From positions 1 to 64,000 of the forward strand of contig JAFDWZ010000004.1 in assembly GCA_018268195.1 (NCBI GenBank): a DNA stretch of 64,000 nt. Reading direction: 5' to 3'. The notes beneath the pieces were generated by a model. That model was not told where the DNA came from. It searched no databases and worked only from the letters and a program-made list of their open reading frames with translations. A program made the translations under genes and the position numbers. Shown here in pieces: positions 1-64,000 of the stretch; positions within the stretch are counted from its first letter, which is position 1, and the number at the start of each line of letters is the position of its first letter. The stretch is from Bacteroidota bacterium (GTDB taxonomy: Bacteria; Bacteroidota; Bacteroidia; AKYH767-A; OLB10).

Positions 1-1
1 T

Positions 2-640
2 AATCCAACAGCAACTATCACAGCAAGTGGATCTACCTCATTCTGTTCAGGTGGCAGTGTAACACTTACTTCAAGCACAGGAAGCTCTTACTTATGGTCA
101 AATGGTGCAACCACAAAATCCATCACTGTATCAACAGCAGGGTCGTATTCAGTAACTGTAAGCAATGGAAGTTGTTCAGCAACTTCGGCACCAACAGTGG
201 TGAGCGTAACAAATAATCCAACAGCAACCATTACAGCAAGTGGATCTACCTCATTTTGCCCGGGAGGCAGTGTTACACTTACTTCAAGCACAGGAAGCTC
301 TTACTTATGGTCTAACGGTGCAACCACAAAATCCATCACCGTATCAACAGCAGGATCGTATTCAGTAACTGTAAGCAATGGAAGTTGTTCAGCAACTTCG
401 GCACCAACTACAGTTGTTGTAGGAAGTATTCCAACAGCAACAATCACAGCGAGTGGATCCACTAACCTTGCACAAGGACAAAGCGTTACTCTTACCTCAG
501 GTACTGCAAGTTCTTACTTATGGTCTAACGGAGCAACAACACAATCCATCACCGTTTCAACAGCAGGTAGTTATTCTGTAACTGTAACCACAGCTTTTGG
601 ATGTTCAGCAACTTCATCCGCTATCACAGTTACTACATCA
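2..640 (+). repeat. Tandem 213-nt coding repeats (Ig-like modules)
   Basis: Three repeat units begin at about 2, 215 and 428 with an exact 213-nt (71-codon) period; a fourth, more divergent unit starts near 650. Units 1 and 2 differ at 12 of the first 192 positions, and only one of the 11 changed codons alters an amino acid (Ser to Pro). Unit 3 is clearly related but more diverged. The array probably continues to the left of the window. Confidence 0.9.
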
Positions 641-2197
641 TCAGCTCCTCAACCTGCAAGTATTACTTCTACAGCTGTAAACAATACCATTTGTGCCGAC
701 CAGTCTGTAACTCTAACTTCAAGTGCAGGATTACAGTATGTTTGGTTACCCGGATTACAGTCAACTCAAAGTATTACTGTATCATCAGCCGGTACTTACA
801 CAGTTAACATTCGTAATGCTGACGGTTCAACTTCTACATCCAGCATCACACTTACACAGGCTCCATCACCGCATATACCGGAGATAACTTACACTTATCA
901 GACTTCATTGTCTTATCAGCTGAAAGCATTTGAGTCAAGTGCAGTGTCATACCTTTGGAATGGTGGACAAACCACATCAAATATCACTGTAACTACTCCG
1001 GGATACTATTCAGTTAAGGCGGTAAATGCTTATGGATGTCAATCAGCGGTGAACGGAATAAAAGTAAATTCGCTGAATAGCTCCAATTGTGGAAAGCCTG
1101 ATATGCTTACTGCTTATAATATTCTGGATAAAAAAGCATCGCTGATGTGGAATCCTGCAGTTAAGGCTGATTCATTTAAGGTGGCTTATAATGTTAAAGG
1201 CTCAGGTAATATAATTGTAAAATATGTTCGCAATGGAAATACGCTGGACATAAATGAGCTGATACCGGCAACTGTATATGAATGGAATGTAACAACCATT
1301 TGCGCAGGAGGAACTGTAGTAAGTGGAACAGAAAAATTTACTACATTAGGCGGTGCTACCGGTTGTGGAAGTACAGTACTTAACACATCAAGTAATAATG
1401 TAACCAATACTTCAGCTCAACTCAACTGGTATGGAACTTCAGCAAGCAGCATTACTATTCGTTATAAAAAACTCGGAGCTGCTTCATATAGTTACAAAAC
1501 CATTGCAACCAACAATTCAGTTGCATGGGGCTATAGCCTCACTGGTTTATCAGAAAACACCACTTATCAATGGAGCGTAATGACAAACTGTGGTAATATT
1601 GCAAGTAATTATAGTACCGATAATTACTTCACAACATTAAGCGGTTGTCCATTGATTAATTCACCAGCGGTAATAGACGTACAATCAAATAAAGCGGTTG
1701 TTACCTGGGAACCTACATCATCTGTTACCTATGTGATGATACGCTATGCGGTGAAGGGTACCACACGCTATAAAACACGTACTGTGAATGCTTCGCAGGG
1801 AAGGGCAATAATTCCAAACCTTGAGCCTTCAACTCAATATGTGGTACAGGTGCGATCTGCTTGTAGCTTTTCATCCTTCTCTGCTTACAGTTCCGAAATA
1901 ATATTCACTACCGGTGTAGCAAGATTGGCAGATGTGGGTTCTGCAATGTTACTGAATGCATATCCTAACCCTGCAAGCGAATATATTACTTATGCATTTC
2001 AGACAGAAAAAGAGCACATGTATGAAGTTCGGGTATGTGATATGTCAGGACGTGAATTGTATAAACAAAAACAAGAAGGACAAATTGGAATCAATTCAGG
2101 TAATATTGATGTAAGACAGTTTACTCCGGGATTGTATCTGATTATTATTAAGCAAGGTGGAGTGGAGAATCATTTAAGATTCCAGGTCAACAGATAG
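2..2197 (+). CDS. T9SS-secreted Ig-like/fibronectin type III repeat protein (5' end outside window)
   Basis: The frame is open from the first bases, so the gene starts outside the window; a GTG at 197 lies inside a repeat and is not the start. The visible ~732 residues hold tandem Ig-like repeats of about 71 residues (SGSTSFC, SVTLTS, YLWSNGATT, GSYSVTV), then three fibronectin type III-like domains, each with a Cys near its start and ending in FTTL or FTTG, then a C-terminal type A T9SS sorting domain (NAYPNPASEYITY, DMSGREL, FTPGLYLIII). Such proteins are exported through Sec and the type IX system and attached to or released from the cell surface, often in adhesion. The ligand cannot be told. 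A strong terminator follows. The family call is secure; function is inferred only at the level of surface protein. Confidence 0.9.
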   Translation, partial: NPTATITASGSTSFCSGGSVTLTSSTGSSYLWSNGATTKSITVSTAGSYSVTVSNGSCSATSAPTVVSVTNNPTATITASGSTSFCPGGSVTLTSSTGSSYLWSNGATTKSITVSTAGSYSVTVSNGSCSATSAPTTVVVGSIPTATITASGSTNLAQGQSVTLTSGTASSYLWSNGATTQSITVSTAGSYSVTVTTAFGCSATSSAITVTTSSAPQPASITSTAVNNTICADQSVTLTSSAGLQYVWLPGLQSTQSITVSSAGTYTVNIRNADGSTSTSSITLTQAPSPHIPEITYTYQTSLSYQLKAFESSAVSYLWNGGQTTSNITVTTPGYYSVKAVNAYGCQSAVNGIKVNSLNSSNCGKPDMLTAYNILDKKASLMWNPAVKADSFKVAYNVKGSGNIIVKYVRNGNTLDINELIPATVYEWNVTTICAGGTVVSGTEKFTTLGGATGCGSTVLNTSSNNVTNTSAQLNWYGTSASSITIRYKKLGAASYSYKTIATNNSVAWGYSLTGLSENTTYQWSVMTNCGNIASNYSTDNYFTTLSGCPLINSPAVIDVQSNKAVVTWEPTSSVTYVMIRYAVKGTTRYKTRTVNASQGRAIIPNLEPSTQYVVQVRSACSFSSFSAYSSEIIFTTGVARLADVGSAMLLNAYPNPASEYITYAFQTEKEHMYEVRVCDMSGRELYKQKQEGQIGINSGNIDVRQFTPGLYLIIIKQGGVENHLRFQVNR

Positions 2198-2220
2198 TTT
2201 CAGTTTCCCATCATTCGCAA

Positions 2221-2250
2221 AGGCTGCTCCATTATGGAGCAGCCTTTTTT
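2221..2250 (+). terminator. Rho-independent terminator after the T9SS adhesin-like gene
   Basis: A 10-bp perfect GC-rich stem (GGCTGCTCCA pairing with TGGAGCAGCC, 3-nt loop) is followed directly by a run of T. It lies 24 nt after the stop codon of the large T9SS gene. Confidence 0.92.
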
Positions 2251-2314
2251 ATTGGAATTTCTATACAATTTTATTTCATTAAACTTATTCTGATAATTAT
2301 TAATATTGCCCACT

Positions 2315-3028
2315 ATGAGCAACCGGTATAAGAAAGTCCTGCTGATTTTTATTTCGACTTTTATTATAAATCATCTTCAGGCACAGCGAATAATTATTCA
2401 AGCTAATGTGAGAGGTAATGATGATGCAATGCCTATGGTTGGGCTGATGGTAGTGAATAAAACTACAGGCTTGGGTTTTGTAAGTCCACAAGATCAGTTT
2501 TTTTCGGTCAGTGCTGATAAATCTGATACAATCATGGTCACTGCATCAGGATATTCGGTAAAAAAAATCTGTTTCAAGGATTCAGCCATGCGTGATACTT
2601 TTTTTGTGAGTGTAATAGTCGAAAAACCTTTTGTATCTCTTAAACCTGTAACAATAATTCCACCGCGCGAACTTGAAGTCATTCAAAAAGATATTGATAA
2701 GTTAGGCTATAAGAAAGAGGATTATATGGTTTCAGGGATTGATGTACTGCAAAACCCAATTACATTTTTGTATCAGCAATTCAGCAGAAGAGAAAGGAAT
2801 AAGCGTGTGATTGCTCAGAAGATTAATGATGATAACAGAAGGAAATTGCTGAAAGAATTATTCCGTAAGTATGTGGATAATGATATTATGAGTCTGGATG
2901 AAAGCCAGTTTGATGCTTTTATTGATTATATCAACGTCAGCGATGAGTTTCTTAAAAATTCTTCACAGTATGATTTCATAATGTATGTGAAGCGAAAATA
3001 TGAGATATATAAAAATCTTAGACCCTGA
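2315..3028 (+). CDS. Secreted hypothetical protein
   Basis: The 237-residue protein begins with a Sec signal peptide (basic MSNRYKK, hydrophobic VLLIFISTFII, likely cleavage after LQA). I start it at ATG 2315; a TTG nine bases upstream also fits but adds nothing to the signal. Residues ~25-100 look like a small beta-rich domain similar to carboxypeptidase-regulatory-like modules (VGLMVVNKTTGLGF, SDTIMVTASGY), and the rest is charged and helical (Lys/Arg/Asp rich, ending KRKYEIYKNLRP). Proteins of this plan are common in Bacteroidota and usually uncharacterised. It stands alone between a terminator and a convergent START-like gene. No function can be assigned. Confidence 0.75.
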   Translation: MSNRYKKVLLIFISTFIINHLQAQRIIIQANVRGNDDAMPMVGLMVVNKTTGLGFVSPQDQFFSVSADKSDTIMVTASGYSVKKICFKDSAMRDTFFVSVIVEKPFVSLKPVTIIPPRELEVIQKDIDKLGYKKEDYMVSGIDVLQNPITFLYQQFSRRERNKRVIAQKINDDNRRKLLKELFRKYVDNDIMSLDESQFDAFIDYINVSDEFLKNSSQYDFIMYVKRKYEIYKNLRP

Positions 3029-3052
3029 ATCGAAAAATAGGAGAGAGTTAAA

Positions 3053-3442
3053 TCAGGAGCCGATGATATGTCTCAGGTTTTGAATCTGAGATTCCCAAAG
3101 TCGTTGTGTTTCTTCAATATCATCATCCACTGCAAAATCGGTTACCATCAGTGCTACATCTGATGTGAGTTCGTCCGTTGCAATCTCAAATTCAATAAAG
3201 GAATCTTCGGATTCATCAATCCATTTAAAACGTACCAGTTGATTTTCTCGTTTATGAGTCATTTTAGCCTGTTGCTGATCGCCATCCCAGTGAAATGTAT
3301 AAACACCTTCACGCACTGTTACATCATCGGCAAACCAATCAGCCAGCCCTGAAGGCGTGGAAAGAAATCCATATAAAATCTTTGGTGACGATCGTACAGG
3401 AAACTCCATTTTAAATTTTTGCTTTTTTCTAACTGCCTTCAT
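3053..3442 (-). CDS. START-like/SRPBCC-family protein
   Basis: About 130 residues with the pattern of the Bacteroidota START-like family: MEFPVRSSPKILYGFLSTP, then GLADWFADDV, FHWDGD, VRFKWID and a C-terminal helix with a Trp (LWESQIQNLRHI). The fold makes a hydrophobic cavity that may bind a lipid or other small ligand; no ligand is known from this sequence. The start is uncertain: ATG 3442 is used here, TTG 3448 and the internal ATG 3409 also fit, and the last would begin at the conserved core. It is convergent with the secreted hypothetical and is downstream of typA on the same strand, 58 bp after its stop. Confidence 0.8.
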   Translation of the reverse strand: MKAVRKKQKFKMEFPVRSSPKILYGFLSTPSGLADWFADDVTVREGVYTFHWDGDQQQAKMTHKRENQLVRFKWIDESEDSFIEFEIATDELTSDVALMVTDFAVDDDIEETQRLWESQIQNLRHIIGS

Positions 3443-3506
3443 TCTCAACTCTTAATTTTTACAATAATAAGTAAATATTATTTAAATGGCAAGATAGTAA
3501 ACGATA

Positions 3507-5318
3507 TTAAACGGTTTCAACTTTTTTGCTCATTCGTTTGCGTTCATTCTCATCCAGATAGATTTTTCGCATTCTTATGCTTTGCGGAGTCACTTCGAGA
3601 TACTCATCTTTCTCAATATATTCCATTGCTTCTTCAAGTGAGAATTTTATTTTCGGTGTGATACGCACGTTTTCATCGCTTCCTGAAGCACGCATGTTAG
3701 TCAGTTTTTTTGTTTCACAAACATTAATAACGAGATCACCCGGTCTGATGTGTTCGCCAATAACCTGACCACCATAAACAATCTCACCCGGATCAATAAA
3801 AAATGCACCACGCTCCTGAAGTTTATCAATGGAATATGCAGTAGCAGTACCGGCTTCTTTTGCGAGAAGTACGCCCATGTTTCTTCCTTGAATTGCACCT
3901 TTTACAGGTTCGTACGAGTTGAAACGGTGCGCCATAATGGCTTCGCCTGCAGTAGCGGTAAGCACTGCATTTCTCAAACCAATTAATCCTCTTGCAGGAA
4001 TATTGAATTCAAGACGTTGCAAATCGCCTTTGGGTAACATGCTGGTGAGTTCACCTTTACGTTGTGTAGCAAGTTCAATCACTTTACCTGCAACTTCAGA
4101 AGGTGTATCTACTACCAGATGCTCAATAGGCTCGCAACGTATTCCGTCAATCTCTTTATAAAGTACTTGCGGTTGGCCCAATTGCAATTCGTAGCCTTCG
4201 CGTCTCATGGTTTCTACTAATATAGAAAGGTGAAGAATTCCTCTTCCATACACGAGATAAGCATCAGGTGAACTGGTTTCTTCCACACGAAGAGCAAGAT
4301 TTTTTTCAGTTTCTTTATAGAGTCTGTCGCGCAAATGTCGAGAGGTAACAAATTTTCCTTCCTTACCAAAAAGCGGACTGTTGTTAATGGTGAAAAGCAT
4401 GCTCATGGTAGGCTCATCAACAGCAATAGATTTTAGCGCTTCAGGATTTTCGAAATCAGCAATGGTATCGCCAATTTCAAAATCATCAACACCTACTACT
4501 GCAGCAATATCGCCACTGTCCACACTGCTGACTTTTTTTCTGCCCAAGCCTTCAAAAACAAAAAGTTCTTTGATGCGTGATTTTTTAAAACTGCCATCAC
4601 GTTTCATTAAAGTAACAGGCATATTTTCTTTTAAAGTGCCTCTGAAAATTCGACCAATAGCAATACGACCTACATAGCTGCTGTAATCCAGAGATGTGAT
4701 GAGCATCTGAGGTGTGCCCTCCAATTGCTTGGCAGGAGGAATTTTTTCCACAATGGCATCCAGCAAGGAGGTGATGTCTTTGGTTTCCTGTCTCCAGTCG
4801 GTACTCATCCAGCCATGTTTGCTGCTTCCGTAAAGTGTTGGAAAATCGAGCTGTTCTTCTGTAGCTTCCAAATTGAAAAATAAATCGAATACAGATTCGT
4901 GTACTTCATCAGGGCGGCAATTTTCTTTATCTACTTTGTTGATTACAACAATGGGTTTTAATCCGAGTGCAAGTGCTTTTTGAAGCACAAAACGTGTTTG
5001 CGGCATAGGGCCTTCAAATGCATCAACCAGCAGAATAACTCCATCTGCCATGGTAAGTACGCGTTCCACTTCACCTCCGAAATCAGCGTGGCCGGGAGTA
5101 TCAATGATATTAATTTTTACATCCTTATACTGAACAGAAACATTTTTTGCGATGATGGTGATACCACGTTCGCGTTCCAGGTCATTGTTATCGAGTATTA
5201 GTTCACCTGCTTGTTGATTCTGACGAAATACCTGTGTCTGATGTAAAATTTTGTCAACAAGGGTTGTTTTTCCATGGTCAACGTGGGCAATAATGGCAAC
5301 GTTTCTGATATTCTGCAT
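3507..5318 (-). CDS. typA: Ribosome-associated GTPase TypA/BipA
   Basis: A 603-residue translational GTPase of normal TypA length. The P-loop AHVDHGKTT is at residues 11-19, switch I RERGITI near 50, G3 [12 protein letters not shown] near 75 and G4 NKVDK near 130. EF-G-like domains follow, and the C-terminal domain ends in the basic tail [13 protein letters not shown]. BipA/TypA acts in ribosome assembly and stress adaptation. The ATG at 5318 is supported by a TActTTTG box 22 nt upstream. Confidence 0.97.
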
Positions 5319-5339
5319 TGATTTTTTTTATTTGGGGTG

Positions 5340-5347
5340 CAAAAGTA
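5340..5347 (-). promoter_or_regulatory. Bacteroidota minus-7 box upstream of typA
   Basis: Read on the minus strand the bases are TACTTTTG, a full match to the TAnnTTTG consensus of the Bacteroidota primary sigma factor, 22 nt before the typA ATG. No clear TTG is seen at the minus-33 position. Confidence 0.5.
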
Positions 5348-5434
5348 GGGTTTTTACAGCAGAAAAAACGCCCTAGTCGGAATAAAAATCCAACAAACAG
5401 CTAATTAGATGAAGTATTTCCGAAATGAAGAAGG

Positions 5435-6841
5435 TCAACAGGGGTGAAGACCCAGTTCATGGCCTTTTCTCAGCATCAGCTGATATGCTTCTTCATAGTT
5501 ATTGCCAATATGCCCGTCAAGAATAGATTCTCGCACAAAATCTTTGATGATTCCTACGTTTTTTCCGGGTGATATCCCAAATGTTTTCATGATTAATTCT
5601 CCTGTTACCGGAGGTTGCCAGTTACGAATACGGTCTTTTTCTTCAACTTCTTTCAGCTTCGTTTTAACAAGATTGAAGTTGTTGCGATAGCGTATTTTTT
5701 TGTATTCATTTTTAGTGGTAATGTCTGCCTGACAAAGCATCATTAAATCATCAATGTCGTCACCGGCTTCAAACAACAGTCTTCGAACTGCTGAATCGGT
5801 TACGGTTTCCTTGGCAAGTACAATTGGCCTCAGGTGCAGGAGGACAAGTTTCTGCACATATTTCATTTTTTCATTCAGAGGAAGTTTCAATTGTCGGAAG
5901 ATATGCGGTACCATTCGCGAGCCTTTGTCTTCATGACCATGAAATGTCCAACCTTGTTCCACATCATAACGTTTGGTTGCAGGTTTTGCAATGTCGTGGA
6001 GCAAAGCGGCCCAGCGCAACCACAAATTATCGGTGTGTTCGGATATATTATCGAGCACTTCCAGTGTATGATAGAAATTATCTTTATGACTTTTTCCATT
6101 CACATTTTCTACTCCATAGAGTTTATTCAACTCAGGGAAAATCAATGCAAGCAAACCGGTATCGAATAAAAGTTTGAAACCAACAGAAGGTTTTGGCGAC
6201 AGTATAATTTTATTGAGTTCGTCTGTAATCCGTTCTTTTGAAACTATTCCTATACGTTCTTTTTCGGTTTTTATGGCAAGGAGTGATTGTTCTTCTATGA
6301 TGAAATTAAGTTGAGTTGCAAATCGGATGGCACGCATCATACGCAAGGGGTCATCACTGTAGGTGATTTCCGGATTGCCTGGTGTTCGGATAATTTTATT
6401 GTGAAGGTCATGAAGTCCGTTAAAAGGGTCAAGCAATTCACCAAAATGTCCGGCACTGAGATTTATTGCCAGTGCATTGATGGTAAAATCTCTTCTCAAC
6501 AAATCATCATCAAGTGTGCCCGGTTCAACTTTAGGTTTTCTTGAATGATGATTGTAGGATTCTTTTCTTGCACCAACAAATTCAATTTCGTAGTCAGCAG
6601 TTTTTACCATCGCTGTTCCGAAATTTTTAAAGTAAGCAAAATCAGATCCAGGCAGCTGTTCAGCTAATTTCTTTGCAAGTTGAATACCATCACCGAGAAC
6701 AACTATATCAATATCCTTAGACTGTCGCTTCAGAAAATAATCACGCACATAACCGCCTATGATGTAGGCTTCCTTATTCTGTTCGGTGACCAGTTGTGAT
6801 ATTTGTCTGAATAACGGATGTTGTATAAAAAAACTTTCCAA
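5435..6841 (-). CDS. cca: CCA-adding enzyme / tRNA nucleotidyltransferase with HD domain
   Basis: The 468-residue protein adds or repairs the 3' CCA of tRNAs. The class II nucleotidyltransferase head is clear: IIGGYVRD at 27-34, the metal-binding DID at 43-45 and the template-like RRDFTINALAI near 115. An HD phosphohydrolase-type domain follows (LLHDIAKP near 285). The start is TTG, placed 2 bp from the stop of tsaC, so the two tRNA-modifying genes are translated from one message; no better ATG exists before the conserved core. Length and domain order are normal for Bacteroidota. Confidence 0.95.
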   Translation of the reverse strand: MESFFIQHPLFRQISQLVTEQNKEAYIIGGYVRDYFLKRQSKDIDIVVLGDGIQLAKKLAEQLPGSDFAYFKNFGTAMVKTADYEIEFVGARKESYNHHSRKPKVEPGTLDDDLLRRDFTINALAINLSAGHFGELLDPFNGLHDLHNKIIRTPGNPEITYSDDPLRMMRAIRFATQLNFIIEEQSLLAIKTEKERIGIVSKERITDELNKIILSPKPSVGFKLLFDTGLLALIFPELNKLYGVENVNGKSHKDNFYHTLEVLDNISEHTDNLWLRWAALLHDIAKPATKRYDVEQGWTFHGHEDKGSRMVPHIFRQLKLPLNEKMKYVQKLVLLHLRPIVLAKETVTDSAVRRLLFEAGDDIDDLMMLCQADITTKNEYKKIRYRNNFNLVKTKLKEVEEKDRIRNWQPPVTGELIMKTFGISPGKNVGIIKDFVRESILDGHIGNNYEEAYQLMLRKGHELGLHPC

Positions 6842-6843
6842 AA

Positions 6844-7434
6844 TTATTTTCTTATCACTGCAACTTCGCCATCATTTTTCAAGCGGATGATGGATGAAGC
6901 GGTATGTTTAACTTTTTCTCTTTGGCGGTATCCAACAATATAATCTACACCGTTCTTAATATCCTTACTGATGTCGTTGAAATTGGAAGGGGCAGGCTCA
7001 CCACTGATATTGGCAGAAGTAGAAATTAAGGGTTTGTTGAATTTGTAGATAAGCTTGTTACAAAACTCATCCTTTATCATTCTGATGGCTGCTGAACCAT
7101 TAGCAGCTATTGCTTCAGGGGCTATCCAGTGTATTTCATCATAAATTATCGTAATGGGTTTTTCGGAATATTCTATAATATCCCAAGCTACAGCAGGTAC
7201 ATCTTTCACCACTCTGTTGAGCATACGCTCATCGCACACCAATGAAATAAGACTCTGTGATGCATCTCTTTTTTTCAGCTGATAAATTTTTTTTATGGCC
7301 TCACTATTGGTAGCATCGCATCCTATGCCCCAAATGGTGTCCGTAGGGTAGAGGATCAATCCGCCTTTCTTTAAGACTTCAATACAGCAGCGTATATCTT
7401 CTGAAAAGTCATAAGTTACTTTGTTGTTATCCAT
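6844..7434 (-). CDS. tsaC: L-threonylcarbamoyladenylate synthase (Sua5/YciO/YrdC family)
   Basis: At 196 residues this is a short TsaC-type protein. It makes threonylcarbamoyl-AMP from threonine, bicarbonate and ATP, the first step to the t6A37 modification of ANN-decoding tRNAs. The YrdC signature is present: ILYPTDTIWGIGCDA at 27-41, LKKRDASQSL near 55 and STSANISGEPAP near 140. A YciO-like paralogue cannot be excluded, but the context with cca supports a tRNA role. The partner subunit gene tsaB lies in this window at 45,090-45,761. Confidence 0.9.
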   Translation of the reverse strand: MDNNKVTYDFSEDIRCCIEVLKKGGLILYPTDTIWGIGCDATNSEAIKKIYQLKKRDASQSLISLVCDERMLNRVVKDVPAVAWDIIEYSEKPITIIYDEIHWIAPEAIAANGSAAIRMIKDEFCNKLIYKFNKPLISTSANISGEPAPSNFNDISKDIKNGVDYIVGYRQREKVKHTASSIIRLKNDGEVAVIRK

Positions 7435-7475
7435 TCTTAGCAGAAAGTAAAAGAAAGGTTAGAAACGAAAAATAA

Positions 7476-8654
7476 TTAATCAAGAAGTTCGAGAATGCCG
7501 GCAGCACCTTGTCCGTTGCCTACACACATGGTAACCATACCATATTTAAGTTTTCGTCTTCTCATTTCGTTAATCAGCTGTACGGTAAGTTTAGAGCCTG
7601 TGCAACCAAGAGGATGCCCTAATGCAATTGCTCCGCCATTTACGTTTACAATTTCAGGGGTGAGTCCCAATGTACGTATAACAGCCATTGACTGTGATGC
7701 AAAAGCTTCATTGAGTTCTATCAGTTGTATATCGTCCTGTTTCATTCCTGCGCGTTTGAGCACTGCCGGTATGGCTTCTATAGGTCCAATTCCCATAACA
7801 CGTGGTTCAACACCTCTCACCGCATACGATACCAATCGGGCTATAGGTTTTACATTTAATTTTTTAAGCATTGCTTCAGATACTACCAGTACAAAAGAAG
7901 CACCGTCACTTGTTTGCGAAGAGTTGCCTGCAGTAACGGTTCCTTTAGCATCAAACACCGGTTTTAAAGCAGCAAGTTTTTCGAGTGTAGTATCGGCACG
8001 AGGACCTTCATCGGTATCTACAATCACTGTGCGTTCTGCTTTTTTTTCTTTTTCGTCAAGGTAAATTTCTTTCAGTTCAACAGGAACTATTTGATCTTTG
8101 AAGAGATTGTTTTTGATTGCAGCTATTGCTTTTTGATGAGATGAAAGAGCAAATGCATCCTGATCTTCACGCGAAACTTTATATTCACGTGCAACAGCTT
8201 CAGCAGTTAATCCCATGCTCCAATACCATTCAGGGTGAGCAGCAGCAACTTCGTAATTGGGAACTATACGCCATCCTCCGAAAGGAATGGGCGACATGCA
8301 TTCAACGCCACCTGCAATGATGCAATCGGCAAGACCACTGTGAATTTTAGCAGCAGCAATAGCAATGGTTTCAAGTCCTGATGAGCAATAGCGGTTTACC
8401 GTTACACCCGGAACTTTTATAGTGTCAAGACTCATGAGCGAAATCATTCTGCCAATATTCAAGCCTTGTTCAGCTTCGGGGGTGGCATTTCCTACAACCA
8501 CATCGTCTATCCATTCTTTATCGAGAGTGGGTACAGATTGTGTGAGGTGTCGGATAACGGCAGTAGCAAGATCATCGGGGCGAAGATTTTTGAATTTACC
8601 ACGAGGAGCTTTGCCTACAGCACTTCGAAATCCGGCAACGATATACGCATTCAT
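7476..8654 (-). CDS. fadA: Acetyl-CoA C-acyltransferase (thiolase)
   Basis: A 392-residue thiolase. The nucleophile Cys90 sits in NRYCSSGLE, the catalytic His347 in ALGHPLGCTGS and the second Cys377 in MCVGNGQGAAG, so all active residues are in place. It cleaves 3-ketoacyl-CoA to acetyl-CoA and a shortened acyl-CoA, or runs in reverse. The fadN-type dehydrogenase/hydratase lies upstream on the same strand with one MORN gene between them, which supports a degradative fatty-acid role like the fadNA pair of Bacillus rather than a PHB thiolase. Confidence 0.93.
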   Translation of the reverse strand: MNAYIVAGFRSAVGKAPRGKFKNLRPDDLATAVIRHLTQSVPTLDKEWIDDVVVGNATPEAEQGLNIGRMISLMSLDTIKVPGVTVNRYCSSGLETIAIAAAKIHSGLADCIIAGGVECMSPIPFGGWRIVPNYEVAAAHPEWYWSMGLTAEAVAREYKVSREDQDAFALSSHQKAIAAIKNNLFKDQIVPVELKEIYLDEKEKKAERTVIVDTDEGPRADTTLEKLAALKPVFDAKGTVTAGNSSQTSDGASFVLVVSEAMLKKLNVKPIARLVSYAVRGVEPRVMGIGPIEAIPAVLKRAGMKQDDIQLIELNEAFASQSMAVIRTLGLTPEIVNVNGGAIALGHPLGCTGSKLTVQLINEMRRRKLKYGMVTMCVGNGQGAAGILELLD

Positions 8655-8731
8655 AATGGAATTGATTTTTTTGTAATTAAATAGTAACTTATCAATATAA
8701 TGCTACCGGCAATAAAAAGTTTTCACATCCA

Positions 8732-9373
8732 TCATTTGGTAGGAGGAGGGGCTTGTGCCGGAGCATTTTTTAATTTGGCTCCCGGAGGTAATTTCTTCTT
8801 TGCTTCTTCAGCTTTTTTTGCATCTTCAGCTTTTTTTGCTTTTTCGGCAGCCGCTTTTGCTTCCTGAATGGCTTTTACATCTTCTCCCATTTTATATTCA
8901 ACCTGACTTATCAATTTACCTTTTCTGTTATAAGTCTTCCAGGTACCATTTTTTAAATTCTTTTTATAGCTGCCTTCATTTCTTATTTCGCCATCGCTAT
9001 AATAATTAACCCACTTACCGGATTTTTTTCCGTCCTCATATTCTCCCTCCACTCTTGTTTGTCCGTTATAATAATAGCGTTTGTATTCTCCGTCTTTTAT
9101 TCCGTTGGCATATTCAATTTCTTCCATTATTTTACCGTAAGGGAAATATCTTTTGGTGACACCGTTTCGAACATCATCCAGAAATTCAATTTCCTGCATC
9201 AGTTCACCTGCTTCATTGAAATATTTCCATACGCCTTGTTTCTGCCCTAATTCATCCGTTTTGTTTCGGTGTTTTTCTTTTCCTGGTGCGTATCGAGGTT
9301 TTATTTCGCGCTGGGCAACTCCCATAAATGGCAAAAGAATACACAACCAGAACAATTGTTTAGCTACTTTCAT
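8732..9373 (-). CDS. Secreted MORN-repeat (YwqK-like) protein with Ala/Lys-rich tail
   Basis: I place the start at ATG 9373, which gives a clean Sec signal peptide (MKVAKQLFWLCILLPFMGVAQ); a start at 9400 would add nine residues. Residues ~30-150 form about five MORN-type repeats of ~23 residues (GVWKYFNEAGEL, GEYKRYYYNGQT, GKWVNYYSDGEI, GTWKTYNRKGKL). The tail is a charged Ala/Lys/Glu stretch likely to be helical, ending in a proline-rich PAQAPPPTK. MORN-repeat proteins are often auto-named YwqK antitoxins, but nothing here suggests a toxin-antitoxin pair. It lies between the two beta-oxidation genes on the same strand. Function unknown. Confidence 0.85.
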   Translation of the reverse strand: MKVAKQLFWLCILLPFMGVAQREIKPRYAPGKEKHRNKTDELGQKQGVWKYFNEAGELMQEIEFLDDVRNGVTKRYFPYGKIMEEIEYANGIKDGEYKRYYYNGQTRVEGEYEDGKKSGKWVNYYSDGEIRNEGSYKKNLKNGTWKTYNRKGKLISQVEYKMGEDVKAIQEAKAAAEKAKKAEDAKKAEEAKKKLPPGAKLKNAPAQAPPPTK

Positions 9374-9579
9374 GTTTATGCTTGGTGTTTTTTTAAACAT
9401 CGCGCTAAAATAGGTTATTTTTCGCTAAAATATTCCATGCTATTTTGAACTTTTATAACATGCAATTCAGCAAAAGTAACAATAGGTTTTCCCCTGATTT
9501 CAGAGAGGAAACAAAAAATCTTGCTTAAAAGCTGTTGAAAACTTAACGATTAAGATAATCAACTGAAATTTAAATCAGT

Positions 9580-11985
9580 TTAGTTTCTTAAAGGTTTGCC
9601 TGTGGTAAGGATAGACTGAATGCGTTCTAAAGTTTTCTTTTCGCCTAATAATGAAAGAAAAGCTTCTCGCTCCAGATTGAGTAAATATTGTTCAGAAACT
9701 TTTGTAGGCGCACTAAGATTTCCTCCACACATGATATATCCTAATTTAAGTGAAATATGTGCATCGTATTCGCTGATATAATTTGCACATTGCATTGCAT
9801 TGGCTCCAACCTGCACAATCCCCATTCCTTCGCGCCCCAGCACACGAATATCATTTCGCATGATCGGTTTTACATATCCGGCCTCAGCCATTTCGAGTAC
9901 AGCGCGTTTGGCATCGGCAATCAATCTTTTCTTGTTTAGTGTAATTTCATCATGTCCTTTGCGCAGAATATGTAAATCAAATGCTTCGTAAGCAGATGTA
10001 GAAACTTTTGCCTGACCTATAGTTAGAAAATAATCTCTGAATGCATTGGTTTCAATATCTCCTTCCTTTAGCGAATCAGCAAAACGTACGGTAAGTTCTT
10101 TTGTTCCTCCGCCACCGGGAATTAATCCTACTCCAAATTCAACAAGTCCGATATAAGTTTCGGCAGCAGCACATACTTTGTCGGCATGTAAACTCATTTC
10201 GCATCCGCCACCAAGTGTGAGCCCATGTGGAGCTACTACCACCGGAACAGATGAGTAGCGCAATCTCATATTGGTATTCTGAAATGCACGTATGGCATAA
10301 TCCAACTCATCATATTCCTGCTCTACTGCGAGCATAAATATCAGAGCAAGATTTGCTCCTGCCGAAAAATTTGCTCCTTCATTTCCAATTACCAGACCTC
10401 TGTAATTTTTTTCGGCTAATTCAACGGCAGTATTCATTCCCTGCAAAACTTCGCTGCCAATGGTGTTCATTTTTGTCTTAAACTCCAGGTTCAATACACC
10501 ATCACCAATGTCATGAATTGCACATCCTGAATTTTTCCATACAATTTTAGAAGCGTCTGAATTTTTCAGGATGATAAAATTTTCATTACCGGGTACCGGT
10601 TTGTATTTCTTATCGGTGGTGCTGTAGTAGCTTTTCACACCTTTTTCTGTTTTATAAAAAGAAGAAACACCACTATTGAGCATTTCATCAACCCAAGAGG
10701 CAAGTTTAAATCCGTTCTTTTGCATGATGTCTGAAACATTTTTCACACCCAGACAATCCCAAGTTTCAAAAGGTCCTTGTTCCCATCCGAAGCCTGCACA
10801 CATAGCTTCATCAATTTTGTAAAGGTCGTCAGTAATTTCCGGAATACGGAACGACACATAGGAAAACAAACTGAAATACATCAGTCGGTAAAAATCACCG
10901 GCTTTGTCTTTTCCCTGAATTAATATTGGGAGTCGTGCATTAAGGTCGTCAATGGGTTTAGCGGCTTCCAGTGTTTGGAATTTACTTTTAGCACTTGTTT
11001 TATATTCTAAAGTGTCAAGGTCAAGTTCCAGGATTTCAGATTTGCCATCTTTGTTTTTTACTTTCTTATAAAATCCTTGTTTGGTTTTATCGCCAAGCCA
11101 TTTGTTGTCAACCATTTTTTCGATAAACTCAGGTAATTTGAATTTATCGCGTTGTTCATCATTTGGCAGATTTTTCCAAGCATCGTTGGCCACATGCACG
11201 AGTGTATCAAGACCAACCACATCGCTGGTTCGGAATGTTGCTGATTTAGGTCGCCCGATAACAGTACCTGTAAGTTTGTCAATTTCAGAAATTGTTAAGC
11301 CTGTTTGTTTCATAGCATGAAACAATGACATGATACCAAAAACACCAATACGGTTTGCTATAAATGCAGGAGTGTCTTTACACAATACCGTTGTTTTACC
11401 CAGATATCTATCTCCAAAATGTTGCAGAAAATCCAAGACATCAGCATCGGTATCGGGGCCGGGAATTATCTCAAGTAATGGAAGGTAGCGAGGAGGGTTA
11501 AAAAAGTGTGTGCCACAAAAATGTTTTTTAAAATCATCACTTCGTCCTTCAGTCATCAGATGTATGGGTATTCCTGATGTGTTAGAAGTGATGAGTGTTC
11601 CCGGTTTTCTGAGTTGGTCGAGCTGAGCAAAAAGTGATTTCTTGATTTCAAGATTTTCAATAATTACTTCTATTACCCAGTCGCATTGATTGATATCTTT
11701 CAGATTATCGGTAAAGTTTCCGGTATTAATCCGAGAAACAAAACTCTTGTGATAAATGGGTGATGGATTACTTTTTAAAGTTGCCTGCAAGGAGGAATTA
11801 ACAATACGGTTTCGAACTTTGAAATCGTCCAGTGTAAGTCCTGCTTTTTTCTCGTCATCGTTTAGTTCTTTAGGAGCAATATCCAATAACATCACCTTAA
11901 ATCCTGCATTTGCAAAGTGGCATGCTATACGTGAGCCCATAATGCCGGAACCTAATACTGCTACTGATTGAATGGTTCTTTTCAT
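9580..11985 (-). CDS. fadN: 3-hydroxyacyl-CoA dehydrogenase / enoyl-CoA hydratase (FadN type)
   Basis: An 801-residue bifunctional beta-oxidation enzyme with the FadN order: NAD-binding dehydrogenase first (GSGIMG at 12-17, SNTSGIPI near 135, HFFNPPRYLPLLEII near 165), dehydrogenase C-terminal domains to about 420, and a crotonase-fold hydratase domain at ~490-690 (GANFSAGANLALIF, HGLTLGGGCEMSLHAD, EFGVGLIPGGGG). E. coli FadB has the reverse order. It hydrates enoyl-CoA and oxidises the hydroxy product. The start at ATG 11985 is supported by a TTG-19 bp-TAggTTTG promoter just upstream. The thiolase partner is two genes downstream. Confidence 0.95.
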   Translation of the reverse strand: MKRTIQSVAVLGSGIMGSRIACHFANAGFKVMLLDIAPKELNDDEKKAGLTLDDFKVRNRIVNSSLQATLKSNPSPIYHKSFVSRINTGNFTDNLKDINQCDWVIEVIIENLEIKKSLFAQLDQLRKPGTLITSNTSGIPIHLMTEGRSDDFKKHFCGTHFFNPPRYLPLLEIIPGPDTDADVLDFLQHFGDRYLGKTTVLCKDTPAFIANRIGVFGIMSLFHAMKQTGLTISEIDKLTGTVIGRPKSATFRTSDVVGLDTLVHVANDAWKNLPNDEQRDKFKLPEFIEKMVDNKWLGDKTKQGFYKKVKNKDGKSEILELDLDTLEYKTSAKSKFQTLEAAKPIDDLNARLPILIQGKDKAGDFYRLMYFSLFSYVSFRIPEITDDLYKIDEAMCAGFGWEQGPFETWDCLGVKNVSDIMQKNGFKLASWVDEMLNSGVSSFYKTEKGVKSYYSTTDKKYKPVPGNENFIILKNSDASKIVWKNSGCAIHDIGDGVLNLEFKTKMNTIGSEVLQGMNTAVELAEKNYRGLVIGNEGANFSAGANLALIFMLAVEQEYDELDYAIRAFQNTNMRLRYSSVPVVVAPHGLTLGGGCEMSLHADKVCAAAETYIGLVEFGVGLIPGGGGTKELTVRFADSLKEGDIETNAFRDYFLTIGQAKVSTSAYEAFDLHILRKGHDEITLNKKRLIADAKRAVLEMAEAGYVKPIMRNDIRVLGREGMGIVQVGANAMQCANYISEYDAHISLKLGYIMCGGNLSAPTKVSEQYLLNLEREAFLSLLGEKKTLERIQSILTTGKPLRN

Positions 11986-12014
11986 AAGAAAAATATCAAT
12001 AATTGTTAAACAGC

Positions 12015-12044
12015 CAAACCTAATAAATTTGACTTAATGAACAA
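12015..12044 (-). promoter_or_regulatory. Promoter of fadN
   Basis: On the minus strand TTG (12044-12042) is followed after 19 bp by TAGGTTTG (12022-12015), a full match to the Bacteroidota TTG/TAnnTTTG promoter with proper spacing. It ends 30 nt before the fadN ATG. Confidence 0.65.
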
Positions 12045-12108
12045 TCATCGTGTAAGGAAAGTTATAAAAAGTCAGGAATAAAATTATACGAGGTGTTAAA
12101 ACCACTTA

Positions 12109-12612
12109 TTAGGTGTAGGTAATTTCTTTAGGCTGACAGTAGGTGAGTAGTTTACATGATTCAGGTTCAATATCGTTCCAATGGAGAGCGTTGGTTTCAA
12201 TTATGGCAAAGGCGCTGGTATTGAAATGAATGTGGCTTTGAGAAGTAAGAAGTTTTACCAATCGTTCAGCACCCGGATTGTGTGTAAACATGGCTACAGA
12301 CTGATATTGTTCAGAAAGGTTTTTGATTACTTGCAATAAGTCATTAGAACCGGCCATGTACATCTTTTTTTCCAGCAAGATATTGTTTAATGAATAATTA
12401 ATCTGTCGGGCAAAAATTATTGCAGTAGAATATGCACGTACAGCAGGGCTGGAAATAAACAAGTCAATCTGTTTAGTATACTCTTTGAGCAAACTACTCA
12501 TTTTGTCACTTTCCAAACAACCTTTTTCAAGAAGGGGTCTGTCTAAATCACTGATGCGTGAAAATTCACGACTTGCTTTTCCATGGCGTATAAGATAAAT
12601 AGTTTTCGGCAT
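12109..12612 (-). CDS. sixA: SixA-type histidine phosphatase
   Basis: At 167 residues this is a minimal histidine phosphatase. The RHG motif is at the N-terminus (LIRHGKASREF, catalytic His10), a second conserved Arg sits in SSPAVRAYSTA, and a second His in MFTHNPGAERL. SixA removes phosphate from phosphohistidine, for example on phosphotransfer proteins; the partner here is unknown. The gene stands alone with a 124 bp gap upstream to fadN's 5' region on one side and 114 bp to the GNAT gene on the other. Confidence 0.88.
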   Translation of the reverse strand: MPKTIYLIRHGKASREFSRISDLDRPLLEKGCLESDKMSSLLKEYTKQIDLFISSPAVRAYSTAIIFARQINYSLNNILLEKKMYMAGSNDLLQVIKNLSEQYQSVAMFTHNPGAERLVKLLTSQSHIHFNTSAFAIIETNALHWNDIEPESCKLLTYCQPKEITYT

Positions 12613-12726
12613 AATTTACTTCACATAGGATTATAAAATAATAGATTCAGTGTTGCAATTTTACACAATGAATTATTACGAAGCAAAAAAAATACCAAAA
12701 ATTAAGATTTCAACAACTGAGAAAAA

Positions 12727-13206
12727 TCAGCCAACTAATACTTTACTCATGGCATAATGTTGAATCAGGTTAAACAGAAGATGAGTTTTTTCAATCAATT
12801 TATATCCGTTTCGCTCATAAAAAGGGACTGCATTTTCACGAGCTTGCAGGAAAATCTTTGAAATATTATTTTGAGTGCAGATATCTTCGGCATGTTTTAA
12901 CATGATATCGCCAAGCCGGTGATTTCGCCATTGTTCTGTAATTCCAAAAAAACGGATTTGAGCTTCTGTTTCGGTGTTAAAATGCAGTCTGCAAATTCCA
13001 ATCATTTCATAGTCGTGTATCAGGCAATAGTGTAACGCTGTTGCATCATCATCCACACGTACGCTCGATGCGGGCTGATTCCAGGGTTTGCGCAAAATTT
13101 CATAACGCAGGTTATAATAAGCATCCCATTCATCATTTGTTTCAGGAATCCCCAGTTTAAATACCGTATTCAGATTGCTGTTGTAATATTCCGATAAAAT
13201 TTTCAT
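12727..13206 (-). CDS. GNAT-family N-acetyltransferase
   Basis: The 159 residues carry the GNAT core: strand IGICRLHF, strand AQIRFFGI, the acetyl-CoA loop and helix WRNHRLGDIMLKHAE near 105, and the C-terminal IFLQARENAVPFYERNGYK. The substrate is unknown. The loop NHRLGD is a weak version of the usual Q/RxxGxG/A. The start is 21 bp after the stop of the large T9SS gene on the same strand, so the two are probably co-transcribed, though no functional link is evident. Confidence 0.88.
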   Translation of the reverse strand: MKILSEYYNSNLNTVFKLGIPETNDEWDAYYNLRYEILRKPWNQPASSVRVDDDATALHYCLIHDYEMIGICRLHFNTETEAQIRFFGITEQWRNHRLGDIMLKHAEDICTQNNISKIFLQARENAVPFYERNGYKLIEKTHLLFNLIQHYAMSKVLVG

Positions 13207-13227
13207 GAGCCTTTACAAGGCTAATTG

Positions 13228-16017
13228 TTAGTAATAAATACGTTTGTTCAGCACCGAATCAGCGGTTTGAACAGAGATGAAATAAACCCCATTGGCAAGA
13301 AGGGAAGCATCAATTTTCAGTGTTTGGGATTTAAAAGGTATCTGTCTGATTAACTTGCCACTTGCATCCGTAAGTCTAAGGTTATAGCTGGTCACTGCAT
13401 CAGCATTCATCTGAACAATGATTTGTTGGTTTTGTCTGTCGGGAATCACAATAAAATCTTTTATGTCATTGCTATACCTCACGGCTGTCATTGCTTTTTC
13501 AACTGTGGTTCCGTCAAAATCTGTTTGGAATAATTTATAGTAGTTGATTCCGGGAGCAGGGTGTTCATCATTGAGGTAATAAATGCTGTAATTGTTTGTT
13601 GTTCCCGCACCACTTACTCTTGCCAAATCAGAATATGTTTGCCCATTTAATGATTTTTGAATTGTAAAATAATCATTGTTTTTTTCGGAAGAAGTAACCC
13701 AATGCAATTGTATGTAGTCACTTTGTCGCTTACCATCAAAGTTTATTAATTCAACAGGTAATGGATTTCCGGGGTAAGGTATTACGGATGCTAAAGTTAC
13801 AGGTCCAAAGTCGGCAGTAGAATCAGAAGTAATGGTTCCGGCAGCAACGCTACCTGTAGTTCCTGTGTTGCCAAGGTTATCCCATGAACCACCATTAAAA
13901 CGTGCAACGCGCAGGTCGGGAAGGCTGGTAACACCACCACTGTTGCCATCCCAATATAGTGTCACTTTTCTTTTACCTGTTCCGGCATTATTGCTCATAT
14001 ACCAGTACTCCATTCGGCTTACATGTTTGAGAGGAGCGTTTACAATATTGTTGTAAACAACAGTTGGGTTTACGTGGAAATACTCAGTAGTATAAGAGTC
14101 TAATGACTTGCCTGTAATTTCAACGCTATCAACTGCGAATGAACCGTTAGTATTTTGTGTAGCTCCGGTTTGATTGTTGTCATTTATCCAACGGAATGCA
14201 ATACGTAGATTTGAAAGGTTGTTACAGGTTGCAGGTAATGGTATTCCAGTAAACATAGCCCATTTTTTTAAGAGCGTACATCCCCCTGCAGAACTTGATC
14301 TTCCTATGTTTAGAAACGTATTCCAAGTAATTCCGTTATCAAGGCTGTATTCCAGAATAGCTTTGTCAGGGCTTGATGCAGGGGACTTAAAATCACCCAC
14401 ATTAATATATTTGAATTTAATATTAAGATTAGTTTTTCCCAAGGTGTTGATGGGTGGAGAAATAGCTCTTACATTTGTTGTTGGGTCAGTTCCTGATAGT
14501 GCACTTGAAATTGTATCGTACACTGCTCCGCAATCACCTGTAGGGCAAATGGTACAAGAAGCGCAAGGCGAAGTGCTGATATGCAATGTTGCATCACCAC
14601 CAGTGGCGCATCCTCCCGCACAGCTATTTATAGGACGGTTGGCTTCAGCACAACTCACATAAAATTTATTTGGCCTGTTGCCATTGGGCCCGGCATCTTC
14701 TGTTGTCCAAGTGCCATTGATACCTGTATAACCATTGGCATCACAAAGTGCAGAACATCCGTTGTTAAAATTTTCATACCAAATAACTCCTGAATCAGCG
14801 GGTGCAGCTGAAGCTGATATTCCTGCAGGTTGCACATCGCCACCTTTACCAACAGGAAATACAAACCCTTCGCTTCCATATTTAAGGCAGGGGCCTTCCA
14901 CATAACTATTGTTATTGGAAACGGTACTAACAGTTGCACCGGTATTTATGGCTAATAAATTAGCGGCACTTGTATAAACTATTCCTGTGGTGAAATTAAC
15001 CAAACTATCAACTAGTAAAGTTCGGTTCAATGTCACATTAGCAGGTAGTGTTTTAGCAATGGTAAGTGTAAAAATACTGAATTTACCACTACCCCAGACG
15101 GTTGAATTTCCCGTACCTGCAAACTGCAAAATTCTTGCGTCAGAGGCATCATAAGTCCATGTGCCATCCATGTACAAATCGCCCCAAATTTCAGTGCCCG
15201 TACCCGTGTTGTTATAAACATTGCCTGTTCTTACAATCATATCTCCTCTTACCTGTACTCCGATTAAAGAATTAAGATCGTCACTTGTAAAATCAACGTA
15301 ATTAGTGCCTGCACCGCCAATATCAAAATTGCCTTTGATAATGGGGTAGCTTACCGATCCATTAAAATAAGAACTTGCGCTTCCTGAAGTAATAAATTTT
15401 GTTGAAGTATAATTCTCGTAAATAAAATTTGGATAATAGGCTTGTGTACCACCATTGGTAGTACTTATAGCAGGATTTAAAGTGCCCACCTTTCTGACAA
15501 TCCAATTGGCATTGGCAGGGATATTTATAATTCCTGACTGGTAATTTGATTGCCAGTTGTTGGATGATGATGCGGTATATTTAATAAAATTTGCTCCCCC
15601 ACTTATTTTCCAGGTAGCACCGGCATTGAAACTAATACTCGAAGCTCCGTATAGAGAGTCAACAAAAGTTCCATTAATGATTAAGTCAGTTCCTGTACCA
15701 TTATTGATAGTGACAGTGGCATTGGTTTTAGCTGATAAAGTAGCTCCCGGATCTATAACTACTTCATCCATAGTGAGAGTCGCTACTATTAATACCCAAT
15801 GTCCGGTCTGAATGGTAATAGTCTGATCAGCTGATGAGGGAGCCGAAGCCGCAGGTGCCCAAGGCCCACCGGCTGCAACGCTGCTTTCCCAAGTAGATGC
15901 AACATTCCAATTGCCTGACTGGGCTGAACGGTAATAGAGCGCATTGGCTTTACTAGAAACAAAAGCAATTGCTGCACTAAGAAAAATAAACTTTAAAATA
16001 AAGTTATTGTTTGGCAT
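13228..16017 (-). CDS. Large T9SS type A sorting-domain surface protein
   Basis: Starting at ATG 16017 the protein has 929 residues and a proper signal peptide (MPNNNFILKFIFLSAAIAFVSSKANA). An upstream in-frame start at 16083 would overlap a TAcaTTTG promoter box and is rejected. The mature N-terminus (YYRSAQSGNWNVASTWES) opens a long beta-rich, Asn/Thr/Gly-rich region that resembles secreted beta-helix proteins. A Cys-rich block near residues 440-520 holds more than ten cysteines. It is followed by a jelly-roll-like domain (LEYSLDNGITWNTFLNIG) and a C-terminal T9SS sorting domain (VTSYNLRLTDASGKLI, NGVYFISV). It should be exported by type IX secretion. Ligand or enzyme activity cannot be told. 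Confidence 0.88.
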   Translation of the reverse strand: MPNNNFILKFIFLSAAIAFVSSKANALYYRSAQSGNWNVASTWESSVAAGGPWAPAASAPSSADQTITIQTGHWVLIVATLTMDEVVIDPGATLSAKTNATVTINNGTGTDLIINGTFVDSLYGASSISFNAGATWKISGGANFIKYTASSSNNWQSNYQSGIINIPANANWIVRKVGTLNPAISTTNGGTQAYYPNFIYENYTSTKFITSGSASSYFNGSVSYPIIKGNFDIGGAGTNYVDFTSDDLNSLIGVQVRGDMIVRTGNVYNNTGTGTEIWGDLYMDGTWTYDASDARILQFAGTGNSTVWGSGKFSIFTLTIAKTLPANVTLNRTLLVDSLVNFTTGIVYTSAANLLAINTGATVSTVSNNNSYVEGPCLKYGSEGFVFPVGKGGDVQPAGISASAAPADSGVIWYENFNNGCSALCDANGYTGINGTWTTEDAGPNGNRPNKFYVSCAEANRPINSCAGGCATGGDATLHISTSPCASCTICPTGDCGAVYDTISSALSGTDPTTNVRAISPPINTLGKTNLNIKFKYINVGDFKSPASSPDKAILEYSLDNGITWNTFLNIGRSSSAGGCTLLKKWAMFTGIPLPATCNNLSNLRIAFRWINDNNQTGATQNTNGSFAVDSVEITGKSLDSYTTEYFHVNPTVVYNNIVNAPLKHVSRMEYWYMSNNAGTGKRKVTLYWDGNSGGVTSLPDLRVARFNGGSWDNLGNTGTTGSVAAGTITSDSTADFGPVTLASVIPYPGNPLPVELINFDGKRQSDYIQLHWVTSSEKNNDYFTIQKSLNGQTYSDLARVSGAGTTNNYSIYYLNDEHPAPGINYYKLFQTDFDGTTVEKAMTAVRYSNDIKDFIVIPDRQNQQIIVQMNADAVTSYNLRLTDASGKLIRQIPFKSQTLKIDASLLANGVYFISVQTADSVLNKRIYY

Positions 16018-16042
16018 CTGTAGGAACTGATTCTTTAATGTG

Positions 16043-16050
16043 CAAATGTA
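16043..16050 (-). promoter_or_regulatory. Minus-7 box upstream of the large T9SS gene
   Basis: TACATTTG on the minus strand matches TAnnTTTG and lies 26 nt before ATG 16017. Its position inside the longer alternative frame is the main reason to prefer the internal start. Confidence 0.5.
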
Positions 16051-16167
16051 TAATATTGGTAGTAAAAACAGTATAAGTTTCAATTAAATTTGAGTTACAA
16101 AAGTCACATATGTTTAAAGAATTTGTTTGAGGTCATATAATCAACCTATAATTCCAATACCTATGAT

Positions 16168-16175
16168 TACCTTTG
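16168..16175 (+). promoter_or_regulatory. Minus-7 box upstream of fur
   Basis: TACCTTTG, a full TAnnTTTG match, lies 21 nt before the fur ATG. No TTG is seen at the matching minus-33 distance. Confidence 0.5.
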
Positions 16176-16195
16176 CACCGCATTTTAGATTATAA

Positions 16196-16678
16196 ATGAA
16201 AGAGAACAGAGAACTTGAAACAGTTCGTAATATTTTTACTGCATATATGAAGAAGAGTGGGTTGCGTAAAACACCGGAGCGCTATGCAGTTCTTGATGAA
16301 ATTTATATGATGGAAGGGCATTTTAACGTAGATATGTTGTTTACCCGATTGCAAAAACGAAAAATAAGGGTCAGCAGGGCTACGGTGTATAACACAATTG
16401 AACATTTGCTCACTTGCGATTTGGTAACCAAACATCAGTTTGGAAAAACCATCTTCATGTATGAAAAATCGTTGGCCTACAAACAACATGACCACCTGAT
16501 TTGCGGTGATTGTGAAAAAGTATTTGAATTTTGTGACCCGCGGATTTATCTGGTGCAGACAACCGTGGAGAAACTCATGAATTTTACCATTACCCAACAT
16601 TCACTGAATTTCTTTGGCAAGTGCAACAAACTCAGTCAAACCGGTAATTGCGAACATTTAAAAAAGATTAAAAAATGA
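16196..16678 (+). CDS. fur: Fur-family metal-responsive transcriptional regulator
   Basis: 160 residues with a winged-helix DNA-binding domain (GLRKTPERYAVLDEIY, VSRATVYNTIEHL) and a C-terminal dimer/metal domain carrying HDHLICGDCEKVFEF and ITQHSLNFFGKC. The CGDC pair and later cysteines suggest a structural zinc site. Fur, Zur and PerR cannot be separated confidently by sequence alone. The stop codon overlaps the ATG of the following STAS gene (ATGA), so the two are translationally coupled, an unusual pairing. Confidence 0.92.
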   Translation: MKENRELETVRNIFTAYMKKSGLRKTPERYAVLDEIYMMEGHFNVDMLFTRLQKRKIRVSRATVYNTIEHLLTCDLVTKHQFGKTIFMYEKSLAYKQHDHLICGDCEKVFEFCDPRIYLVQTTVEKLMNFTITQHSLNFFGKCNKLSQTGNCEHLKKIKK

Positions 16679-17016
16679 CTTTTAATTTTACAACAACAGA
16701 AAAAGGGAAATACTGTATTATCAAGCTTTCGGGAAATCTGATGGAAAAGGCACAGGCAAACGAATTGTTAGACGAAGTTAATACTTGCATTTTGCGCGAC
16801 ATCAAATCATTTATTATTGACTTCAGTGATTTTCAGTTTATGAATAGCAGCGGATTAACAGTAATGCTGAATATACTTACCAAATCCAGAAAAGCAGGAG
16901 GGGAAACCATCATCTGTAATGTCAATAAAAAATTGAAAGAAGTGTTTTCAGTGACGCGATTGACCGATGTGTTTGAAATAGCAGATAGCGAACAGGCAGC
17001 GGAAGCAGCCATTTAA
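16675..17016 (+). CDS. STAS-domain anti-sigma-factor antagonist-like protein
   Basis: The 113-residue protein is a lone STAS domain of the SpoIIAA/RsbV type: strand KYCIIKLSGNLM, strand SFIIDFSDFQFMNSSGLTVML, helix, then IICNVNKKLKEVF and LTDVFEI. The Ser in the NSSGL loop matches the residue that is phosphorylated in SpoIIAA-type antagonists. It starts inside the last codons of fur and precedes purA by 9 bp. No anti-sigma kinase gene is in the window, so its partner is unknown. Confidence 0.9.
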   Translation: MTFNFTTTEKGKYCIIKLSGNLMEKAQANELLDEVNTCILRDIKSFIIDFSDFQFMNSSGLTVMLNILTKSRKAGGETIICNVNKKLKEVFSVTRLTDVFEIADSEQAAEAAI

Positions 17017-17025
17017 AAAAAATTG

Positions 17026-18291
17026 ATGAAAGTAGATGTATTATTAGGCCTTCAATGGGGCGATGAAGGTAAAGGAAAACTGATTGATGTACTTGCCCCT
17101 GATTATGATGTGATAGCCCGCTTTCAGGGTGGCCCCAATGCCGGGCATACGCTTGAATTTGATGGCATCAAACATGTGCTTCATACCATCCCGTCAGGAA
17201 TCTTTCGCGATGGGAAGATGAACATTATAGGTAATGGTGTAGTTATTGACCCCGTAGTATTTAAGAAAGAAGTAGATGCACTCATGAAACTGGGTGTGGA
17301 TGTAAAGAAAAGATTATGGGTGTCGCGTAAAGCACATCTTATATTGCCTACTCATAGGCTTTTGGATGCAGCGTCAGAAGCCATGAAAGGCAAAACTAAA
17401 ATAGGGTCAACATTAAAAGGTATAGGACCGGCCTATATGGATAAAACCGGACGAAATGGTATTCGTGTTGGTGATATTGAGCGACCCGATTTTAAAGAAG
17501 CTTTAGGCGTATTATTGAAAAAACATGCAGAACTGCTTGCTTTTTATAATCATCCAAGTGTTACATCCGAAGAACTGGAAACATGGATGGCAAGTGTTGA
17601 AACCTTGAAGCAAATGACCCTTATTGACGGAGAGTATGAAGTAAACCAACTTATCTCTCAGGGTAAACGTATTCTTGCTGAAGGAGCACAAGGTTCATTG
17701 CTGGATATTGACTTCGGCTCTTATCCTTATGTAACTTCGAGCAATACGGTTACAGCAGGCGCCTGTACAGGGCTTGGTATTTCGCCAGCATTGATAGGTG
17801 AGGTTTTTGGAGTGTTTAAAGCCTATTGTACTCGGGTGGGTAGCGGCCCTTTTCCAACTGAACTGGAAGATGAAACCGGAGAAAGAATGCGCAAAAACGG
17901 AAATGAATTTGGAAGCACTACCGGCCGCCCGAGAAGATGTGGCTGGCTTGACCTGCCTGCATTGAAATATGCGGTGATGCTCAATGGTGTCACCAAACTC
18001 ATTATGATGAAACCTGACGTGCTCAGCGGATTTGACGAGTTAAAAGTGTGTCATCAGTATCTGGTTAACGGTATGTCACAAAAAAGAATTCCATATAATA
18101 TTGTCAATGATGTTCCCACACCGGAGTACATCACTTGCAAAGGATGGCATACAGATATTTCAAAACTAAAATCCTATAATGAACGTCCTGCTGAATTGCA
18201 TCATTATGTTGAGTTAATTGAAAAAGAGATGCAGGTACCTGTGACTATTGTATCAGTAGGCCCTGACAGAACACAGACTTTAATTCGATAA
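17026..18291 (+). CDS. purA: Adenylosuccinate synthetase
   Basis: 421 residues, normal length. The nucleotide and IMP sites are clear: GLQWGDEGKGKLID at the N-terminus, GPNAGHT near 38, GTTGRPRRCGWLD-like GSTTGRPRRCGWLD near 300. It joins IMP and aspartate using GTP in the branch to AMP. ATG 17026 is used; a TTG one codon upstream is less likely. It is the third gene of the fur-STAS-purA run. Confidence 0.97.
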   Translation: MKVDVLLGLQWGDEGKGKLIDVLAPDYDVIARFQGGPNAGHTLEFDGIKHVLHTIPSGIFRDGKMNIIGNGVVIDPVVFKKEVDALMKLGVDVKKRLWVSRKAHLILPTHRLLDAASEAMKGKTKIGSTLKGIGPAYMDKTGRNGIRVGDIERPDFKEALGVLLKKHAELLAFYNHPSVTSEELETWMASVETLKQMTLIDGEYEVNQLISQGKRILAEGAQGSLLDIDFGSYPYVTSSNTVTAGACTGLGISPALIGEVFGVFKAYCTRVGSGPFPTELEDETGERMRKNGNEFGSTTGRPRRCGWLDLPALKYAVMLNGVTKLIMMKPDVLSGFDELKVCHQYLVNGMSQKRIPYNIVNDVPTPEYITCKGWHTDISKLKSYNERPAELHHYVELIEKEMQVPVTIVSVGPDRTQTLIR

Positions 18292-18301
18292 TTTCAGGTA
18301 T

Positions 18302-19018
18302 ATGAAAAAGTTATTCATAGCTTTATTATTCGTAAGTACTCAGTTGCATGCGCAACAATTATCCGTAGAAAACAAACCTGTACTTAATGAAGACGGTAAG
18401 ATGGTGGACGCCTGGGTTGCACATTTGGATCAGGATCAGAGCTACTGTATGAATACCTACAGCGAATTCATGCGTAAAAATTTTGACTATCGTACCGGAA
18501 GACGTGCCAAAAATATTTTGTCGGTTGACAAAAAAACCTTTGGTGAAATATCCAGTCTGCGCATTGATCAACGCGCAATATTCTGGCCTGAGTCAAATGG
18601 TACAGCCGTTGCTTTTCAATTCAGTCCCGGATATGATATTCATTTCGGAAATGAGCTTTACAAAGATGAATTTAACAAAGCCGAAACACTCGTTAAAAAC
18701 TATGTTCGCTTTCACTACAAATATTTTTACGATGAGAAAATAAAAGACCTCAATTCAAAAATTAAGAGTAAGCAGAAGAGCATCAGCAACAACGAAGCAA
18801 GAATCAGTAAAAACGAAAAAACCATAGCGCAGAACAATGAAGATATTTCTGCCAATGCAGAAGGAGCCGAAAAATTGCGTGACAAAAACTCCAAACTTGA
18901 AAAAGAAAATGATAGTATGCATTCAGAGAATGACAAACTGAAATCGGAGATTTCAGGATTAGAAGACGAAGTTTCAAAAGCCACTGAAAGTTTAAAAACA
19001 GCAGAAGCATTTAATTAA
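18302..19018 (+). CDS. Secreted coiled-coil protein of unknown function
   Basis: The 238 residues begin with a short Sec signal peptide (MKKLFIALLFVSTQLHAQQ). Residues ~20-140 form a globular domain with many aromatic residues (YCMNTYSEFMRKNFDY, AIFWPESNGTAVAFQF). Residues ~145-235 are a long Lys/Glu/Asn/Ser-rich coiled coil (SKQKSISNNEARISKNEK, EKENDSMHSENDKL). It sits 10 bp after purA, so it is likely co-transcribed with it. I do not recognise the family. Confidence 0.8.
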   Translation: MKKLFIALLFVSTQLHAQQLSVENKPVLNEDGKMVDAWVAHLDQDQSYCMNTYSEFMRKNFDYRTGRRAKNILSVDKKTFGEISSLRIDQRAIFWPESNGTAVAFQFSPGYDIHFGNELYKDEFNKAETLVKNYVRFHYKYFYDEKIKDLNSKIKSKQKSISNNEARISKNEKTIAQNNEDISANAEGAEKLRDKNSKLEKENDSMHSENDKLKSEISGLEDEVSKATESLKTAEAFN

Positions 19019-19032
19019 TTGAAAAAATAAAT

Positions 19033-19977
19033 ATGAGTACAAACAAAGAGCATGTAAAATGTCTGATTATTGGTTCGGGACCTGCAGGATATACTGCTGC
19101 TATTTATGCAGCACGCGCTGACCTCAAACCGGTAATGTATCAGGGATTGCAGCCAGGAGGGCAGTTGACCATTACCACAGAAGTAGAAAATTTTCCGGGT
19201 TACCCAGAAGGAGCAATGGGACCTGAGATGATGGAAGATTTTAAAAAACAAGCTGAACGATTTGGTACCGACATCAGATGGGGTTATGCAACAAAAGTTG
19301 ATTTCACAGGACCGGTACATAAAGTGATTATTGATGAGGAAAAAGAAATTACAGCCGACTCAGTGATTATTGCTACAGGAGCTTCAGCAAAATGGCTTGG
19401 GCTGGAGAGTGAAAAACGCCTTAACGGATTTGGAGTTTCAGCATGCGCTGTGTGTGACGGATATTTTTTCCGTAATCAAACAGTGGCAATTGTAGGAGCA
19501 GGTGATACAGCTGCTGAAGAAGCTACCTATCTGGCTAAACTTTGTACCAAGGTGTATATGATTGTTCGCAAAGATGAAATGCGTGCTTCAAAAGCTATGC
19601 AACACCGAGTGATGAATACCAAAAATATTGAAGTGTTGTTTAATACCGAAACCGTAGAGGTAATTGGCGACAAGACTGTTTCGGGAGTGAAGGTTAAGAA
19701 TAACAAAACCGGAGAAGAAAAATCTCTAGACGTGACAGGATTTTTTGTTGCAATAGGACATCAACCCAACACCGAAATATTTAAAGGATGGATTGATATG
19801 GATGAAACAGGATATATCAAAACTATTCCCGGAACTTCCAAAACCAATATTCCGGGAGTGTTTGCTTCAGGAGATGCACAGGATAAAATTTACAGACAGG
19901 CAGTAACTGCTGCCGGAACAGGATGTATGGCTGCACTGGATGCTGAAAGATACCTTGCCGCACAAGGAATACATTAG
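19033..19977 (+). CDS. trxB: Thioredoxin-disulfide reductase
   Basis: 314 residues. The FAD-binding motif GSGPAGYTAA is at 14-23, the redox pair is in ACAVCDGYFF near 137, the NADPH site is VGAGDTAAEEA near 155 and the second FAD motif FASGDAQD is near 278. It reduces thioredoxin with NADPH. It starts 14 bp after the coiled-coil gene and is followed by a terminator hairpin, so it ends the fur-STAS-purA run. Confidence 0.97.
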   Translation: MSTNKEHVKCLIIGSGPAGYTAAIYAARADLKPVMYQGLQPGGQLTITTEVENFPGYPEGAMGPEMMEDFKKQAERFGTDIRWGYATKVDFTGPVHKVIIDEEKEITADSVIIATGASAKWLGLESEKRLNGFGVSACAVCDGYFFRNQTVAIVGAGDTAAEEATYLAKLCTKVYMIVRKDEMRASKAMQHRVMNTKNIEVLFNTETVEVIGDKTVSGVKVKNNKTGEEKSLDVTGFFVAIGHQPNTEIFKGWIDMDETGYIKTIPGTSKTNIPGVFASGDAQDKIYRQAVTAAGTGCMAALDAERYLAAQGIH

Positions 19978-20000
19978 TAATAAAGACAGATAAGTTTTGT

Positions 20001-20045
20001 AACAGCGAAGAAGATTTTAAAAATTTACTTCGCTGTTTAATTTTA
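20001..20045 (+). terminator. Terminator after trxB
   Basis: AACAGCGAAG at 20001-20010 pairs perfectly with CTTCGCTGTT at 20028-20037 across an AT-rich loop of 17 nt, followed by TAATTTTA. The loop is longer and the T tract weaker than in the terminator at 2221. Confidence 0.7.
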
Positions 20046-20088
20046 TACTTATAACCATGTTTAATAACATGAATGTTTCGTTTAAATT

Positions 20089-20481
20089 ATGAAAGGTAAA
20101 AGTGTTGTATCGGTTACAATCCTCTTATCGTCAATTTTATTGATGAATATGGGGTTACAGGCGCAACAAAACACATGTGGTAACTTTGCCGACAGTGTGC
20201 GGATGAATGCATTGGCTTATAAGAAAGGATGGATATTAAAAAGTAAAACCAATGAACAAGAAAACATAAGCCCATCCATGCAGCCGAAATTGAATTTTAA
20301 TACGCAAGATTGCACCTGGACAATCATTTCAAAAAGTTATAAAACTACCAGACGTGGCAAATGCAGGCACACCAATGGATGTACGGTTGAAACCACACAA
20401 ACGGTAATTATCTCAGCCGAAAACGGAAAGTTAATCAGTCGTAAAAAGAAAAAGAAAATGATTCCAAATTACGAAATGTGA
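20089..20481 (+). CDS. Small secreted hypothetical protein
   Basis: 130 residues beginning with a Sec signal peptide (MKGKSVVSVTILLSSILLMNMGLQAQQ). The mature part has four Cys (NTCGN, DCTWTII, KCRHTNGCT), likely two disulfides, and ends in a basic RKKKKKM stretch. The TWTIISKSYK segment suggests a small beta domain like those of PepSY-type or other secreted Bacteroidota proteins, but I do not recognise it firmly. It is isolated between the trxB terminator and a convergent dioxygenase. Confidence 0.75.
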   Translation: MKGKSVVSVTILLSSILLMNMGLQAQQNTCGNFADSVRMNALAYKKGWILKSKTNEQENISPSMQPKLNFNTQDCTWTIISKSYKTTRRGKCRHTNGCTVETTQTVIISAENGKLISRKKKKKMIPNYEM

Positions 20482-20500
20482 TTGCTGAGGTAAGGGAAAT

Positions 20501-21385
20501 CTATCCAATCTTAAAACTCGTCATCGAGAGGGAGCCGGCAAGTGGTTTGTCGTTAAATAGCTGAACAGGTTCTTCTTTATCCTGAAGTGCCAGTGCATAA
20601 AGCAATGGCAGATAATGCTCAGGCGAGGGGATGGCAAGTTGAAAAGGTTTTCCCTGTGATGAAAAATTTATCAGAGGGGAATGGTTGTGATTCAACACAT
20701 ACTGTTTCATTTTTTCATTGGCTTCCAGTGCCCAGTCGTAGGCAGAGTATTCATTTATTTTACTCCATTCTACCATGCGGAGGTTATGCACAATGTTGCC
20801 GCTGCCTATAATGAGCACACCTTTGTTTCTTAAAGACTGAAGTTCTTTTGCAAGCTCGTAATGATAAGAGGCGCTTTGTCTGTAGTCAAGGCTCATCTCA
20901 ATAACAGGAATATCAGCTTGCGGGAAAAGATGTTTTATCACCGACCATGCGCCATGGTCGAGACCCCATTTTTCGTCTAACCCTACGTTGGTTTTATGAA
21001 TAATTTTTTGAGTCTGTTTTGCCAACTCAGGGCTTCCGGGTGCGGGATATTGTACTTCGTAAAGTGGTTTAGGAAATCCACCAAAGTCGTGAATGGTTTT
21101 GGGCTTTTCCATTGCTGTAACCCAGGTGCCTTCTGTTTCCCAGTGTGCGCTTATGCAAAGAATGGCAGAAGGTCGGGGAAGTTGTTTGGCAATATCTCTG
21201 AATCCCTGAACGAATTCATTTTCGTCAATAGCATTCATCGGGTTGCCATGCCCGATAAAAAGCACCGGCATTTTAGGTGCAGGCGAGTTAGTGTTGAGTT
21301 TGTTCAGTTCTTTCAGATTCATTGTTACTCCTGCAAAAGGTAAAGCTGCAAAGGGCAGCATGGAAATAAACTTTTTTCTGTCCAT
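20501..21385 (-). CDS. ygiD: 4,5-DOPA-type extradiol dioxygenase (LigB/DODA family)
   Basis: 294 residues of the DODA family. It shows FIGHGNPMNAI, SAHWETEGTWV, YPAPGSPELA, WGLDHGAWSVIKHLFP and GSGNIVHNLR, which supply the metal-binding His residues seen in zinc- or iron-dependent ring-opening dioxygenases. The N-terminus MDRKKFISMLPFAALPFAG resembles a weak Tat/Sec-like leader, often seen in Bacteroidota members. The true substrate is unknown; DOPA activity is the family name only. Confidence 0.9.
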   Translation of the reverse strand: MDRKKFISMLPFAALPFAGVTMNLKELNKLNTNSPAPKMPVLFIGHGNPMNAIDENEFVQGFRDIAKQLPRPSAILCISAHWETEGTWVTAMEKPKTIHDFGGFPKPLYEVQYPAPGSPELAKQTQKIIHKTNVGLDEKWGLDHGAWSVIKHLFPQADIPVIEMSLDYRQSASYHYELAKELQSLRNKGVLIIGSGNIVHNLRMVEWSKINEYSAYDWALEANEKMKQYVLNHNHSPLINFSSQGKPFQLAIPSPEHYLPLLYALALQDKEEPVQLFNDKPLAGSLSMTSFKIG

Positions 21386-21439
21386 ACGAACGATGAAAAC
21401 AACTCAGCATAAAAATAGTTAGAAGAAACTTACAGAAAG

Positions 21440-22051
21440 CTACTGTTTACAATTGCACGCTGGCGAAAAGTAAATGGTGGTGTAGGGAAGGAGGTCGTGA
21501 ATGCGTTTCTGTTGCTCCTGATTGAAAAGTATTCCGCGAAGTTCAAACTTGCGAAGAATGCCGCTCAGGCTTCTGATTTCGTCAGGGATATCGGATATTT
21601 CATTATCCCAAAGGCTGAGTTCTTCCAGATTTATGAGCATTCCTATTTCAGGAGGAAGAGCTTCAATACGGTTTCGATCAAGATCAAGAACCTGAAGGTT
21701 TTTCAGTGTTCCTATTCTCTGAGGTAATTGAGTAAGTCTGTTGTTGTTGAGATAAAGACGTTGCAGATTGGTGAGTTTGTAAATGTTTTCAGGAATCTCT
21801 GTAATCTGATTTCGGCTGAGGTTGAGTTCACGCAGTTCGGTAAGCTGAAACACTTCAGGTGGAACTTCTTTAAGTTTCGTTTTAGAAAGGTCAAGTCTGA
21901 AAACCGAATCCGGTTTTTGCAGAGCTTGCGATAATGATTTCCATACTTTTTGGGTAGCAATAGAGTCATCTTCCCAAAGCTCCTGCGCTTTCAGATTCAT
22001 GGTAAAACATACCATCAGAAGTACGGTTATATGGCTAATTGCCTTTTTCAT
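21440..22051 (-). CDS. Secreted leucine-rich repeat protein
   Basis: The 203 residues start with a Sec signal peptide (MKKAISHITVLLMVCFTMNLKAQ). About five leucine-rich repeats of 23 residues follow (LTELRELNLSRNQITEIP, LTNLQRLYLNNNRLTQLP, LKNLQVLDLDRNRIEALP, LINLEELSLWDNEISDIP), of the LPxxIxxLxxL type. The C-terminal ACNCKQ could cap the solenoid with a disulfide. It probably binds protein outside the inner membrane; the partner is unknown. It starts 20 bp after the ribF stop and is likely in the same message. Confidence 0.88.
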   Translation of the reverse strand: MKKAISHITVLLMVCFTMNLKAQELWEDDSIATQKVWKSLSQALQKPDSVFRLDLSKTKLKEVPPEVFQLTELRELNLSRNQITEIPENIYKLTNLQRLYLNNNRLTQLPQRIGTLKNLQVLDLDRNRIEALPPEIGMLINLEELSLWDNEISDIPDEIRSLSGILRKFELRGILFNQEQQKRIHDLLPYTTIYFSPACNCKQ

Positions 22052-22071
22052 ATCTCCTTTTAACGAAGGAA

Positions 22072-22998
22072 TTACGATAATAGTTTTACTGCTTCGACCT
22101 TATCTTTATTCATGGCTGCTATCAATTCCGTTTCCGACCCGAATTTTTCTTCTTTGCGAATATACTCCACCATCTGCAAAGTTATTTTCTCGCCATATAT
22201 AACATCATCAAAATCAAAGAGGTTAATTTCTATGGAACGTTCGCCATTATCGAATGTGGGTCTGTTGCCAATGCTCATCACACCATTCAGTAGTTGATTT
22301 TTTACAATGGCTCTTGCGGCATAAATACCATTTGCAGGTATCAGTTTATAATCTTCTTTGATATGAAGGTTGGCAGTAGGAAAACCAAGCGAGCGGCCTA
22401 ATTTTTTTCCATGGATAACGGTGCCCGTAAGTTCATAGTCGTAACCTAAAAACTCTCTTGCCGTGGCCACATCGCCCGCAAGCAGTGAATGGCGTATTTT
22501 GGTTGAGCTTACAGCTACTTCGTTAACATCCTGTTCAGGTATGCGTTCCACTTCGAAATTATAAACAGGAGCCAGTTCTTCAAGGTCTGAAAAACTTCCT
22601 TCGCGGTTGCGGCCAAAGTGATGGTCGTAACCTATAACCAATTTTTTTACTCCCAGCTTATTTACCAGCATATCGCGCACAAACTCCGTGCTGCTGAGTC
22701 GCGAAAATTCTTTTGAAAAAGGGTGGATGATAAGATGCTCTATTCCTGCTTTGGCCATCAGGTTGGTTCGTTCCTCAATGGTGTTTAGCAACTGAAGCCC
22801 ATGGTCATCGGGAAACAAAACCATTCGCGGATGCGGAAAAAAAGTAAGTACAACAACTTCACCGTTAATTTCCTGAGCCAGTTGCTTCAGGCGATTGATG
22901 ATGACTTTATGGCCTTTATGAACTCCGTCAAAAGTGCCGAGAGTTATTATTGCGTTGTCAACCTTCTGAAAAAGGTCAATATGATTGTAAATTTTCAA
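22072..22998 (-). CDS. ribF: Bifunctional riboflavin kinase / FAD synthetase
   Basis: From TTG 22998 the protein has 308 residues and begins MKIYNHIDLF, as Bacteroidota RibF proteins usually do. A longer frame from TTG 23019 runs into a TAttTTTG promoter box and is rejected. The FAD synthetase half has LGTFDGVHKGHK near 20 and IGYDHHFGRNREG near 120; the kinase half has KLGRSLGFPTANL near 210 and YGEKITLQMVEYIRKEEKF. It makes FMN and then FAD. No FMN riboswitch is seen upstream. Confidence 0.95.
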   Translation of the reverse strand: MKIYNHIDLFQKVDNAIITLGTFDGVHKGHKVIINRLKQLAQEINGEVVVLTFFPHPRMVLFPDDHGLQLLNTIEERTNLMAKAGIEHLIIHPFSKEFSRLSSTEFVRDMLVNKLGVKKLVIGYDHHFGRNREGSFSDLEELAPVYNFEVERIPEQDVNEVAVSSTKIRHSLLAGDVATAREFLGYDYELTGTVIHGKKLGRSLGFPTANLHIKEDYKLIPANGIYAARAIVKNQLLNGVMSIGNRPTFDNGERSIEINLFDFDDVIYGEKITLQMVEYIRKEEKFGSETELIAAMNKDKVEAVKLLS

Positions 22999-23016
22999 AA
23001 ATGGAAATCTATAAGG

Positions 23017-23024
23017 CAAAAATA
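23017..23024 (-). promoter_or_regulatory. Minus-7 box that sets the ribF start
   Basis: TATTTTTG on the minus strand, a full TAnnTTTG match, 19 nt before TTG 22998. It overlaps the alternative start codon at 23019. Confidence 0.5.
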
Positions 23025-23073
23025 CAAAAGATAATGAGTTGATTTTTTCATGGTCAGAGAAATAAACAGGGTA

Positions 23074-24261
23074 TCATTCGAAATCAGGATAAAGCAGGTA
23101 TTTTTTACGTATTACCTTGTAAGCATCTAAATCTTTTTGCCAGGTAAGGCGAATCTGGTCTTCATTGAGTCCTTCAATAATCTGTTTACGTAGTTTATCT
23201 GTACCTGCAAGTTTGTCGAAGTAGGAGTTAAAAAACTTATCCTTCTTAGGGTAGTTGTCATAAATATTTTTCAGCCAAAAGAGATATAGTTTTTTTGAAG
23301 TAGGGATGTAGTAATTTCCGAAATCACGCAGGTCGTAACCATTGCATTTCTGATTTTCGTAAAGCTGTGCCAGTTTCATCTCCGGGTTTTTATGAGGAGT
23401 AAATTCCAGCGGCCCTTCGGTAAATCCGGGATAGCCCACAACCTGAAAAGGATAATCGGTGCCACGGCCAATGCTTACAATAGTTCCTTCAAAAAAACAT
23501 AATGAAGGGTATAGATACACTGCAGTCATGTTTGGAAGATTGGGTGATGGTCGCACCGGCAGTTGATACTGAGTGCTGTGCGTATAACCTTTTACCGGAA
23601 TCACTTCAAGGTCACATTGCAATTTATTGTTCAGCCATCCTTCGCCATTGAGCATCTTCGCATACTCGCCAAGGGTAAGTCCATATACTACCGGTATAGG
23701 ATTCATGCCAACGAAAGATTTGTAGGCAGATTCAAGTACGGGGCCATCAACATAATAGCCGTTGGGGTTGGGACGGTCAAGAAGTATGAGTTTTTTCTTT
23801 TGCTCTGCACATGCTTCCATCACATATTGCAGAGTGGAACTGTAAGTATAAAAGCGAACTCCTACGTCCTGCAAGTCAAATATTACCAAATCTATTCCCG
23901 AAAAATCCTCGGCAGTAGGTTTTTTATGATCGCCATAGAGTGAAACAACAGGAAGCCCTGTTTGCTTGTCGGTATAGGAGGCTACATCTTCACCGGCTTC
24001 TGCTTTTCCTCTGAAACCATGTTCGGGAGTGAGAATTTTTTTGACAGCAATTTTCGAATGAAGCAATACATCTATTAAGTGATTATTGCCCACAATGCTT
24101 GTTTGATTAGCTACTACTGCAACATTTTTTTTATTTATCAGAGGCAGATAAACATTTAACTGCTCAGCACCCGTTATAATTGAGTCAGGGGTTTGAGCGC
24201 TGTTTAAAGTAAAACTTAACAGCCCTAAAAGAGTGAATCTGAAGAAATGCTTCAAAAGCAT
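23074..24261 (-). CDS. namZ: Exo-beta-N-acetylmuramidase NamZ-like (DUF1343)
   Basis: 395 residues with a Sec signal peptide (FFRFTLLGLLSFTLNSAQ). The DUF1343 core is complete: VAVVANQTSIV, ILTPEHGFRGKAEAGE, LPVVSLYGDHKKP, VIFDLQDVGVRFYTY, LLDRPNPNGYYVDGP. Characterised members (GH171) release terminal N-acetylmuramic acid from peptidoglycan fragments in the periplasm. Its first 15 bp overlap the ATG of the divergent permease frame. The activity is inferred from family only. Confidence 0.9.
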   Translation of the reverse strand: MLLKHFFRFTLLGLLSFTLNSAQTPDSIITGAEQLNVYLPLINKKNVAVVANQTSIVGNNHLIDVLLHSKIAVKKILTPEHGFRGKAEAGEDVASYTDKQTGLPVVSLYGDHKKPTAEDFSGIDLVIFDLQDVGVRFYTYSSTLQYVMEACAEQKKKLILLDRPNPNGYYVDGPVLESAYKSFVGMNPIPVVYGLTLGEYAKMLNGEGWLNNKLQCDLEVIPVKGYTHSTQYQLPVRPSPNLPNMTAVYLYPSLCFFEGTIVSIGRGTDYPFQVVGYPGFTEGPLEFTPHKNPEMKLAQLYENQKCNGYDLRDFGNYYIPTSKKLYLFWLKNIYDNYPKKDKFFNSYFDKLAGTDKLRKQIIEGLNEDQIRLTWQKDLDAYKVIRKKYLLYPDFE

Positions 24262-24300
24262 AATTTTGAAACCAATTTAAAAACAAGATTAGGCAATTCA

Positions 24301-25521
24301 TTGAAATACGAGTCGTACATAGCAAAGCGTTTTTTCACAGGTAGTGTTAACAACCAGCGTCTCTCACGGGCTGTTTTATACATTGCCATTACGGGAGTGG
24401 CGCTGAGTGTGTTGGTTATGATTGTTTCAATATGTATTGTCACCGGATTTAAGAATGAAATTACCCGGAAGGTTGTAGGTTTCGGTTCGCACATCAGGCT
24501 GAAAAATTTTGATAATAACCAGTCGTATGAAGAGTCGCCTGTCAGCATCAGAGAACCATTTTTAAATACGCTTCGTGCCGATAGCAGAATTGAAAAAATT
24601 ACAGCCTTTGCCAGCAAGGCCGGAATTATTAAAACATCTGAAGACATACAAGGTGTGGTGATAAAAGGGTTGGACAGTCTTTACAAGGCAGATTTTTTTG
24701 CTGATAAGATGATGCAGGGCAGCTTCGACCTGAGCATCCGTGATGGACAATATCCTGCAATAATTTCAAAAAACATTGCCGATAAGATGAATCTGAAACT
24801 CAATGATCCGTTGGTAGTGTATTTTATTGAGCAACCTCCGCGAATCCGTAAATTTATCATCAAAGGAATTTACAGCACCGGTCTCGAAGAGTTTGATAAT
24901 ATGTATGTATTCTCGCCCTTATCGGTGATACAAAAACTGAATAACTGGACAGCAGATGAGGCAGGAGGTATTGAAATTACACTGAAACATCTGAGCGATT
25001 TAAGCTCAGTGAATCAAAAAGTTTATGAGTTATCAGGATTTCAGTATAATACCATGACCATAAAAGAACTTTATCCTGATATATTTCACTGGCTCGACTT
25101 GCAGGATGTAAATGTTATCATCATTCTGGTGCTGATGATTCTGGTTGCAGGAATCAATATGATATCAACTTTGCTTATCATCATTCTTGAAAATACAGCC
25201 ACCATAGGTTTACTCAAAGCTTTAGGAGCAAGAAATGCCGGTATCAGAAAAATATTTATCTATGTTTCGTCAGGTATTGTACTCACCGGACTTATTGCAG
25301 GTAATTTGATTGCACTCACTTTATGTTATCTGCAATATCATTTTCACCTGATAAGTCTTCCGCAGGAATCTTATTATGTATCGTATGTGCCGATTAATTT
25401 TTCGCCTTTAAATATTTTGCTGATTAATATCGGAACACTTACGGCCTGTGTGCTTGTGATGATCATACCATCGGTAATTATCACTAAGATAAACCCGGTA
25501 AAATCATTGCGATACGAATAA
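24301..25521 (+). CDS. LolC/LolE-type ABC transporter permease
   Basis: From TTG 24301 it has 406 residues starting MKYESYIAKRFF, the usual beginning of this family in Bacteroidota; ATG 24247 would add 18 residues and overlap namZ divergently. One membrane segment near 25-50 (AVLYIAITGVALSVLVMIV), a large periplasmic domain, and three C-terminal segments (VNVIIILVLMILVAGINMIS, the loop LGARNAGIRKIF, ILLINIGTLTACVLVM) give the FtsX/MacB fold. LolCDE extracts lipoproteins from the inner membrane. No ATPase gene (lolD) is adjacent. Confidence 0.85.
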   Translation: MKYESYIAKRFFTGSVNNQRLSRAVLYIAITGVALSVLVMIVSICIVTGFKNEITRKVVGFGSHIRLKNFDNNQSYEESPVSIREPFLNTLRADSRIEKITAFASKAGIIKTSEDIQGVVIKGLDSLYKADFFADKMMQGSFDLSIRDGQYPAIISKNIADKMNLKLNDPLVVYFIEQPPRIRKFIIKGIYSTGLEEFDNMYVFSPLSVIQKLNNWTADEAGGIEITLKHLSDLSSVNQKVYELSGFQYNTMTIKELYPDIFHWLDLQDVNVIIILVLMILVAGINMISTLLIIILENTATIGLLKALGARNAGIRKIFIYVSSGIVLTGLIAGNLIALTLCYLQYHFHLISLPQESYYVSYVPINFSPLNILLINIGTLTACVLVMIIPSVIITKINPVKSLRYE

Positions 25522-25523
25522 AG

Positions 25524-25718
25524 TTAATCTTTAATTTCTTCAAAATCTACATACTCACCTGAGTCATCAGGTTTGTTGTTAGAAGTTTTGGTTTGAATGG
25601 TAACATCTCCCTCACGTTGACGGGGTGGCTGCTGAAAATTCTGTTTGTGCGACTGAAAACTTCTGTAAATTCTCATGGCCACCCAAATAATTACTATTGT
25701 ATAAAAAACATCACGCAT
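25524..25718 (-). CDS. DUF4834-family small membrane protein
   Basis: A 64-residue protein with one N-terminal membrane segment (VFYTIVIIWVAMRIYRSF) and a polar tail (PPRQREGDVTIQTKT, ending GEYVDFEEIKD). The hydrophobic head followed by the acidic YVDFEEIKD end is the DUF4834 pattern known from Bacteroidota. Function unknown. Its stop is 2 bp from the stop of the convergent permease. Confidence 0.8.
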   Translation of the reverse strand: MRDVFYTIVIIWVAMRIYRSFQSHKQNFQQPPRQREGDVTIQTKTSNNKPDDSGEYVDFEEIKD

Positions 25719-25743
25719 GGTTTATCATATTTAGTTAAAGCAT

Positions 25744-28593
25744 TTATCGTGACAGGTACATGCTTTTCTCTTTATATAAATTTCTGAAATAAGAATCTTC
25801 TACTGAATCAATAAAACGAATAGCCTCACCGGTTGATTTCATTTCAGGACCTAATTCTTTATTTACATCTGCAAATTTATCGAATGAAAATACAGGTTCT
25901 TTAATAGCATAACCAAATGCTGCCGGTTTTATTTCAAAGTCTGAAAGTTTTTTCACTCCCAGCATTACCTTGGTGGCAATATTGATGTAAGGAACCTGAT
26001 GTGCTTTTGCAATAAAAGGCACGGTACGTGAAGCACGCGGATTTGCTTCAATGACATACACTTTTTCATTTTTCACGGCATACTGAATGTTGAGCAATCC
26101 TTTTACCTCCAAAGCAAGAGCTAATTTTTCAGCATAGGTTTTCATTTGTGAAATCACATTTTCGCTGAGGCTGAATGGCGGAAGCACGGCATACGAATCG
26201 CCACTATGAATTCCTGCAGGTTCAATGTGTTCCATCATACCAATAATCTGCACATCTTTTCCGTCACAAATTATATCGGCCTCACATTCTTCGGCACGGT
26301 CGAGAAAATGATCAATAAGCACTCTGTTGCCCGGAAGATTTTTCAGCAGTTTAATTACAGCACGTTCTAATTCTTCGTCATTAATCACAATGCTCATTCC
26401 CTGTCCACCGAGCACATAACTGGGGCGAACAAGCACAGGGTAACCCACTCTGTTGGCAACAACAAGTGCTTCTTCTGCACTTTCGGCAACACCATAGGGT
26501 GGATAGGGAATATCAAGGTCGCGAAGCAAATCAGAAAAACGACCTCTGTCTTCAGCAAGGTCCATGTTTTCATACGATGTGCCAATGATTTTTATTCCTT
26601 TTTCATTCAGGTATTCAGAAAGCTTAAGTGCTGTTTGCCCGCCTAACTGTACAATTACTCCATCAGGTTTTTCATATTCGATGAGTTCATAAATATGCTC
26701 GCGATACACCGGTTCGAAATACAGTTTATCGGCAATATCAAAATCGGTACTTACTGTTTCGGGATTGCAATTGACCATGATGGCTTCGTAACCTGATTCT
26801 TTGGCAGCCAGCACACCATGCACACAAGAGTAATCAAATTCAATTCCTTGCCCGATACGATTAGGACCACTTCCTAGTACCATTATTTTTTTACGCTCAG
26901 AAACCTTGCTTTCCGTTCCTGAAATTGGTTTTCCTGATACATCTTCGGCAGGATTTTCAAAGGTGCTGTAGAAATACGGAGTCTTTGCGCCAAACTCTGC
27001 TGCACAGGTATCAACCATTTTATATACACGTGTAATGTTCAATTGTTTTCTTCGTTCGAAAACATCTTCGTCAGAAACATTTCCTAAAATATGAGCAATC
27101 TGATAATCGCTGAAACCATTTTGCTTCAGTTCAAGCATCAGGTCGTAAGAAATATTGTTGAGATTATATCTGCGAAGCTCTTGCTCCAGACTTACCAGTT
27201 TTTGTATTTCGGTAAGAAACCATTTATCAATTTTGGTGTGGTTATGAATGGTTTGAATTGGCAATCCGAGTTTCAGCGCATCTCTGAGATGAAACACTCT
27301 GTCCCAGGAAGGATGTTCGAGTGAATGAATAATATCATCAACCTTATGCCAACCGGTGCCGTCAGCACCAAGGCCATGCCTATTTATCTCCAGACTTTGA
27401 CAAGCTTTTTGCAACGCTTCGTTAAAACTTCTGCCTATACCCATTACCTCACCAACAGATTTCATCTGTAGTCCAAGTGTACGGTCAGCGCCATGGAATT
27501 TGTCAAAATTCCAACGCGGAATTTTTACAATCACATAATCGAGAGCAGGTTCAAAAAATGCAGAAGTACTTCCGGTAATCTGATTTTTCAGTTCATCAAG
27601 ATTGTAACCTATGGCAAGTTTAGCAGCTATTTTGGCAATAGGATAACCTGTTGCTTTGGATGCCAATGCTGATGAGCGTGAAACACGCGGATTAATTTCA
27701 ATAGCAATAATATCTTCCGAATCGGGGTCAACGGCAAACTGAACGTTGCAACCTCCGGCAAACTTTCCTATTGCACGCATCATCTTAATGGCCATATCTC
27801 TCATTCGTTGATAAGTATGGTCGCTCAAGGTCATGGCGGGAGCTACGGTAATGCTGTCACCGGTGTGAATTCCCATCGGGTCGAGATTTTCTATTGAGCA
27901 AATGATGATGACATTGTCCTTGGAGTCGCGCAAGAGTTCAAGTTCATATTCTTTCCATCCGAGCACAGCTTTTTCTACCAGCACTTCGTGTATAGGTGAA
28001 GCTTGCAAACCACGCATCAGTTTATCTTCAAATTCTTCTTTCTTCATCACAAAACTTCCGCCTGAGCCGCCCAAGGTGTAGGAGGGACGAATGACTAACG
28101 GAAATCCTATGCGTTGTGCAATTTCTTTTCCTGAAAGAAATGAGTTGGCTACTGCAGAAGGTGCAACACCCATCCCTATTTCTACCATCAGTTTTCTGAA
28201 AGCTTCACGGTTTTCAGTAGTTTCTATTGCATCAATGTTTACTCCGATTATCTTAATTCCATATTTTGCCCAGATGCCTCTTTCGTCAGCTTCCTTGCAA
28301 AGGTTAAGAGCTGTTTGCCCGCCCATAGTAGGCAGCACCGCATCAATTTTTCTTTCGGAAAGAATTTTTTCAATACTCTCAACCGTTAACGGCAACAGAT
28401 AAACATGATCTGCAGTAACCTTATCGGTCATAATAGTAGCCGGATTGGAGTTGATGAGAGTAACTTCAATACCTTCTTCACGCAGTGAGCGCGAAGCCTG
28501 TGAACCGCTGTAATCGAACTCGCAAGCCTGCCCTATAACAATGGGGCCGCTACCAATAATTAATATGGATTTTATGGACGTATCTTTTGGCAT
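25744..28593 (-). CDS. carB: Carbamoyl-phosphate synthase large subunit lacking the C-terminal allosteric domain
   Basis: 949 residues, about 120 shorter than E. coli CarB (~1070). Both ATP-grasp halves are present, each beginning with the typical motif (GSGPIVIGQACEFDYSG near 14 and GSGPNRIGQGIEFDYS near 565), with RPSYTLGGSGGSF and RPSYVLGGQGMSI marking the paired sites. The protein ends shortly after the second half at YKEKSMYLSR, so the MGS-like domain that binds ornithine and UMP is absent. Stop codon context is clean, so this looks like a natural short form rather than a frameshift. It supplies carbamoyl phosphate for pyrimidines and arginine. Confidence 0.96.
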   Translation of the reverse strand: MPKDTSIKSILIIGSGPIVIGQACEFDYSGSQASRSLREEGIEVTLINSNPATIMTDKVTADHVYLLPLTVESIEKILSERKIDAVLPTMGGQTALNLCKEADERGIWAKYGIKIIGVNIDAIETTENREAFRKLMVEIGMGVAPSAVANSFLSGKEIAQRIGFPLVIRPSYTLGGSGGSFVMKKEEFEDKLMRGLQASPIHEVLVEKAVLGWKEYELELLRDSKDNVIIICSIENLDPMGIHTGDSITVAPAMTLSDHTYQRMRDMAIKMMRAIGKFAGGCNVQFAVDPDSEDIIAIEINPRVSRSSALASKATGYPIAKIAAKLAIGYNLDELKNQITGSTSAFFEPALDYVIVKIPRWNFDKFHGADRTLGLQMKSVGEVMGIGRSFNEALQKACQSLEINRHGLGADGTGWHKVDDIIHSLEHPSWDRVFHLRDALKLGLPIQTIHNHTKIDKWFLTEIQKLVSLEQELRRYNLNNISYDLMLELKQNGFSDYQIAHILGNVSDEDVFERRKQLNITRVYKMVDTCAAEFGAKTPYFYSTFENPAEDVSGKPISGTESKVSERKKIMVLGSGPNRIGQGIEFDYSCVHGVLAAKESGYEAIMVNCNPETVSTDFDIADKLYFEPVYREHIYELIEYEKPDGVIVQLGGQTALKLSEYLNEKGIKIIGTSYENMDLAEDRGRFSDLLRDLDIPYPPYGVAESAEEALVVANRVGYPVLVRPSYVLGGQGMSIVINDEELERAVIKLLKNLPGNRVLIDHFLDRAEECEADIICDGKDVQIIGMMEHIEPAGIHSGDSYAVLPPFSLSENVISQMKTYAEKLALALEVKGLLNIQYAVKNEKVYVIEANPRASRTVPFIAKAHQVPYINIATKVMLGVKKLSDFEIKPAAFGYAIKEPVFSFDKFADVNKELGPEMKSTGEAIRFIDSVEDSYFRNLYKEKSMYLSR

Positions 28594-28611
28594 CTTATTC
28601 TTAAAATTTCA

Positions 28612-28619
28612 CAAAAGTA
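28612..28619 (-). promoter_or_regulatory. Minus-7 box upstream of carB
   Basis: TACTTTTG on the minus strand, 19 nt before the carB ATG; full TAnnTTTG match, no obvious minus-33 TTG. Confidence 0.45.
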
Positions 28620-28753
28620 GGAAATAGAGCCTCCGCTTTCTGACTTTGTGAATAAGTGTTTCAGGATGTTGATAAAGAAAACGTTTTCAGAGTTGTGCGA
28701 GCACGATTTCCATAGGCGAGTAATCTTACTGTGATTTAGACATCATCTTTATT

Positions 28754-29509
28754 TCACACGATAAATGGAATTATAGCCTTTCTTTCGGCAGGATAATTTT
28801 TAAATTTCTCTTTATACCATCGGTGATGCGAAACAGCTCTGGGCACAAGGTTGCAGAATGTCCAGATAAAAAATGCTAATCCCGGCAGACTCCATGTAAG
28901 AATTGCAAAACCTCCCCACTCAATCATTTCGCCCATCAGGTTGGGGCAACTTACATAATGAAACCATCTGCCTTCGGGAATTTGATATCCCGTATCACCT
29001 TTTTTTCGAAGATTGATAAGAGTTGTATCCGACCACCAATTGATAATCATCCCAGCAAAAAAAATGATTGTGCCGGAGATAAAGGGCACACTTCTCATCC
29101 ATGCATCATCATAAATTTTGAAATTACCGAGATAGTAACCAATGATGAATCCGTTTACGAGATTAAAAAACATACCCATAAGCATGATAACTACCGGCAT
29201 TTTTTTTCCTTTAGTTCTTAATCTGAACGGGAAAACGATACTCCTGTTAAGATAGTGGAAAGCAAAAAAAGCAATGATAATCTGATTGACAAATGACTGT
29301 GGGTTTTTGCCGTTGAACACAAACCAAAAAAGCACTACCAACACAAATACTTCCATCACTATCCAGCCGGTTTTATTATCAACGAGTGGTCCCCAGGTTT
29401 GTTTGGTATGTCGGCCATACGGAGCCGTAATAAACATCAGCATGATAAAAACTGCAATGGCAAGAATAATCCAGCAATAAATAAACGTAGTGAAATTATC
29501 CGGGGTCAT
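28754..29509 (-). CDS. Steroid 5-alpha-reductase-like membrane oxidoreductase
   Basis: 251 residues with about six to seven membrane segments. The C-terminal half closely follows the human SRD5A pattern: YQIPEGRWFHYVSCPNLMGEMIEW, TWSLPGLAFFIWTFCNLVPRA, SHHRWYKEKFKNYP and ending RKAIIPFIV. The conserved Asn, Glu and paired His of the active site are present, and ME in GWIVMEVF matches the N-terminal Glu. These enzymes reduce a C=C bond conjugated to a ketone using NADPH. The bacterial substrate may be a sterol, a hopanoid-like or other lipid enone. It overlaps the upstream SDR gene by 4 bp. Confidence 0.88.
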   Translation of the reverse strand: MTPDNFTTFIYCWIILAIAVFIMLMFITAPYGRHTKQTWGPLVDNKTGWIVMEVFVLVVLFWFVFNGKNPQSFVNQIIIAFFAFHYLNRSIVFPFRLRTKGKKMPVVIMLMGMFFNLVNGFIIGYYLGNFKIYDDAWMRSVPFISGTIIFFAGMIINWWSDTTLINLRKKGDTGYQIPEGRWFHYVSCPNLMGEMIEWGGFAILTWSLPGLAFFIWTFCNLVPRAVSHHRWYKEKFKNYPAERKAIIPFIV

Positions 29510-30483
29510 ATTTTGCCTTTAGTTTTAAACCATTGAATTGTGTCGGCAAGTGATTCGCTTAAGTCGCGTGCTGTGTATCCCAGCTCGCGTTGCGCTTTAG
29601 CTGATGAAATAAATTTGTTGCCATCCATCAGAATGTCGAGATATGGTTTGTCGTAAAGAGGAGGTTTGCCTGTAATGTTTGCGTAAAGTCTGATTAAAGG
29701 GAGCACCATTCGTGCAACAGAAATTGGAATTACCGGAAGATGTTTTTGCGTTCCTTTTATACTCAGTACTATTTCCGAAAATTGTTTGAGCGTATAATAT
29801 TTTCCTCCGAGAATATAGGTTTGGCCTGATTGACCTTTACTTAAAGCTGATACCATACCATTGGCAATATCGCGCACATCAACAAAATCAAAACCTCCGG
29901 TGATTACAGCAGGAACATAACCTTTATAAATGTCAATAATCGCTTTCCCCAATTTGGAAGGTTTGAAATCGAATGGCCCCAGTACCGAAGTTGGACAAAC
30001 TGTTACTACATGAATGCCGTTGTGTGCTGCTGCCAATGCAGACAGATGACCATCGCGCTTGGAACGATCGTAATATAATGCTGAATCATTAACAAAATTA
30101 CGGCTCTCATCAAGAGTAGTGTTATGCGGAGATTGCGAAAAGGCATGAATACTGCTGACATGAACCATTTTTTTTATACCGGAATTAATAGCAATGTCCA
30201 GAACATTTTTGGTGCCTGTAACATTAATGTCGAAAACTTTCTGATTGAATTTATAGCTCAGGCTAATGGTGGCAGCAGTATGGATAACGGCATCACAGCC
30301 TGCCATTAATTCACTGAGCGAATCGCGGTTTAGAATATCGCCTTTTACTTTTTTCAGAGATAAATCTTCAATGGCAGAAATATCATTGCGCACCAAAGCA
30401 GCTACTTCATAACCCATTTCAATCAACTGGCGGCAGACCACAGCGCCTATATGTCCGGTAGCACCTGTAACAGCAACTTTCAT
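29506..30483 (-). CDS. NAD-dependent epimerase/dehydratase-type extended SDR
   Basis: 325 residues. The Rossmann motif VTGATGHIGAVV is at 5-16, VIHTAATISL near 66, the catalytic Ser in HVSSIHAF near 113 and YYDRSKRDG holding the YxxxK pair near 138. The pattern is close to dihydroflavonol reductase and 3-beta-hydroxysteroid dehydrogenase-like enzymes that oxidise or reduce a hydroxyl next to a ring. Its stop overlaps the ATG of the 5-alpha-reductase-like gene (ATGA), so both are coupled and may act on one substrate. Confidence 0.88.
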   Translation of the reverse strand: MKVAVTGATGHIGAVVCRQLIEMGYEVAALVRNDISAIEDLSLKKVKGDILNRDSLSELMAGCDAVIHTAATISLSYKFNQKVFDINVTGTKNVLDIAINSGIKKMVHVSSIHAFSQSPHNTTLDESRNFVNDSALYYDRSKRDGHLSALAAAHNGIHVVTVCPTSVLGPFDFKPSKLGKAIIDIYKGYVPAVITGGFDFVDVRDIANGMVSALSKGQSGQTYILGGKYYTLKQFSEIVLSIKGTQKHLPVIPISVARMVLPLIRLYANITGKPPLYDKPYLDILMDGNKFISSAKAQRELGYTARDLSESLADTIQWFKTKGKI

Positions 30484-30525
30484 CTGACGAAGTTAGAAAA
30501 GTTACTTCAACTCATGAAATGGATA

Positions 30526-30756
30526 TTAAATTTCTTTTACTGAAATAATTTTCACGGGGCAGGCTTTGGCTGCTTTCTCGCATGCTTCCAATGCTTGATG
30601 ATACTTGGTTTTCATGGTGTGGAATCCGCGCTTTTCGGTCGATTGAAGTAATACGGATTTGCCGTCTTTTTTCGACATTCTGAAATATTCAGGCGCAAAT
30701 TCTACACAATAGTTACAGCCAATACATTTATCGCGCTGAAATGTAACAACAATCAT
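30526..30756 (-). CDS. Single-cluster 4Fe-4S ferredoxin
   Basis: The 76 residues carry CIGCNYCVE (Cys11, 14, 17) and a late ACPVK (Cys66), the set for one 4Fe-4S cluster; an extra Cys59 in EACEKA could form a disulfide or replace a ligand. An insertion of ~40 residues separates the two halves. It starts exactly at the base after the stop codon of the U32 gene, so it is co-translated with it and may be its electron donor. Confidence 0.9.
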   Translation of the reverse strand: MIVVTFQRDKCIGCNYCVEFAPEYFRMSKKDGKSVLLQSTEKRGFHTMKTKYHQALEACEKAAKACPVKIISVKEI

Positions 30757-32001
30757 TTATGCATCTACTAATTTGTACAACTTATCAGAAGGTCTTATTT
30801 TGAAGTTGGTTTTTATTGTGACGATATCTGATTTTTCAGCTTTCAGAACCCCTTCTTTTTTATCTACTTGCATTTCTTCTATCACCATTTCCTGCGACCC
30901 TGTTGTAGGTCCTTGTATCAGAATTTTATCGCCTATACCAATGTCGAATGACTCAATAATAAATACTGCAATATTGGTTTTCGGAAAATAATGTTGTCCT
31001 TTGCCGATATACACTTTCTTCTGTGTAGCTTTCGAACCTGAAGAGTCAGTCCATTCTCCTGATTTTTGACCAAGATAATATCCTGACCAGAAACCACGGT
31101 TGTAAACTGTTTCAAGTCTTTGCATCCAACCTTTAACTTTTTCTTCGGAGTAAGTTTCATCAGCTACTGCGTCAATCGCTTCACGGTAACATTTGGTAGT
31201 AGTAGCAACATACTCAGGCGCACGTCCTCGTCCTTCAATCTTTAGCACTTTAACACCGGTATCAATCAACCGGTCTAAAAAATCAATAGTACATAAATCT
31301 TTTGGTGACATCATATACTCATTGTCGAGTTCAATTTCAAAACCTGTTTCCTGATCTATCACCGTATATTTTCTCCTGCAATTTTGTTTGCATGCGCCTC
31401 TGTTAGCAGATGAGTTATGGGAATGGAGGCTCAAATAACATTTTCCGGAAATGGCCATACATAAAGCACCATGACCAAATATTTCTACTTCTACAAGGTT
31501 TCCTGATGGACCTTTGATATGCTCTTTTTCAATTTGCTGACATATTTTTTTTATCTGATTCAAACTTAACTCCCGACTCATCACCATGGTATCGGCAAAA
31601 AGAGCGTAGAAGCGTACGGTTTCAATATTGGTAATATTAATCTGAGTGGAAATGTGCACTTCCATTCCAATTTGGCGTGCATAAGCAATTACTGCCTGAT
31701 CCATAGCAATTACGGCAGTAAGGCCTGTATCCTTCGCTTTGTTGAGCAAGGTTTTTACTACGGAAAGATCGTGATCGTAAATGATGGTATTCAGCGTAAG
31801 ATAGGTTCTCACATTTTTTTCCTTACATCTTCGAGCAATTTCAGGCAAATCATCTAAAGTGAAATTGATGGTTGCACGTGCTCTCATGTTTAGTTGTTCC
31901 ACACCAAAATATACGGAGTCAGCTCCATTATCCAATGCTGCCTGAAGCGATTCAAAATCGCCTGCCGGACTCATTAATTCTATTTTTCCGCTCTTTGTCA
32001 T
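30757..32001 (-). CDS. Peptidase U32-family protein (TrhP/YegQ-like)
   Basis: 414 residues from ATG 32001 (MTKSGKIELMSPAGDF). A longer frame from 32034 overlaps a TAatTTTG box and is rejected. The U32 core is complete: MSPAGDFESLQAALDNGADSVY, MRARATINF, ISTQINITN, VEIFGHGALCMAISGKCYLS, GACKQNCRRKY. The four Cys in the last two motifs bind a 4Fe-4S cluster in characterised members. TrhP-type proteins hydroxylate uridine 34 of tRNA using prephenate-derived chemistry, not proteolysis. A role in RNA hydroxylation is therefore likely. Confidence 0.9.
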   Translation of the reverse strand: MTKSGKIELMSPAGDFESLQAALDNGADSVYFGVEQLNMRARATINFTLDDLPEIARRCKEKNVRTYLTLNTIIYDHDLSVVKTLLNKAKDTGLTAVIAMDQAVIAYARQIGMEVHISTQINITNIETVRFYALFADTMVMSRELSLNQIKKICQQIEKEHIKGPSGNLVEVEIFGHGALCMAISGKCYLSLHSHNSSANRGACKQNCRRKYTVIDQETGFEIELDNEYMMSPKDLCTIDFLDRLIDTGVKVLKIEGRGRAPEYVATTTKCYREAIDAVADETYSEEKVKGWMQRLETVYNRGFWSGYYLGQKSGEWTDSSGSKATQKKVYIGKGQHYFPKTNIAVFIIESFDIGIGDKILIQGPTTGSQEMVIEEMQVDKKEGVLKAEKSDIVTIKTNFKIRPSDKLYKLVDA

Positions 32002-32021
32002 GACTATAAAATATAGCGGTG

Positions 32022-32029
32022 CAAAATTA
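32022..32029 (-). promoter_or_regulatory. Minus-7 box that sets the U32 start
   Basis: TAATTTTG on the minus strand, full TAnnTTTG match, 21 nt before ATG 32001 and inside the longer alternative frame. Confidence 0.5.
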
Positions 32030-32110
32030 CACAATGAGTTTTATCGGGCTTCTGACATACATCATGAATAGAACAGTAGTTGTTCATTCAAACAGGATGT
32101 TTTCTCAGCA

Positions 32111-32548
32111 TTAGTCCAAAGAAGTATGTGTTGTAATAGCTATTCTGTTCCAGCCATTGATGGCAACCACAGCCATAATAACGGCAGCCATTTCTTTATC
32201 GGTCAGATGTTGTGCAGCTTCGTCATAAACAGCATCTGAAACATGTTTGCCGGCAATCAGTGTCATCTCTTCAGTAAGTGCCAGCACAGCACGTTCTTTT
32301 TCTGAAAAAAGATCTGTTTCGCGCCAGGCATTGAGTAAAAACAATCGTTGAGCAGTTTCTCCGATTTTCAATGCATCGCGAGAATGCATATTGATGCAAT
32401 AAGCGCAACCATTAATTTGCGAAGCACGTGTTTTAATAAGTTCATAAAGTTTTTTATCGAGTCCGCTTTTTTCAAGATATTTTTCCAGACCTATCATTGC
32501 TTCATAAGCTTCAGGTGATACTTTTGAAATGTTTATTCGTTTTTTCAT
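32111..32548 (-). CDS. AhpD/carboxymuconolactone decarboxylase-family protein
   Basis: 145 residues with the CxxC redox motif and following His of AhpD-like proteins (INGCAYCINMHSRDALKIGE near 48-66). The other helices (ERAVLALTEEMTLI, VIMAVVAINGWNRIAI) fit the carboxymuconolactone decarboxylase fold. Such proteins reduce peroxides or act as alkylhydroperoxidase partners; no AhpC is near. A TAgaTTTG box is 41 nt upstream, at 32589-32596. Confidence 0.9.
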   Translation of the reverse strand: MKKRINISKVSPEAYEAMIGLEKYLEKSGLDKKLYELIKTRASQINGCAYCINMHSRDALKIGETAQRLFLLNAWRETDLFSEKERAVLALTEEMTLIAGKHVSDAVYDEAAQHLTDKEMAAVIMAVVAINGWNRIAITTHTSLD

Positions 32549-32588
32549 TTTGCTGTATGTTGATAATGTTTTGTTACTGATAATGCAA

Positions 32589-32596
32589 CAAATCTA
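32589..32596 (-). promoter_or_regulatory. Minus-7 box upstream of the AhpD-like gene
   Basis: TAGATTTG on the minus strand, 41 nt before the ATG; full TAnnTTTG match without a clear minus-33 TTG. Confidence 0.35.
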
Positions 32597-32671
32597 CAGG
32601 AATCATTTTTGTAAATATGTGTGCATAATGCAACATTTTGTTTTGCTTTATGATAATTAACAAAGCATATT

Positions 32672-32679
32672 TATGTTTG
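32672..32679 (+). promoter_or_regulatory. Minus-7 box upstream of the TPMT-like gene
   Basis: TATGTTTG, full TAnnTTTG match, 29 nt before ATG 32708. A TTTG lies 26 bp upstream, longer than the usual spacing. Confidence 0.4.
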
Positions 32680-32707
32680 TTATTTCAATTTCAAACCTTG
32701 ATATAAA

Positions 32708-33334
32708 ATGAAATCGCCAAATACTTCTGAAACATCAGATGAACATTATGAAAACGAGTTGGATGCATCATTCTGGAATCAACGCTGGCAGAGTGGAAAG
32801 ATAGGATGGGATATAGGCTATGCTTCGCCACCAATCATAAAATATATGGAGCAATATTCCGAAAGAGATGCGGCAATATTGATTCCGGGTTGCGGAAATG
32901 CCTATGAAGCGGAGTATCTTGCATCGCATGGATTTACCAATATCACCTTGGTAGATATTTCAGAAGAAGCAGTGAGGCGATTGAAGGAAAAGTTTTCCAA
33001 TAAACCTCAGATAAAAATATACTGCGAAGATTTTTTTACACATAAAGGAAATTATGATTTGATACTGGAACAAACATTTTTTTGTGCACAGGTTCTTCAG
33101 CGAAGAAAAGAGTATGCAGTTAAGATGGAATCGTTGCTAAAAGCAGGAGGGAAACTGGCAGGCGTACTTTTCGGAGTGAGTTTTGGCGAGTCAGGTCCGC
33201 CATTTGGTGGTGATGAAAAAGAGTACAGAGAGATTTTCTCACCCTATTTTGAGATAATAAAAATGGAGCCTTGCTATAACAGTATTTCACCAAGAGCCGG
33301 CTCTGAGTTGTTTTTTATTCTGTCAAAAAAATAA
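32708..33334 (+). CDS. TPMT-family S-adenosylmethionine-dependent methyltransferase
   Basis: 208 residues. The family signature FWNQRWQSGKIGWDIG is at 20-35, the SAM site IPGCGNAYEAEYLA near 60, DISEEAV near 83 and EQTFFCA near 120. This group includes thiopurine, thiol and halide/thiol methyltransferases; it probably methylates a small thiol, halide or thiocyanate. It stands alone with its own promoter box and converges on the DUF2867 gene. Confidence 0.88.
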   Translation: MKSPNTSETSDEHYENELDASFWNQRWQSGKIGWDIGYASPPIIKYMEQYSERDAAILIPGCGNAYEAEYLASHGFTNITLVDISEEAVRRLKEKFSNKPQIKIYCEDFFTHKGNYDLILEQTFFCAQVLQRRKEYAVKMESLLKAGGKLAGVLFGVSFGESGPPFGGDEKEYREIFSPYFEIIKMEPCYNSISPRAGSELFFILSKK

Positions 33335-33352
33335 TTATTCTTAAGTTAGAAA

Positions 33353-34801
33353 TTACTGCAATCCTGCAATTCGCCTCAGCATATTTTTAAAAATAAAAAA
33401 GTGAAATGGCAACATGGCATACCAGTAATTTCGGCCCATGATACCTTTGGGGCGAAAAGTGGCAGTTTGTTTTAAAATACAATGCTGACCGTTTTGTACG
33501 ATAGACCATTCAAGCCATGCTTCACCTGGAAGTTTCATCTCGGCAAACAACAACAGGCGATAATTTTTCTTGTCAACGAGCATTACTCTCCAGAAATCAA
33601 TAGTGTCACCGGGGTCAATATCTATTTTACTTCTTCTTCCGCGACTTAAACCCACACCGCCCACAAATTTATCCAGCATACCACGGATTCTCCATAGTGA
33701 ATCGGCATAGTACCATCCATGCTCACCACCTATACCAAAGAACCTCGCAGCAATTTCTTCTTTTTTCGCACAATCAATTTTTACCCATTTGCGGTCTTTA
33801 TAGCAACCGTTAACCGGAACTTCAATATGTTGGTTCACTTCAAGATTTGTAAGGCTGCTCGATGCGGAATCAGTCCAACTTGAAACAACCATGTTTTGTT
33901 CTATTCTTGCAAATGCCATTTTGATAGCATCCTTATAAGAGTAAAGTTCCTGTGGAATGATAGAACGAATGGAAGTCTCCTTGCAAACCACATCGTTTTT
34001 CATGCTTTGAACTAATTGTTTAGCAATAATATAATTTGCTGATGTGGTAAGATTAATCCAGTGAGCTGACAATCCGGGAAAAATAAGCGGCATGGTAATT
34101 ATATAACGCTTGTACCCGCGCACTTCTGCATAATCCAAAAGCATTTGTTTGTAGGATAACACATCAGGCCCTCCGATTTCAAAAGTCTTGTTGAAAGTTT
34201 TTTCATTCATCAGACAAAGTTGCAGGTAGTTGATAACATTCCTTATGGCTATAGGCTGACACTTGGAATTGAGCCAGTGCGGAACAATCATGATGGGTAT
34301 TTTCTCTGTCAAATCGCGAATGATTTCGAAAGAAATACTGCCTGAGCCTACAATAACACCTGCTTCGAAAATAGTGTAAGGTATTTCTGAACGCATCAAC
34401 ACATCTTTTACAACCTTGCGTGCTGAGAGATGTTTGGAGAGCATTTTTTCGTTGCTGATACCGCTCAGATAAATTATCTGTCGTACTTGTGTTAGCGTAG
34501 CAACCAGGACAAAACACCCTGCCGCCCGCACCTCATACTCTTTTAGAGTGGTGGAAGTATCACCCAAAGAATGGATGAGGTAATAGGCGACATCAAATTG
34601 CTTTTTATTAAACTGTTGAACGGCATTTTCGGGATGCAGAAAATCAAATTCAATGATGCTGACTTTTTCCAATAAATCTGCTGAAGGCTTAAATCGGTTT
34701 TTGTCCCTCACCACACATGTAACATCATGCCCCGCTTCAACCAATACGGGCAAAAGCCTCATCCCAATATAGCCATTGGCACCTGTAAGTAATATCCGCA
34801 T
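33353..34801 (-). CDS. SDR NAD(P)-binding protein with C-terminal DUF2867
   Basis: 482 residues in two parts. The N-terminal atypical SDR has LLTGANGYIGMRLLPVL at 4-20, VTCVVRDKNRF and YLIHSLGDTSTTLKEYE near 95. The C-terminal DUF2867 part includes FGIGGEHGWYYADSLWRIRG, DPGDTIDFWRVMLVD and the end FHFFIFKNMLRRI. The reaction is unknown; related proteins include ComplexI-NDUFA9-like quinone or lipid-binding SDRs. A TAtaTTTG box lies 30 nt upstream. Confidence 0.88.
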   Translation of the reverse strand: MRILLTGANGYIGMRLLPVLVEAGHDVTCVVRDKNRFKPSADLLEKVSIIEFDFLHPENAVQQFNKKQFDVAYYLIHSLGDTSTTLKEYEVRAAGCFVLVATLTQVRQIIYLSGISNEKMLSKHLSARKVVKDVLMRSEIPYTIFEAGVIVGSGSISFEIIRDLTEKIPIMIVPHWLNSKCQPIAIRNVINYLQLCLMNEKTFNKTFEIGGPDVLSYKQMLLDYAEVRGYKRYIITMPLIFPGLSAHWINLTTSANYIIAKQLVQSMKNDVVCKETSIRSIIPQELYSYKDAIKMAFARIEQNMVVSSWTDSASSSLTNLEVNQHIEVPVNGCYKDRKWVKIDCAKKEEIAARFFGIGGEHGWYYADSLWRIRGMLDKFVGGVGLSRGRRSKIDIDPGDTIDFWRVMLVDKKNYRLLLFAEMKLPGEAWLEWSIVQNGQHCILKQTATFRPKGIMGRNYWYAMLPFHFFIFKNMLRRIAGLQ

Positions 34802-34830
34802 GTTAAATTTGATTAACGCTTATTCAGAAG

Positions 34831-34838
34831 CAAATATA
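34831..34838 (-). promoter_or_regulatory. Minus-7 box upstream of the SDR-DUF2867 gene
   Basis: TATATTTG on the minus strand, 30 nt before the ATG at 34801; full TAnnTTTG match. Confidence 0.4.
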
Positions 34839-35528
34839 TTATTCTAAGTGGAATGAAATGTATGATTAAAGTCCTTTCTGAAATCCCAAAAATGTTTTGG
34901 CAGATTTAGTGATTATTTTTATAGACGATTACCTGTGCAAACTGAACTCTGATGAAGGTTGAACGCGTACAATACACACACTGGCGCAAGTTTTCTCATG
35001 ATATTTGTCGGGATATAACACACATATAATTTACTTTTTTAAATGACAAGAAGGCACAAGACTAGAATAAGACTTGTTCCGGTTGATGTCAAAGTAATGG
35101 TGCTGCTATTTTCGGGGGTGTATAAAATACAAGTATCAACAACAGAAATTTTAGTGCGTCTTCAGCGATTAAACAGCAGATACCCGAAAAAGTAAATGAT
35201 GTGATAAAAGTTTTGTGATTGGATAAAACAACTATAGCTGCTCGGAATTATCTGAAGCATACTTTTTATTTTGCAGAGCATCAGGTTTACTTAACAATTG
35301 CTATCATTTGTAAGGTGACAATTAGATGTTTGTTTATTCTTTCAAAGGAATATAAACTTTTAAATACTGAAACAGACAACGGATTAAGTTGATTCTATTT
35401 TAAAAATTAACAGCCAAGTTAAATTTTTAAATGATAGATATACTGTTTCTTATGCCCTTTTATTATTTGAATTAAAAACTAAAAAAAAGGAAAGCTGTTA
35501 TTGTATCAGTTTTAAAAATTTAAAAATT
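34839..35528 (+). other. Gene-free gap of about 690 bp
   Basis: No convincing gene, tRNA or hairpin-T terminator is seen. The longest sensible frame is a 50-codon ORF at 35043-35195 (MTRRHKTRIRLVPVDV...) with no recognisable domain or ribosome site. The last 150 bp before DUF4142 are very AT rich. It may be a decayed gene or the long leader of the DUF4142-cupredoxin pair. Confidence 0.6.
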
Positions 35529-36074
35529 ATGAAAAAGTTTAAAAGTTTTACGAAATCAATAACAAGTATAATGACTTGTTTAGCTGTTTTATCTTTTACA
35601 GCATCTGCACAGGATGCTACTCCTAAATTAACAGATCCTGAAATCGCGTCTATTGCTGTTACAGCTAATCAAATTGATGTGAATTATGGAAAAATAGCAC
35701 TTAAAAAAAGTAAGAATGCAGAAGCAAAAAAATTTGCTGAGACAATGATTAAAGACCATGAGAGTATTATTAAGCAGGCTGTAGATTTAGCTACTAAGCT
35801 TGGGGTAACACCAAAGGATAATAAAGTTAGTCAATCATTAATGAAAGGCGAAAGGGAAACAAATGCAAAACTGAACAAACTCAACGGAAAAGCCTTTGAC
35901 AAAGCTTACATTGATAATGAAGTTACGTATCATGAAGCTGTGATTAACACAGTTAAAAATGTACTGATACCGCAGACTCAGAATGAGGAATTAAAAGCAT
36001 TACTCACCAAAGTAAGCCCTTTATTGGAGCATCACTTTGAAATGGCAAAAATGGCTCAGTCTAAAATTAAATAG
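35529..36074 (+). CDS. DUF4142-family secreted protein
   Basis: 181 residues with a Sec signal peptide (CLAVLSFTASAQ). The mature part is nearly all helical with the DUF4142 pattern: DPEIASIAVTANQIDVNYGK, AKKFAETMIKDHESI, YIDNEVTYHEAVI and LLEHHFEMAKMAQ. The conserved His residues (KDH, YHE, EHH) suggest a ferritin-like helical bundle that could hold metal. It is 9 bp upstream of a cupredoxin lipoprotein gene. Confidence 0.9.
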   Translation: MKKFKSFTKSITSIMTCLAVLSFTASAQDATPKLTDPEIASIAVTANQIDVNYGKIALKKSKNAEAKKFAETMIKDHESIIKQAVDLATKLGVTPKDNKVSQSLMKGERETNAKLNKLNGKAFDKAYIDNEVTYHEAVINTVKNVLIPQTQNEELKALLTKVSPLLEHHFEMAKMAQSKIK

Positions 36075-36083
36075 TTTTGTTTT

Positions 36084-36461
36084 ATGGTTAAAAGAACAAT
36101 ATTATCCGGAGTTGTTACATGTTCAATATTTATTTTTACCAGTTGTGTAAACTCTTCTGAGCAAAAGAGTCAGATTGCAGATAGTACCTCAACAACACAG
36201 ATGCATAAGACAACAGATACTGTAATTATTGAAGGAATGCAGTTTAAACCAAAACAGCTAACTGTTTATAAAGGCGACACGATTATTTGGATAAACAATG
36301 ATATAGTGGCACATAATGTTACTGAAGACACTGCTCAAACATGGACTTCCGACAGTATTGATATCGGAAAAACATGGACTATGATTCCTTCAAAGAGTTT
36401 TAATTATTTGTGCAGCATTCACCCTACCATGAAGGGAGTTGTTACTGTAATTGAGAGATAG
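36084..36461 (+). CDS. Cupredoxin (plastocyanin/amicyanin-like) lipoprotein
   Basis: 125 residues. The lipobox FTSC lies near residue 20, so it is probably a lipoprotein. The type 1 copper site is complete: His in VAHNVTE near 79, then Cys, His and Met in CSIHPTM near 112. The beta core includes MQFKPKQLTVYKGDTIIWIN. It likely carries electrons or copper in the periplasm. It is co-transcribed with DUF4142 and ends with a strong terminator. Confidence 0.93.
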   Translation: MVKRTILSGVVTCSIFIFTSCVNSSEQKSQIADSTSTTQMHKTTDTVIIEGMQFKPKQLTVYKGDTIIWINNDIVAHNVTEDTAQTWTSDSIDIGKTWTMIPSKSFNYLCSIHPTMKGVVTVIER

Positions 36462-36485
36462 TTTTTGAAATATTTTGGAACTATC

Positions 36486-36518
36486 AACTGCTTCCTGAGT
36501 TATGGAAGCAGTTTTTTT
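36486..36518 (+). terminator. Rho-independent terminator after the cupredoxin gene
   Basis: AACTGCTTCC at 36486-36495 pairs perfectly with GGAAGCAGTT at 36504-36513 around an 8-nt loop, followed by a run of seven T. Confidence 0.92.
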
Positions 36519-36600
36519 ATATTCGATAATCAATGAAACTGATTGGGGATTCTATTTCAAAAATGAAAGAGGTATTTCTGATTTCTTGTCTCGGAAATAT

Positions 36601-38028
36601 TTATTTTATTTTATGTAAACATCTTACTATCATAGCCATTGCACGGTCAATAGTTTCCTTTTTAGTTCTGAAAGCAAGTATTGCAATTCTTATCACAAAA
36701 TTGTTGTCAATCACAGATGAACTTAGAAACACCTCGCCATCCAAATGTATTTCTTTCATTAATTGTTGGTTCTTTTTATCACTATCAATTGCAAAAGGAT
36801 AGCGGAAATAACTTACAGATAAATCGGGTTCAGTACCGACAAGAAATCCATTTTCCTTAAGAAGTTCTCTGAAATATTTTACTAGTAGTAACTTCTCTTC
36901 CAAACAGGCAACAAAGGGTTCAATGCCATGATACCTTAAAGGTAGCCACACACGCAGGCCTCTGAAATGTTTAGTTAGTTCGGGCGAAAGATTGGCAGGG
37001 CTTTTTATAAGCTCGTCCTCAGAAGCATCCTGCATATAATTTGCTTCGTAGTAGTTGGAATGTAAGGTTGCGGTTGCATTTTTTATCAGTACGGCACCAA
37101 CACCATAAGGAAGAAATAAGCCTTTATGCGGATCAACAATCATCGAATCGGCTCTTTCAAGTCCTTTAAATAAATGTTTGCGTGACGTCAAAATAAAAAA
37201 TCCACCATAGGCTGCATCTACATGAAACCATAGATGATGCTTGAGTGCAATGTCTGCAATTTCATTTAATGGGTCAACGGCACCTGTGTCAGTAGTTCCT
37301 GCTGTGGCAACAATCAAAAATGGATAAAGCCCCTCAGCAACATCTTTTGTTATAAGATGAAGTAATTCATCAGATTTCATTCTGTGATGTTCATCCAATG
37401 GAACATATCGTATCACAACATCTTCGAGTCCGATAATGCGCAATGCTTTTTGTGTGGAATGATGCACCTGCTCACTGAGATAGACTACACTTTTTTGTAC
37501 ACGTTCATTTTTTACATGGTGCTTATCTCTTGCAGCAGTAAAAGCAATGAGTGTTGAAATGGAACCTCCTGATGACAGGCAACCAACCGCTGTTTCTGGG
37601 AATGAAAATACCTTTTTTAACCAGTTGATTACTTCATTTTCTATCGATGCTGCTCCGGGTGAAGCATAATATACACTTGAAAAAGGATTGGTTACGGCAG
37701 CTAGAAAATCAGCCACTGCACCAGTGAATACGCCACCGCCAGGTATATATCCTAAGTGCTTTCCTGATGCAGCATTAATTCCATTTTCAACGACTTCTTT
37801 CTGATAGATATCAAGTAGGTGTTCTATTGTACTGCTTTTATTGTCTATACTTAATGATGTAACCGGATTCTGCTGAAAACCTTTTACATCAGAAAGACCT
37901 GAAATAAATTTATTGGCATATTCGTTTACCAACTCAGCAATTTCTGTTCTTTCATTCTGTTGGATATCAAGCAGGTTACTTGTTTTACTTAATTTATTCA
38001 ATTGTATAATAATTGCTTCAGTGTTCAT
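36601..38028 (-). CDS. Group II pyridoxal-phosphate-dependent decarboxylase
   Basis: 475 residues of the aromatic amino acid/glutamate decarboxylase fold. The pyridine-stacking His is in EQVHHSTQKA, the Asp in HVDAAYGGFF and the PLP lysine in DPHKGLFLPYG near 300. The usual VGCLSSGGSISTLIA phosphate-loop region is near 150. The family includes decarboxylases for Tyr, DOPA, Trp and Asp; the substrate cannot be called. It is a single gene facing hpf divergently. Confidence 0.9.
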   Translation of the reverse strand: MNTEAIIIQLNKLSKTSNLLDIQQNERTEIAELVNEYANKFISGLSDVKGFQQNPVTSLSIDNKSSTIEHLLDIYQKEVVENGINAASGKHLGYIPGGGVFTGAVADFLAAVTNPFSSVYYASPGAASIENEVINWLKKVFSFPETAVGCLSSGGSISTLIAFTAARDKHHVKNERVQKSVVYLSEQVHHSTQKALRIIGLEDVVIRYVPLDEHHRMKSDELLHLITKDVAEGLYPFLIVATAGTTDTGAVDPLNEIADIALKHHLWFHVDAAYGGFFILTSRKHLFKGLERADSMIVDPHKGLFLPYGVGAVLIKNATATLHSNYYEANYMQDASEDELIKSPANLSPELTKHFRGLRVWLPLRYHGIEPFVACLEEKLLLVKYFRELLKENGFLVGTEPDLSVSYFRYPFAIDSDKKNQQLMKEIHLDGEVFLSSSVIDNNFVIRIAILAFRTKKETIDRAMAMIVRCLHKIK

Positions 38029-38085
38029 TTTAATAGATTGGATTTATAAATGACATTTGTAAGTCAAAAGAATAAAAATTATCAA

Positions 38086-38115
38086 TTGAAAGAATCAGTA
38101 TTAAGGTTAATTTTG
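38086..38115 (+). promoter_or_regulatory. Promoter of hpf
   Basis: TTG at 38086-38088, 19-bp spacer, TAATTTTG at 38108-38115: a complete Bacteroidota promoter with ideal spacing, 29 nt before the hpf ATG. Confidence 0.68.
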
Positions 38116-38144
38116 TGTAATAAAATTTATAAAACAATAGAAAT

Positions 38145-38495
38145 ATGAAATTGAGATTGGAATCCAAAGGCTTTAGATTAAGTCCTTCATTAAAATCTTT
38201 TGCAACAGATAAACTGAGCAACTTAGACAGATATTATAAAGACATTCAGGAAGTAGAAGTTACTCTCGAAATTGAAGTGAAATCTTCAAAGGAAGTTGTC
38301 AATTGTATGCTCAACATCAGGGTGCCGGGTAAAGATGCATATATTAAAACTTCCTCTGCAATTTTTGAAGATGCCATTCTGAAAGCTGCTGATGCTGCAA
38401 AAAGAAAATTGCGGACACGTAAAACACAATTGCAACTCGCCAAAAAAAGAAAGTCTCCAGACAGGAGGGTTTCTGCTAAGAAAGCAATGAAATAA
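38145..38495 (+). CDS. hpf: Ribosome hibernation-promoting factor (HPF/RaiA-like, short form)
   Basis: 116 residues. The fold is read from MKLRLESKGFRLSPSLKSF, the strands VEVTLEIEV and NCMLNIRVPG, and the helix FEDAILKAADAAKRKLRT with a basic C-terminal tail. Short HPF stabilises 70S dimers or inactive ribosomes in stationary phase. It lacks the C-terminal dimer domain of the long form. It is read from its own promoter and is convergent with a small hypothetical gene. Confidence 0.88.
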   Translation: MKLRLESKGFRLSPSLKSFATDKLSNLDRYYKDIQEVEVTLEIEVKSSKEVVNCMLNIRVPGKDAYIKTSSAIFEDAILKAADAAKRKLRTRKTQLQLAKKRKSPDRRVSAKKAMK

Positions 38496-38513
38496 TCCCG
38501 TAGTTACTATTAA

Positions 38514-38753
38514 TTATTCCTCAAACCACTCTCCGCGATTGGGCCTGAGGTCATCCCTAACTTGCAACATTTCATCTTCGTCCACAATCATAAAGGCTAT
38601 GGAATAACTCTCGGAAATATTTTCTGTTCCGGTATGATTATTTTTAAGCTTTTTATCTTCAATATATTCATTAAGGTGACGGGTGTGATGTTCGGCTGTT
38701 TTTTCAGACTCAGGACCTCTGATGTCCCATATTAACTTGATTTTCTTACTCAT
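38514..38753 (-). CDS. Small conserved-looking hypothetical protein
   Basis: 79 residues, no signal or membrane segment. It begins MSKKIKLIWDIRGP, has HHTRHLNEYIEDKK near 22-35 and ends LRPNRGEWFEE. The codon use matches its neighbours and the strand arrangement (SYSIAFMIVDEDEM) suggests a real small alpha/beta protein. The function is unknown and I do not recognise the family. It is 18 bp from hpf, convergent with it. Confidence 0.65.
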   Translation of the reverse strand: MSKKIKLIWDIRGPESEKTAEHHTRHLNEYIEDKKLKNNHTGTENISESYSIAFMIVDEDEMLQVRDDLRPNRGEWFEE

Positions 38754-38913
38754 TTCAAAAACGAAAATGAATTACCTTTGTTTAAATTCACTACAAAGGA
38801 AATTATAATGTCTTTACATAACAAACTTAATCTATGAAGAATGTTTGCATAATGTAAAAACAATTTTCAGGTAGAATTTGGTTAACACCTATTTACATTC
38901 AAAAAAATAAATT

Positions 38914-39894
38914 ATGCTTTGCATTTATCATGAATCAACCGACCCTTACTTTAATGTTGCTACCGATGAGTATATTTTAAAGTACTTACAGGAAGATTGT
39001 TTTATGCTTTGGCGCAACGACAATGCCATTATAGTAGGCAAGTATCAGAACACACTTTCTGAAATAAACTATGATTATGTTAAAGCCAACAACATTGCTG
39101 TTGTGCGTAGAATTTCGGGTGGCGGTGCCGTATATCACGATCTTGGCAATCTGAATTTTTCATTCACAAAAACAGGAAAAGATTCAAGTCTTACAGATTT
39201 TGAAAAATTTACCCGACCAATAGTGGAAGTTATACGTTCGCTGGGAGCTGATGCTCGTTTTGAAGGGAAGAATGATTTGATGATTGACGGAAAAAAAATT
39301 GCCGGCAATGCAGCTCACATCCACAAGAATAAAATTTTACATCACGGTTGTTTGTTGTTTTCTTCTGAAATGCGGAATGTAAGCGAAGCTTTGAAGATTA
39401 ATCCTGTTAAGTACATTGATAAAGCTCATAAGTCTGTTCCCAAAAGGGTAACTAATATTTCTGAACATATAAAAGTGCCCATGAATGTTGCGGATTTTAC
39501 CAAACGAATTATGGATTATGTACTTCAAAATTTTCCGGGAAGCAGGCTTTATACTTTTTCAGATGAAGATAAAGCCCTCATTCAAAAGCTTCGTGACGAA
39601 AAATATGCTACTCATGAGTGGAATTACGGAAGGTCGCCCGATTATAATTTTAAAAAAGCTATCAGAACAAAGGGTGGGCTGCTGGAGATGAACCTTGAAG
39701 TTAAAAAGGGAGTGATTGAGAAAGCAAAAATATTCGGTGACTTTTTCTCTGAAAATGGTATTGAAGAAATTGAAAATGCCCTTACCAATATCAATCACGA
39801 AGAAGGACAGATCAGAAATGTTCTTTCCAAATACGAAATCCATAAACACTTCAGCAATATCAGCGTGGACGATTTGATAGAGGCAATTTTTTAG
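38914..39894 (+). CDS. lplA: Lipoate-protein ligase A
   Basis: 326 residues. The biotin/lipoate ligase core shows RRISGGGAVYHDLGNLNFSF near 67-86 and KKIAGNAAHIHKNKILHHGCLLF near 128; the Lys is the adenylate site. A C-terminal accessory domain follows (RTKGGLLEMNLEVKKGVIEKAKIFGDFF), as in two-domain LplA. It activates free lipoate with ATP and attaches it to lipoyl domains such as those of pyruvate dehydrogenase. A TAgaaTTTG just upstream is one base too long for a canonical box. Confidence 0.94.
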   Translation: MLCIYHESTDPYFNVATDEYILKYLQEDCFMLWRNDNAIIVGKYQNTLSEINYDYVKANNIAVVRRISGGGAVYHDLGNLNFSFTKTGKDSSLTDFEKFTRPIVEVIRSLGADARFEGKNDLMIDGKKIAGNAAHIHKNKILHHGCLLFSSEMRNVSEALKINPVKYIDKAHKSVPKRVTNISEHIKVPMNVADFTKRIMDYVLQNFPGSRLYTFSDEDKALIQKLRDEKYATHEWNYGRSPDYNFKKAIRTKGGLLEMNLEVKKGVIEKAKIFGDFFSENGIEEIENALTNINHEEGQIRNVLSKYEIHKHFSNISVDDLIEAIF

Positions 39895-40052
39895 ATGATG
39901 AAACGGGTAGTGCTGCTGTTGAAAAGTTCATGACAATTATCAAAAGTGCGCACTATTTGTTTGCGACATTAGCCGCTTAATTAAGTTTTTCATGTTACAA
40001 GTTATTTGTAAGAATTATCATCTGATCAAGTTAAATAATTTGTGTCAAAGTT

Positions 40053-41291
40053 GTGAATGATTCAAGTAACATTCCGGAAAATACAGTTGCAGGTAACCTG
40101 CCTGCAGAACCACATACAGGCACAGGAGTAAGACTTTGGAATAAAAATTTTATAAATGCATGTGCAGCTAATTTTCTTATTGCTTGTGCATTTTATCTGC
40201 TTATGCCCACCATTCCGATATTTTTATCTGAGCAGTTGCATGTCGCACAATCGCATATAGGTATAGCACTTTCATCGTATGTGGCTGCTCTGCTCATAAT
40301 GCGACCTTTTAGTGGTTATCTCGTTGATGTTTATCCGCGTAAAAAATTATTTATGATAGGAGTGACGCTTTTCGTTGTTGTTTTTTGCGGATACTATTTT
40401 GCTGCAACCGTACTGTTTTTTGTGATATTGCGATTTGTTCATGGATTATTCTGGGGGCTTTCAACGGTTTCGGCAAATACGGTGGCTATTGATATTATTC
40501 CTTCTCAAAGAAGAGCTGAGGGCATAGGATTTTTCGGAGTTACGATGAATATTGCTATGGCTACAGCACCTTATATTGCAGTAAATATTTATGATTCTTT
40601 CGGATTTTCAACTCTTGTAAGCTGCGCCTTGGTGATGGGTTTAATGGCTATACTTACCGTTAGTTTCATAAAGGTACCCAAACGTGAACTGTTAAAAAAA
40701 CGACCACCCATATCCTTCGACAGATTTATATTAGTCAAAGGAATTCCGGTATTCATCAATCAGCTGTTTCTCTCATTCGGATGGGGCACGTTGGTTGCGT
40801 TTGCAGTTTTGTATGGAAAAAAAATCGGTATCCATAACTCAGGTATTTTCTTTTTGTTTTTGGCAACAGGCATTGTCTTGTCACGTGTAACATCAGGAAA
40901 AATTATTGACAAAGGATATTTGCATAATGTAATGATGGTTGCCATATCTGCTATAACAGTGGGATATTTTTGCTTTGCAACCTTTCATGATTTTTATGCA
41001 TTCTGTATTTCAGCATTTATCCTTGGCGTTGGCTTCGGAACAATGTTTCCTGCATTGCAAACTATTTACAATAATATGGCGGCATCATCCAGACGCGGAA
41101 CTGCGAACTCTACTTATCTTACCGGTTTCGATCTGGGTGTTGGCTTAGGTATGTTGATTGGAGCATATATCAGTGATAAATATGGATTTCCGGCAATGTA
41201 TTATCTAACTGCAGTGTTGAGTTTTATTGCATTATTTATCTATCGTTTCAATTCGAAGAGTGTTTATGAAAAAAACAAAGTAACCCAATGA
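40053..41291 (+). CDS. Major facilitator superfamily transporter
   Basis: 412 residues with twelve predicted membrane segments. The motif-A loop SGYLVDVYPRKKLFMIG (a GxxxDxxGRK variant) lies near 92 and a second half repeats it in SGKIIDKGYLHNVMMV. It starts with GTG 40053, no ATG being better placed. The arrangement resembles drug or metabolite antiporters; substrate unknown. An SDR gene follows 68 bp downstream. Confidence 0.9.
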   Translation: MNDSSNIPENTVAGNLPAEPHTGTGVRLWNKNFINACAANFLIACAFYLLMPTIPIFLSEQLHVAQSHIGIALSSYVAALLIMRPFSGYLVDVYPRKKLFMIGVTLFVVVFCGYYFAATVLFFVILRFVHGLFWGLSTVSANTVAIDIIPSQRRAEGIGFFGVTMNIAMATAPYIAVNIYDSFGFSTLVSCALVMGLMAILTVSFIKVPKRELLKKRPPISFDRFILVKGIPVFINQLFLSFGWGTLVAFAVLYGKKIGIHNSGIFFLFLATGIVLSRVTSGKIIDKGYLHNVMMVAISAITVGYFCFATFHDFYAFCISAFILGVGFGTMFPALQTIYNNMAASSRRGTANSTYLTGFDLGVGLGMLIGAYISDKYGFPAMYYLTAVLSFIALFIYRFNSKSVYEKNKVTQ

Positions 41292-41359
41292 TGAGCGTAT
41301 ATTCGCAAAAAGATAACACAAACAATATGGCCATCACAACTGTTTGTTTTAAAAAATAG

Positions 41360-42076
41360 ATGAATATGGAAAAGAAAGTAGTTTACATCACAGGAGGAAG
41401 TAAGGGTATAGGAAAAGGGATTGCACAATATTTATTAATTCATGGTTATAAGGTTGCAATAAGCAGCCGACATTTAAAATCCGCACAGGAAGCTGCAGAA
41501 AGTTTGAACGGGAATAAAGACGATATTTTGGCAATTCAATCGGATGTATGCAAGGCTGATGATGAAAAAAATGCCATAAGAAAAATTACAGACACATGGG
41601 GCAGGCTGGATGTGTTGATAGCCAATGCGGGTGTAGGTCACTTTGCTCCCATAGAAGAGCTTACTGTTGAGCAGTGGAATGAAGTAATCAACACCAATGT
41701 AACAGGAGTTTTTCATAGTGTAAAAGCCTGTGTTGAGCAATTAAAGAAAACCAAAGGGTACATTATCACCATAGCAAGCCTTGCGGGAACTTATTTTTCA
41801 GAGAAAGGCACAGCCTATAATGCAAGTAAATTTGCAATGGTAGGTTTTTCGCAGGCGCTGATGTTGGATTTACGTCAGCATGATGTTAAGGTTACTACCA
41901 TTATGCCCGGCTCAGTAACCAGTTATTTCAACAATCATATTCCATCTGTTGAAGATGGATGGAAGATTCAGCCCGAAGACATAGGTGAGATAGTTTACGA
42001 TCTTTTGAAAATGAATCCGCGTGTGTTGCCAAGCAAAATAGAAGTGCGACCTGCAAAACCTCCTGTAAAGCGCTGA
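41360..42076 (+). CDS. Short-chain dehydrogenase/reductase
   Basis: 238 residues, classical SDR. It shows TGGSKGIGKGIA at 11-22, NAGVGHFAPIEE near 90, the catalytic Ser in TIASLAGTYFS and YNASKFAMVGFS holding the YxxxK pair. The cofactor-binding Arg/Ser (SSRHLKSA) suggests NADP preference. Substrate unknown. It follows the MFS transporter in the same direction. Confidence 0.92.
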   Translation: MNMEKKVVYITGGSKGIGKGIAQYLLIHGYKVAISSRHLKSAQEAAESLNGNKDDILAIQSDVCKADDEKNAIRKITDTWGRLDVLIANAGVGHFAPIEELTVEQWNEVINTNVTGVFHSVKACVEQLKKTKGYIITIASLAGTYFSEKGTAYNASKFAMVGFSQALMLDLRQHDVKVTTIMPGSVTSYFNNHIPSVEDGWKIQPEDIGEIVYDLLKMNPRVLPSKIEVRPAKPPVKR

Positions 42077-42156
42077 CATGATTTTTCTCAGCTAAAATCA
42101 GCTTGTTTTGGTGTGTGCAAATTAAAATATGACATTCAGATGGCAATGGGTCTTTG

Positions 42157-42164
42157 TACCTTTG
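42157..42164 (+). promoter_or_regulatory. Minus-7 box upstream of the double-DUF2249 gene
   Basis: TACCTTTG, full TAnnTTTG match, 54 nt before ATG 42218, leaving a leader of about 47 nt. No canonical minus-33 TTG is seen at the right distance. Confidence 0.45.
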
Positions 42165-42217
42165 TGTGCGATAATTTTATCACAATTGGCAATTTTTAAT
42201 TTAAAAGAATAAAGATT

Positions 42218-42970
42218 ATGAGTAGTACCATTAGCAACGAAGAATTAGATGTTCGCGTATATGTTCCAATCAAACGACATGAAATGCTGATACAGATGTT
42301 TAAAGAACTACCTGTAGCGCATAGTTTTACTTTTATCAACGATCATGACCCTATTCCACTTTACTATGAGTTTCGCTCCATTTATGGTGATGTAGTAGGA
42401 TGGGAGTATCTGAACAAGGGCGGTCGCGAGTGGAAAGTAAAAGTTACCCGTACAGAAGAATCGCAGGGACGTGAGTTTACTGATATTTCAACTTTACTCG
42501 ATTTGCGAAAAGCAGATAAGAAAGAATGGAAGCAGATAGTATTTCATCGTTACGGAATGATGGAGCAAGGCACTACGATGGAGCTTATTTCTAATGATGA
42601 GCTTTCAGAAATACATGGAATTTTTATGCAAAAGTTTGAAGGTAAACACAAATGGATTTACAAGAAAAGGGAGCATGGCGAATATGTAGTGCATGTTACC
42701 AAACAGGATAACAGCGGACTTGGTGACGAAGGTTACTCTGTAGTCAATACTTTTGATGTGCGACCTTATACACCTTCAGACCGTCATGAAATATTTTACA
42801 AAGCATTTGCTGATATTAAAACAGGAGAAGCATTTGAGTTTATAAACGACCATGATCCTAAGCCGCTCTATTATCAAATGGAAGCGGAGAGCAAAGAGCC
42901 TTTCAGATGGGAATATATTGAAAAAGGACCTGATGTGTGGAAGGTAAGAGTGATAAAGACAAAAGAGTAA
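42218..42970 (+). CDS. Protein with two DUF2249 domains
   Basis: 250 residues. The first DUF2249 (LDVRVYVPIKRHEMLIQMF, HSFTFINDHDPIPLYYEF, GWEYLNKGGREWKVKV) spans about 8-85; the second (NTFDVRPYTPSDRHEIFY, EAFEFINDHDPKPLYYQ, FRWEYIEKGPDVWKVRV) spans about 178-250. A 90-residue linker with HxxY and HxxF pairs sits between (FHRYGMMEQGTTMEL, IHGIFMQKFEG). DUF2249 proteins are found with nitrosative-stress or hemerythrin-like proteins and may bind metal through ND/HD motifs. The doubled form with a middle insert is unusual. Confidence 0.88.
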   Translation: MSSTISNEELDVRVYVPIKRHEMLIQMFKELPVAHSFTFINDHDPIPLYYEFRSIYGDVVGWEYLNKGGREWKVKVTRTEESQGREFTDISTLLDLRKADKKEWKQIVFHRYGMMEQGTTMELISNDELSEIHGIFMQKFEGKHKWIYKKREHGEYVVHVTKQDNSGLGDEGYSVVNTFDVRPYTPSDRHEIFYKAFADIKTGEAFEFINDHDPKPLYYQMEAESKEPFRWEYIEKGPDVWKVRVIKTKE

Positions 42971-43002
42971 TTACTCAACGCCAAGTTCCAGTTAGGAACA
43001 TA

Positions 43003-43608
43003 TTATACCATCTCCGGTCTGTTATAAAATAAAGCAAGGCAGTCGTTTGATTTCTGCATTGATTTTATTACAGAAGGAAGTGGTTGAACATAAACTTCAG
43101 GATAATCTATCTCACCTAGAGCCGTGCGAATGGGATATGCCAATTTTTCTGTTTCAATTGAAAACTGAGAGTCAATACCCGGTTTGTTTCCACGAGGATC
43201 CAAGCGAAACCATCCTTTATCTTTCAGAAAAGCAGCAATGAGCCCATGCAGTGCAAACCCTGAATCAATAGTGCCTTTGCGTAACACACGCTGATAACAA
43301 AAACCTGCTGGAATACCCATGCCACGAAGTAATGTTGCAAGCAAATGCGATTTGGCAAAACAAATTCCTTCGCCCTTACTCAAGGTATCTTCGGCACTGA
43401 TGGTAATGGTTTTACTTTGTATGTCAAAAGAGTGTGTTATTTTATCTCTTACAAACTCAAATGCTGTTTTTGCACGCTGCTCATCAGTGGATGCATGTGA
43501 TTTTATATCATTGATTTGCTGTTGAACTAATGGAGTGTTAAACTCAATTACAGAAGGTACTTCCTTGAGGTAATCCTGCAGATGTTCAGATTCAATTTTT
43601 AATTCCAT
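43003..43608 (-). CDS. Transglutaminase-like domain protein
   Basis: 201 residues. The Cys-His-Asp triad is visible: GEGICFAKSHLLATLLRGMG with Cys near 93, ALHGLIAAFL with His near 133 and WFRLDPRGNKPG with Asp near 148. Transglutaminase-like proteins often act as cysteine peptidases or amidases; the substrate is unknown. The protein has no signal peptide, so it is likely cytoplasmic. It is a single gene. Confidence 0.88.
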   Translation of the reverse strand: MELKIESEHLQDYLKEVPSVIEFNTPLVQQQINDIKSHASTDEQRAKTAFEFVRDKITHSFDIQSKTITISAEDTLSKGEGICFAKSHLLATLLRGMGIPAGFCYQRVLRKGTIDSGFALHGLIAAFLKDKGWFRLDPRGNKPGIDSQFSIETEKLAYPIRTALGEIDYPEVYVQPLPSVIKSMQKSNDCLALFYNRPEMV

Positions 43609-43753
43609 GCTCTGAAAATATTTATTTCGATAATGAAAGTATTAAATTATTATAAGGGAGAACAGTTGTCAGACAAATAAAGTTTTATAAACAAATCGGA
43701 AGACAAAAGTTTATTTTGACGGAATAATTACAATGCAATAAAATACTTTCGCA

Positions 43754-43782
43754 TTTGCAAAATGTAAGAAGAGCTACTTTTG
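43754..43782 (+). promoter_or_regulatory. Promoter of the DUF2269 gene
   Basis: TTTG at 43754-43757 is followed after 17 bp by TACTTTTG at 43775-43782, close to the consensus, 28 nt before ATG 43811. The purine-rich AAGGAGA (43793 region) near the start could be a ribosome site. Confidence 0.6.
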
Positions 43783-43810
43783 TAATGCTGATGAAGGAGA
43801 TAAAAACAAT

Positions 43811-44266
43811 ATGACAGAATTATACAGAGCGTTAGTTGTTATTCATGTGCTTTCAGCCATTCTTGGTTTAGGTCCCGGCTTTGTGATGATATATGTGGTT
43901 ACACGCGCTACTAACATGACAGAGTTGCGACATGCTTACCTCATCAGAAACAGGTTACACAGTTTTGTGATAGTAGGCGGGACGTTGCTTATTCTTTCCG
44001 GACTTGCAATGGGCTTCCTTACTCCTTATCTGTTTTCAGCATTCTGGTATGTAACGGCACTCGTACTTTTTTTAATTGCATTAGCTTTTGGTCCTTTAGT
44101 TCTTTCGCCACGCTCAAAGCCTATCAAGGAGTTGCTGAAAAATCATCAAGGCGAAAATATTCCTGAAGCATATTATCCTCTTGCTAAGAAATTATTTTTT
44201 TACGAGCGCATTGAAAATGTAATTTTCATAGTTATTATTATGCTCATGGTGCTGAAGCCATTTTAA
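43811..44266 (+). CDS. DUF2269-family membrane protein
   Basis: 151 residues with four membrane segments: ALVVIHVLSAILGLGPGFVM, the second around FVIVGGTLLILSGLAMGF, the third FWYVTALVLFLIALAFGPLV and a C-terminal IENVIFIVIIMLMVLKPF. The His and Gly-Pro pattern in the first segment matches DUF2269. Function unknown. It is a single gene with a promoter box. Confidence 0.85.
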   Translation: MTELYRALVVIHVLSAILGLGPGFVMIYVVTRATNMTELRHAYLIRNRLHSFVIVGGTLLILSGLAMGFLTPYLFSAFWYVTALVLFLIALAFGPLVLSPRSKPIKELLKNHQGENIPEAYYPLAKKLFFYERIENVIFIVIIMLMVLKPF

Positions 44267-44330
44267 GAATAGAATTATTCAGAAGGAAAATCAAGATGTA
44301 TTGTCAATATTTCACGAACACCCAATCAAT

Positions 44331-44380
44331 AGCTCCGTAAGAGTGAAAAGTTAATAACCTCAACAGCTCCGTAGGAGCGA
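44331..44380 (+). repeat. Left pair of REP-like palindromes
   Basis: Two 16-nt copies spaced 34 nt apart; the second is the intact palindrome GCTCC-gta-GGAGC, and the first has two changes that break one stem arm (GCTCCGTAAGAGT). Confidence 0.75.
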
Positions 44381-44398
44381 GACAACAAACAACAATCC

Positions 44399-44877
44399 AT
44401 GGCTAATACCTACACCCAATTATACACCCATGTGGTTTTTGCCGTAAAAGGCAGAGCCAATCTCCTTTCCACAGTATGGAAGGAAAAATTCTATCAATAC
44501 ATCAGCGGAATCGTGTCCAATAAAATCAAAAATTAATGATAATAAATGGCATGCCAGACCACATACACATTCTTTTAGGGTTAAAACCTGATTGCAACCT
44601 TTCGGATTTAGTACGAGATATAAAGGCCAATTCATCCAAATGGATTAATGAAAATAAATTTGTTCAGGGTAAATTTGAATGGCAAACAGGTTTTGGAGCA
44701 TTTACAGTAGGGTACTCTCAGGTACAGACGGTGGTGAATTATATTCTGAATCAAGAAGAACATCATAAGAGGAAAACATTCATGGATGAATACATAGAGT
44801 TTTTGAAAGCATATAGTATTGATTTCAAACCTGAATATCTATTTGAGGATTTTGGTGACGCTCCTCCGGAGCTTTGA
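44399..44877 (+). pseudogene. Frameshifted Y1 (IS200/RAYT) transposase
   Basis: The first frame from ATG 44399 encodes MANTYTQLYTHVVFAVKG and stops after 45 residues at 44536. The rest continues in the next frame as MIINGMPDHIHILLGLKP with the HUH motif and VVNYILNQEEHHKRKTF holding the catalytic Tyr. One A missing in the run at 44522-44525 explains the break; adding it would restore a ~159-residue protein reading through SNKNQKLMIINGM. The C-terminus GDAPPEL is encoded by one of the right-hand palindromes. It could be a real null allele or a homopolymer sequencing error. Confidence 0.88.
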
Positions 44878-44922
44878 AAAAAAATGATGATAATAGCTAT
44901 TGAAGTGGCGCTCCTCCGGAGC
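44860..44922 (-). repeat. Right pair of REP-like palindromes
   Basis: Two copies of GCTCC-tcc-GGAGC (44860-44872 and 44910-44922) at 50-nt spacing. They match the left palindromes when reverse-complemented. The first overlaps the last codons of the transposase. Confidence 0.75.
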
Positions 44923-45089
44923 ATGCATAATAAGAATAATATACTTCCGGCTTGGTATAATGTTAATAGCGGTATAGCTGTGACTGGTTAATATCAGTAA
45001 ATTCGGGTACATAGCTAAAAGATAAATCCTTTGTTGACCTTGACAATTTACCTGACGAGTACGTTTAAGCTTGGGAAATCATCTTCTCT

Positions 45090-45761
45090 CTATTTCTTCG
45101 GCCCTGCAAAATCTTTCAGGTAGAATGGCTCAAAGTAGGCAATGTCTTCAAACTGCTTTTGCTGATATTTTTGATATGCTAATGATATGAGACCGGTTGC
45201 TGAAAGATTAAACTCTTCTGCAAACAGGGCATTATGATTATTGCAAATTTCTCTGAATTTAGCACTCCCGTTTCCAAAAAAACTAATTTTTTTATTCTTT
45301 AATTCTTCTTCAAGAAAATTGCTTTCCAGAATTACGGCCTCCACAGGCTTGATGTATTCCATGTTATGGTTGAATAATGCAGTATAAACTTCCATTCTTC
45401 TGGCATCCAGCATCGGACAAAAAAGATCGCAGCCTGAATTGGTGTCCATAAAAATCGCAGTCATACTTTCTAACGTAGGTACAGCAATCAGTGGTTTGTC
45501 AAGTGCATAACACAACCCCTTGGCAGTAGCTGCGCCAATGCGCAAACCGGTGTATGACCCGGGGCCGCAACTTACAGCAATAGCATCTAGTTCCTGATAA
45601 GGCATTTTGATGGAAGCGAGTATTTCATCAATAAAAACAGAAAGCAGTGATGCATGCGCGCGGCTGTTGTGCGACTCTTTAAGAGCTAAAATATTCTTGT
45701 CGGAAGCAACACACACCGAGCAACTATCCGTTGCGGTTTCAATACAAAGTATTAAAGACAC
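45090..45761 (-). CDS. tsaB: tRNA threonylcarbamoyladenosine complex subunit TsaB
   Basis: 223 residues. The TsaB features are ILCIETATDSCSVCVA at the N-terminus, DAIAVSCGPGSYTGLRIGAATAKGLCYAL near 57-85 and PMLDARRMEVYTALF near 115. With TsaC, TsaD and TsaE it makes t6A37 in tRNA. The start lies 2 bp after the stop of the periplasmic adaptor gene, so it is in the tolC message. Confidence 0.94.
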   Translation of the reverse strand: MSLILCIETATDSCSVCVASDKNILALKESHNSRAHASLLSVFIDEILASIKMPYQELDAIAVSCGPGSYTGLRIGAATAKGLCYALDKPLIAVPTLESMTAIFMDTNSGCDLFCPMLDARRMEVYTALFNHNMEYIKPVEAVILESNFLEEELKNKKISFFGNGSAKFREICNNHNALFAEEFNLSATGLISLAYQKYQQKQFEDIAYFEPFYLKDFAGPKK

Positions 45762-45763
45762 AA

Positions 45764-47137
45764 TTAATTTGTTTTCTCTTCTTTGAATAACTGATCGCGG
45801 CTTACCACTTTTATTTTGTCGCCATCTTTCAGTTTTTTAGACACAGCCTGATATGGGTCGGTAATTACTTCATCACCCACTTTGAGTCCATCCGTAATTT
45901 CCATGTAGTTGACATCTTGAATACCGGTTTTTACAACACGCATTCTAGCCACACCATTTTCATTTACAAAAACAACTTCTTTAACAGGAGTATTAGCATT
46001 ACTTTCGGGTTCCAGCTGTTCTACAGTTCCGTCATCATGTTTGCGCGCTACTTGTTTGCTCGATCTATGAATAGTTGTATCGCGTGTGGTAACGGCTTTT
46101 ATAGGTGCTGCAATAACGTTTGATACTTTCTTGGTTTGAATATCTACCGTTGCCGACATTCCCGGTCTGAAAGGAGAATACTCCTGATGATCGGAAGGAA
46201 TCAAATCAGAATAGGACTCACGCAGAATACGGATTTTTACTGCAAAGTTCGTAACGTTTTCTGTTCCTGTAGCTGTTTCATTGGGCGAATTGGCAATTTC
46301 TGTAACAATACCTTTAAACTTTCGAGGGCTGTAAGCATCAATTTCTACCAGTGCAGTATCTTTCAAATGAATTCTGATAATATCATTTTCGCCAACATCA
46401 GCTTTTACTTCCATTTCCTGAAGGTTTGAAATGCGCAGAATTTCTGTTCCATCCGTAAAACTGGTTCCAGCTACACGTTCACCTTTCTTTCGGCTTATTT
46501 TAGAAATGGTTCCATCAACAGGAGCAAATATGTCTGTTTTATTCAGATTTTCTTTTGCTTCACGTACCGATGCACTTCCGCTTTTCACATTAAACTGTGC
46601 TCCTGAAACACCTTGTTGTGCAGCCTGAACTTCTGCTTTGGCAACTTCGTAAGCCGATTTAATAATTTCCCAATCGGAGGCACTGATTACTTTCTCCTCA
46701 TACATTTTTTTATTTCGCTGATAGGCGGTTTCAGCTTTCAACATCTGACTTTGTGCTTGCTCCAATCTAGCTTTGCTACTTTCAAAACTTGCCTTGGTTG
46801 AGTTAAGTCCTGCAACGGCTCTGTCTAATGACGAAATATATATTTCAGGATTTATTTTACATAATAATTGACCTTTTTTTACCACTTCTCCTTCTTTTAC
46901 CAGCATTTCCACAATTTCTCCTGATACATCAGAGCTTAACTTAACTTCTACTTCAGGTTGTACTTTTCCGCTTGCCGAAACCGTTTCGGTGATAGTCTGC
47001 AGTGATACTTTATCCGTACTTACTTTTGTTGAATCTTCATCACCAAACCATCCTGCTTTTTTGCCAATGACCAGAATAACAACTACAACTCCTACTGCTA
47101 TCAGTATATTTCTTAATAAGTGATTTTTCTTTTTCAT
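45764..47137 (-). CDS. HlyD/MacA-type periplasmic adaptor (membrane fusion protein)
   Basis: 457 residues. One N-terminal membrane segment (ILIAVGVVVVILVIG) anchors it. The barrel-sandwich hybrid/lipoyl part (GEIVEMLVKEGEVVKKGQLL, APVDGTISKISRKKGERV) brackets a long coiled coil at ~95-185, and beta-barrel and membrane-proximal domains follow (EVKADVGENDIIRI, GLKVGDEVIT). It links an inner-membrane pump to TolC, but no RND or ABC pump gene is adjacent, so the partner must be elsewhere. It lies between tolC and tsaB in one run. Confidence 0.93.
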   Translation of the reverse strand: MKKKNHLLRNILIAVGVVVVILVIGKKAGWFGDEDSTKVSTDKVSLQTITETVSASGKVQPEVEVKLSSDVSGEIVEMLVKEGEVVKKGQLLCKINPEIYISSLDRAVAGLNSTKASFESSKARLEQAQSQMLKAETAYQRNKKMYEEKVISASDWEIIKSAYEVAKAEVQAAQQGVSGAQFNVKSGSASVREAKENLNKTDIFAPVDGTISKISRKKGERVAGTSFTDGTEILRISNLQEMEVKADVGENDIIRIHLKDTALVEIDAYSPRKFKGIVTEIANSPNETATGTENVTNFAVKIRILRESYSDLIPSDHQEYSPFRPGMSATVDIQTKKVSNVIAAPIKAVTTRDTTIHRSSKQVARKHDDGTVEQLEPESNANTPVKEVVFVNENGVARMRVVKTGIQDVNYMEITDGLKVGDEVITDPYQAVSKKLKDGDKIKVVSRDQLFKEEKTN

Positions 47138-47145
47138 AATTTTTT

Positions 47146-48564
47146 TTAGAACGATAATGGTTTTCCAAGATAGAAATCGAGTACTTTAAGTTTTAATATC
47201 ATCTCATATTTCGACTGTAACAAATCTGATTGTGCTTTGGTAAGATTGTTACGTGCGTTGATATAATCTAGGCTGTTCAGCAAACCTGCATTGTATTTTT
47301 TCTCAGTATATGTAAATGCCTTTTGTTGCGCATCATTGGTCTTAGTTGCTGCATTATATTTATTGATAGCGGCAACAGCATCGGCATGTGCAGTGCGGAT
47401 TGTTTTGTAAGTTTCGTTTTTTACCTGTAATGCATTCAGTTTTGCATTTTCAAAACTCAACTTCGAGCGTTTGATATTCGAATTTACAGACCAACTGTTG
47501 AAGATTGGAATAGAAAGACTGATACCAAAGGATTTTCCGAAATTATTACTGAACTGTTTGTCGTAAGGAGTGTCTTTGTACTTATAAGAATAAACAGGTT
47601 GAAAGACTTCTTCGCCAGAAGCGGTAAGCGCCCCTGTAGGCATGTAGCCGATAAAGGAGGGTGCCCCGTCAAGTGTTGAAGCCTGATTAGAAAAATTTGT
47701 AGAGAGCGAACCGAATGCTGAAAGTTGCGGATATCTTCCGCCTCGTGCTATGTTCAATGCATGATGTGCACTGGTAATTCTAAAGTCTGCCGCTTTTATT
47801 TCAGGTAATATTTTCAGCGCCTGACTGTAAATTGCATCGGCACTTAGTACGGAAGATTCACTGGATGGAATTTCTACAATAGGTTTCTCGATTTCAATAT
47901 CACTTACCGAATCAAGTTGCATTAGTTGTATGAGCGAAATTTTTGAATTGGTAAGTAAATTTTCTGCTGCAATTTTATTATATTCTTCTGTTGATAGCAG
48001 TGCTTCTGCATCCAGCAGCGAGCCTTCGGCAAGTAATTCATTTTCTACTAAAAGTCGGGTTCGATTTCTTTCAGTAGTCACGGCATCAATTCTGTCGTTG
48101 GTGGCTTGCAATTGTTCTTTGTAATATAAAATCTGAAGATAGGTAGTTGCTACGGCAAGTGCTATATCGTTTTGTGATTTCAGGGCATCTTGTTTACTTG
48201 CATTCATATCGCTGATGCTCTTCTTGTAGCTATTTTGAATGCCGAAACCTTGAAAGATAGGAAGACTCGCATTGAGCGAAGCTGAACCAGACTGAAAAGT
48301 TTTATCAGTATAACTGTAGCTGGTGGGGTCGAGGCTACGACCGAAATTGTAATTCACACCCGTACTTCCGTTGATAGAAGGGAAGAAGCTTGCAAAATTT
48401 TGATTGCGTGTTGCTTCTGCCATCTGTGCGGCTATAACTGACTGCTGCACTCCGATGTTATGATTCAAAGCATAATCAATACACTCTTTCAGTGACCACA
48501 CTTTCTGACCAAACCCTGCAACAGGTACACAGGCTAAGAAAAATAAGAGGATGCGATAAACCAT
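47146..48564 (-). CDS. tolC: TolC-family outer membrane efflux protein
   Basis: 472 residues with a signal peptide (RILLFFLACVPVAGFGQ). Two internally similar halves each give coiled-coil helices: WSLKECIDYALNHNIGVQQSV and AMTLxx-type helices such as AKLNALQVKNETYKTIRTA and LLNSLDYINARNNLTKAQ. This is the OEP trimer-channel fold. It opens a tolC-adaptor-tsaB message with 8 bp to the adaptor. A near-consensus TAatTTCG lies at 48589-48596. Confidence 0.93.
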   Translation of the reverse strand: MVYRILLFFLACVPVAGFGQKVWSLKECIDYALNHNIGVQQSVIAAQMAEATRNQNFASFFPSINGSTGVNYNFGRSLDPTSYSYTDKTFQSGSASLNASLPIFQGFGIQNSYKKSISDMNASKQDALKSQNDIALAVATTYLQILYYKEQLQATNDRIDAVTTERNRTRLLVENELLAEGSLLDAEALLSTEEYNKIAAENLLTNSKISLIQLMQLDSVSDIEIEKPIVEIPSSESSVLSADAIYSQALKILPEIKAADFRITSAHHALNIARGGRYPQLSAFGSLSTNFSNQASTLDGAPSFIGYMPTGALTASGEEVFQPVYSYKYKDTPYDKQFSNNFGKSFGISLSIPIFNSWSVNSNIKRSKLSFENAKLNALQVKNETYKTIRTAHADAVAAINKYNAATKTNDAQQKAFTYTEKKYNAGLLNSLDYINARNNLTKAQSDLLQSKYEMILKLKVLDFYLGKPLSF

Positions 48565-48924
48565 GATGTTGTTTTGTTGTACAGCAGGCGAAATTAAACA
48601 ATGTTTTTATTCAAGTTTTGTCTTTTGGCAGGATGAATTCAACAACTTAATATAGTTAACATAATTTAACAAAACGCGAATTCCGATGATACATTGCTGG
48701 TAGCTATAAATAGAAATTATTTTTAGTCGTATTTTGGTCTGCAGATGGTGTTTTTTTCAGACAATATCTGTAGTCAAAAGTTAAGGCTTCATCGCTGCAA
48801 AAGAATGATAATAGGTGTTGACAGAAATACTTTAAAATCTGAATATTTAAACCGGGTATAATATTCGTGCTTTACTTCTTAAAAATGGTTAATCTTTCTT
48901 ATTTTCGCGCTTCATTTCAATAAA
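48565..48924. other. Divergent intergenic region tolC/ffh (360 bp)
   Basis: No gene, tRNA or clear terminator is seen. The tolC side has TAatTTCG (minus strand) at 48589-48596 and the ffh side has TAttTTCG at 48900-48907, 17 nt before the ffh ATG; both differ from TAnnTTTG at one base. The remaining ~300 bp is AT-rich and unstructured. Confidence 0.6.
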
Positions 48925-50256
48925 ATGTTTGAGAATTTAAGTGATAAACTCGAGAAAGCGTTTAAGAACCTGAAAGGGCAGGGAAAGATCACAGAGATAA
49001 ATGTGGCCGAAACGCTTAAAGAAGTTAGAAGAGCACTGCTCGATGCTGACGTTAATTATAAAGTTGCTAAACAGTTTACCGATACAATTAAAGAAAAAGC
49101 TTTAGGTCAGAATGTACTTACAGCAGTATCGCCCGGACAGTTGCTTGTGAAAATTGCCCATGATGAGCTATCAGCACTTATGGGTGGACAGGCAGAAGAG
49201 TTGAAACTGAAAGGTAATCCTACAGTAATTCTGATGTCGGGATTGCAAGGTTCCGGAAAAACTACTCTGTCGGGTAAGTTGGCCAACTTCCTCAAAACTA
49301 AAAAAGGAAAAAACCCTTTACTCGTTGCTTGTGATGTATATCGTCCTGCAGCTATTGATCAGCTTAAAGTTTTAGCCGAGCAGATTGGAGTAGATGTTTA
49401 TACCGAACCTGAAAATAAAAATCCTGTTGCTATAGCGCAGAATGCCATAAAAGAAGCGAAGCTTAAAGGCAACAGTGTGGTTGTGGTGGATACTGCCGGA
49501 CGTTTGGCTATTGACGAGCAGATGATGAATGAAATTGCTGCTATCAAGAAAGCGATTTCTCCTGAGGAGATTTTGTGTGTGGTGGATAGTATGACCGGTC
49601 AGGATGCAGTAAACACTGCCAAAGCATTTAACGACAGATTGGATTTTGATGGAGTGGTGCTCACCAAATTGGATGGTGATACCAGAGGTGGTGCAGCGTT
49701 GTCAATTAAATCCGTTGTAAACAAACCTATCAAGTTTGTTGGTACTGGTGAGAAGATGGATGCACTTGACGTTTTTCATCCCGAAAGGATGGCCGACCGT
49801 ATCCTTGGTATGGGCGACATTGTTACACTAGTAGAAAAAGCGCAGGAGCAGTTTGACGAAAAACAAGCAGCCGAGCTTCAAAAGAAGTTTGCAAAAAATC
49901 AGTTTAACTTCAACGACTTTCTCGGTCAGCTGCAGCAGATTAAAAAAATGGGCAACATCAAAGACCTTGTTTCCATGATTCCCGGTGTTGGAAAAGCAGT
50001 GAAAGATATGGATATTGATAACGATGCCTTCAAGAGTATTGAAGCAATCATTCAATCTATGACTCCTTCCGAACGCACCAACCCCGACCTTATTAACGGC
50101 AATAGAAAAAAGAGAATTGCCTCCGGCAGCGGCACTTCTGTTCCCGAAGTAAATAAACTCATCAAGCAGTTTGAAGATATGCGCAAGATGATGAAAATGA
50201 TGACGGCAGGCAACATGAAAAACATGATGCGCAATATGCCCGGCATGAGAAGATAA
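48925..50256 (+). CDS. ffh: Signal recognition particle GTPase Ffh
   Basis: 443 residues. The N domain is followed by the P-loop GLQGSGKTTLSGKLA near 108, the DVYRPAA motif near 137, DTAGRLAID near 187 and TKLDGDTRGGA near 245. The M domain is rich in Met at the end (MRKMMKMMTAGNMKNMMRNM) for signal-peptide binding. It targets membrane proteins to SecYEG through FtsY. It starts the ffh-folD-argS run. Confidence 0.97.
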   Translation: MFENLSDKLEKAFKNLKGQGKITEINVAETLKEVRRALLDADVNYKVAKQFTDTIKEKALGQNVLTAVSPGQLLVKIAHDELSALMGGQAEELKLKGNPTVILMSGLQGSGKTTLSGKLANFLKTKKGKNPLLVACDVYRPAAIDQLKVLAEQIGVDVYTEPENKNPVAIAQNAIKEAKLKGNSVVVVDTAGRLAIDEQMMNEIAAIKKAISPEEILCVVDSMTGQDAVNTAKAFNDRLDFDGVVLTKLDGDTRGGAALSIKSVVNKPIKFVGTGEKMDALDVFHPERMADRILGMGDIVTLVEKAQEQFDEKQAAELQKKFAKNQFNFNDFLGQLQQIKKMGNIKDLVSMIPGVGKAVKDMDIDNDAFKSIEAIIQSMTPSERTNPDLINGNRKKRIASGSGTSVPEVNKLIKQFEDMRKMMKMMTAGNMKNMMRNMPGMRR

Positions 50257-50289
50257 ATCTGACTAACTTTTTTTATAAGCACCATCACA

Positions 50290-51171
50290 GTGACCATCAT
50301 TGACGGAAAATCATCAGCAGAAGAATATAAATCTGTAATCAGACAGGAAGTTGCTGCATTGAAAGCAAGAGGTCTGCGTGCTCCACATCTGGCAGTAATG
50401 CTCATTGGCAACAATGGTGCAAGCGAAACCTATGTAGCTAATAAAATGAAAACCTGTCAGGATGTTGGCTTTAACGCCACATTGATACGTTATGAAAACA
50501 CAGTTAGCGAGCGCGAAGTATTGCATAAAATCAATGAAATAAATCACAATCCGGAAATTGACGGACTGATAGTTCAGTCACCGTTTCCCAATCACATATC
50601 GCCACAGAAAGTAAACGAGGCAATTCATCCGGCAAAAGACGTAGATGGTTTTCATCCCGTAAATGCAGGAAGACTGCAACAGAATAAACCCTGTTATGTT
50701 GCTGCTACTCCTAAAGGAATTATGCAACTGATAGAGAGATATAAAATTGAAACGCAGGGCAAGCATTGTGTTATTGTTGGAAGAAGTAACATTGTAGGAA
50801 TGCCGATGAGCATTCTGATGAGCCGCAATGCCCGACCGGGCAACTGCACCGTAACCGTTTGTCATAGTAAGACTGTGAATCTTGCTCAATATACTTTACA
50901 AGCTGATATACTGATTGCTGCAACCGGAGTTCCCGAGATGATTACTGCCTCCATGGTGAAAGATGGTGCAGTGATAATTGATGTAGGAATTACCAGAGTT
51001 CCAGATGTGGCAGCACGCAACGGATTCAGATTAAGAGGAGATGTGAAATTTGATGAGGTGGCTCCCAAATGCAGTTTCATCACACCTGTTCCCGGTGGTG
51101 TAGGCCCAATGACCATTATCGGTCTGCTGCAAAACACGCTGCTTGCTGCAAAACATGCTATTTATAACTGA
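50290..51171 (+). CDS. folD: Bifunctional methylenetetrahydrofolate dehydrogenase/cyclohydrolase
   Basis: 293 residues. Active-site features include [17 protein letters not shown] near 56 (catalytic Lys), [13 protein letters not shown] near 97, [11 protein letters not shown] near 167 and [14 protein letters not shown] near 262. It interconverts methylene-, methenyl- and formyl-tetrahydrofolate. The start is GTG 50290, 33 bp after ffh. Confidence 0.96.
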
Positions 51172-51182
51172 AAACTGAAGTA

Positions 51183-52985
51183 ATGTTGTTTGATGATATT
51201 TTAATTCCTGTTGCAAAAAATGCCGTGAAAGAATTGTACGGCATTGAAGCTGATGAAAAATCTTTGACGTTTCAGGAAACAAGAAAAGAATTTGAAGGAG
51301 AGTTAACACTCGTTGTTTTTCCTTTTACACGATTCTCAAAAAAATCGCCTGAAGAAACAGGAAAACAGTTGGGTGAGTATCTGCAACAGCATACCAACGT
51401 TGTTAAGTCTTTTAATGTTGTCAAAGGGTTTCTTAATCTAAGTATAGCCGATACTACAATTTTGCAGACTTATGACTGTGAACTTTCGCAACAAAATTTC
51501 GGTTTCCAGAAAGCTGACGCCACAGCTAAAAAGGTCATAGTAGAATATGCATCGCCCAATACCAACAAGCCCATTCACCTCGGGCATTTACGAAACATAC
51601 TCCTTGGTTATTCGGTATCGCGACTGATGGAAGCTACCGGAAAGAAAGTTGTTAAAGTAAGTATCATCAACGACAGAGGCGTGCATATCTGCAAATCCAT
51701 GTTGGCATGGCAAAAATTCGGTAATGGCGAAACTCCTGCATCATCAGGAATGAAAGGAGATCATTTGGTTGGTAAGTATTATGTAGAGTTCGATAAACAT
51801 TACAAAGAAGAAGTAGCACAACTTATTGCAGATGGACTTACCAAGGAGGAAGCAGAAAAACAATCGCCTATTATGAAAGAAGTGCGCAGCATGTTGGTGA
51901 AGTGGGAGCAAGGCGATGAAGAAGTACGCACGCTATGGAAAAAAATGAATCAATGGGTTTATGATGGCTTTGATGTAACCTACAAAAGGCTGGGTGTGGA
52001 TTTCGATAAACTTTATTACGAATCAGACACCTATCTGCTGGGAAAAAAAATGGTTGAAGAAGGTTTGAAGAAAGGGGTATTTAAACAGAAAGATGATAAC
52101 AGTGTGTGGATAGACCTGACATCAGAAGGCCTGGACGAAAAAATTGTGCAGCGCTCTGACGGTACTTCGGTTTACATCACTCAGGATTTAGGAACTGCAC
52201 TTTTGCGACATGAAGAGTTTAGCTTTGACGAAAAAATTTATGTGGTAGGCAATGAGCAAGATTATCATTTCAAAGTGCTTTTTAAAATATTAAACAAGCT
52301 CGGATATGAATGGGCTTCCAGGCTTTATCATCTGAGTTATGCAATGGTGGATTTGCCTAGCGGAAAAATGAAATCGCGCGAAGGAACAGTGGTAGATGCT
52401 GATGACCTGATGGATGAGGTTATTTCTGCTGCTGCTCAGGAAACACAAAAACTAGGAAAAATAGATGAGTTCAGCAGTGAAGAGTTGAATAAATTATATG
52501 AAACACTGGGGCTGGGTGCATTGAAATATTTTATTCTGAGAGTAGATCCTGAGAAGAGAATGTTGTTTAATCCCGCTGAAAGTGTGGAGATACACGGAAA
52601 TACCGGACCTTACATTCAGTATGTGCATGCAAGAATTCAATCGGTGCTGCGAAGAGCATTGCAGATGGACTCACTCAAAGGATTTACAAATTTCAGTATC
52701 GGAAATTATGCAGATGTGAATGCTAAAGAGAAAGAACTGATGTTGTTTCTGCTGAAGTTTAAAGAAATTGTACAGAAAGCTGCTGCCGAATTTTCACCTG
52801 CAGTTGTAGCAAACTATGTGTTTGAACTATCACGTACTTTTAATCAGTTTTATCACGACAATCCTATTGTTGACGAAAGTAATATCAACACCAGCCTTTT
52901 CAGACTGAAACTGTCGCAGCACAGTGCTGAGACCATACGCAAATCACTTTATTTAATGGGAATATCCGCTCCCGAAAGAATGTAA
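51183..52985 (+). CDS. argS: Arginyl-tRNA synthetase
   Basis: 600 residues, normal length. The HIGH-like HLGHLRN is in SPNTNKPIHLGHLRNILLG near 127, and the KMSKS-like loop appears as KMKSREGTVV near 393. The N-terminal domain and the C-terminal DALR anticodon-binding region (ELSRTFNQFYHDNPI) are present. It charges tRNA-Arg. It starts 11 bp after folD and ends 2 bp from the convergent cmk. Confidence 0.97.
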   Translation: MLFDDILIPVAKNAVKELYGIEADEKSLTFQETRKEFEGELTLVVFPFTRFSKKSPEETGKQLGEYLQQHTNVVKSFNVVKGFLNLSIADTTILQTYDCELSQQNFGFQKADATAKKVIVEYASPNTNKPIHLGHLRNILLGYSVSRLMEATGKKVVKVSIINDRGVHICKSMLAWQKFGNGETPASSGMKGDHLVGKYYVEFDKHYKEEVAQLIADGLTKEEAEKQSPIMKEVRSMLVKWEQGDEEVRTLWKKMNQWVYDGFDVTYKRLGVDFDKLYYESDTYLLGKKMVEEGLKKGVFKQKDDNSVWIDLTSEGLDEKIVQRSDGTSVYITQDLGTALLRHEEFSFDEKIYVVGNEQDYHFKVLFKILNKLGYEWASRLYHLSYAMVDLPSGKMKSREGTVVDADDLMDEVISAAAQETQKLGKIDEFSSEELNKLYETLGLGALKYFILRVDPEKRMLFNPAESVEIHGNTGPYIQYVHARIQSVLRRALQMDSLKGFTNFSIGNYADVNAKEKELMLFLLKFKEIVQKAAAEFSPAVVANYVFELSRTFNQFYHDNPIVDESNINTSLFRLKLSQHSAETIRKSLYLMGISAPERM

Positions 52986-52986
52986 A

Positions 52987-53688
52987 TTAAACTTTCAGCG
53001 GTTTTTTCAAGGCATTTACAGCATCCAGCACAAACTGTACCTGCTCATCACGGGTCATAAAAGTGTTGTCCAAAAGGATGGCATCATCAGCTTTGCGCAG
53101 TGGACTTTCTTCGCGGTGTGTATCTTCGTAATCACGGCTTTCAATATTTTTTCTGATTTCATCGGGAGTCACTTTTATTCCTTTTTCTATCAGTTCATGA
53201 TATCTTCTGTAGGTTCTCACTTCGGGCGAAGCCGTCATAAATATTTTTAAGTCAGCATCAGGAAAAACCGTTGTTCCAATATCTCTTCCATCCATCACCA
53301 GGTTGCCTTTTACCGCCATCTGCTGCTGCAGCCATACCATGCGCTGCCTTACCTCATGAATGGCGCTAACGTGACTTACATTTTCCGAGACTTCCATATT
53401 CCTGATTTCCGCTTCAATATTTTTACCGTTTAAATAAACTTCGGCAATGCCGGAAGCGTCATTGATACGGAATTCAATGTGAATATTGTTTAATGCAGGT
53501 TTGTAATCATAATCAAAAGAGGCGCACTCAGAAGCTTGCTTAAACGGAACACCATGTCTTAAAAAATAGTAGGTCACGGCTCTGTACATAGCTCCTGAAT
53601 CAATATATGACAATTTAAGCCTTTTGGCAATGGCTTTTGCGACCGTACTTTTTCCGCAAGACGAATATCCGTCAATGGCAATTATCAT
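52987..53688 (-). CDS. cmk: Cytidylate kinase
   Basis: From ATG 53688 it has 233 residues starting MIIAIDGYSSCGKST, the usual beginning; a longer frame at 53715 would add nine residues. The P-loop GYSSCGKST, LSYIDSGAMYRAVTYYF and VVMDGRDIGTTVFPDA-like VMDGRDIGTTVFPDA near 130 are present. It makes CDP from CMP. porQ lies upstream on the same strand (53 bp), a pairing often seen in Bacteroidota. Confidence 0.95.
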   Translation of the reverse strand: MIIAIDGYSSCGKSTVAKAIAKRLKLSYIDSGAMYRAVTYYFLRHGVPFKQASECASFDYDYKPALNNIHIEFRINDASGIAEVYLNGKNIEAEIRNMEVSENVSHVSAIHEVRQRMVWLQQQMAVKGNLVMDGRDIGTTVFPDADLKIFMTASPEVRTYRRYHELIEKGIKVTPDEIRKNIESRDYEDTHREESPLRKADDAILLDNTFMTRDEQVQFVLDAVNALKKPLKV

Positions 53689-53741
53689 AACTGAAACGTA
53701 TGGAAATCGTTTCAAAAGTAAATAAAATTATGGTTTGATAA

Positions 53742-54791
53742 TTACTTCGCTCGTTTAAAATCTCCGAGGTAGGTTGATATGGACAAACTGTTGGTGCCTC
53801 CTGCAAGATGGTAAATACTCCTGCTGTAGCTCAGGTGAAATTTAGAAACACGCAATCCCAATCCGAATGATATTCCCACCATTCCCGGTTTGCTATCTAC
53901 TTTCATCTCGTTCCTCCGTTGAAAATTATATGCCATTCGAAGGTGAAAATTTTTTGATATAAGCACTTCGTTGCTGATGATAAAATGACGGAGTAATTTA
54001 TTCCCGAATGTTACTTTGGCTGCCGGCTTTACTTCTCCTGTCAGCGGGTCAGTTTCATTTTGAGTCTCCGGGTCGGTATAGGATAAATCCCATTTTTCCA
54101 GATGCCTTGCAGTGATGGTAAAACGAAAGGGAGCTTTTGACAATTTCTGACTGATTCCTGCTTCAATCTCTATCGGCAAGCGCTCTCTGTTGCCATTGTA
54201 ATAAGTTTTAAGCTGCATGCCTCCATTGCGTATAACCAGCCCTGCTGTGGTGAGCCTGTTGAGGCTCTGATAACTGATGCCCAAGTCAACAGCAAGCCCG
54301 AAGGATGTGTAGTGGTCTATCTGGCTATAGATAGCTTTCACACTGGCGCCCGCAAATAGCATGCTGTCAAGGCCTATTGGTCGTGCCAATGAAAAACTAA
54401 GTGCATAATCGCCACCGGAAAAAGTCCCCAGGTCGGCAGCTGTTTCATCCGTTCGTGTAAAAGTGCCATAGCTCACAAACTGAAGACCTATTGCCGCAGT
54501 GCCTACACCTGAATAATTTTTGGCAAATGCAGTGTAGCCATGTTTTATCCCTGCAAAATAAGGGTTGTAGTTGAATGTAATCTGTTGGTCCATTTCCGGA
54601 TTGAGAATGGCAGGATTGTTAAATGCAGCATTGATGTCGTTATCTCTTACCGAAACAACATTTCCGCCCAGTGCCGACTGACGCGCTGAAGCCGTAAGGT
54701 CAAGAAAACGAAATACGGAAGTGCCTCCGGTTTGGGCATTAGCGCAGTTTGCAGAAATAAACAACACAATGGCGGTTAAGCGTAACAGCAT
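53742..54791 (-). CDS. porQ: Type IX secretion system protein PorQ
   Basis: From ATG 54791 it has 349 residues with a signal peptide (MLLRLTAIVLFISANCANAQ). The mature part begins TSVFRFLDLTASARQSALGG, the PorQ signature, and the rest is a beta-barrel of alternating strands ending SLSISTYLGDFKRAK. PorQ, with PorZ and others, belongs to the T9SS attachment complex in the outer membrane. This agrees with the two sorting-domain proteins in the window. Confidence 0.93.
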   Translation of the reverse strand: MLLRLTAIVLFISANCANAQTGGTSVFRFLDLTASARQSALGGNVVSVRDNDINAAFNNPAILNPEMDQQITFNYNPYFAGIKHGYTAFAKNYSGVGTAAIGLQFVSYGTFTRTDETAADLGTFSGGDYALSFSLARPIGLDSMLFAGASVKAIYSQIDHYTSFGLAVDLGISYQSLNRLTTAGLVIRNGGMQLKTYYNGNRERLPIEIEAGISQKLSKAPFRFTITARHLEKWDLSYTDPETQNETDPLTGEVKPAAKVTFGNKLLRHFIISNEVLISKNFHLRMAYNFQRRNEMKVDSKPGMVGISFGLGLRVSKFHLSYSRSIYHLAGGTNSLSISTYLGDFKRAK

Positions 54792-54851
54792 GGTTGGAGG
54801 ATTATAAAAACCTGAACGCATAAGCAGCCTTATTATTTTAAGTAAAAGTGA

Positions 54852-56120
54852 TTAATACAACGGAAATTTTTCCATCATTCTGTTCACTTCTTCCTTCACC
54901 TCGGCAATCACATTTTCATTCGTATGATTCAGAATTACTTTGTCAATCAATTCTACAATCTGAACCATTTCATGTTCTTTCATACCTCGAGTGGTCATTG
55001 CCGGTGTTCCTACCCGCATACCTGAAGTTACAAAAGGTGATTGCGTATCAAAAGGAACCATGTTTTTATTCACGGTAATATCTGCTGTTACCAGAGCATT
55101 TTCAGCCTGTTTGCCGGTAATGTTTTTAGAGCGAAGGTCAATCAGCATCAGGTGATTATCTGTGCCGTTGGAGATTACTTTGTAGCCTTTCTTTACAAAT
55201 GCATCAGCCATGGTTTTTGCATTGCGAATAACCTGCAGGCAATATTCAAAATATTCATCTGTCAAATCTTCTCCAAAGGCTATTGCCTTGGCAGCAATCA
55301 CATGTTCCAGCGGGCCGCCTTGTGTCCCGGGAAACACTGCGCTATCCATAATTGCCGACATCATTCGTGTTTCGCCTTTTGGTGTTTTCAATCCCCAGGG
55401 ATTTTCAAAGTCTTTTCCTATTAAAATCATTCCACCGCGAGGGCCGCGCAAAGTTTTATGTGTAGTAGTAGAAACAATGTGGCAATGTGGCATCGGGTCG
55501 TTTAGTAAACCGCGTGCAATTAAACCTGCCGGATGCGAAATGTCAGCCAACAGAAGTGCACCCACCTTATCGGCAATGGCGCGCAATGCTGCGTAATTCC
55601 AGTCGCGAGAGTAGGCTGATGCACCGCAGATAATCAACTTAGGTTTTTCTTTCAGAGCGGTTTCTTCTACTTTGTTATAGTCAATGGTTCCGGTAGCTTC
55701 TTCCACGCCATAAAATGTGGCACGATAAAGTTTACCTGAAAAATTTACGGGCGAACCGTGAGTCAGGTGACCTCCATGCGACAGATTGAAACCTAGAATG
55801 GTATCACCGGCTTTGAGACAGCCCAACATCACTGCTGCATTGGCCTGTGCACCGGAGTGTGGCTGTACATTAGCCCACTCAGCATTAAATAATGTTTTGG
55901 CACGGTCAATCGCAATCTGTTCTATTTGGTCCACCACTTCGCAACCTCCATAATATCGTTTTCCGGGAAGCCCTTCAGCATATTTGTTGGTAAGACATGA
56001 ACCCATGGCATCCATTACCTGTTGGCTGACAAAGTTTTCTGAAGCTATCAGCTCTAATCCATGACGCTGACGTGAAAGCTCTTCTTTGATAAGTTTAAAA
56101 ACGGCCGTATCTTTTTTCAT
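54852..56120 (-). CDS. glyA: Serine hydroxymethyltransferase
   Basis: 422 residues. The PLP lysine is in [18 protein letters not shown] near 229 and other marks are [11 protein letters not shown] near 20, [13 protein letters not shown] near 48 and [13 protein letters not shown] near 190. It converts serine and THF to glycine and methylene-THF, linking to folD. A TAtaTTTG box is 19 nt upstream. Confidence 0.97.
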
Positions 56121-56138
56121 TTCTATAATTTAAGGAGG

Positions 56139-56146
56139 CAAATATA
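56139..56146 (-). promoter_or_regulatory. Minus-7 box upstream of glyA
   Basis: TATATTTG on the minus strand, a full TAnnTTTG match 19 nt before the glyA ATG. It shares the 126-bp divergent gap with the NRPS gene, whose own best box is a weaker TAttTTCG at 56211-56218. Confidence 0.45.
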
Positions 56147-56246
56147 AAGAGTGATGCGGATAATCACGAAATATTGTTTTTAAGCCCTTAAAAACGAAAC
56201 TATTTTGCCTTATTTTCGTATTTTTCAGAACCACCACATTTTAACT

Positions 56247-59200
56247 ATGGCAGATAAATTTATTGCTGTTGATTACGACCCTTTTGCCCCGGCCACGCCT
56301 GTTGCTTTCCCTACTACTGAAGAGCAACGTGAGATATGGACTTCCATCATTATCGGAGGCGAAGCTTCTTCATTATCTTATAACGAAAGTATTACCCTTT
56401 ACCTTGACGGGAAATGTAAAATTGAGGCACTTTCTGAAGCCTGCAAAGCAGTAATTCAACGTCATGAAATATTACGAAGCACCTATGCCGCAGATGGAAA
56501 TTCTTATACCGTAAAAGAGAATGTAACCATTGACATTCCGGTAATAGACCTTACGAGCCTGCGCCCGGATGAGAAAAAAGGAAGAATAAAACATTTCTCG
56601 CAACGCGAGGTTGAAATTCCATTCAATCTTGCCGAGGGACCTGTCATCCGTTTTGCAATATTTAAAATTTCATCTGCAGAAACAGCTCTTATCGTTACTG
56701 CTCATCACATCGTTTGTGACGGGTGGAGTATAGGCATCATCTTACAGGAAATCAGCAAATTTTATTCAGCCTTTATCCAAAACACCACACCCGTAATGGA
56801 TACTGCGTTTTCTTTCAGCGAATATTCTGCAAGGCAACAGCAGCGAAAAGAGGATGGCTCTTATGAACGCTGCGAAAATTATTGGCTGAAGATGTATCAG
56901 GGTGATATACCTGTTTTGGATTTGCCCATTAACAAACCTCGCCCTTCAAGCCGTACCTTCAATGCCAAACGGATGGATATTGAAGTAGATGCTGCCTTGG
57001 TGGCTGATATTAAAAAATTCGGAGCAAAAAATAACAGCAGTTTTGTAAACACACTTTTTGCAGCCTTTGAAATTTATATTTACCGGTTAACCTCTCAGCG
57101 CGATGTGGTAGTGGGTCTTCCTGCAGCCGGACAGTCAGCATCTGAAATGTATGCTATGGTGGGGCACTGCGTAAACCTCCTTCCCGTACGTTCTGTTATC
57201 AATGAAAAAGTTACTTTTTCGGAATATCTGAAGTCGAGAAAAGCTACCATGCTCGATGTGTTCGAACATCAGGAATTTACCATGGGAAGTCTCCTCAGCA
57301 AACTGCCTTTGCAGCGTGACCCCTCAAGGATACCTTTGGTGCCGGCAGTCTTCAACGTAGACCTCGGTATCACTCAGGGAGTAGATTTTTCAGGACTTAC
57401 TTATCGTTTTGTATCCAACCCACGCAAGTACGAAAACTTTGAATTCTTTTTGAATGCCACCGGAATGGGCGACATTCTCATTCTGGAATGTTCATATAAC
57501 ACTGATTTGTTTGAGGATGAGATGATCAGGTTACGCATGGAAGAGTTTGTGATGTTGTTAAAAGATATCGTAGCTAATCCGTCATTATCCGTTGCCGAAC
57601 TCAACCTACTTACACGTGATGAGCAACAAAATATTTTTGTGGAGTGGTCAGGTAAGCAGGAGCAGTTTCCTGCCTACAACGGACTTCATCAGCTAATTGA
57701 AGAAATGGCAAAGCAACACCCTGAACAAACTGCATTGCTATATCAGGGTAGCAAAATGAGCTACGCCACTTTAAATGAGCAGTCAAACGCCCTTGCCGTA
57801 CATCTGCAGCAGTCAGGTGTGAAAAAAGATGTGCCGGTAGCCATTTATATGGAAAGGAGTCCCGAAATAATTGTTGCCATACTTGCCGTATTGAAAGCCG
57901 GTGGAGCTTATGTGCCTATTGATTTTTCATATCCGCAGGATCGTATTGCATATCTGTTACAGGATGCAGCATGTCCCGTGATTATCACTCAGGAAAAATA
58001 TAGAGATAATCTTCCCCTTAGCAATGCTGTTACTCTGCTGCGCGAAGAGTGGAATAATATTTTTGAAAAATATAAAAACCGCAAACCCGAACAACATACC
58101 CTGCCAACAGATTTATGTTATGTGATTTACACTTCAGGTTCTACAGGAAAACCTAAAGGAGTATTAATAGAACACCGCACGGCAATTCATTACATTTCGT
58201 ACTGCAACAAACATTATTTCGGAAATAAAAATTATGGCAACTTCGGGTTGTATAGTTCACTTTCATTCGACCTTACAGTGACCAGTATTTTCTGCACTCT
58301 TACCAGAGGTAAAACACTTACCATATTTAAGCAGGAAGAAGATGTAATTAATATTCTGAAACAAACTTTTCAGCCCGATTCAGCAATAGATGTGATTAAG
58401 ATGACTCCGGCACACATTTTAGCTCTTGAAACGTTGTCGTTAAAATCTAATAACATCTGCAAAGCTATTGTAGGAGGAGAAGAACTGCTTCCAAAACATG
58501 TGGAGATTCTTCGCAATATTAACCCTGAGATGGAAATCATCAACGAATACGGCCCTACAGAAGCTACAGTAGGTTGTATTGTTAAAGATGTGAAAATACC
58601 TTCCGATGCATCAACCATAGGGAAAGCTATTTCAAATACGCAGGCTTATATTTTCGATTTCAACATGCAACCGGTACCTCCGGGTGTTCAGGGTAAGTTG
58701 TTTATTGGCGGTGATGGGCTTGCCAGAGGTTATAAAAACAGAGATGAGTTGACAAATGAGAAATTTGTATCTGAAAAATATACTGGTGCAAATCTGCGTG
58801 TTTATGATACAGGCGATTTGGCTCGTTTCCGTTATGATGGAGATATGGAATTTCTGGGAAGGATAGATAATCAGGTAAAAATCCGCGGATACAGAATTGA
58901 AATAGGTGAAATAGAAAATGTGATATCATCAATCAGGGAAGTAAAGGAAGTAACAGTAATCGTTCGTGAAGATAATCCTAATGATAAAAGACTGGTAGCT
59001 TATGTAGTGCCCGAAAAGAATGTTACATTAGAAATTTCAGATTTAAAAGAAAGACTTAAATCAGCATTACCTGATTATATGATACCTTCTGCTTTTGTGT
59101 TGATGGAAAAAATACCACTCACCGCAAATGGTAAGATTGACAGAAAAGCACTGCCTGTACCTGAAGTGAATACAAAGTCAGAGAGCGCGAATTTTGAAGA

Positions 59201-60233
59201 ACCTCACAATCCGCTTGAAAGTTTGCTTGCCGGTATCTGGAGCGATATTCTCAAACAAGATAAAATAGGAATTCACGATAACTTCTTTGAGTTAGGTGGT
59301 CATTCGCTGCTTGGAATAAAAATGATGGGAGAAATTGAGCAAAAAACAGGAGTGAAGTTGGATTATCCAACGCTGTTTCGCGCCTCCACAATTTCGCAAC
59401 TTGCTAAAGTCATCAATGCGGAAGACCTGAATATGGAGTGGCCGATAGTAGTGCCATTACAGCAGGGCAGTAATAAAACTCCGTTGTTTCTGGTGCACAT
59501 GCATAATGGAAACATTCAACGATGGAGAGTATTGTTGAAATATCTTGATAAAAACCAACCTGTTTATGCCATACAGCCACGAGGACTGGATGAGAAATAC
59601 GACTATCATTATTCCATCCCCGATATGGCTAAATTTTACCTGAGCGAAATCAAAAAAATACAACCCTCAGGCCCATATCGTCTGGGTGGATTATGTTTTG
59701 GAGGCACTGTAGCTGTTGAAATGGCTAGACAACTGAATGAAATGGGCGAAAAGGTAGAGTTGGTGTTTATGATTAATAATTATGCACCGCCTTCCAATCC
59801 TATGCAATATAAAATACGTGAAACCTGGGATGAGTTTAAAGAAATGAACATGGAAGCTAAATTGGAATTTGCATTGGAGAAAACTAAAAATGCAGGTAAA
59901 AAAGTTCTGAGTAAACTAACCCGTGTGTTTGATTCATCTAAAGAAAATGAGCAGGAAGAAAACGTGAAAACCAAACCCGATATCAGATGGGTACACTCCG
60001 TTGCACTGTTGCATTATCAACCTGAAACTTCTTACAACGGTGATGTGGTTTTGGTAAAAACAGGTGATGAAGTAGCTAAACATTATGATGAAACATTGGG
60101 GTGGAAGCGATTGATTAGCGGAAACATAGAGATGCATATTGTTCCTGAAAGTGACAACGATTCCATCATCACTACAGAGAAATATTATCATCAGCTTGGC
60201 GCATTGCTGAACGAAAAGCTGAGCGCACTTTAA
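56247..60233 (+). CDS. Single-module nonribosomal peptide synthetase (C-A-T-TE)
   Basis: From ATG 56247 the protein has 1328 residues. The condensation domain (~20-470) carries HHIVCDGWS with both catalytic His at 153-154. The adenylation domain (~480-985) has LKAGGAYVPID, the loop YTSGSTGKPKG, EYGPTEATVG, YDTGDLAR and NGKIDRK. Pocket residues D675, L676, T679, K718, I741, G743, E767, V775, G776, K963 read DLTKIGEVGK, close to the asparagine code. The carrier domain has FFELGGHSL with Ser1020. The C-terminal thioesterase (~1075-1328) has GGLCFGG with Cys1150 in place of Ser, Asn1177 where Asp is expected and Asn1304 where His is expected. A phosphopantetheinyl transferase gene starts 2 bp after its stop. 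The product is unknown. Confidence 0.95.
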   Translation: MADKFIAVDYDPFAPATPVAFPTTEEQREIWTSIIIGGEASSLSYNESITLYLDGKCKIEALSEACKAVIQRHEILRSTYAADGNSYTVKENVTIDIPVIDLTSLRPDEKKGRIKHFSQREVEIPFNLAEGPVIRFAIFKISSAETALIVTAHHIVCDGWSIGIILQEISKFYSAFIQNTTPVMDTAFSFSEYSARQQQRKEDGSYERCENYWLKMYQGDIPVLDLPINKPRPSSRTFNAKRMDIEVDAALVADIKKFGAKNNSSFVNTLFAAFEIYIYRLTSQRDVVVGLPAAGQSASEMYAMVGHCVNLLPVRSVINEKVTFSEYLKSRKATMLDVFEHQEFTMGSLLSKLPLQRDPSRIPLVPAVFNVDLGITQGVDFSGLTYRFVSNPRKYENFEFFLNATGMGDILILECSYNTDLFEDEMIRLRMEEFVMLLKDIVANPSLSVAELNLLTRDEQQNIFVEWSGKQEQFPAYNGLHQLIEEMAKQHPEQTALLYQGSKMSYATLNEQSNALAVHLQQSGVKKDVPVAIYMERSPEIIVAILAVLKAGGAYVPIDFSYPQDRIAYLLQDAACPVIITQEKYRDNLPLSNAVTLLREEWNNIFEKYKNRKPEQHTLPTDLCYVIYTSGSTGKPKGVLIEHRTAIHYISYCNKHYFGNKNYGNFGLYSSLSFDLTVTSIFCTLTRGKTLTIFKQEEDVINILKQTFQPDSAIDVIKMTPAHILALETLSLKSNNICKAIVGGEELLPKHVEILRNINPEMEIINEYGPTEATVGCIVKDVKIPSDASTIGKAISNTQAYIFDFNMQPVPPGVQGKLFIGGDGLARGYKNRDELTNEKFVSEKYTGANLRVYDTGDLARFRYDGDMEFLGRIDNQVKIRGYRIEIGEIENVISSIREVKEVTVIVREDNPNDKRLVAYVVPEKNVTLEISDLKERLKSALPDYMIPSAFVLMEKIPLTANGKIDRKALPVPEVNTKSESANFEEPHNPLESLLAGIWSDILKQDKIGIHDNFFELGGHSLLGIKMMGEIEQKTGVKLDYPTLFRASTISQLAKVINAEDLNMEWPIVVPLQQGSNKTPLFLVHMHNGNIQRWRVLLKYLDKNQPVYAIQPRGLDEKYDYHYSIPDMAKFYLSEIKKIQPSGPYRLGGLCFGGTVAVEMARQLNEMGEKVELVFMINNYAPPSNPMQYKIRETWDEFKEMNMEAKLEFALEKTKNAGKKVLSKLTRVFDSSKENEQEENVKTKPDIRWVHSVALLHYQPETSYNGDVVLVKTGDEVAKHYDETLGWKRLISGNIEMHIVPESDNDSIITTEKYYHQLGALLNEKLSAL

Positions 60234-60235
60234 GC

Positions 60236-60919
60236 ATGCATAACTTTCATTATATTTCTGAAACAGATATTCAGCATTTGGCATTAGCCGATGAAGAATT
60301 AATGGTATTTATTACCCATGTTTCTGATTTGAAGGAGTCATTGGCCGACCGGCTGAGTGTATTAAGTAAAGAAGAAGCCGACAAAGCACAATCATTCCGA
60401 AACGAAATTGACCGCAATACTTACGCCTGTGCACATGCCTTACTTCGAAAGATTCTTTCGGTACTTTATAATTGCAAACCTGAAGAGTTGTTTTTTCTTA
60501 AAGAGACATCTGGTAAACCTTATGTACAGCCTTCAAATATTATTTCAGGAAACAGAACCATACATTTCAGCTTGAGTCATTCAGGAAGCTACGTGGCATT
60601 GAGCTTTCATGCGCAAAGTCCGGTAGGTGTTGATGTGGAACAAATCAATCCTGAGGCAGAGTATGAACAGATTGTTTCCGACTATTTTTCAGAAGAAGAA
60701 AAGAAGGATTATGCTCTTGCCGAAAATAAAATATTGTGTTTTCTCCGGCTTTGGACTGCCAAAGAAGCGGCAGGTAAAGTTAGTGGTGATGGCATAGCCA
60801 CTCTTCCTAAAATAAGTTTGCCGGAAGGCTATCAGACCAAATGTTTTAATGATAAAGATGCTGTGTGCAGCGTATGTTTTCCGGTAGATAGTGTGAGTAA
60901 AAATTACTACATCATCTGA
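60236..60919 (+). CDS. Sfp-type 4'-phosphopantetheinyl transferase
   Basis: 227 residues. The family marks are TSGKPYV near 93, HFSLSHSGSYVALSF near 113, VGVDVEQI near 132 (metal site) and LWTAKEAAGKVSGDG near 178. It transfers phosphopantetheine from CoA to carrier proteins. It starts 2 bp after the NRPS stop, so it is almost surely dedicated to the carrier domain Ser1020 of that protein. A second transferase gene lies 1.7 kb further on the other strand. Confidence 0.94.
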   Translation: MHNFHYISETDIQHLALADEELMVFITHVSDLKESLADRLSVLSKEEADKAQSFRNEIDRNTYACAHALLRKILSVLYNCKPEELFFLKETSGKPYVQPSNIISGNRTIHFSLSHSGSYVALSFHAQSPVGVDVEQINPEAEYEQIVSDYFSEEEKKDYALAENKILCFLRLWTAKEAAGKVSGDGIATLPKISLPEGYQTKCFNDKDAVCSVCFPVDSVSKNYYII

Positions 60920-60937
60920 ACGGACGTATATTTACGT

Positions 60938-60945
60938 TATCTTTG
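60938..60945 (+). promoter_or_regulatory. Minus-7 box upstream of the DEAD-box helicase
   Basis: TATCTTTG, full TAnnTTTG match, 76 nt before ATG 61022, giving a leader of ~70 nt, longer than those of other genes here. Cold-regulated helicases often have long leaders, but no structure is evident. Confidence 0.5.
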
Positions 60946-61021
60946 CCCGGAATTTGAATAAAAAGACCTGCTTTGTTTTCATTATCAATGTTTTTGCAAT
61001 GGCGGGTATCCACTTAAATAT

Positions 61022-62653
61022 ATGAAACAACTTAATTTCACAGAGCTTTCGCTGAGCAGCGAAACTCAAAAGGCTGTCAGTGATATGGGCTTCGTAGAAG
61101 CTACTCCCATACAATCAGAAGCCATCCCCGTATTACTTGAAGGACATGATGTCATTGGGCAGGCACAGACAGGAACAGGCAAAACTGCAGCATTCGGAAT
61201 TCCTATTCTGGAGCTGATTGATGTACGCGATAAAGTAACCTCTGCACTGATAATGTGCCCTACACGCGAATTGGCAGTACAGGTATCGCAAGAGATAAAA
61301 AAGTTAGCCAAATACAAAAAAGGTATTGCCGTGCTTGCAGTGTATGGCGGAGAACAAATCCAAAAGCAGATTAATGCTCTTAAAAGACCCGTTCATGTGG
61401 TAGTGGGTACTCCGGGCCGAATCATGGATCATCTCGACAGAAGAACCCTCGACCTTTCGCATTTGAAAATGGTGGTGCTGGATGAAGCTGACGAAATGCT
61501 TAACATGGGTTTCAGAGAAGATATGGAATCTATACTGAAACATGCTCCAAAAGAAAGACAAACAGTATTGTTTTCGGCAACTATGCCCAAGCCTATTCTT
61601 GAGCTTACAAAGAAATTTCAGAATCATCCTAAACACATTAAAGTTACCAAGTCTGAACTTACCGTAGCTGCTATTGAACAAGGATATTATGATGTTAAGG
61701 TTTCGCAAAAAGCCGAAGTGGTTTCACAACTGATAGAGCAATACGCACTTAAACTGATGCTTGTTTTTTGTAATACCAAACGCAAGACAGATGAGATAAC
61801 TGAGATTTTTCAGCAGATGGGCTACAAAGCAGAAGCCATTCATGGTGACCTCAGACAAAATCAGAGAAACAATGTGCTTTCACGATTTAAGAGAGGTGAT
61901 GTGAACATTCTTGTAGCTACAGATGTGGCAGCAAGAGGTATTGATGTTGAAAATGTAGAAGCTGTATTTAATTTCGATTTACCACTTGATGCAGAAAATT
62001 ATGTGCACCGTATAGGACGTACAGGCCGTGCAGGAAAATCCGGAAAAGCATTTTCATTTGTTACCGGACGTAATGATATGGCAAAGCTGCGCGATATTGA
62101 AGATTATACCAAGGTGAAAATTGAAAGACAGCATTTGCCATCAGGAAAAGATCGTGTAGCGCTTGCAAAAACAAAACTTGCAGAAAGACTTAAAGTGCTC
62201 ATTGAAGAAGGTGACATTGACCAGTATGAAGCCATGATTGCTGATTTTAAACAAGAGGGTATTAACCTTCATCAGCTTACTGCTGCATTGCTGAAATTGC
62301 AATTTGCGCCATTGATGACCTCGGTTAAAGAAACCAGAGAATACCCAACTGAACGCGAGAGCAACAATGACAGAGGAAAAGGCAAAAAGCAGGGCAGAGG
62401 CAAACACAGTGGAGAAGCCAATATGGTCAGACTTTTTCTGAGTATTGGTAAGAAGGATAAAATCAGCAAGGGCGATATTGTTGGTGGCATTTCAGGTCTT
62501 GCCGGAATTGACAGCAGTAATATTGGTTTAATTGATATTTACGATAAATTTTCGTTCGTAGAAGTGGATACACACTTCCTCAATAAAGTGCTTTCAAAAG
62601 TGAATGGCAATAAAATTAAAAGCCGTAAGGTAAGCATTGAAATTGCACGATGA
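61022..62653 (+). CDS. deaD: DEAD-box RNA helicase with DbpA-type RNA-binding domain
   Basis: 543 residues. The helicase motifs are in order: Q motif around TPIQSEAIP, AQTGTGKTAAF near 45, PTRELAVQ near 80, VLDEADEMLNMGF near 155, FSATMPK near 185, and VATDVAARGIDV near 300 with HRIGRTGRAGKSG near 330. A linker rich in Arg, Lys and Gly (NDRGKGKKQGRGKHSG near 445) joins a DbpA RNA-binding domain (ANMVRLFLSIGKKDKISKGDI, ending KSRKVSIEIAR). It likely helps ribosome assembly or mRNA decay in the cold. It is convergent with the second transferase. Confidence 0.95.
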   Translation: MKQLNFTELSLSSETQKAVSDMGFVEATPIQSEAIPVLLEGHDVIGQAQTGTGKTAAFGIPILELIDVRDKVTSALIMCPTRELAVQVSQEIKKLAKYKKGIAVLAVYGGEQIQKQINALKRPVHVVVGTPGRIMDHLDRRTLDLSHLKMVVLDEADEMLNMGFREDMESILKHAPKERQTVLFSATMPKPILELTKKFQNHPKHIKVTKSELTVAAIEQGYYDVKVSQKAEVVSQLIEQYALKLMLVFCNTKRKTDEITEIFQQMGYKAEAIHGDLRQNQRNNVLSRFKRGDVNILVATDVAARGIDVENVEAVFNFDLPLDAENYVHRIGRTGRAGKSGKAFSFVTGRNDMAKLRDIEDYTKVKIERQHLPSGKDRVALAKTKLAERLKVLIEEGDIDQYEAMIADFKQEGINLHQLTAALLKLQFAPLMTSVKETREYPTERESNNDRGKGKKQGRGKHSGEANMVRLFLSIGKKDKISKGDIVGGISGLAGIDSSNIGLIDIYDKFSFVEVDTHFLNKVLSKVNGNKIKSRKVSIEIAR

Positions 62654-62655
62654 TT

Positions 62656-63231
62656 TTAACCGGCAAAGCATAACGCATATCTATCCGCAATCTGATAGGT
62701 AATTTCCAATCCGAAGTGATGTGGTGCTGAAACCATAGCTTTTATCTTACCTTGTTGTGCAGAGGAGAAAGGTGCTATATAAATTTTGTTTTTGAAATCA
62801 ATACCTGATAGGTCGAAATACTTAATCACGGTTTCTTTGGCGCACCAGTATAAATGTGCATTTTTAATAAAATCAGACTGTGAAATTTCAGCTATTTCAT
62901 TTGCACTCATAAAATAATCCAAAGCCTGTGTGGTTCTTTCTCTGTAAACCTGAATGTCCACACTGCATGATGGTGCATCACTCATCATTATAGCCGTGTA
63001 GTCTGCTGAGTGAGAGATGGAAATACTTTTGAATAAACGACAAAACGGTTTTCCTGAAGTAGTATGACCAATTTCAACATCCTTATCTCCGGTGATATGC
63101 TGAAGCAGCAGGTTGTTTTTTTGCCATTGCAATTCTCTCTTATTCATTTGCGAAACAGGAGATTTCACTGAAATGTCAGAAGCTATTACAAGCTTGCCAT
63201 GGTTCAGTTGTATGTCGTTTATTATTTTCAA
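62656..63231 (-). CDS. Divergent 4'-phosphopantetheinyl transferase-like protein
   Basis: 191 residues from TTG 63231. The transferase marks are TSGKPFCRLF near 68, SISISHSADYTAIMM near 74, CSVDIQVYRERT near 90 and LYWCAKETVIKYF near 127. Compared with the NRPS-linked one it has lost the Gly in the VGVD motif (SVD), is 36 residues shorter and has a Cys in the WxxKE site (WCAKE). It may serve fatty-acid ACP, a common role of single PPTases in this phylum. Its stop is 2 bp from the DEAD helicase stop. Confidence 0.85.
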   Translation of the reverse strand: MKIINDIQLNHGKLVIASDISVKSPVSQMNKRELQWQKNNLLLQHITGDKDVEIGHTTSGKPFCRLFKSISISHSADYTAIMMSDAPSCSVDIQVYRERTTQALDYFMSANEIAEISQSDFIKNAHLYWCAKETVIKYFDLSGIDFKNKIYIAPFSSAQQGKIKAMVSAPHHFGLEITYQIADRYALCFAG

Positions 63232-63250
63232 GAATGTTTGTTTGTGCAGG

Positions 63251-63258
63251 CAAAACTA
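63251..63258 (-). promoter_or_regulatory. Minus-7 box upstream of the second PPTase-like gene
   Basis: TAGTTTTG on the minus strand, full TAnnTTTG match 20 nt before TTG 63231; it supports that non-ATG start. Confidence 0.45.
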
Positions 63259-63301
63259 AACCATATTTTTTCAATCGGCATTTACATATTAATTTAGCCG
63301 A

Positions 63302-63991
63302 ATGGATAAGCCGGTATATCAGTTTGGGGTGCAGATTAAATCTGAAACAGATGAAATTAAGATTGAAGAAAAAAAATTTAAGTACACCCGAATCACTAAT
63401 ATTGATGAAATATATGCTGCTCTTGCCACTATGGATGACCAACAGGATGATGTTACAGACGAGCGAATACCTTACTGGACAGAATTGTGGCCTTCAGCCA
63501 TTGCACTATCTGAGTTTGTAGTTGCAAACCCTCAGCTGTTTACTCCCGATTTTCTATTTCATGAAATTGGATGCGGGCTTGCACTGCCGGCAATGGTTTG
63601 TGCTCATTTAGGATATCGTGTTGTTATCAGCGATTATGCAGATCCTGCGCTTAGTTTTGCAATTCAAAATGCAAAATTGAATGAGCTTGATTTTTCAGAA
63701 TCGTACCTTCTCGACTGGCGAAATATTCCGGAAGATTTTCCACAGTGTCATGTATTACTCGCTGCTGATGTAGCTTATGAAAAAAGAATGTTTAACACAA
63801 TAATTGATGTTTTCGACAAACTGGTGTTGCCGGATGGTATCATACTTTTTGCTGAACCTAAACGCAGTTACGCAAAAGAATTTTATGACATGTTGCAGCA
63901 AAAAGGTTTTTTAATTGATAAAAAAGAGAAACCGGTAACGGTAAAGGATTTTACACATTTTGTGAATGTGTGTATCGTCCGCAAGAAGTAA
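63302..63991 (+). CDS. Class I SAM-dependent methyltransferase, protein-lysine-methyltransferase-like
   Basis: 229 residues. A leading segment (EKKFKYTRITNIDEIY) is followed by RIPYWTELWPSAIALSEFV near 58-76, the SAM site HEIGCGLALPAMVCAHLG near 88, VVISDYADPAL and ADVAYEKRMF near 158. The PYWTxLWPSA motif marks the METTL20/nicotinamide N-methyltransferase-like group that methylates protein lysines or small N-compounds. Its target is unknown. Its ATG follows a TA-rich minus-7-like stretch by only a few bases, so the leader is very short. Confidence 0.88.
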   Translation: MDKPVYQFGVQIKSETDEIKIEEKKFKYTRITNIDEIYAALATMDDQQDDVTDERIPYWTELWPSAIALSEFVVANPQLFTPDFLFHEIGCGLALPAMVCAHLGYRVVISDYADPALSFAIQNAKLNELDFSESYLLDWRNIPEDFPQCHVLLAADVAYEKRMFNTIIDVFDKLVLPDGIILFAEPKRSYAKEFYDMLQQKGFLIDKKEKPVTVKDFTHFVNVCIVRKK

Positions 63992-64000
63992 AGCACTGTA

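Follow-up and report, generated by a model that had tools for sequence, protein, structure and literature searches.

An SRD5A-like reductase and an extended SDR form a conserved gene pair in environmental Bacteroidota and may constitute a sterol-saturating module

The window analyzed here, i.e. the whole stretch of 64,000 nucleotides (positions 1-64000 of one contig from the 3.0 Mb genome of an uncultured environmental bacterium), contains a gene for an SRD5A-like membrane reductase that overlaps a gene for an extended short-chain dehydrogenase/reductase (SDR), and together the two are a conserved two-gene redox module. The same gene pair is present in many distantly related Bacteroidota and therefore resembles a small module for saturating sterol-like lipids. 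We lean modestly towards a two-enzyme sterol-saturating module in which the SDR would act on the 3-hydroxyl/3-keto group and the SRD5A-like enzyme would reduce the delta-4 bond, possibly converting a stenol into a 5-alpha-stanol. Such conversion of stenols into 5-alpha-stanols in the environment has been deduced for decades from sediments and soils, and Gaskell and Eglinton reportedly described sterol hydrogenation in lake sediment in 1975. That the pair is the gene set for this conversion in environmental bacteria is a more tentative proposal, which we regard as possible though doubtful: it would be a two-gene oxidize-reduce-reduce module of environmental Bacteroidota, following the logic of the eukaryotic dolichol detour and separate from the bile-acid route of the gut, acting on scavenged sterols and perhaps on own sterols in cyclase-bearing relatives.

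Table 1. Features of the gene pair and its surroundings in the window.
Feature	Positions	Strand	Details
SRD5A-like integral membrane reductase (PF02544), 251 aa, ATG start	28754..29509	-	E53, Y86 and eight NADPH residues kept; M52 for Q
Extended SDR (HpnA/SdmB/3-beta-HSD-like), 325 aa, ATG start	29506..30483	-	TGATGHIG nucleotide motif, S110, Y138, K142
ATGA overlap of reductase start codon and SDR stop codon	29506..29509	-	translational-coupling geometry
Small single-cluster ferredoxin, 76 aa	30526..30756	-	42 nt upstream of the SDR, same strand

The genes follow each other on the minus strand in the order U32-family gene, small ferredoxin, SDR, SRD5A-like reductase and carB (Table 1). The flanking genes that were scanned with profiles are ordinary, and no RNA genes were detected in the window with Rfam at gathering thresholds or with ARAGORN. 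The overlap of 4 bp between the reductase ATG and the SDR stop codon, already pointed out in an earlier reading of the sequence alone (called the sequence-only reading for simplicity), is present in the sequence, and the same -4 overlap of SDR and reductase recurs at 14 of the 62 named loci that have a pair. The ferredoxin was considered as a third component: it is syntenic with the pair in two genomes of the same genus and is not a recurrent partner elsewhere, its family showing no recurrence in the named loci (in which ORFs shorter than 90 aa were not called), and hence it is probably a neighbor only. A larger gene cluster was likewise rejected, as all-against-all clustering of the neighbors in the named loci returned the SDR as the sole general partner, the next families being found in at most eight loci that are apparently close relatives.

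The reductase matches PF02544 (Steroid_dh) with 183.3 bits (E 3.6e-54, cut-off 22.6), and among solved structures it is closest to PbSRD5A (7c83, 215.9 bits), followed by human SRD5A2 (7bw1, 155.7 bits) and a very-long-chain enoyl-CoA reductase (50.7 bits). The AlphaFold model, built from 33 aligned sequences (mean pLDDT 91.1), adopts the SRD5A membrane fold with a TM score of 0.92 and Z of 32.7 to 7c83 and a TM score of 0.84 and Z of 27.9 to 7bw1; other fold matches were sterol delta-14 reductase (Z 12.0) and ICMT (Z 9.5-11.3). The three C-terminal motifs from which the sequence-only reading had recognized the SRD5A family, PNLMGEMIEW (189-198), SHHRWY (227-232) and RKAIIPFIV (243-251), are all present. 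Residues of the reductase were mapped onto the sites published in the available portions of PMC7815742 and PMC7591894. The catalytic Glu/Tyr pair of human SRD5A2 (E57, Y91) corresponds to E53 and Y86, which are kept in all 153 bacterial rows of the alignment besides PbSRD5A, among them 128/128 rows on the paired side of the tree. All eight NADPH residues listed for SRD5A2 (N160, D164, R171, N193, E197, R227, H231 and Y235) are identical in the window reductase (N157, D161, R168, N190, E194, R224, H228 and Y232), and the PbSRD5A NADPH contact Y193 is replaced by L191.

The active site is intact at the catalytic pair and the eight listed NADPH residues, and the Gln of the QEY signature (Q56 of SRD5A2) is M52 in the window reductase. 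Because of this exchange we file the protein as a PF02544 homologue working like SRD5A and not as a proven steroid 5-alpha-reductase. Among the 155 aligned proteins, Gln is found at this position only in PbSRD5A and SRD5A2, and Met takes its place in 128/128 rows on the paired side, 20/20 gut-type and 5/5 other proteins. According to the available part of PMC7815742, the Q56A/L exchange abolishes the activity of human SRD5A2, and progesterone is the preferred substrate of PbSRD5A. Taking the Gln to Met exchange as the mark of a clade inactive on steroids was considered, and this idea is weakened by the gut-type clade, which has the same Met and comes from gut taxa for which 5-alpha-reductase activity is reported, provided that the gut-type proteins of our tree are, as we infer, those assayed in gut taxa.

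The partner protein matches PF01370 (Epimerase) with 117.9 bits, more strongly than PF01073 (3Beta_HSD), which it also passes (74.9 bits, cut-off 22), so that the enzyme classes proposed for both genes from the letters alone hold. Its nearest named families are HpnA (TIGR03466, 230.9 bits) and the sterol demethylase SdmB (NF052578, 199.7 bits); both scores lie well below the curated cut-offs (367.65 and 600, respectively), i.e. the protein belongs to neither family by cut-off, and both models are matched by 27/27 aligned SDRs of the paired type, that of the window included. The model of the SDR (pLDDT 95.2) shows the extended-SDR fold, with the top Z of 36.8 to gox2253 (3wj7), which is also the nearest solved relative by profile (226.1 bits) and was deposited as a putative oxidoreductase. 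The window SDR has the TGxxGxxG nucleotide motif and the catalytic Ser and Tyr-x3-Lys residues of extended SDRs, and among the paired SDRs (n = 91) T6, G7, G10, Y138 and K142 are kept in 91/91, S110 in 89/91 and G13 in 88/91. In the available part of PMC10202945, expression of a Calothrix SdmB homologue alone yielded lanosterone, and reduction of the sterol C-3 ketone is attributed to SdmC as a proposal. SdmB-type SDRs act at the sterol C-3 position, i.e. perform 3-hydroxysterol chemistry.

The sequence-only reading had raised the possibility that the pairing is not conserved in relatives, and we found it to be widespread. Of 79 named loci, 62 have a pair-type SDR (at least 150 bits) upstream of the reductase and in the same orientation, at a distance of at most 400 nt in 61 and at most 100 nt in 59 of them; one further named locus in which no reductase ORF was called (L134) was left out of the 80 here and is contained in the tree. 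Among 31 loci from relatives and class samples, that of the window being counted with them, 23 are paired (one pair is 968 nt apart, and the class-sample loci are the best of 53 reductase matches), and in the Bacteroidales sample pairing was found in 18 of 30 loci; all three locus sets overlap in part and are biased towards proteins closely related to that of the window. The pair was found, among others, in Chitinophaga, Lutimonas and Fluviicola, the locus L097 is paired with a gap of 31 nt, and a locus labeled KSB1 (L111/G758) is paired as well. Since the same two genes recur in the same order and on the same strand across many Bacteroidota, the arrangement is not due to chance. Records labeled Glaciecola (L120) and Competibacteraceae (L084) have neighborhoods in common with Fluviicola and Flavobacteriales loci, and we therefore take these labels to be wrong or mis-binned; in view of the KSB1 locus, an occurrence beyond Bacteroidota is conceivable, though we make no claim of a wide distribution. 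No adjacent SDR was seen in 17 of the 79 named loci, one of which (L104) is at a contig edge. In seven genomes with unpaired loci that were searched, no SDR of the pair class was found elsewhere, and the genomes G523 and G677 have a non-adjacent SDR 10-15 kb away on the same contig. The unpaired class-sample loci L041 and L046 end within about 200 nt. A search of titles and beginnings of abstracts in the open-licence literature retrieved no publication describing the gene pair, which is not proof of its unpublished status.

The two genes also co-occur at the level of genomes. Among 80 class genomes, SDRs scoring 228 bits or higher were detected in 28 of 44 reductase-positive versus 0 of 36 reductase-negative genomes (Fisher p 1.4e-10). 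This threshold was placed after the fact in the gap that separates 228.7 from 188.8 bits, and the negative genomes were chosen by spacing, not at random, and belong mostly to other families than the positive ones. The value of 188.8 bits is the best among the 36 reductase-negative genomes (G533 and G585 reach 184-189 bits), and 16 of the 44 reductase-positive genomes are without an SDR of this class. Within the six families that contain both kinds of genomes, SDRs above this threshold are present in 11/17 reductase-positive and 0/7 reductase-negative genomes. The reductase was found in 53 of 395 genomes of the class sample; in the window's own family, three of 24 genomes carry it, all from one genus (3/4), and in four genomes of this family lacking the reductase the best SDR match was at most 71.3 bits. 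The distance matrices of reductase and SDR are correlated with r = 0.79 (80 pairs; 0 of 1000 permutations as high), a value that could equally arise from shared ancestry alone.

For the phylogeny, 155 reductase proteins were subjected to a quick IQ-TREE search with SH-aLRT as the only support measure, enoyl-CoA reductases and methyltransferases being left out. One side of a branch with SH-aLRT of 96 holds 89 paired and 39 unpaired reductases, and human SRD5A2, PbSRD5A and the gut-type clade are placed across it. The gut-type reductases, which are mostly from small-genome Bacteroidales and cluster with Phocaeicola massiliensis (L232), form a separate clade of 20 members (SH-aLRT 100), outside of which L181 and L182 fall. 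In 18 of their 20 loci, including the named one of Phocaeicola massiliensis, the reductase has an old yellow enzyme (OYE, PF00724) as its direct neighbor or no more than about 0.5 kb away; one or two classical SDRs (PF00106) are often present, and an extended SDR was found in 0 of 20. The window locus, with carB, the extended SDR, the ferredoxin and U32 as neighbors, is devoid of the gut 5AR cluster partners, and its reductase belongs to an environmental lineage, in which it is placed next to those of OLB10, WAS_Bin_1 and MAGs of Chitinophagaceae and Saprospiraceae. In the comparison with PbSRD5A and gut reductases that the sequence-only reading had suggested, the membership in the SRD5A family was confirmed, whereas the gut-type proteins turned out to be a separate clade with other partner genes. 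Because of this separate clade and its different partners, the gut bile-acid pathway is an analogy and not the same system. The nearest named relatives of the window locus are the MAGs OLB10 and WAS_Bin_1, which we take from their names to be waste-treatment genomes.

A link to sterols was sought through triterpene cyclases, for which matches over the cut-off were obtained in 11 of the 395 class-sample genomes (nine strong ones, a 56-bit match at a contig end in G741 and a partial one of 37 bits in G694). The reductase is present in 10 of these 11 genomes (not in G694) versus 43 of the 384 others (Fisher p 8.5e-9, or 8.6e-10 if G694 is counted as negative); three sub-cut-off cyclase matches were not counted, two of them in genomes with the reductase (G042, G539) and one in a genome without it (G495). 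Nine of the ten reductase-positive cyclase genomes come from one family, in which the reductase is found in 15 of 16 genomes, and the association therefore does not represent ten independent events. Cyclase-positive G1063 of the same family (77% complete) is without the reductase, and in G550, one of the ten, the reductase has no adjacent SDR and no SDR of the genome scores above 94 bits. Among the eight cyclase loci that were opened, the OSC motif DCTAE was found by pattern in three and the hopene-cyclase motif DxDDT in none, and the cyclase neighbors include squalene synthase and squalene epoxidase (confirmed with Pfam in L214, by eye in the others).

Most sampled carriers of the pair, the window genome included, gave no triterpene-cyclase match, and no match was found in the window genome and its genus (G000, G001, G002 and G003). 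Own sterol synthesis in the window organism was rejected because no cyclase match was detected, and the substrate would therefore be taken up from outside in the form of algal, plant, animal or faecal sterols. Fluviicola is a cyclase-bearing genus that carries the pair (L098/G759), and for Fluviicola taffensis the available part of PMC4919349 reports cycloartenol only and no genes downstream of osc. Cycloartenol itself is not a substrate, because its 4,4-dimethyl ring cannot bear a delta-4 enone. If the pair works on sterols at all, it is more likely to do so on acquired, C-4-demethylated ones.

In the sterol-saturating reading, the soluble SDR would interconvert a ring hydroxyl and a ketone, most likely at the sterol 3-beta-hydroxyl, and a shift of the double bond from delta-5 to delta-4, an additional step that we infer together with the reaction order and the steroid nature of the substrate, would be catalyzed by the SDR or proceed spontaneously. 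The membrane-embedded SRD5A-like enzyme would then reduce the delta-4 enone by hydride transfer from NADPH, the carbonyl being polarized by Glu53 and Tyr86, and the same SDR might finally return the saturated ketone to the alcohol level. The net outcome of this oxidize-reduce-reduce sequence would be the conversion of an unsaturated 3-hydroxy-sterol into a saturated lipid of the 5-alpha-stanol type.

The same enzyme types could also serve a non-steroid isoprenoid, the SDR oxidizing an allylic prenol to the enal, the SRD5A-like enzyme saturating the alpha C=C bond and the SDR reducing the aldehyde, which would yield a polyprenol saturated at the alpha position or some other reduced isoprenoid lipid. 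The combination of these two enzyme types is an established means of saturating a C=C bond that neighbors an alcohol, and DHRSX and SRD5A3 perform exactly such a three-step detour with an SDR and an SRD5A-type reductase, as described in the available parts of PMC13229312 and PMC11607601. Genes that by eye are likely glycosyltransferases follow the pair in L062, L077, L084 and L092, a nucleotidyltransferase is located upstream in L084 and a UbiA-type prenyltransferase downstream in L133, and the absence of a cyclase match in most sampled carriers, including the window genome, would fit as well. However, among solved structures (SRD5A3 lying outside the comparison) the reductase is near SRD5A1/2-type proteins, and its sparse occurrence (3/24 genomes of the family, 53/395 of the class) would be odd for a housekeeping polyprenol step, and we consider this explanation unlikely, albeit a serious alternative. 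A reduction that serves the breakdown or detoxification of dissolved steroid hormones or bile acids from sewage, resembling the gut Bacteroidales route on 3-oxo-delta-4-lithocholic acid and not leading to stanols, would agree with the progesterone preference of PbSRD5A and with the kinship to OLB10 and WAS_Bin_1, presumably waste-treatment MAGs. Yet the gut-type reductases branch separately, with OYE in 18/20 loci and an extended SDR in none, and the pair is also carried by Chitinophaga, Lutimonas and Fluviicola, which to our knowledge are not sewage specialists; the explanation is in our judgment improbable.

Two further explanations question the identity of the individual proteins. If the SDR were a sugar-nucleotide epimerase of the HpnA kind, the pairing would reflect glycolipid assembly, with the reductase saturating the lipid carrier. 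The top NCBIfam match is indeed HpnA, named "hopanoid-associated sugar epimerase", and UDP-sugar epimerases are abundant among the fold matches of the SDR; however, the score of 230.9 bits is far from the HpnA cut-off of 367.65, NCBIfam types the HpnA model as a hypothetical equivalog only, extended SDRs in general share the epimerase fold and the nearest solved relative, gox2253 (3wj7), carries the annotation of a putative oxidoreductase, which makes this assignment very improbable. The possibility, also raised from the sequence alone, that the membrane protein groups with enoyl-CoA reductases or with isoprenylcysteine/phospholipid methyltransferases of similar fold finds some resonance in the distant ICMT matches (Z 9.5-11.3) and the weak similarity to very-long-chain enoyl-CoA reductase. 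We give it hardly any credence, as the SRD5A structures are far ahead (Z 32.7 and 27.9 versus at most 12.0), the Glu/Tyr pair and the eight SRD5A2 NADPH residues are kept, and sequence and structure searches agree on SRD5A (TM 0.92 to PbSRD5A), the tree having been calculated without enoyl-CoA reductases.

Microbially formed 5-alpha-stanols are products of environmental sterols and serve as the reference in ratios used to trace faecal pollution and in archaeology, and the available part of PMC5217961 names no gene for the step from sterol to 5-alpha-stanol in the environment. With a conserved module in genera that can be cultured, for example Chitinophaga and Fluviicola, the stanol question could be tested by expression and gene deletion. 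Such a module would furthermore set an environmental 5-alpha-reductase-like lineage, with a conserved partner gene in the genome, apart from the gut-type one.

Compared with known systems, the window reductase shares with PbSRD5A (7c83) and human SRD5A2 (7bw1) homology over nearly the full length, the fold, the catalytic Glu/Tyr pair and the eight NADPH residues; it differs from them in being 38% and 34% identical, respectively, in the structural alignment, in having M for the QEY Gln and in lying across the branch with SH-aLRT of 96, and from PbSRD5A also in having L for Y193. Like the 5AR clusters of gut Bacteroidales, reportedly described by Sato et al. in 2021 as 5AR together with 5BR and 3-beta-HSDH, the window locus combines an SRD5A-family reductase having Met in place of Gln with an adjoining dehydrogenase gene in Bacteroidota, but its partner is an extended SDR, whereas the gut partners are OYE and often classical SDRs. 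Over its full length, the SDR finds its closest named families in SdmB and HpnA; in contrast to the SdmB/SdmC systems, the partner here is an SRD5A-like reductase, and no Rieske oxygenase (SdmA) was found among the immediate window neighbors that were scanned. In plants, a 3-beta-HSD and a steroid 5-alpha-reductase turn a delta-5 sterol into a saturated sterol of the cholestanol type, and the pair resembles them as an SDR combined with a 5-alpha-reductase-type enzyme. Finally, DHRSX and SRD5A3 also employ one SDR and one SRD5A-type reductase in turn, which makes them similar to the window pair in logic; they are eukaryotic and use a polyprenol as substrate, and this route to dolichol is documented in the available part of PMC13229312 as oxidation, reduction of the C=C bond and reduction of the carbonyl.

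The gene order at the ferredoxin was retained in both same-genus genomes that carry the pair of SRD5A-like reductase and extended SDR (n = 2). Among loci from other genomes, four (L112, L117, L132 and L133) have a transporter family near the pair in common, and the MMPL protein of L117 was additionally matched by a sterol-sensing domain model with a score above the cut-off. Acyl-carrier-context genes, i.e. an acyltransferase and a phosphopantetheinyl-transferase (Pfam-checked in L070), were seen upstream of the pair in three Bacteroidales relatives (L067, L070 and L074). Elsewhere in the window, a single-module NRPS of 1342 aa is encoded in a genome of 3 Mb.

Features in the window and in the relative locus L117
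Feature	Location	Strand	Remark
Ferredoxin, single-cluster	window 30526-30756	-	starts immediately past the stop of a U32-family gene
NRPS	window 56205-60233	+	condensation, adenylation, carrier and thioesterase domains
MMPL transporter	L117 6827-9088		adjoins the pair on its downstream side

The chromosome record CP034120.1 (L120) is probably mislabelled as 'Glaciecola amylolytica': the surroundings of its pair are syntenic with those in three Fluviicola loci (L098, L123 and L130), with whose reductases the L120 reductase clusters.

The gut-type cluster of Bacteroidales (L185-L204 and L232) combines an SRD5A-like reductase with an OYE of ~410 aa, and as many as two classical SDRs accompany them; the Phocaeicola massiliensis copy (L232) sits on a record labelled as a plasmid. 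The triterpene-cyclase loci L214-L221 come from Bacteroidota, and most of the genomes concerned belong to a single family; in several of these loci squalene synthase and squalene epoxidase genes adjoin the cyclase. PMC4919349 lists a few Bacteroidetes with OSC, and the host genomes of L214-L221 are additional to the carriers named there.
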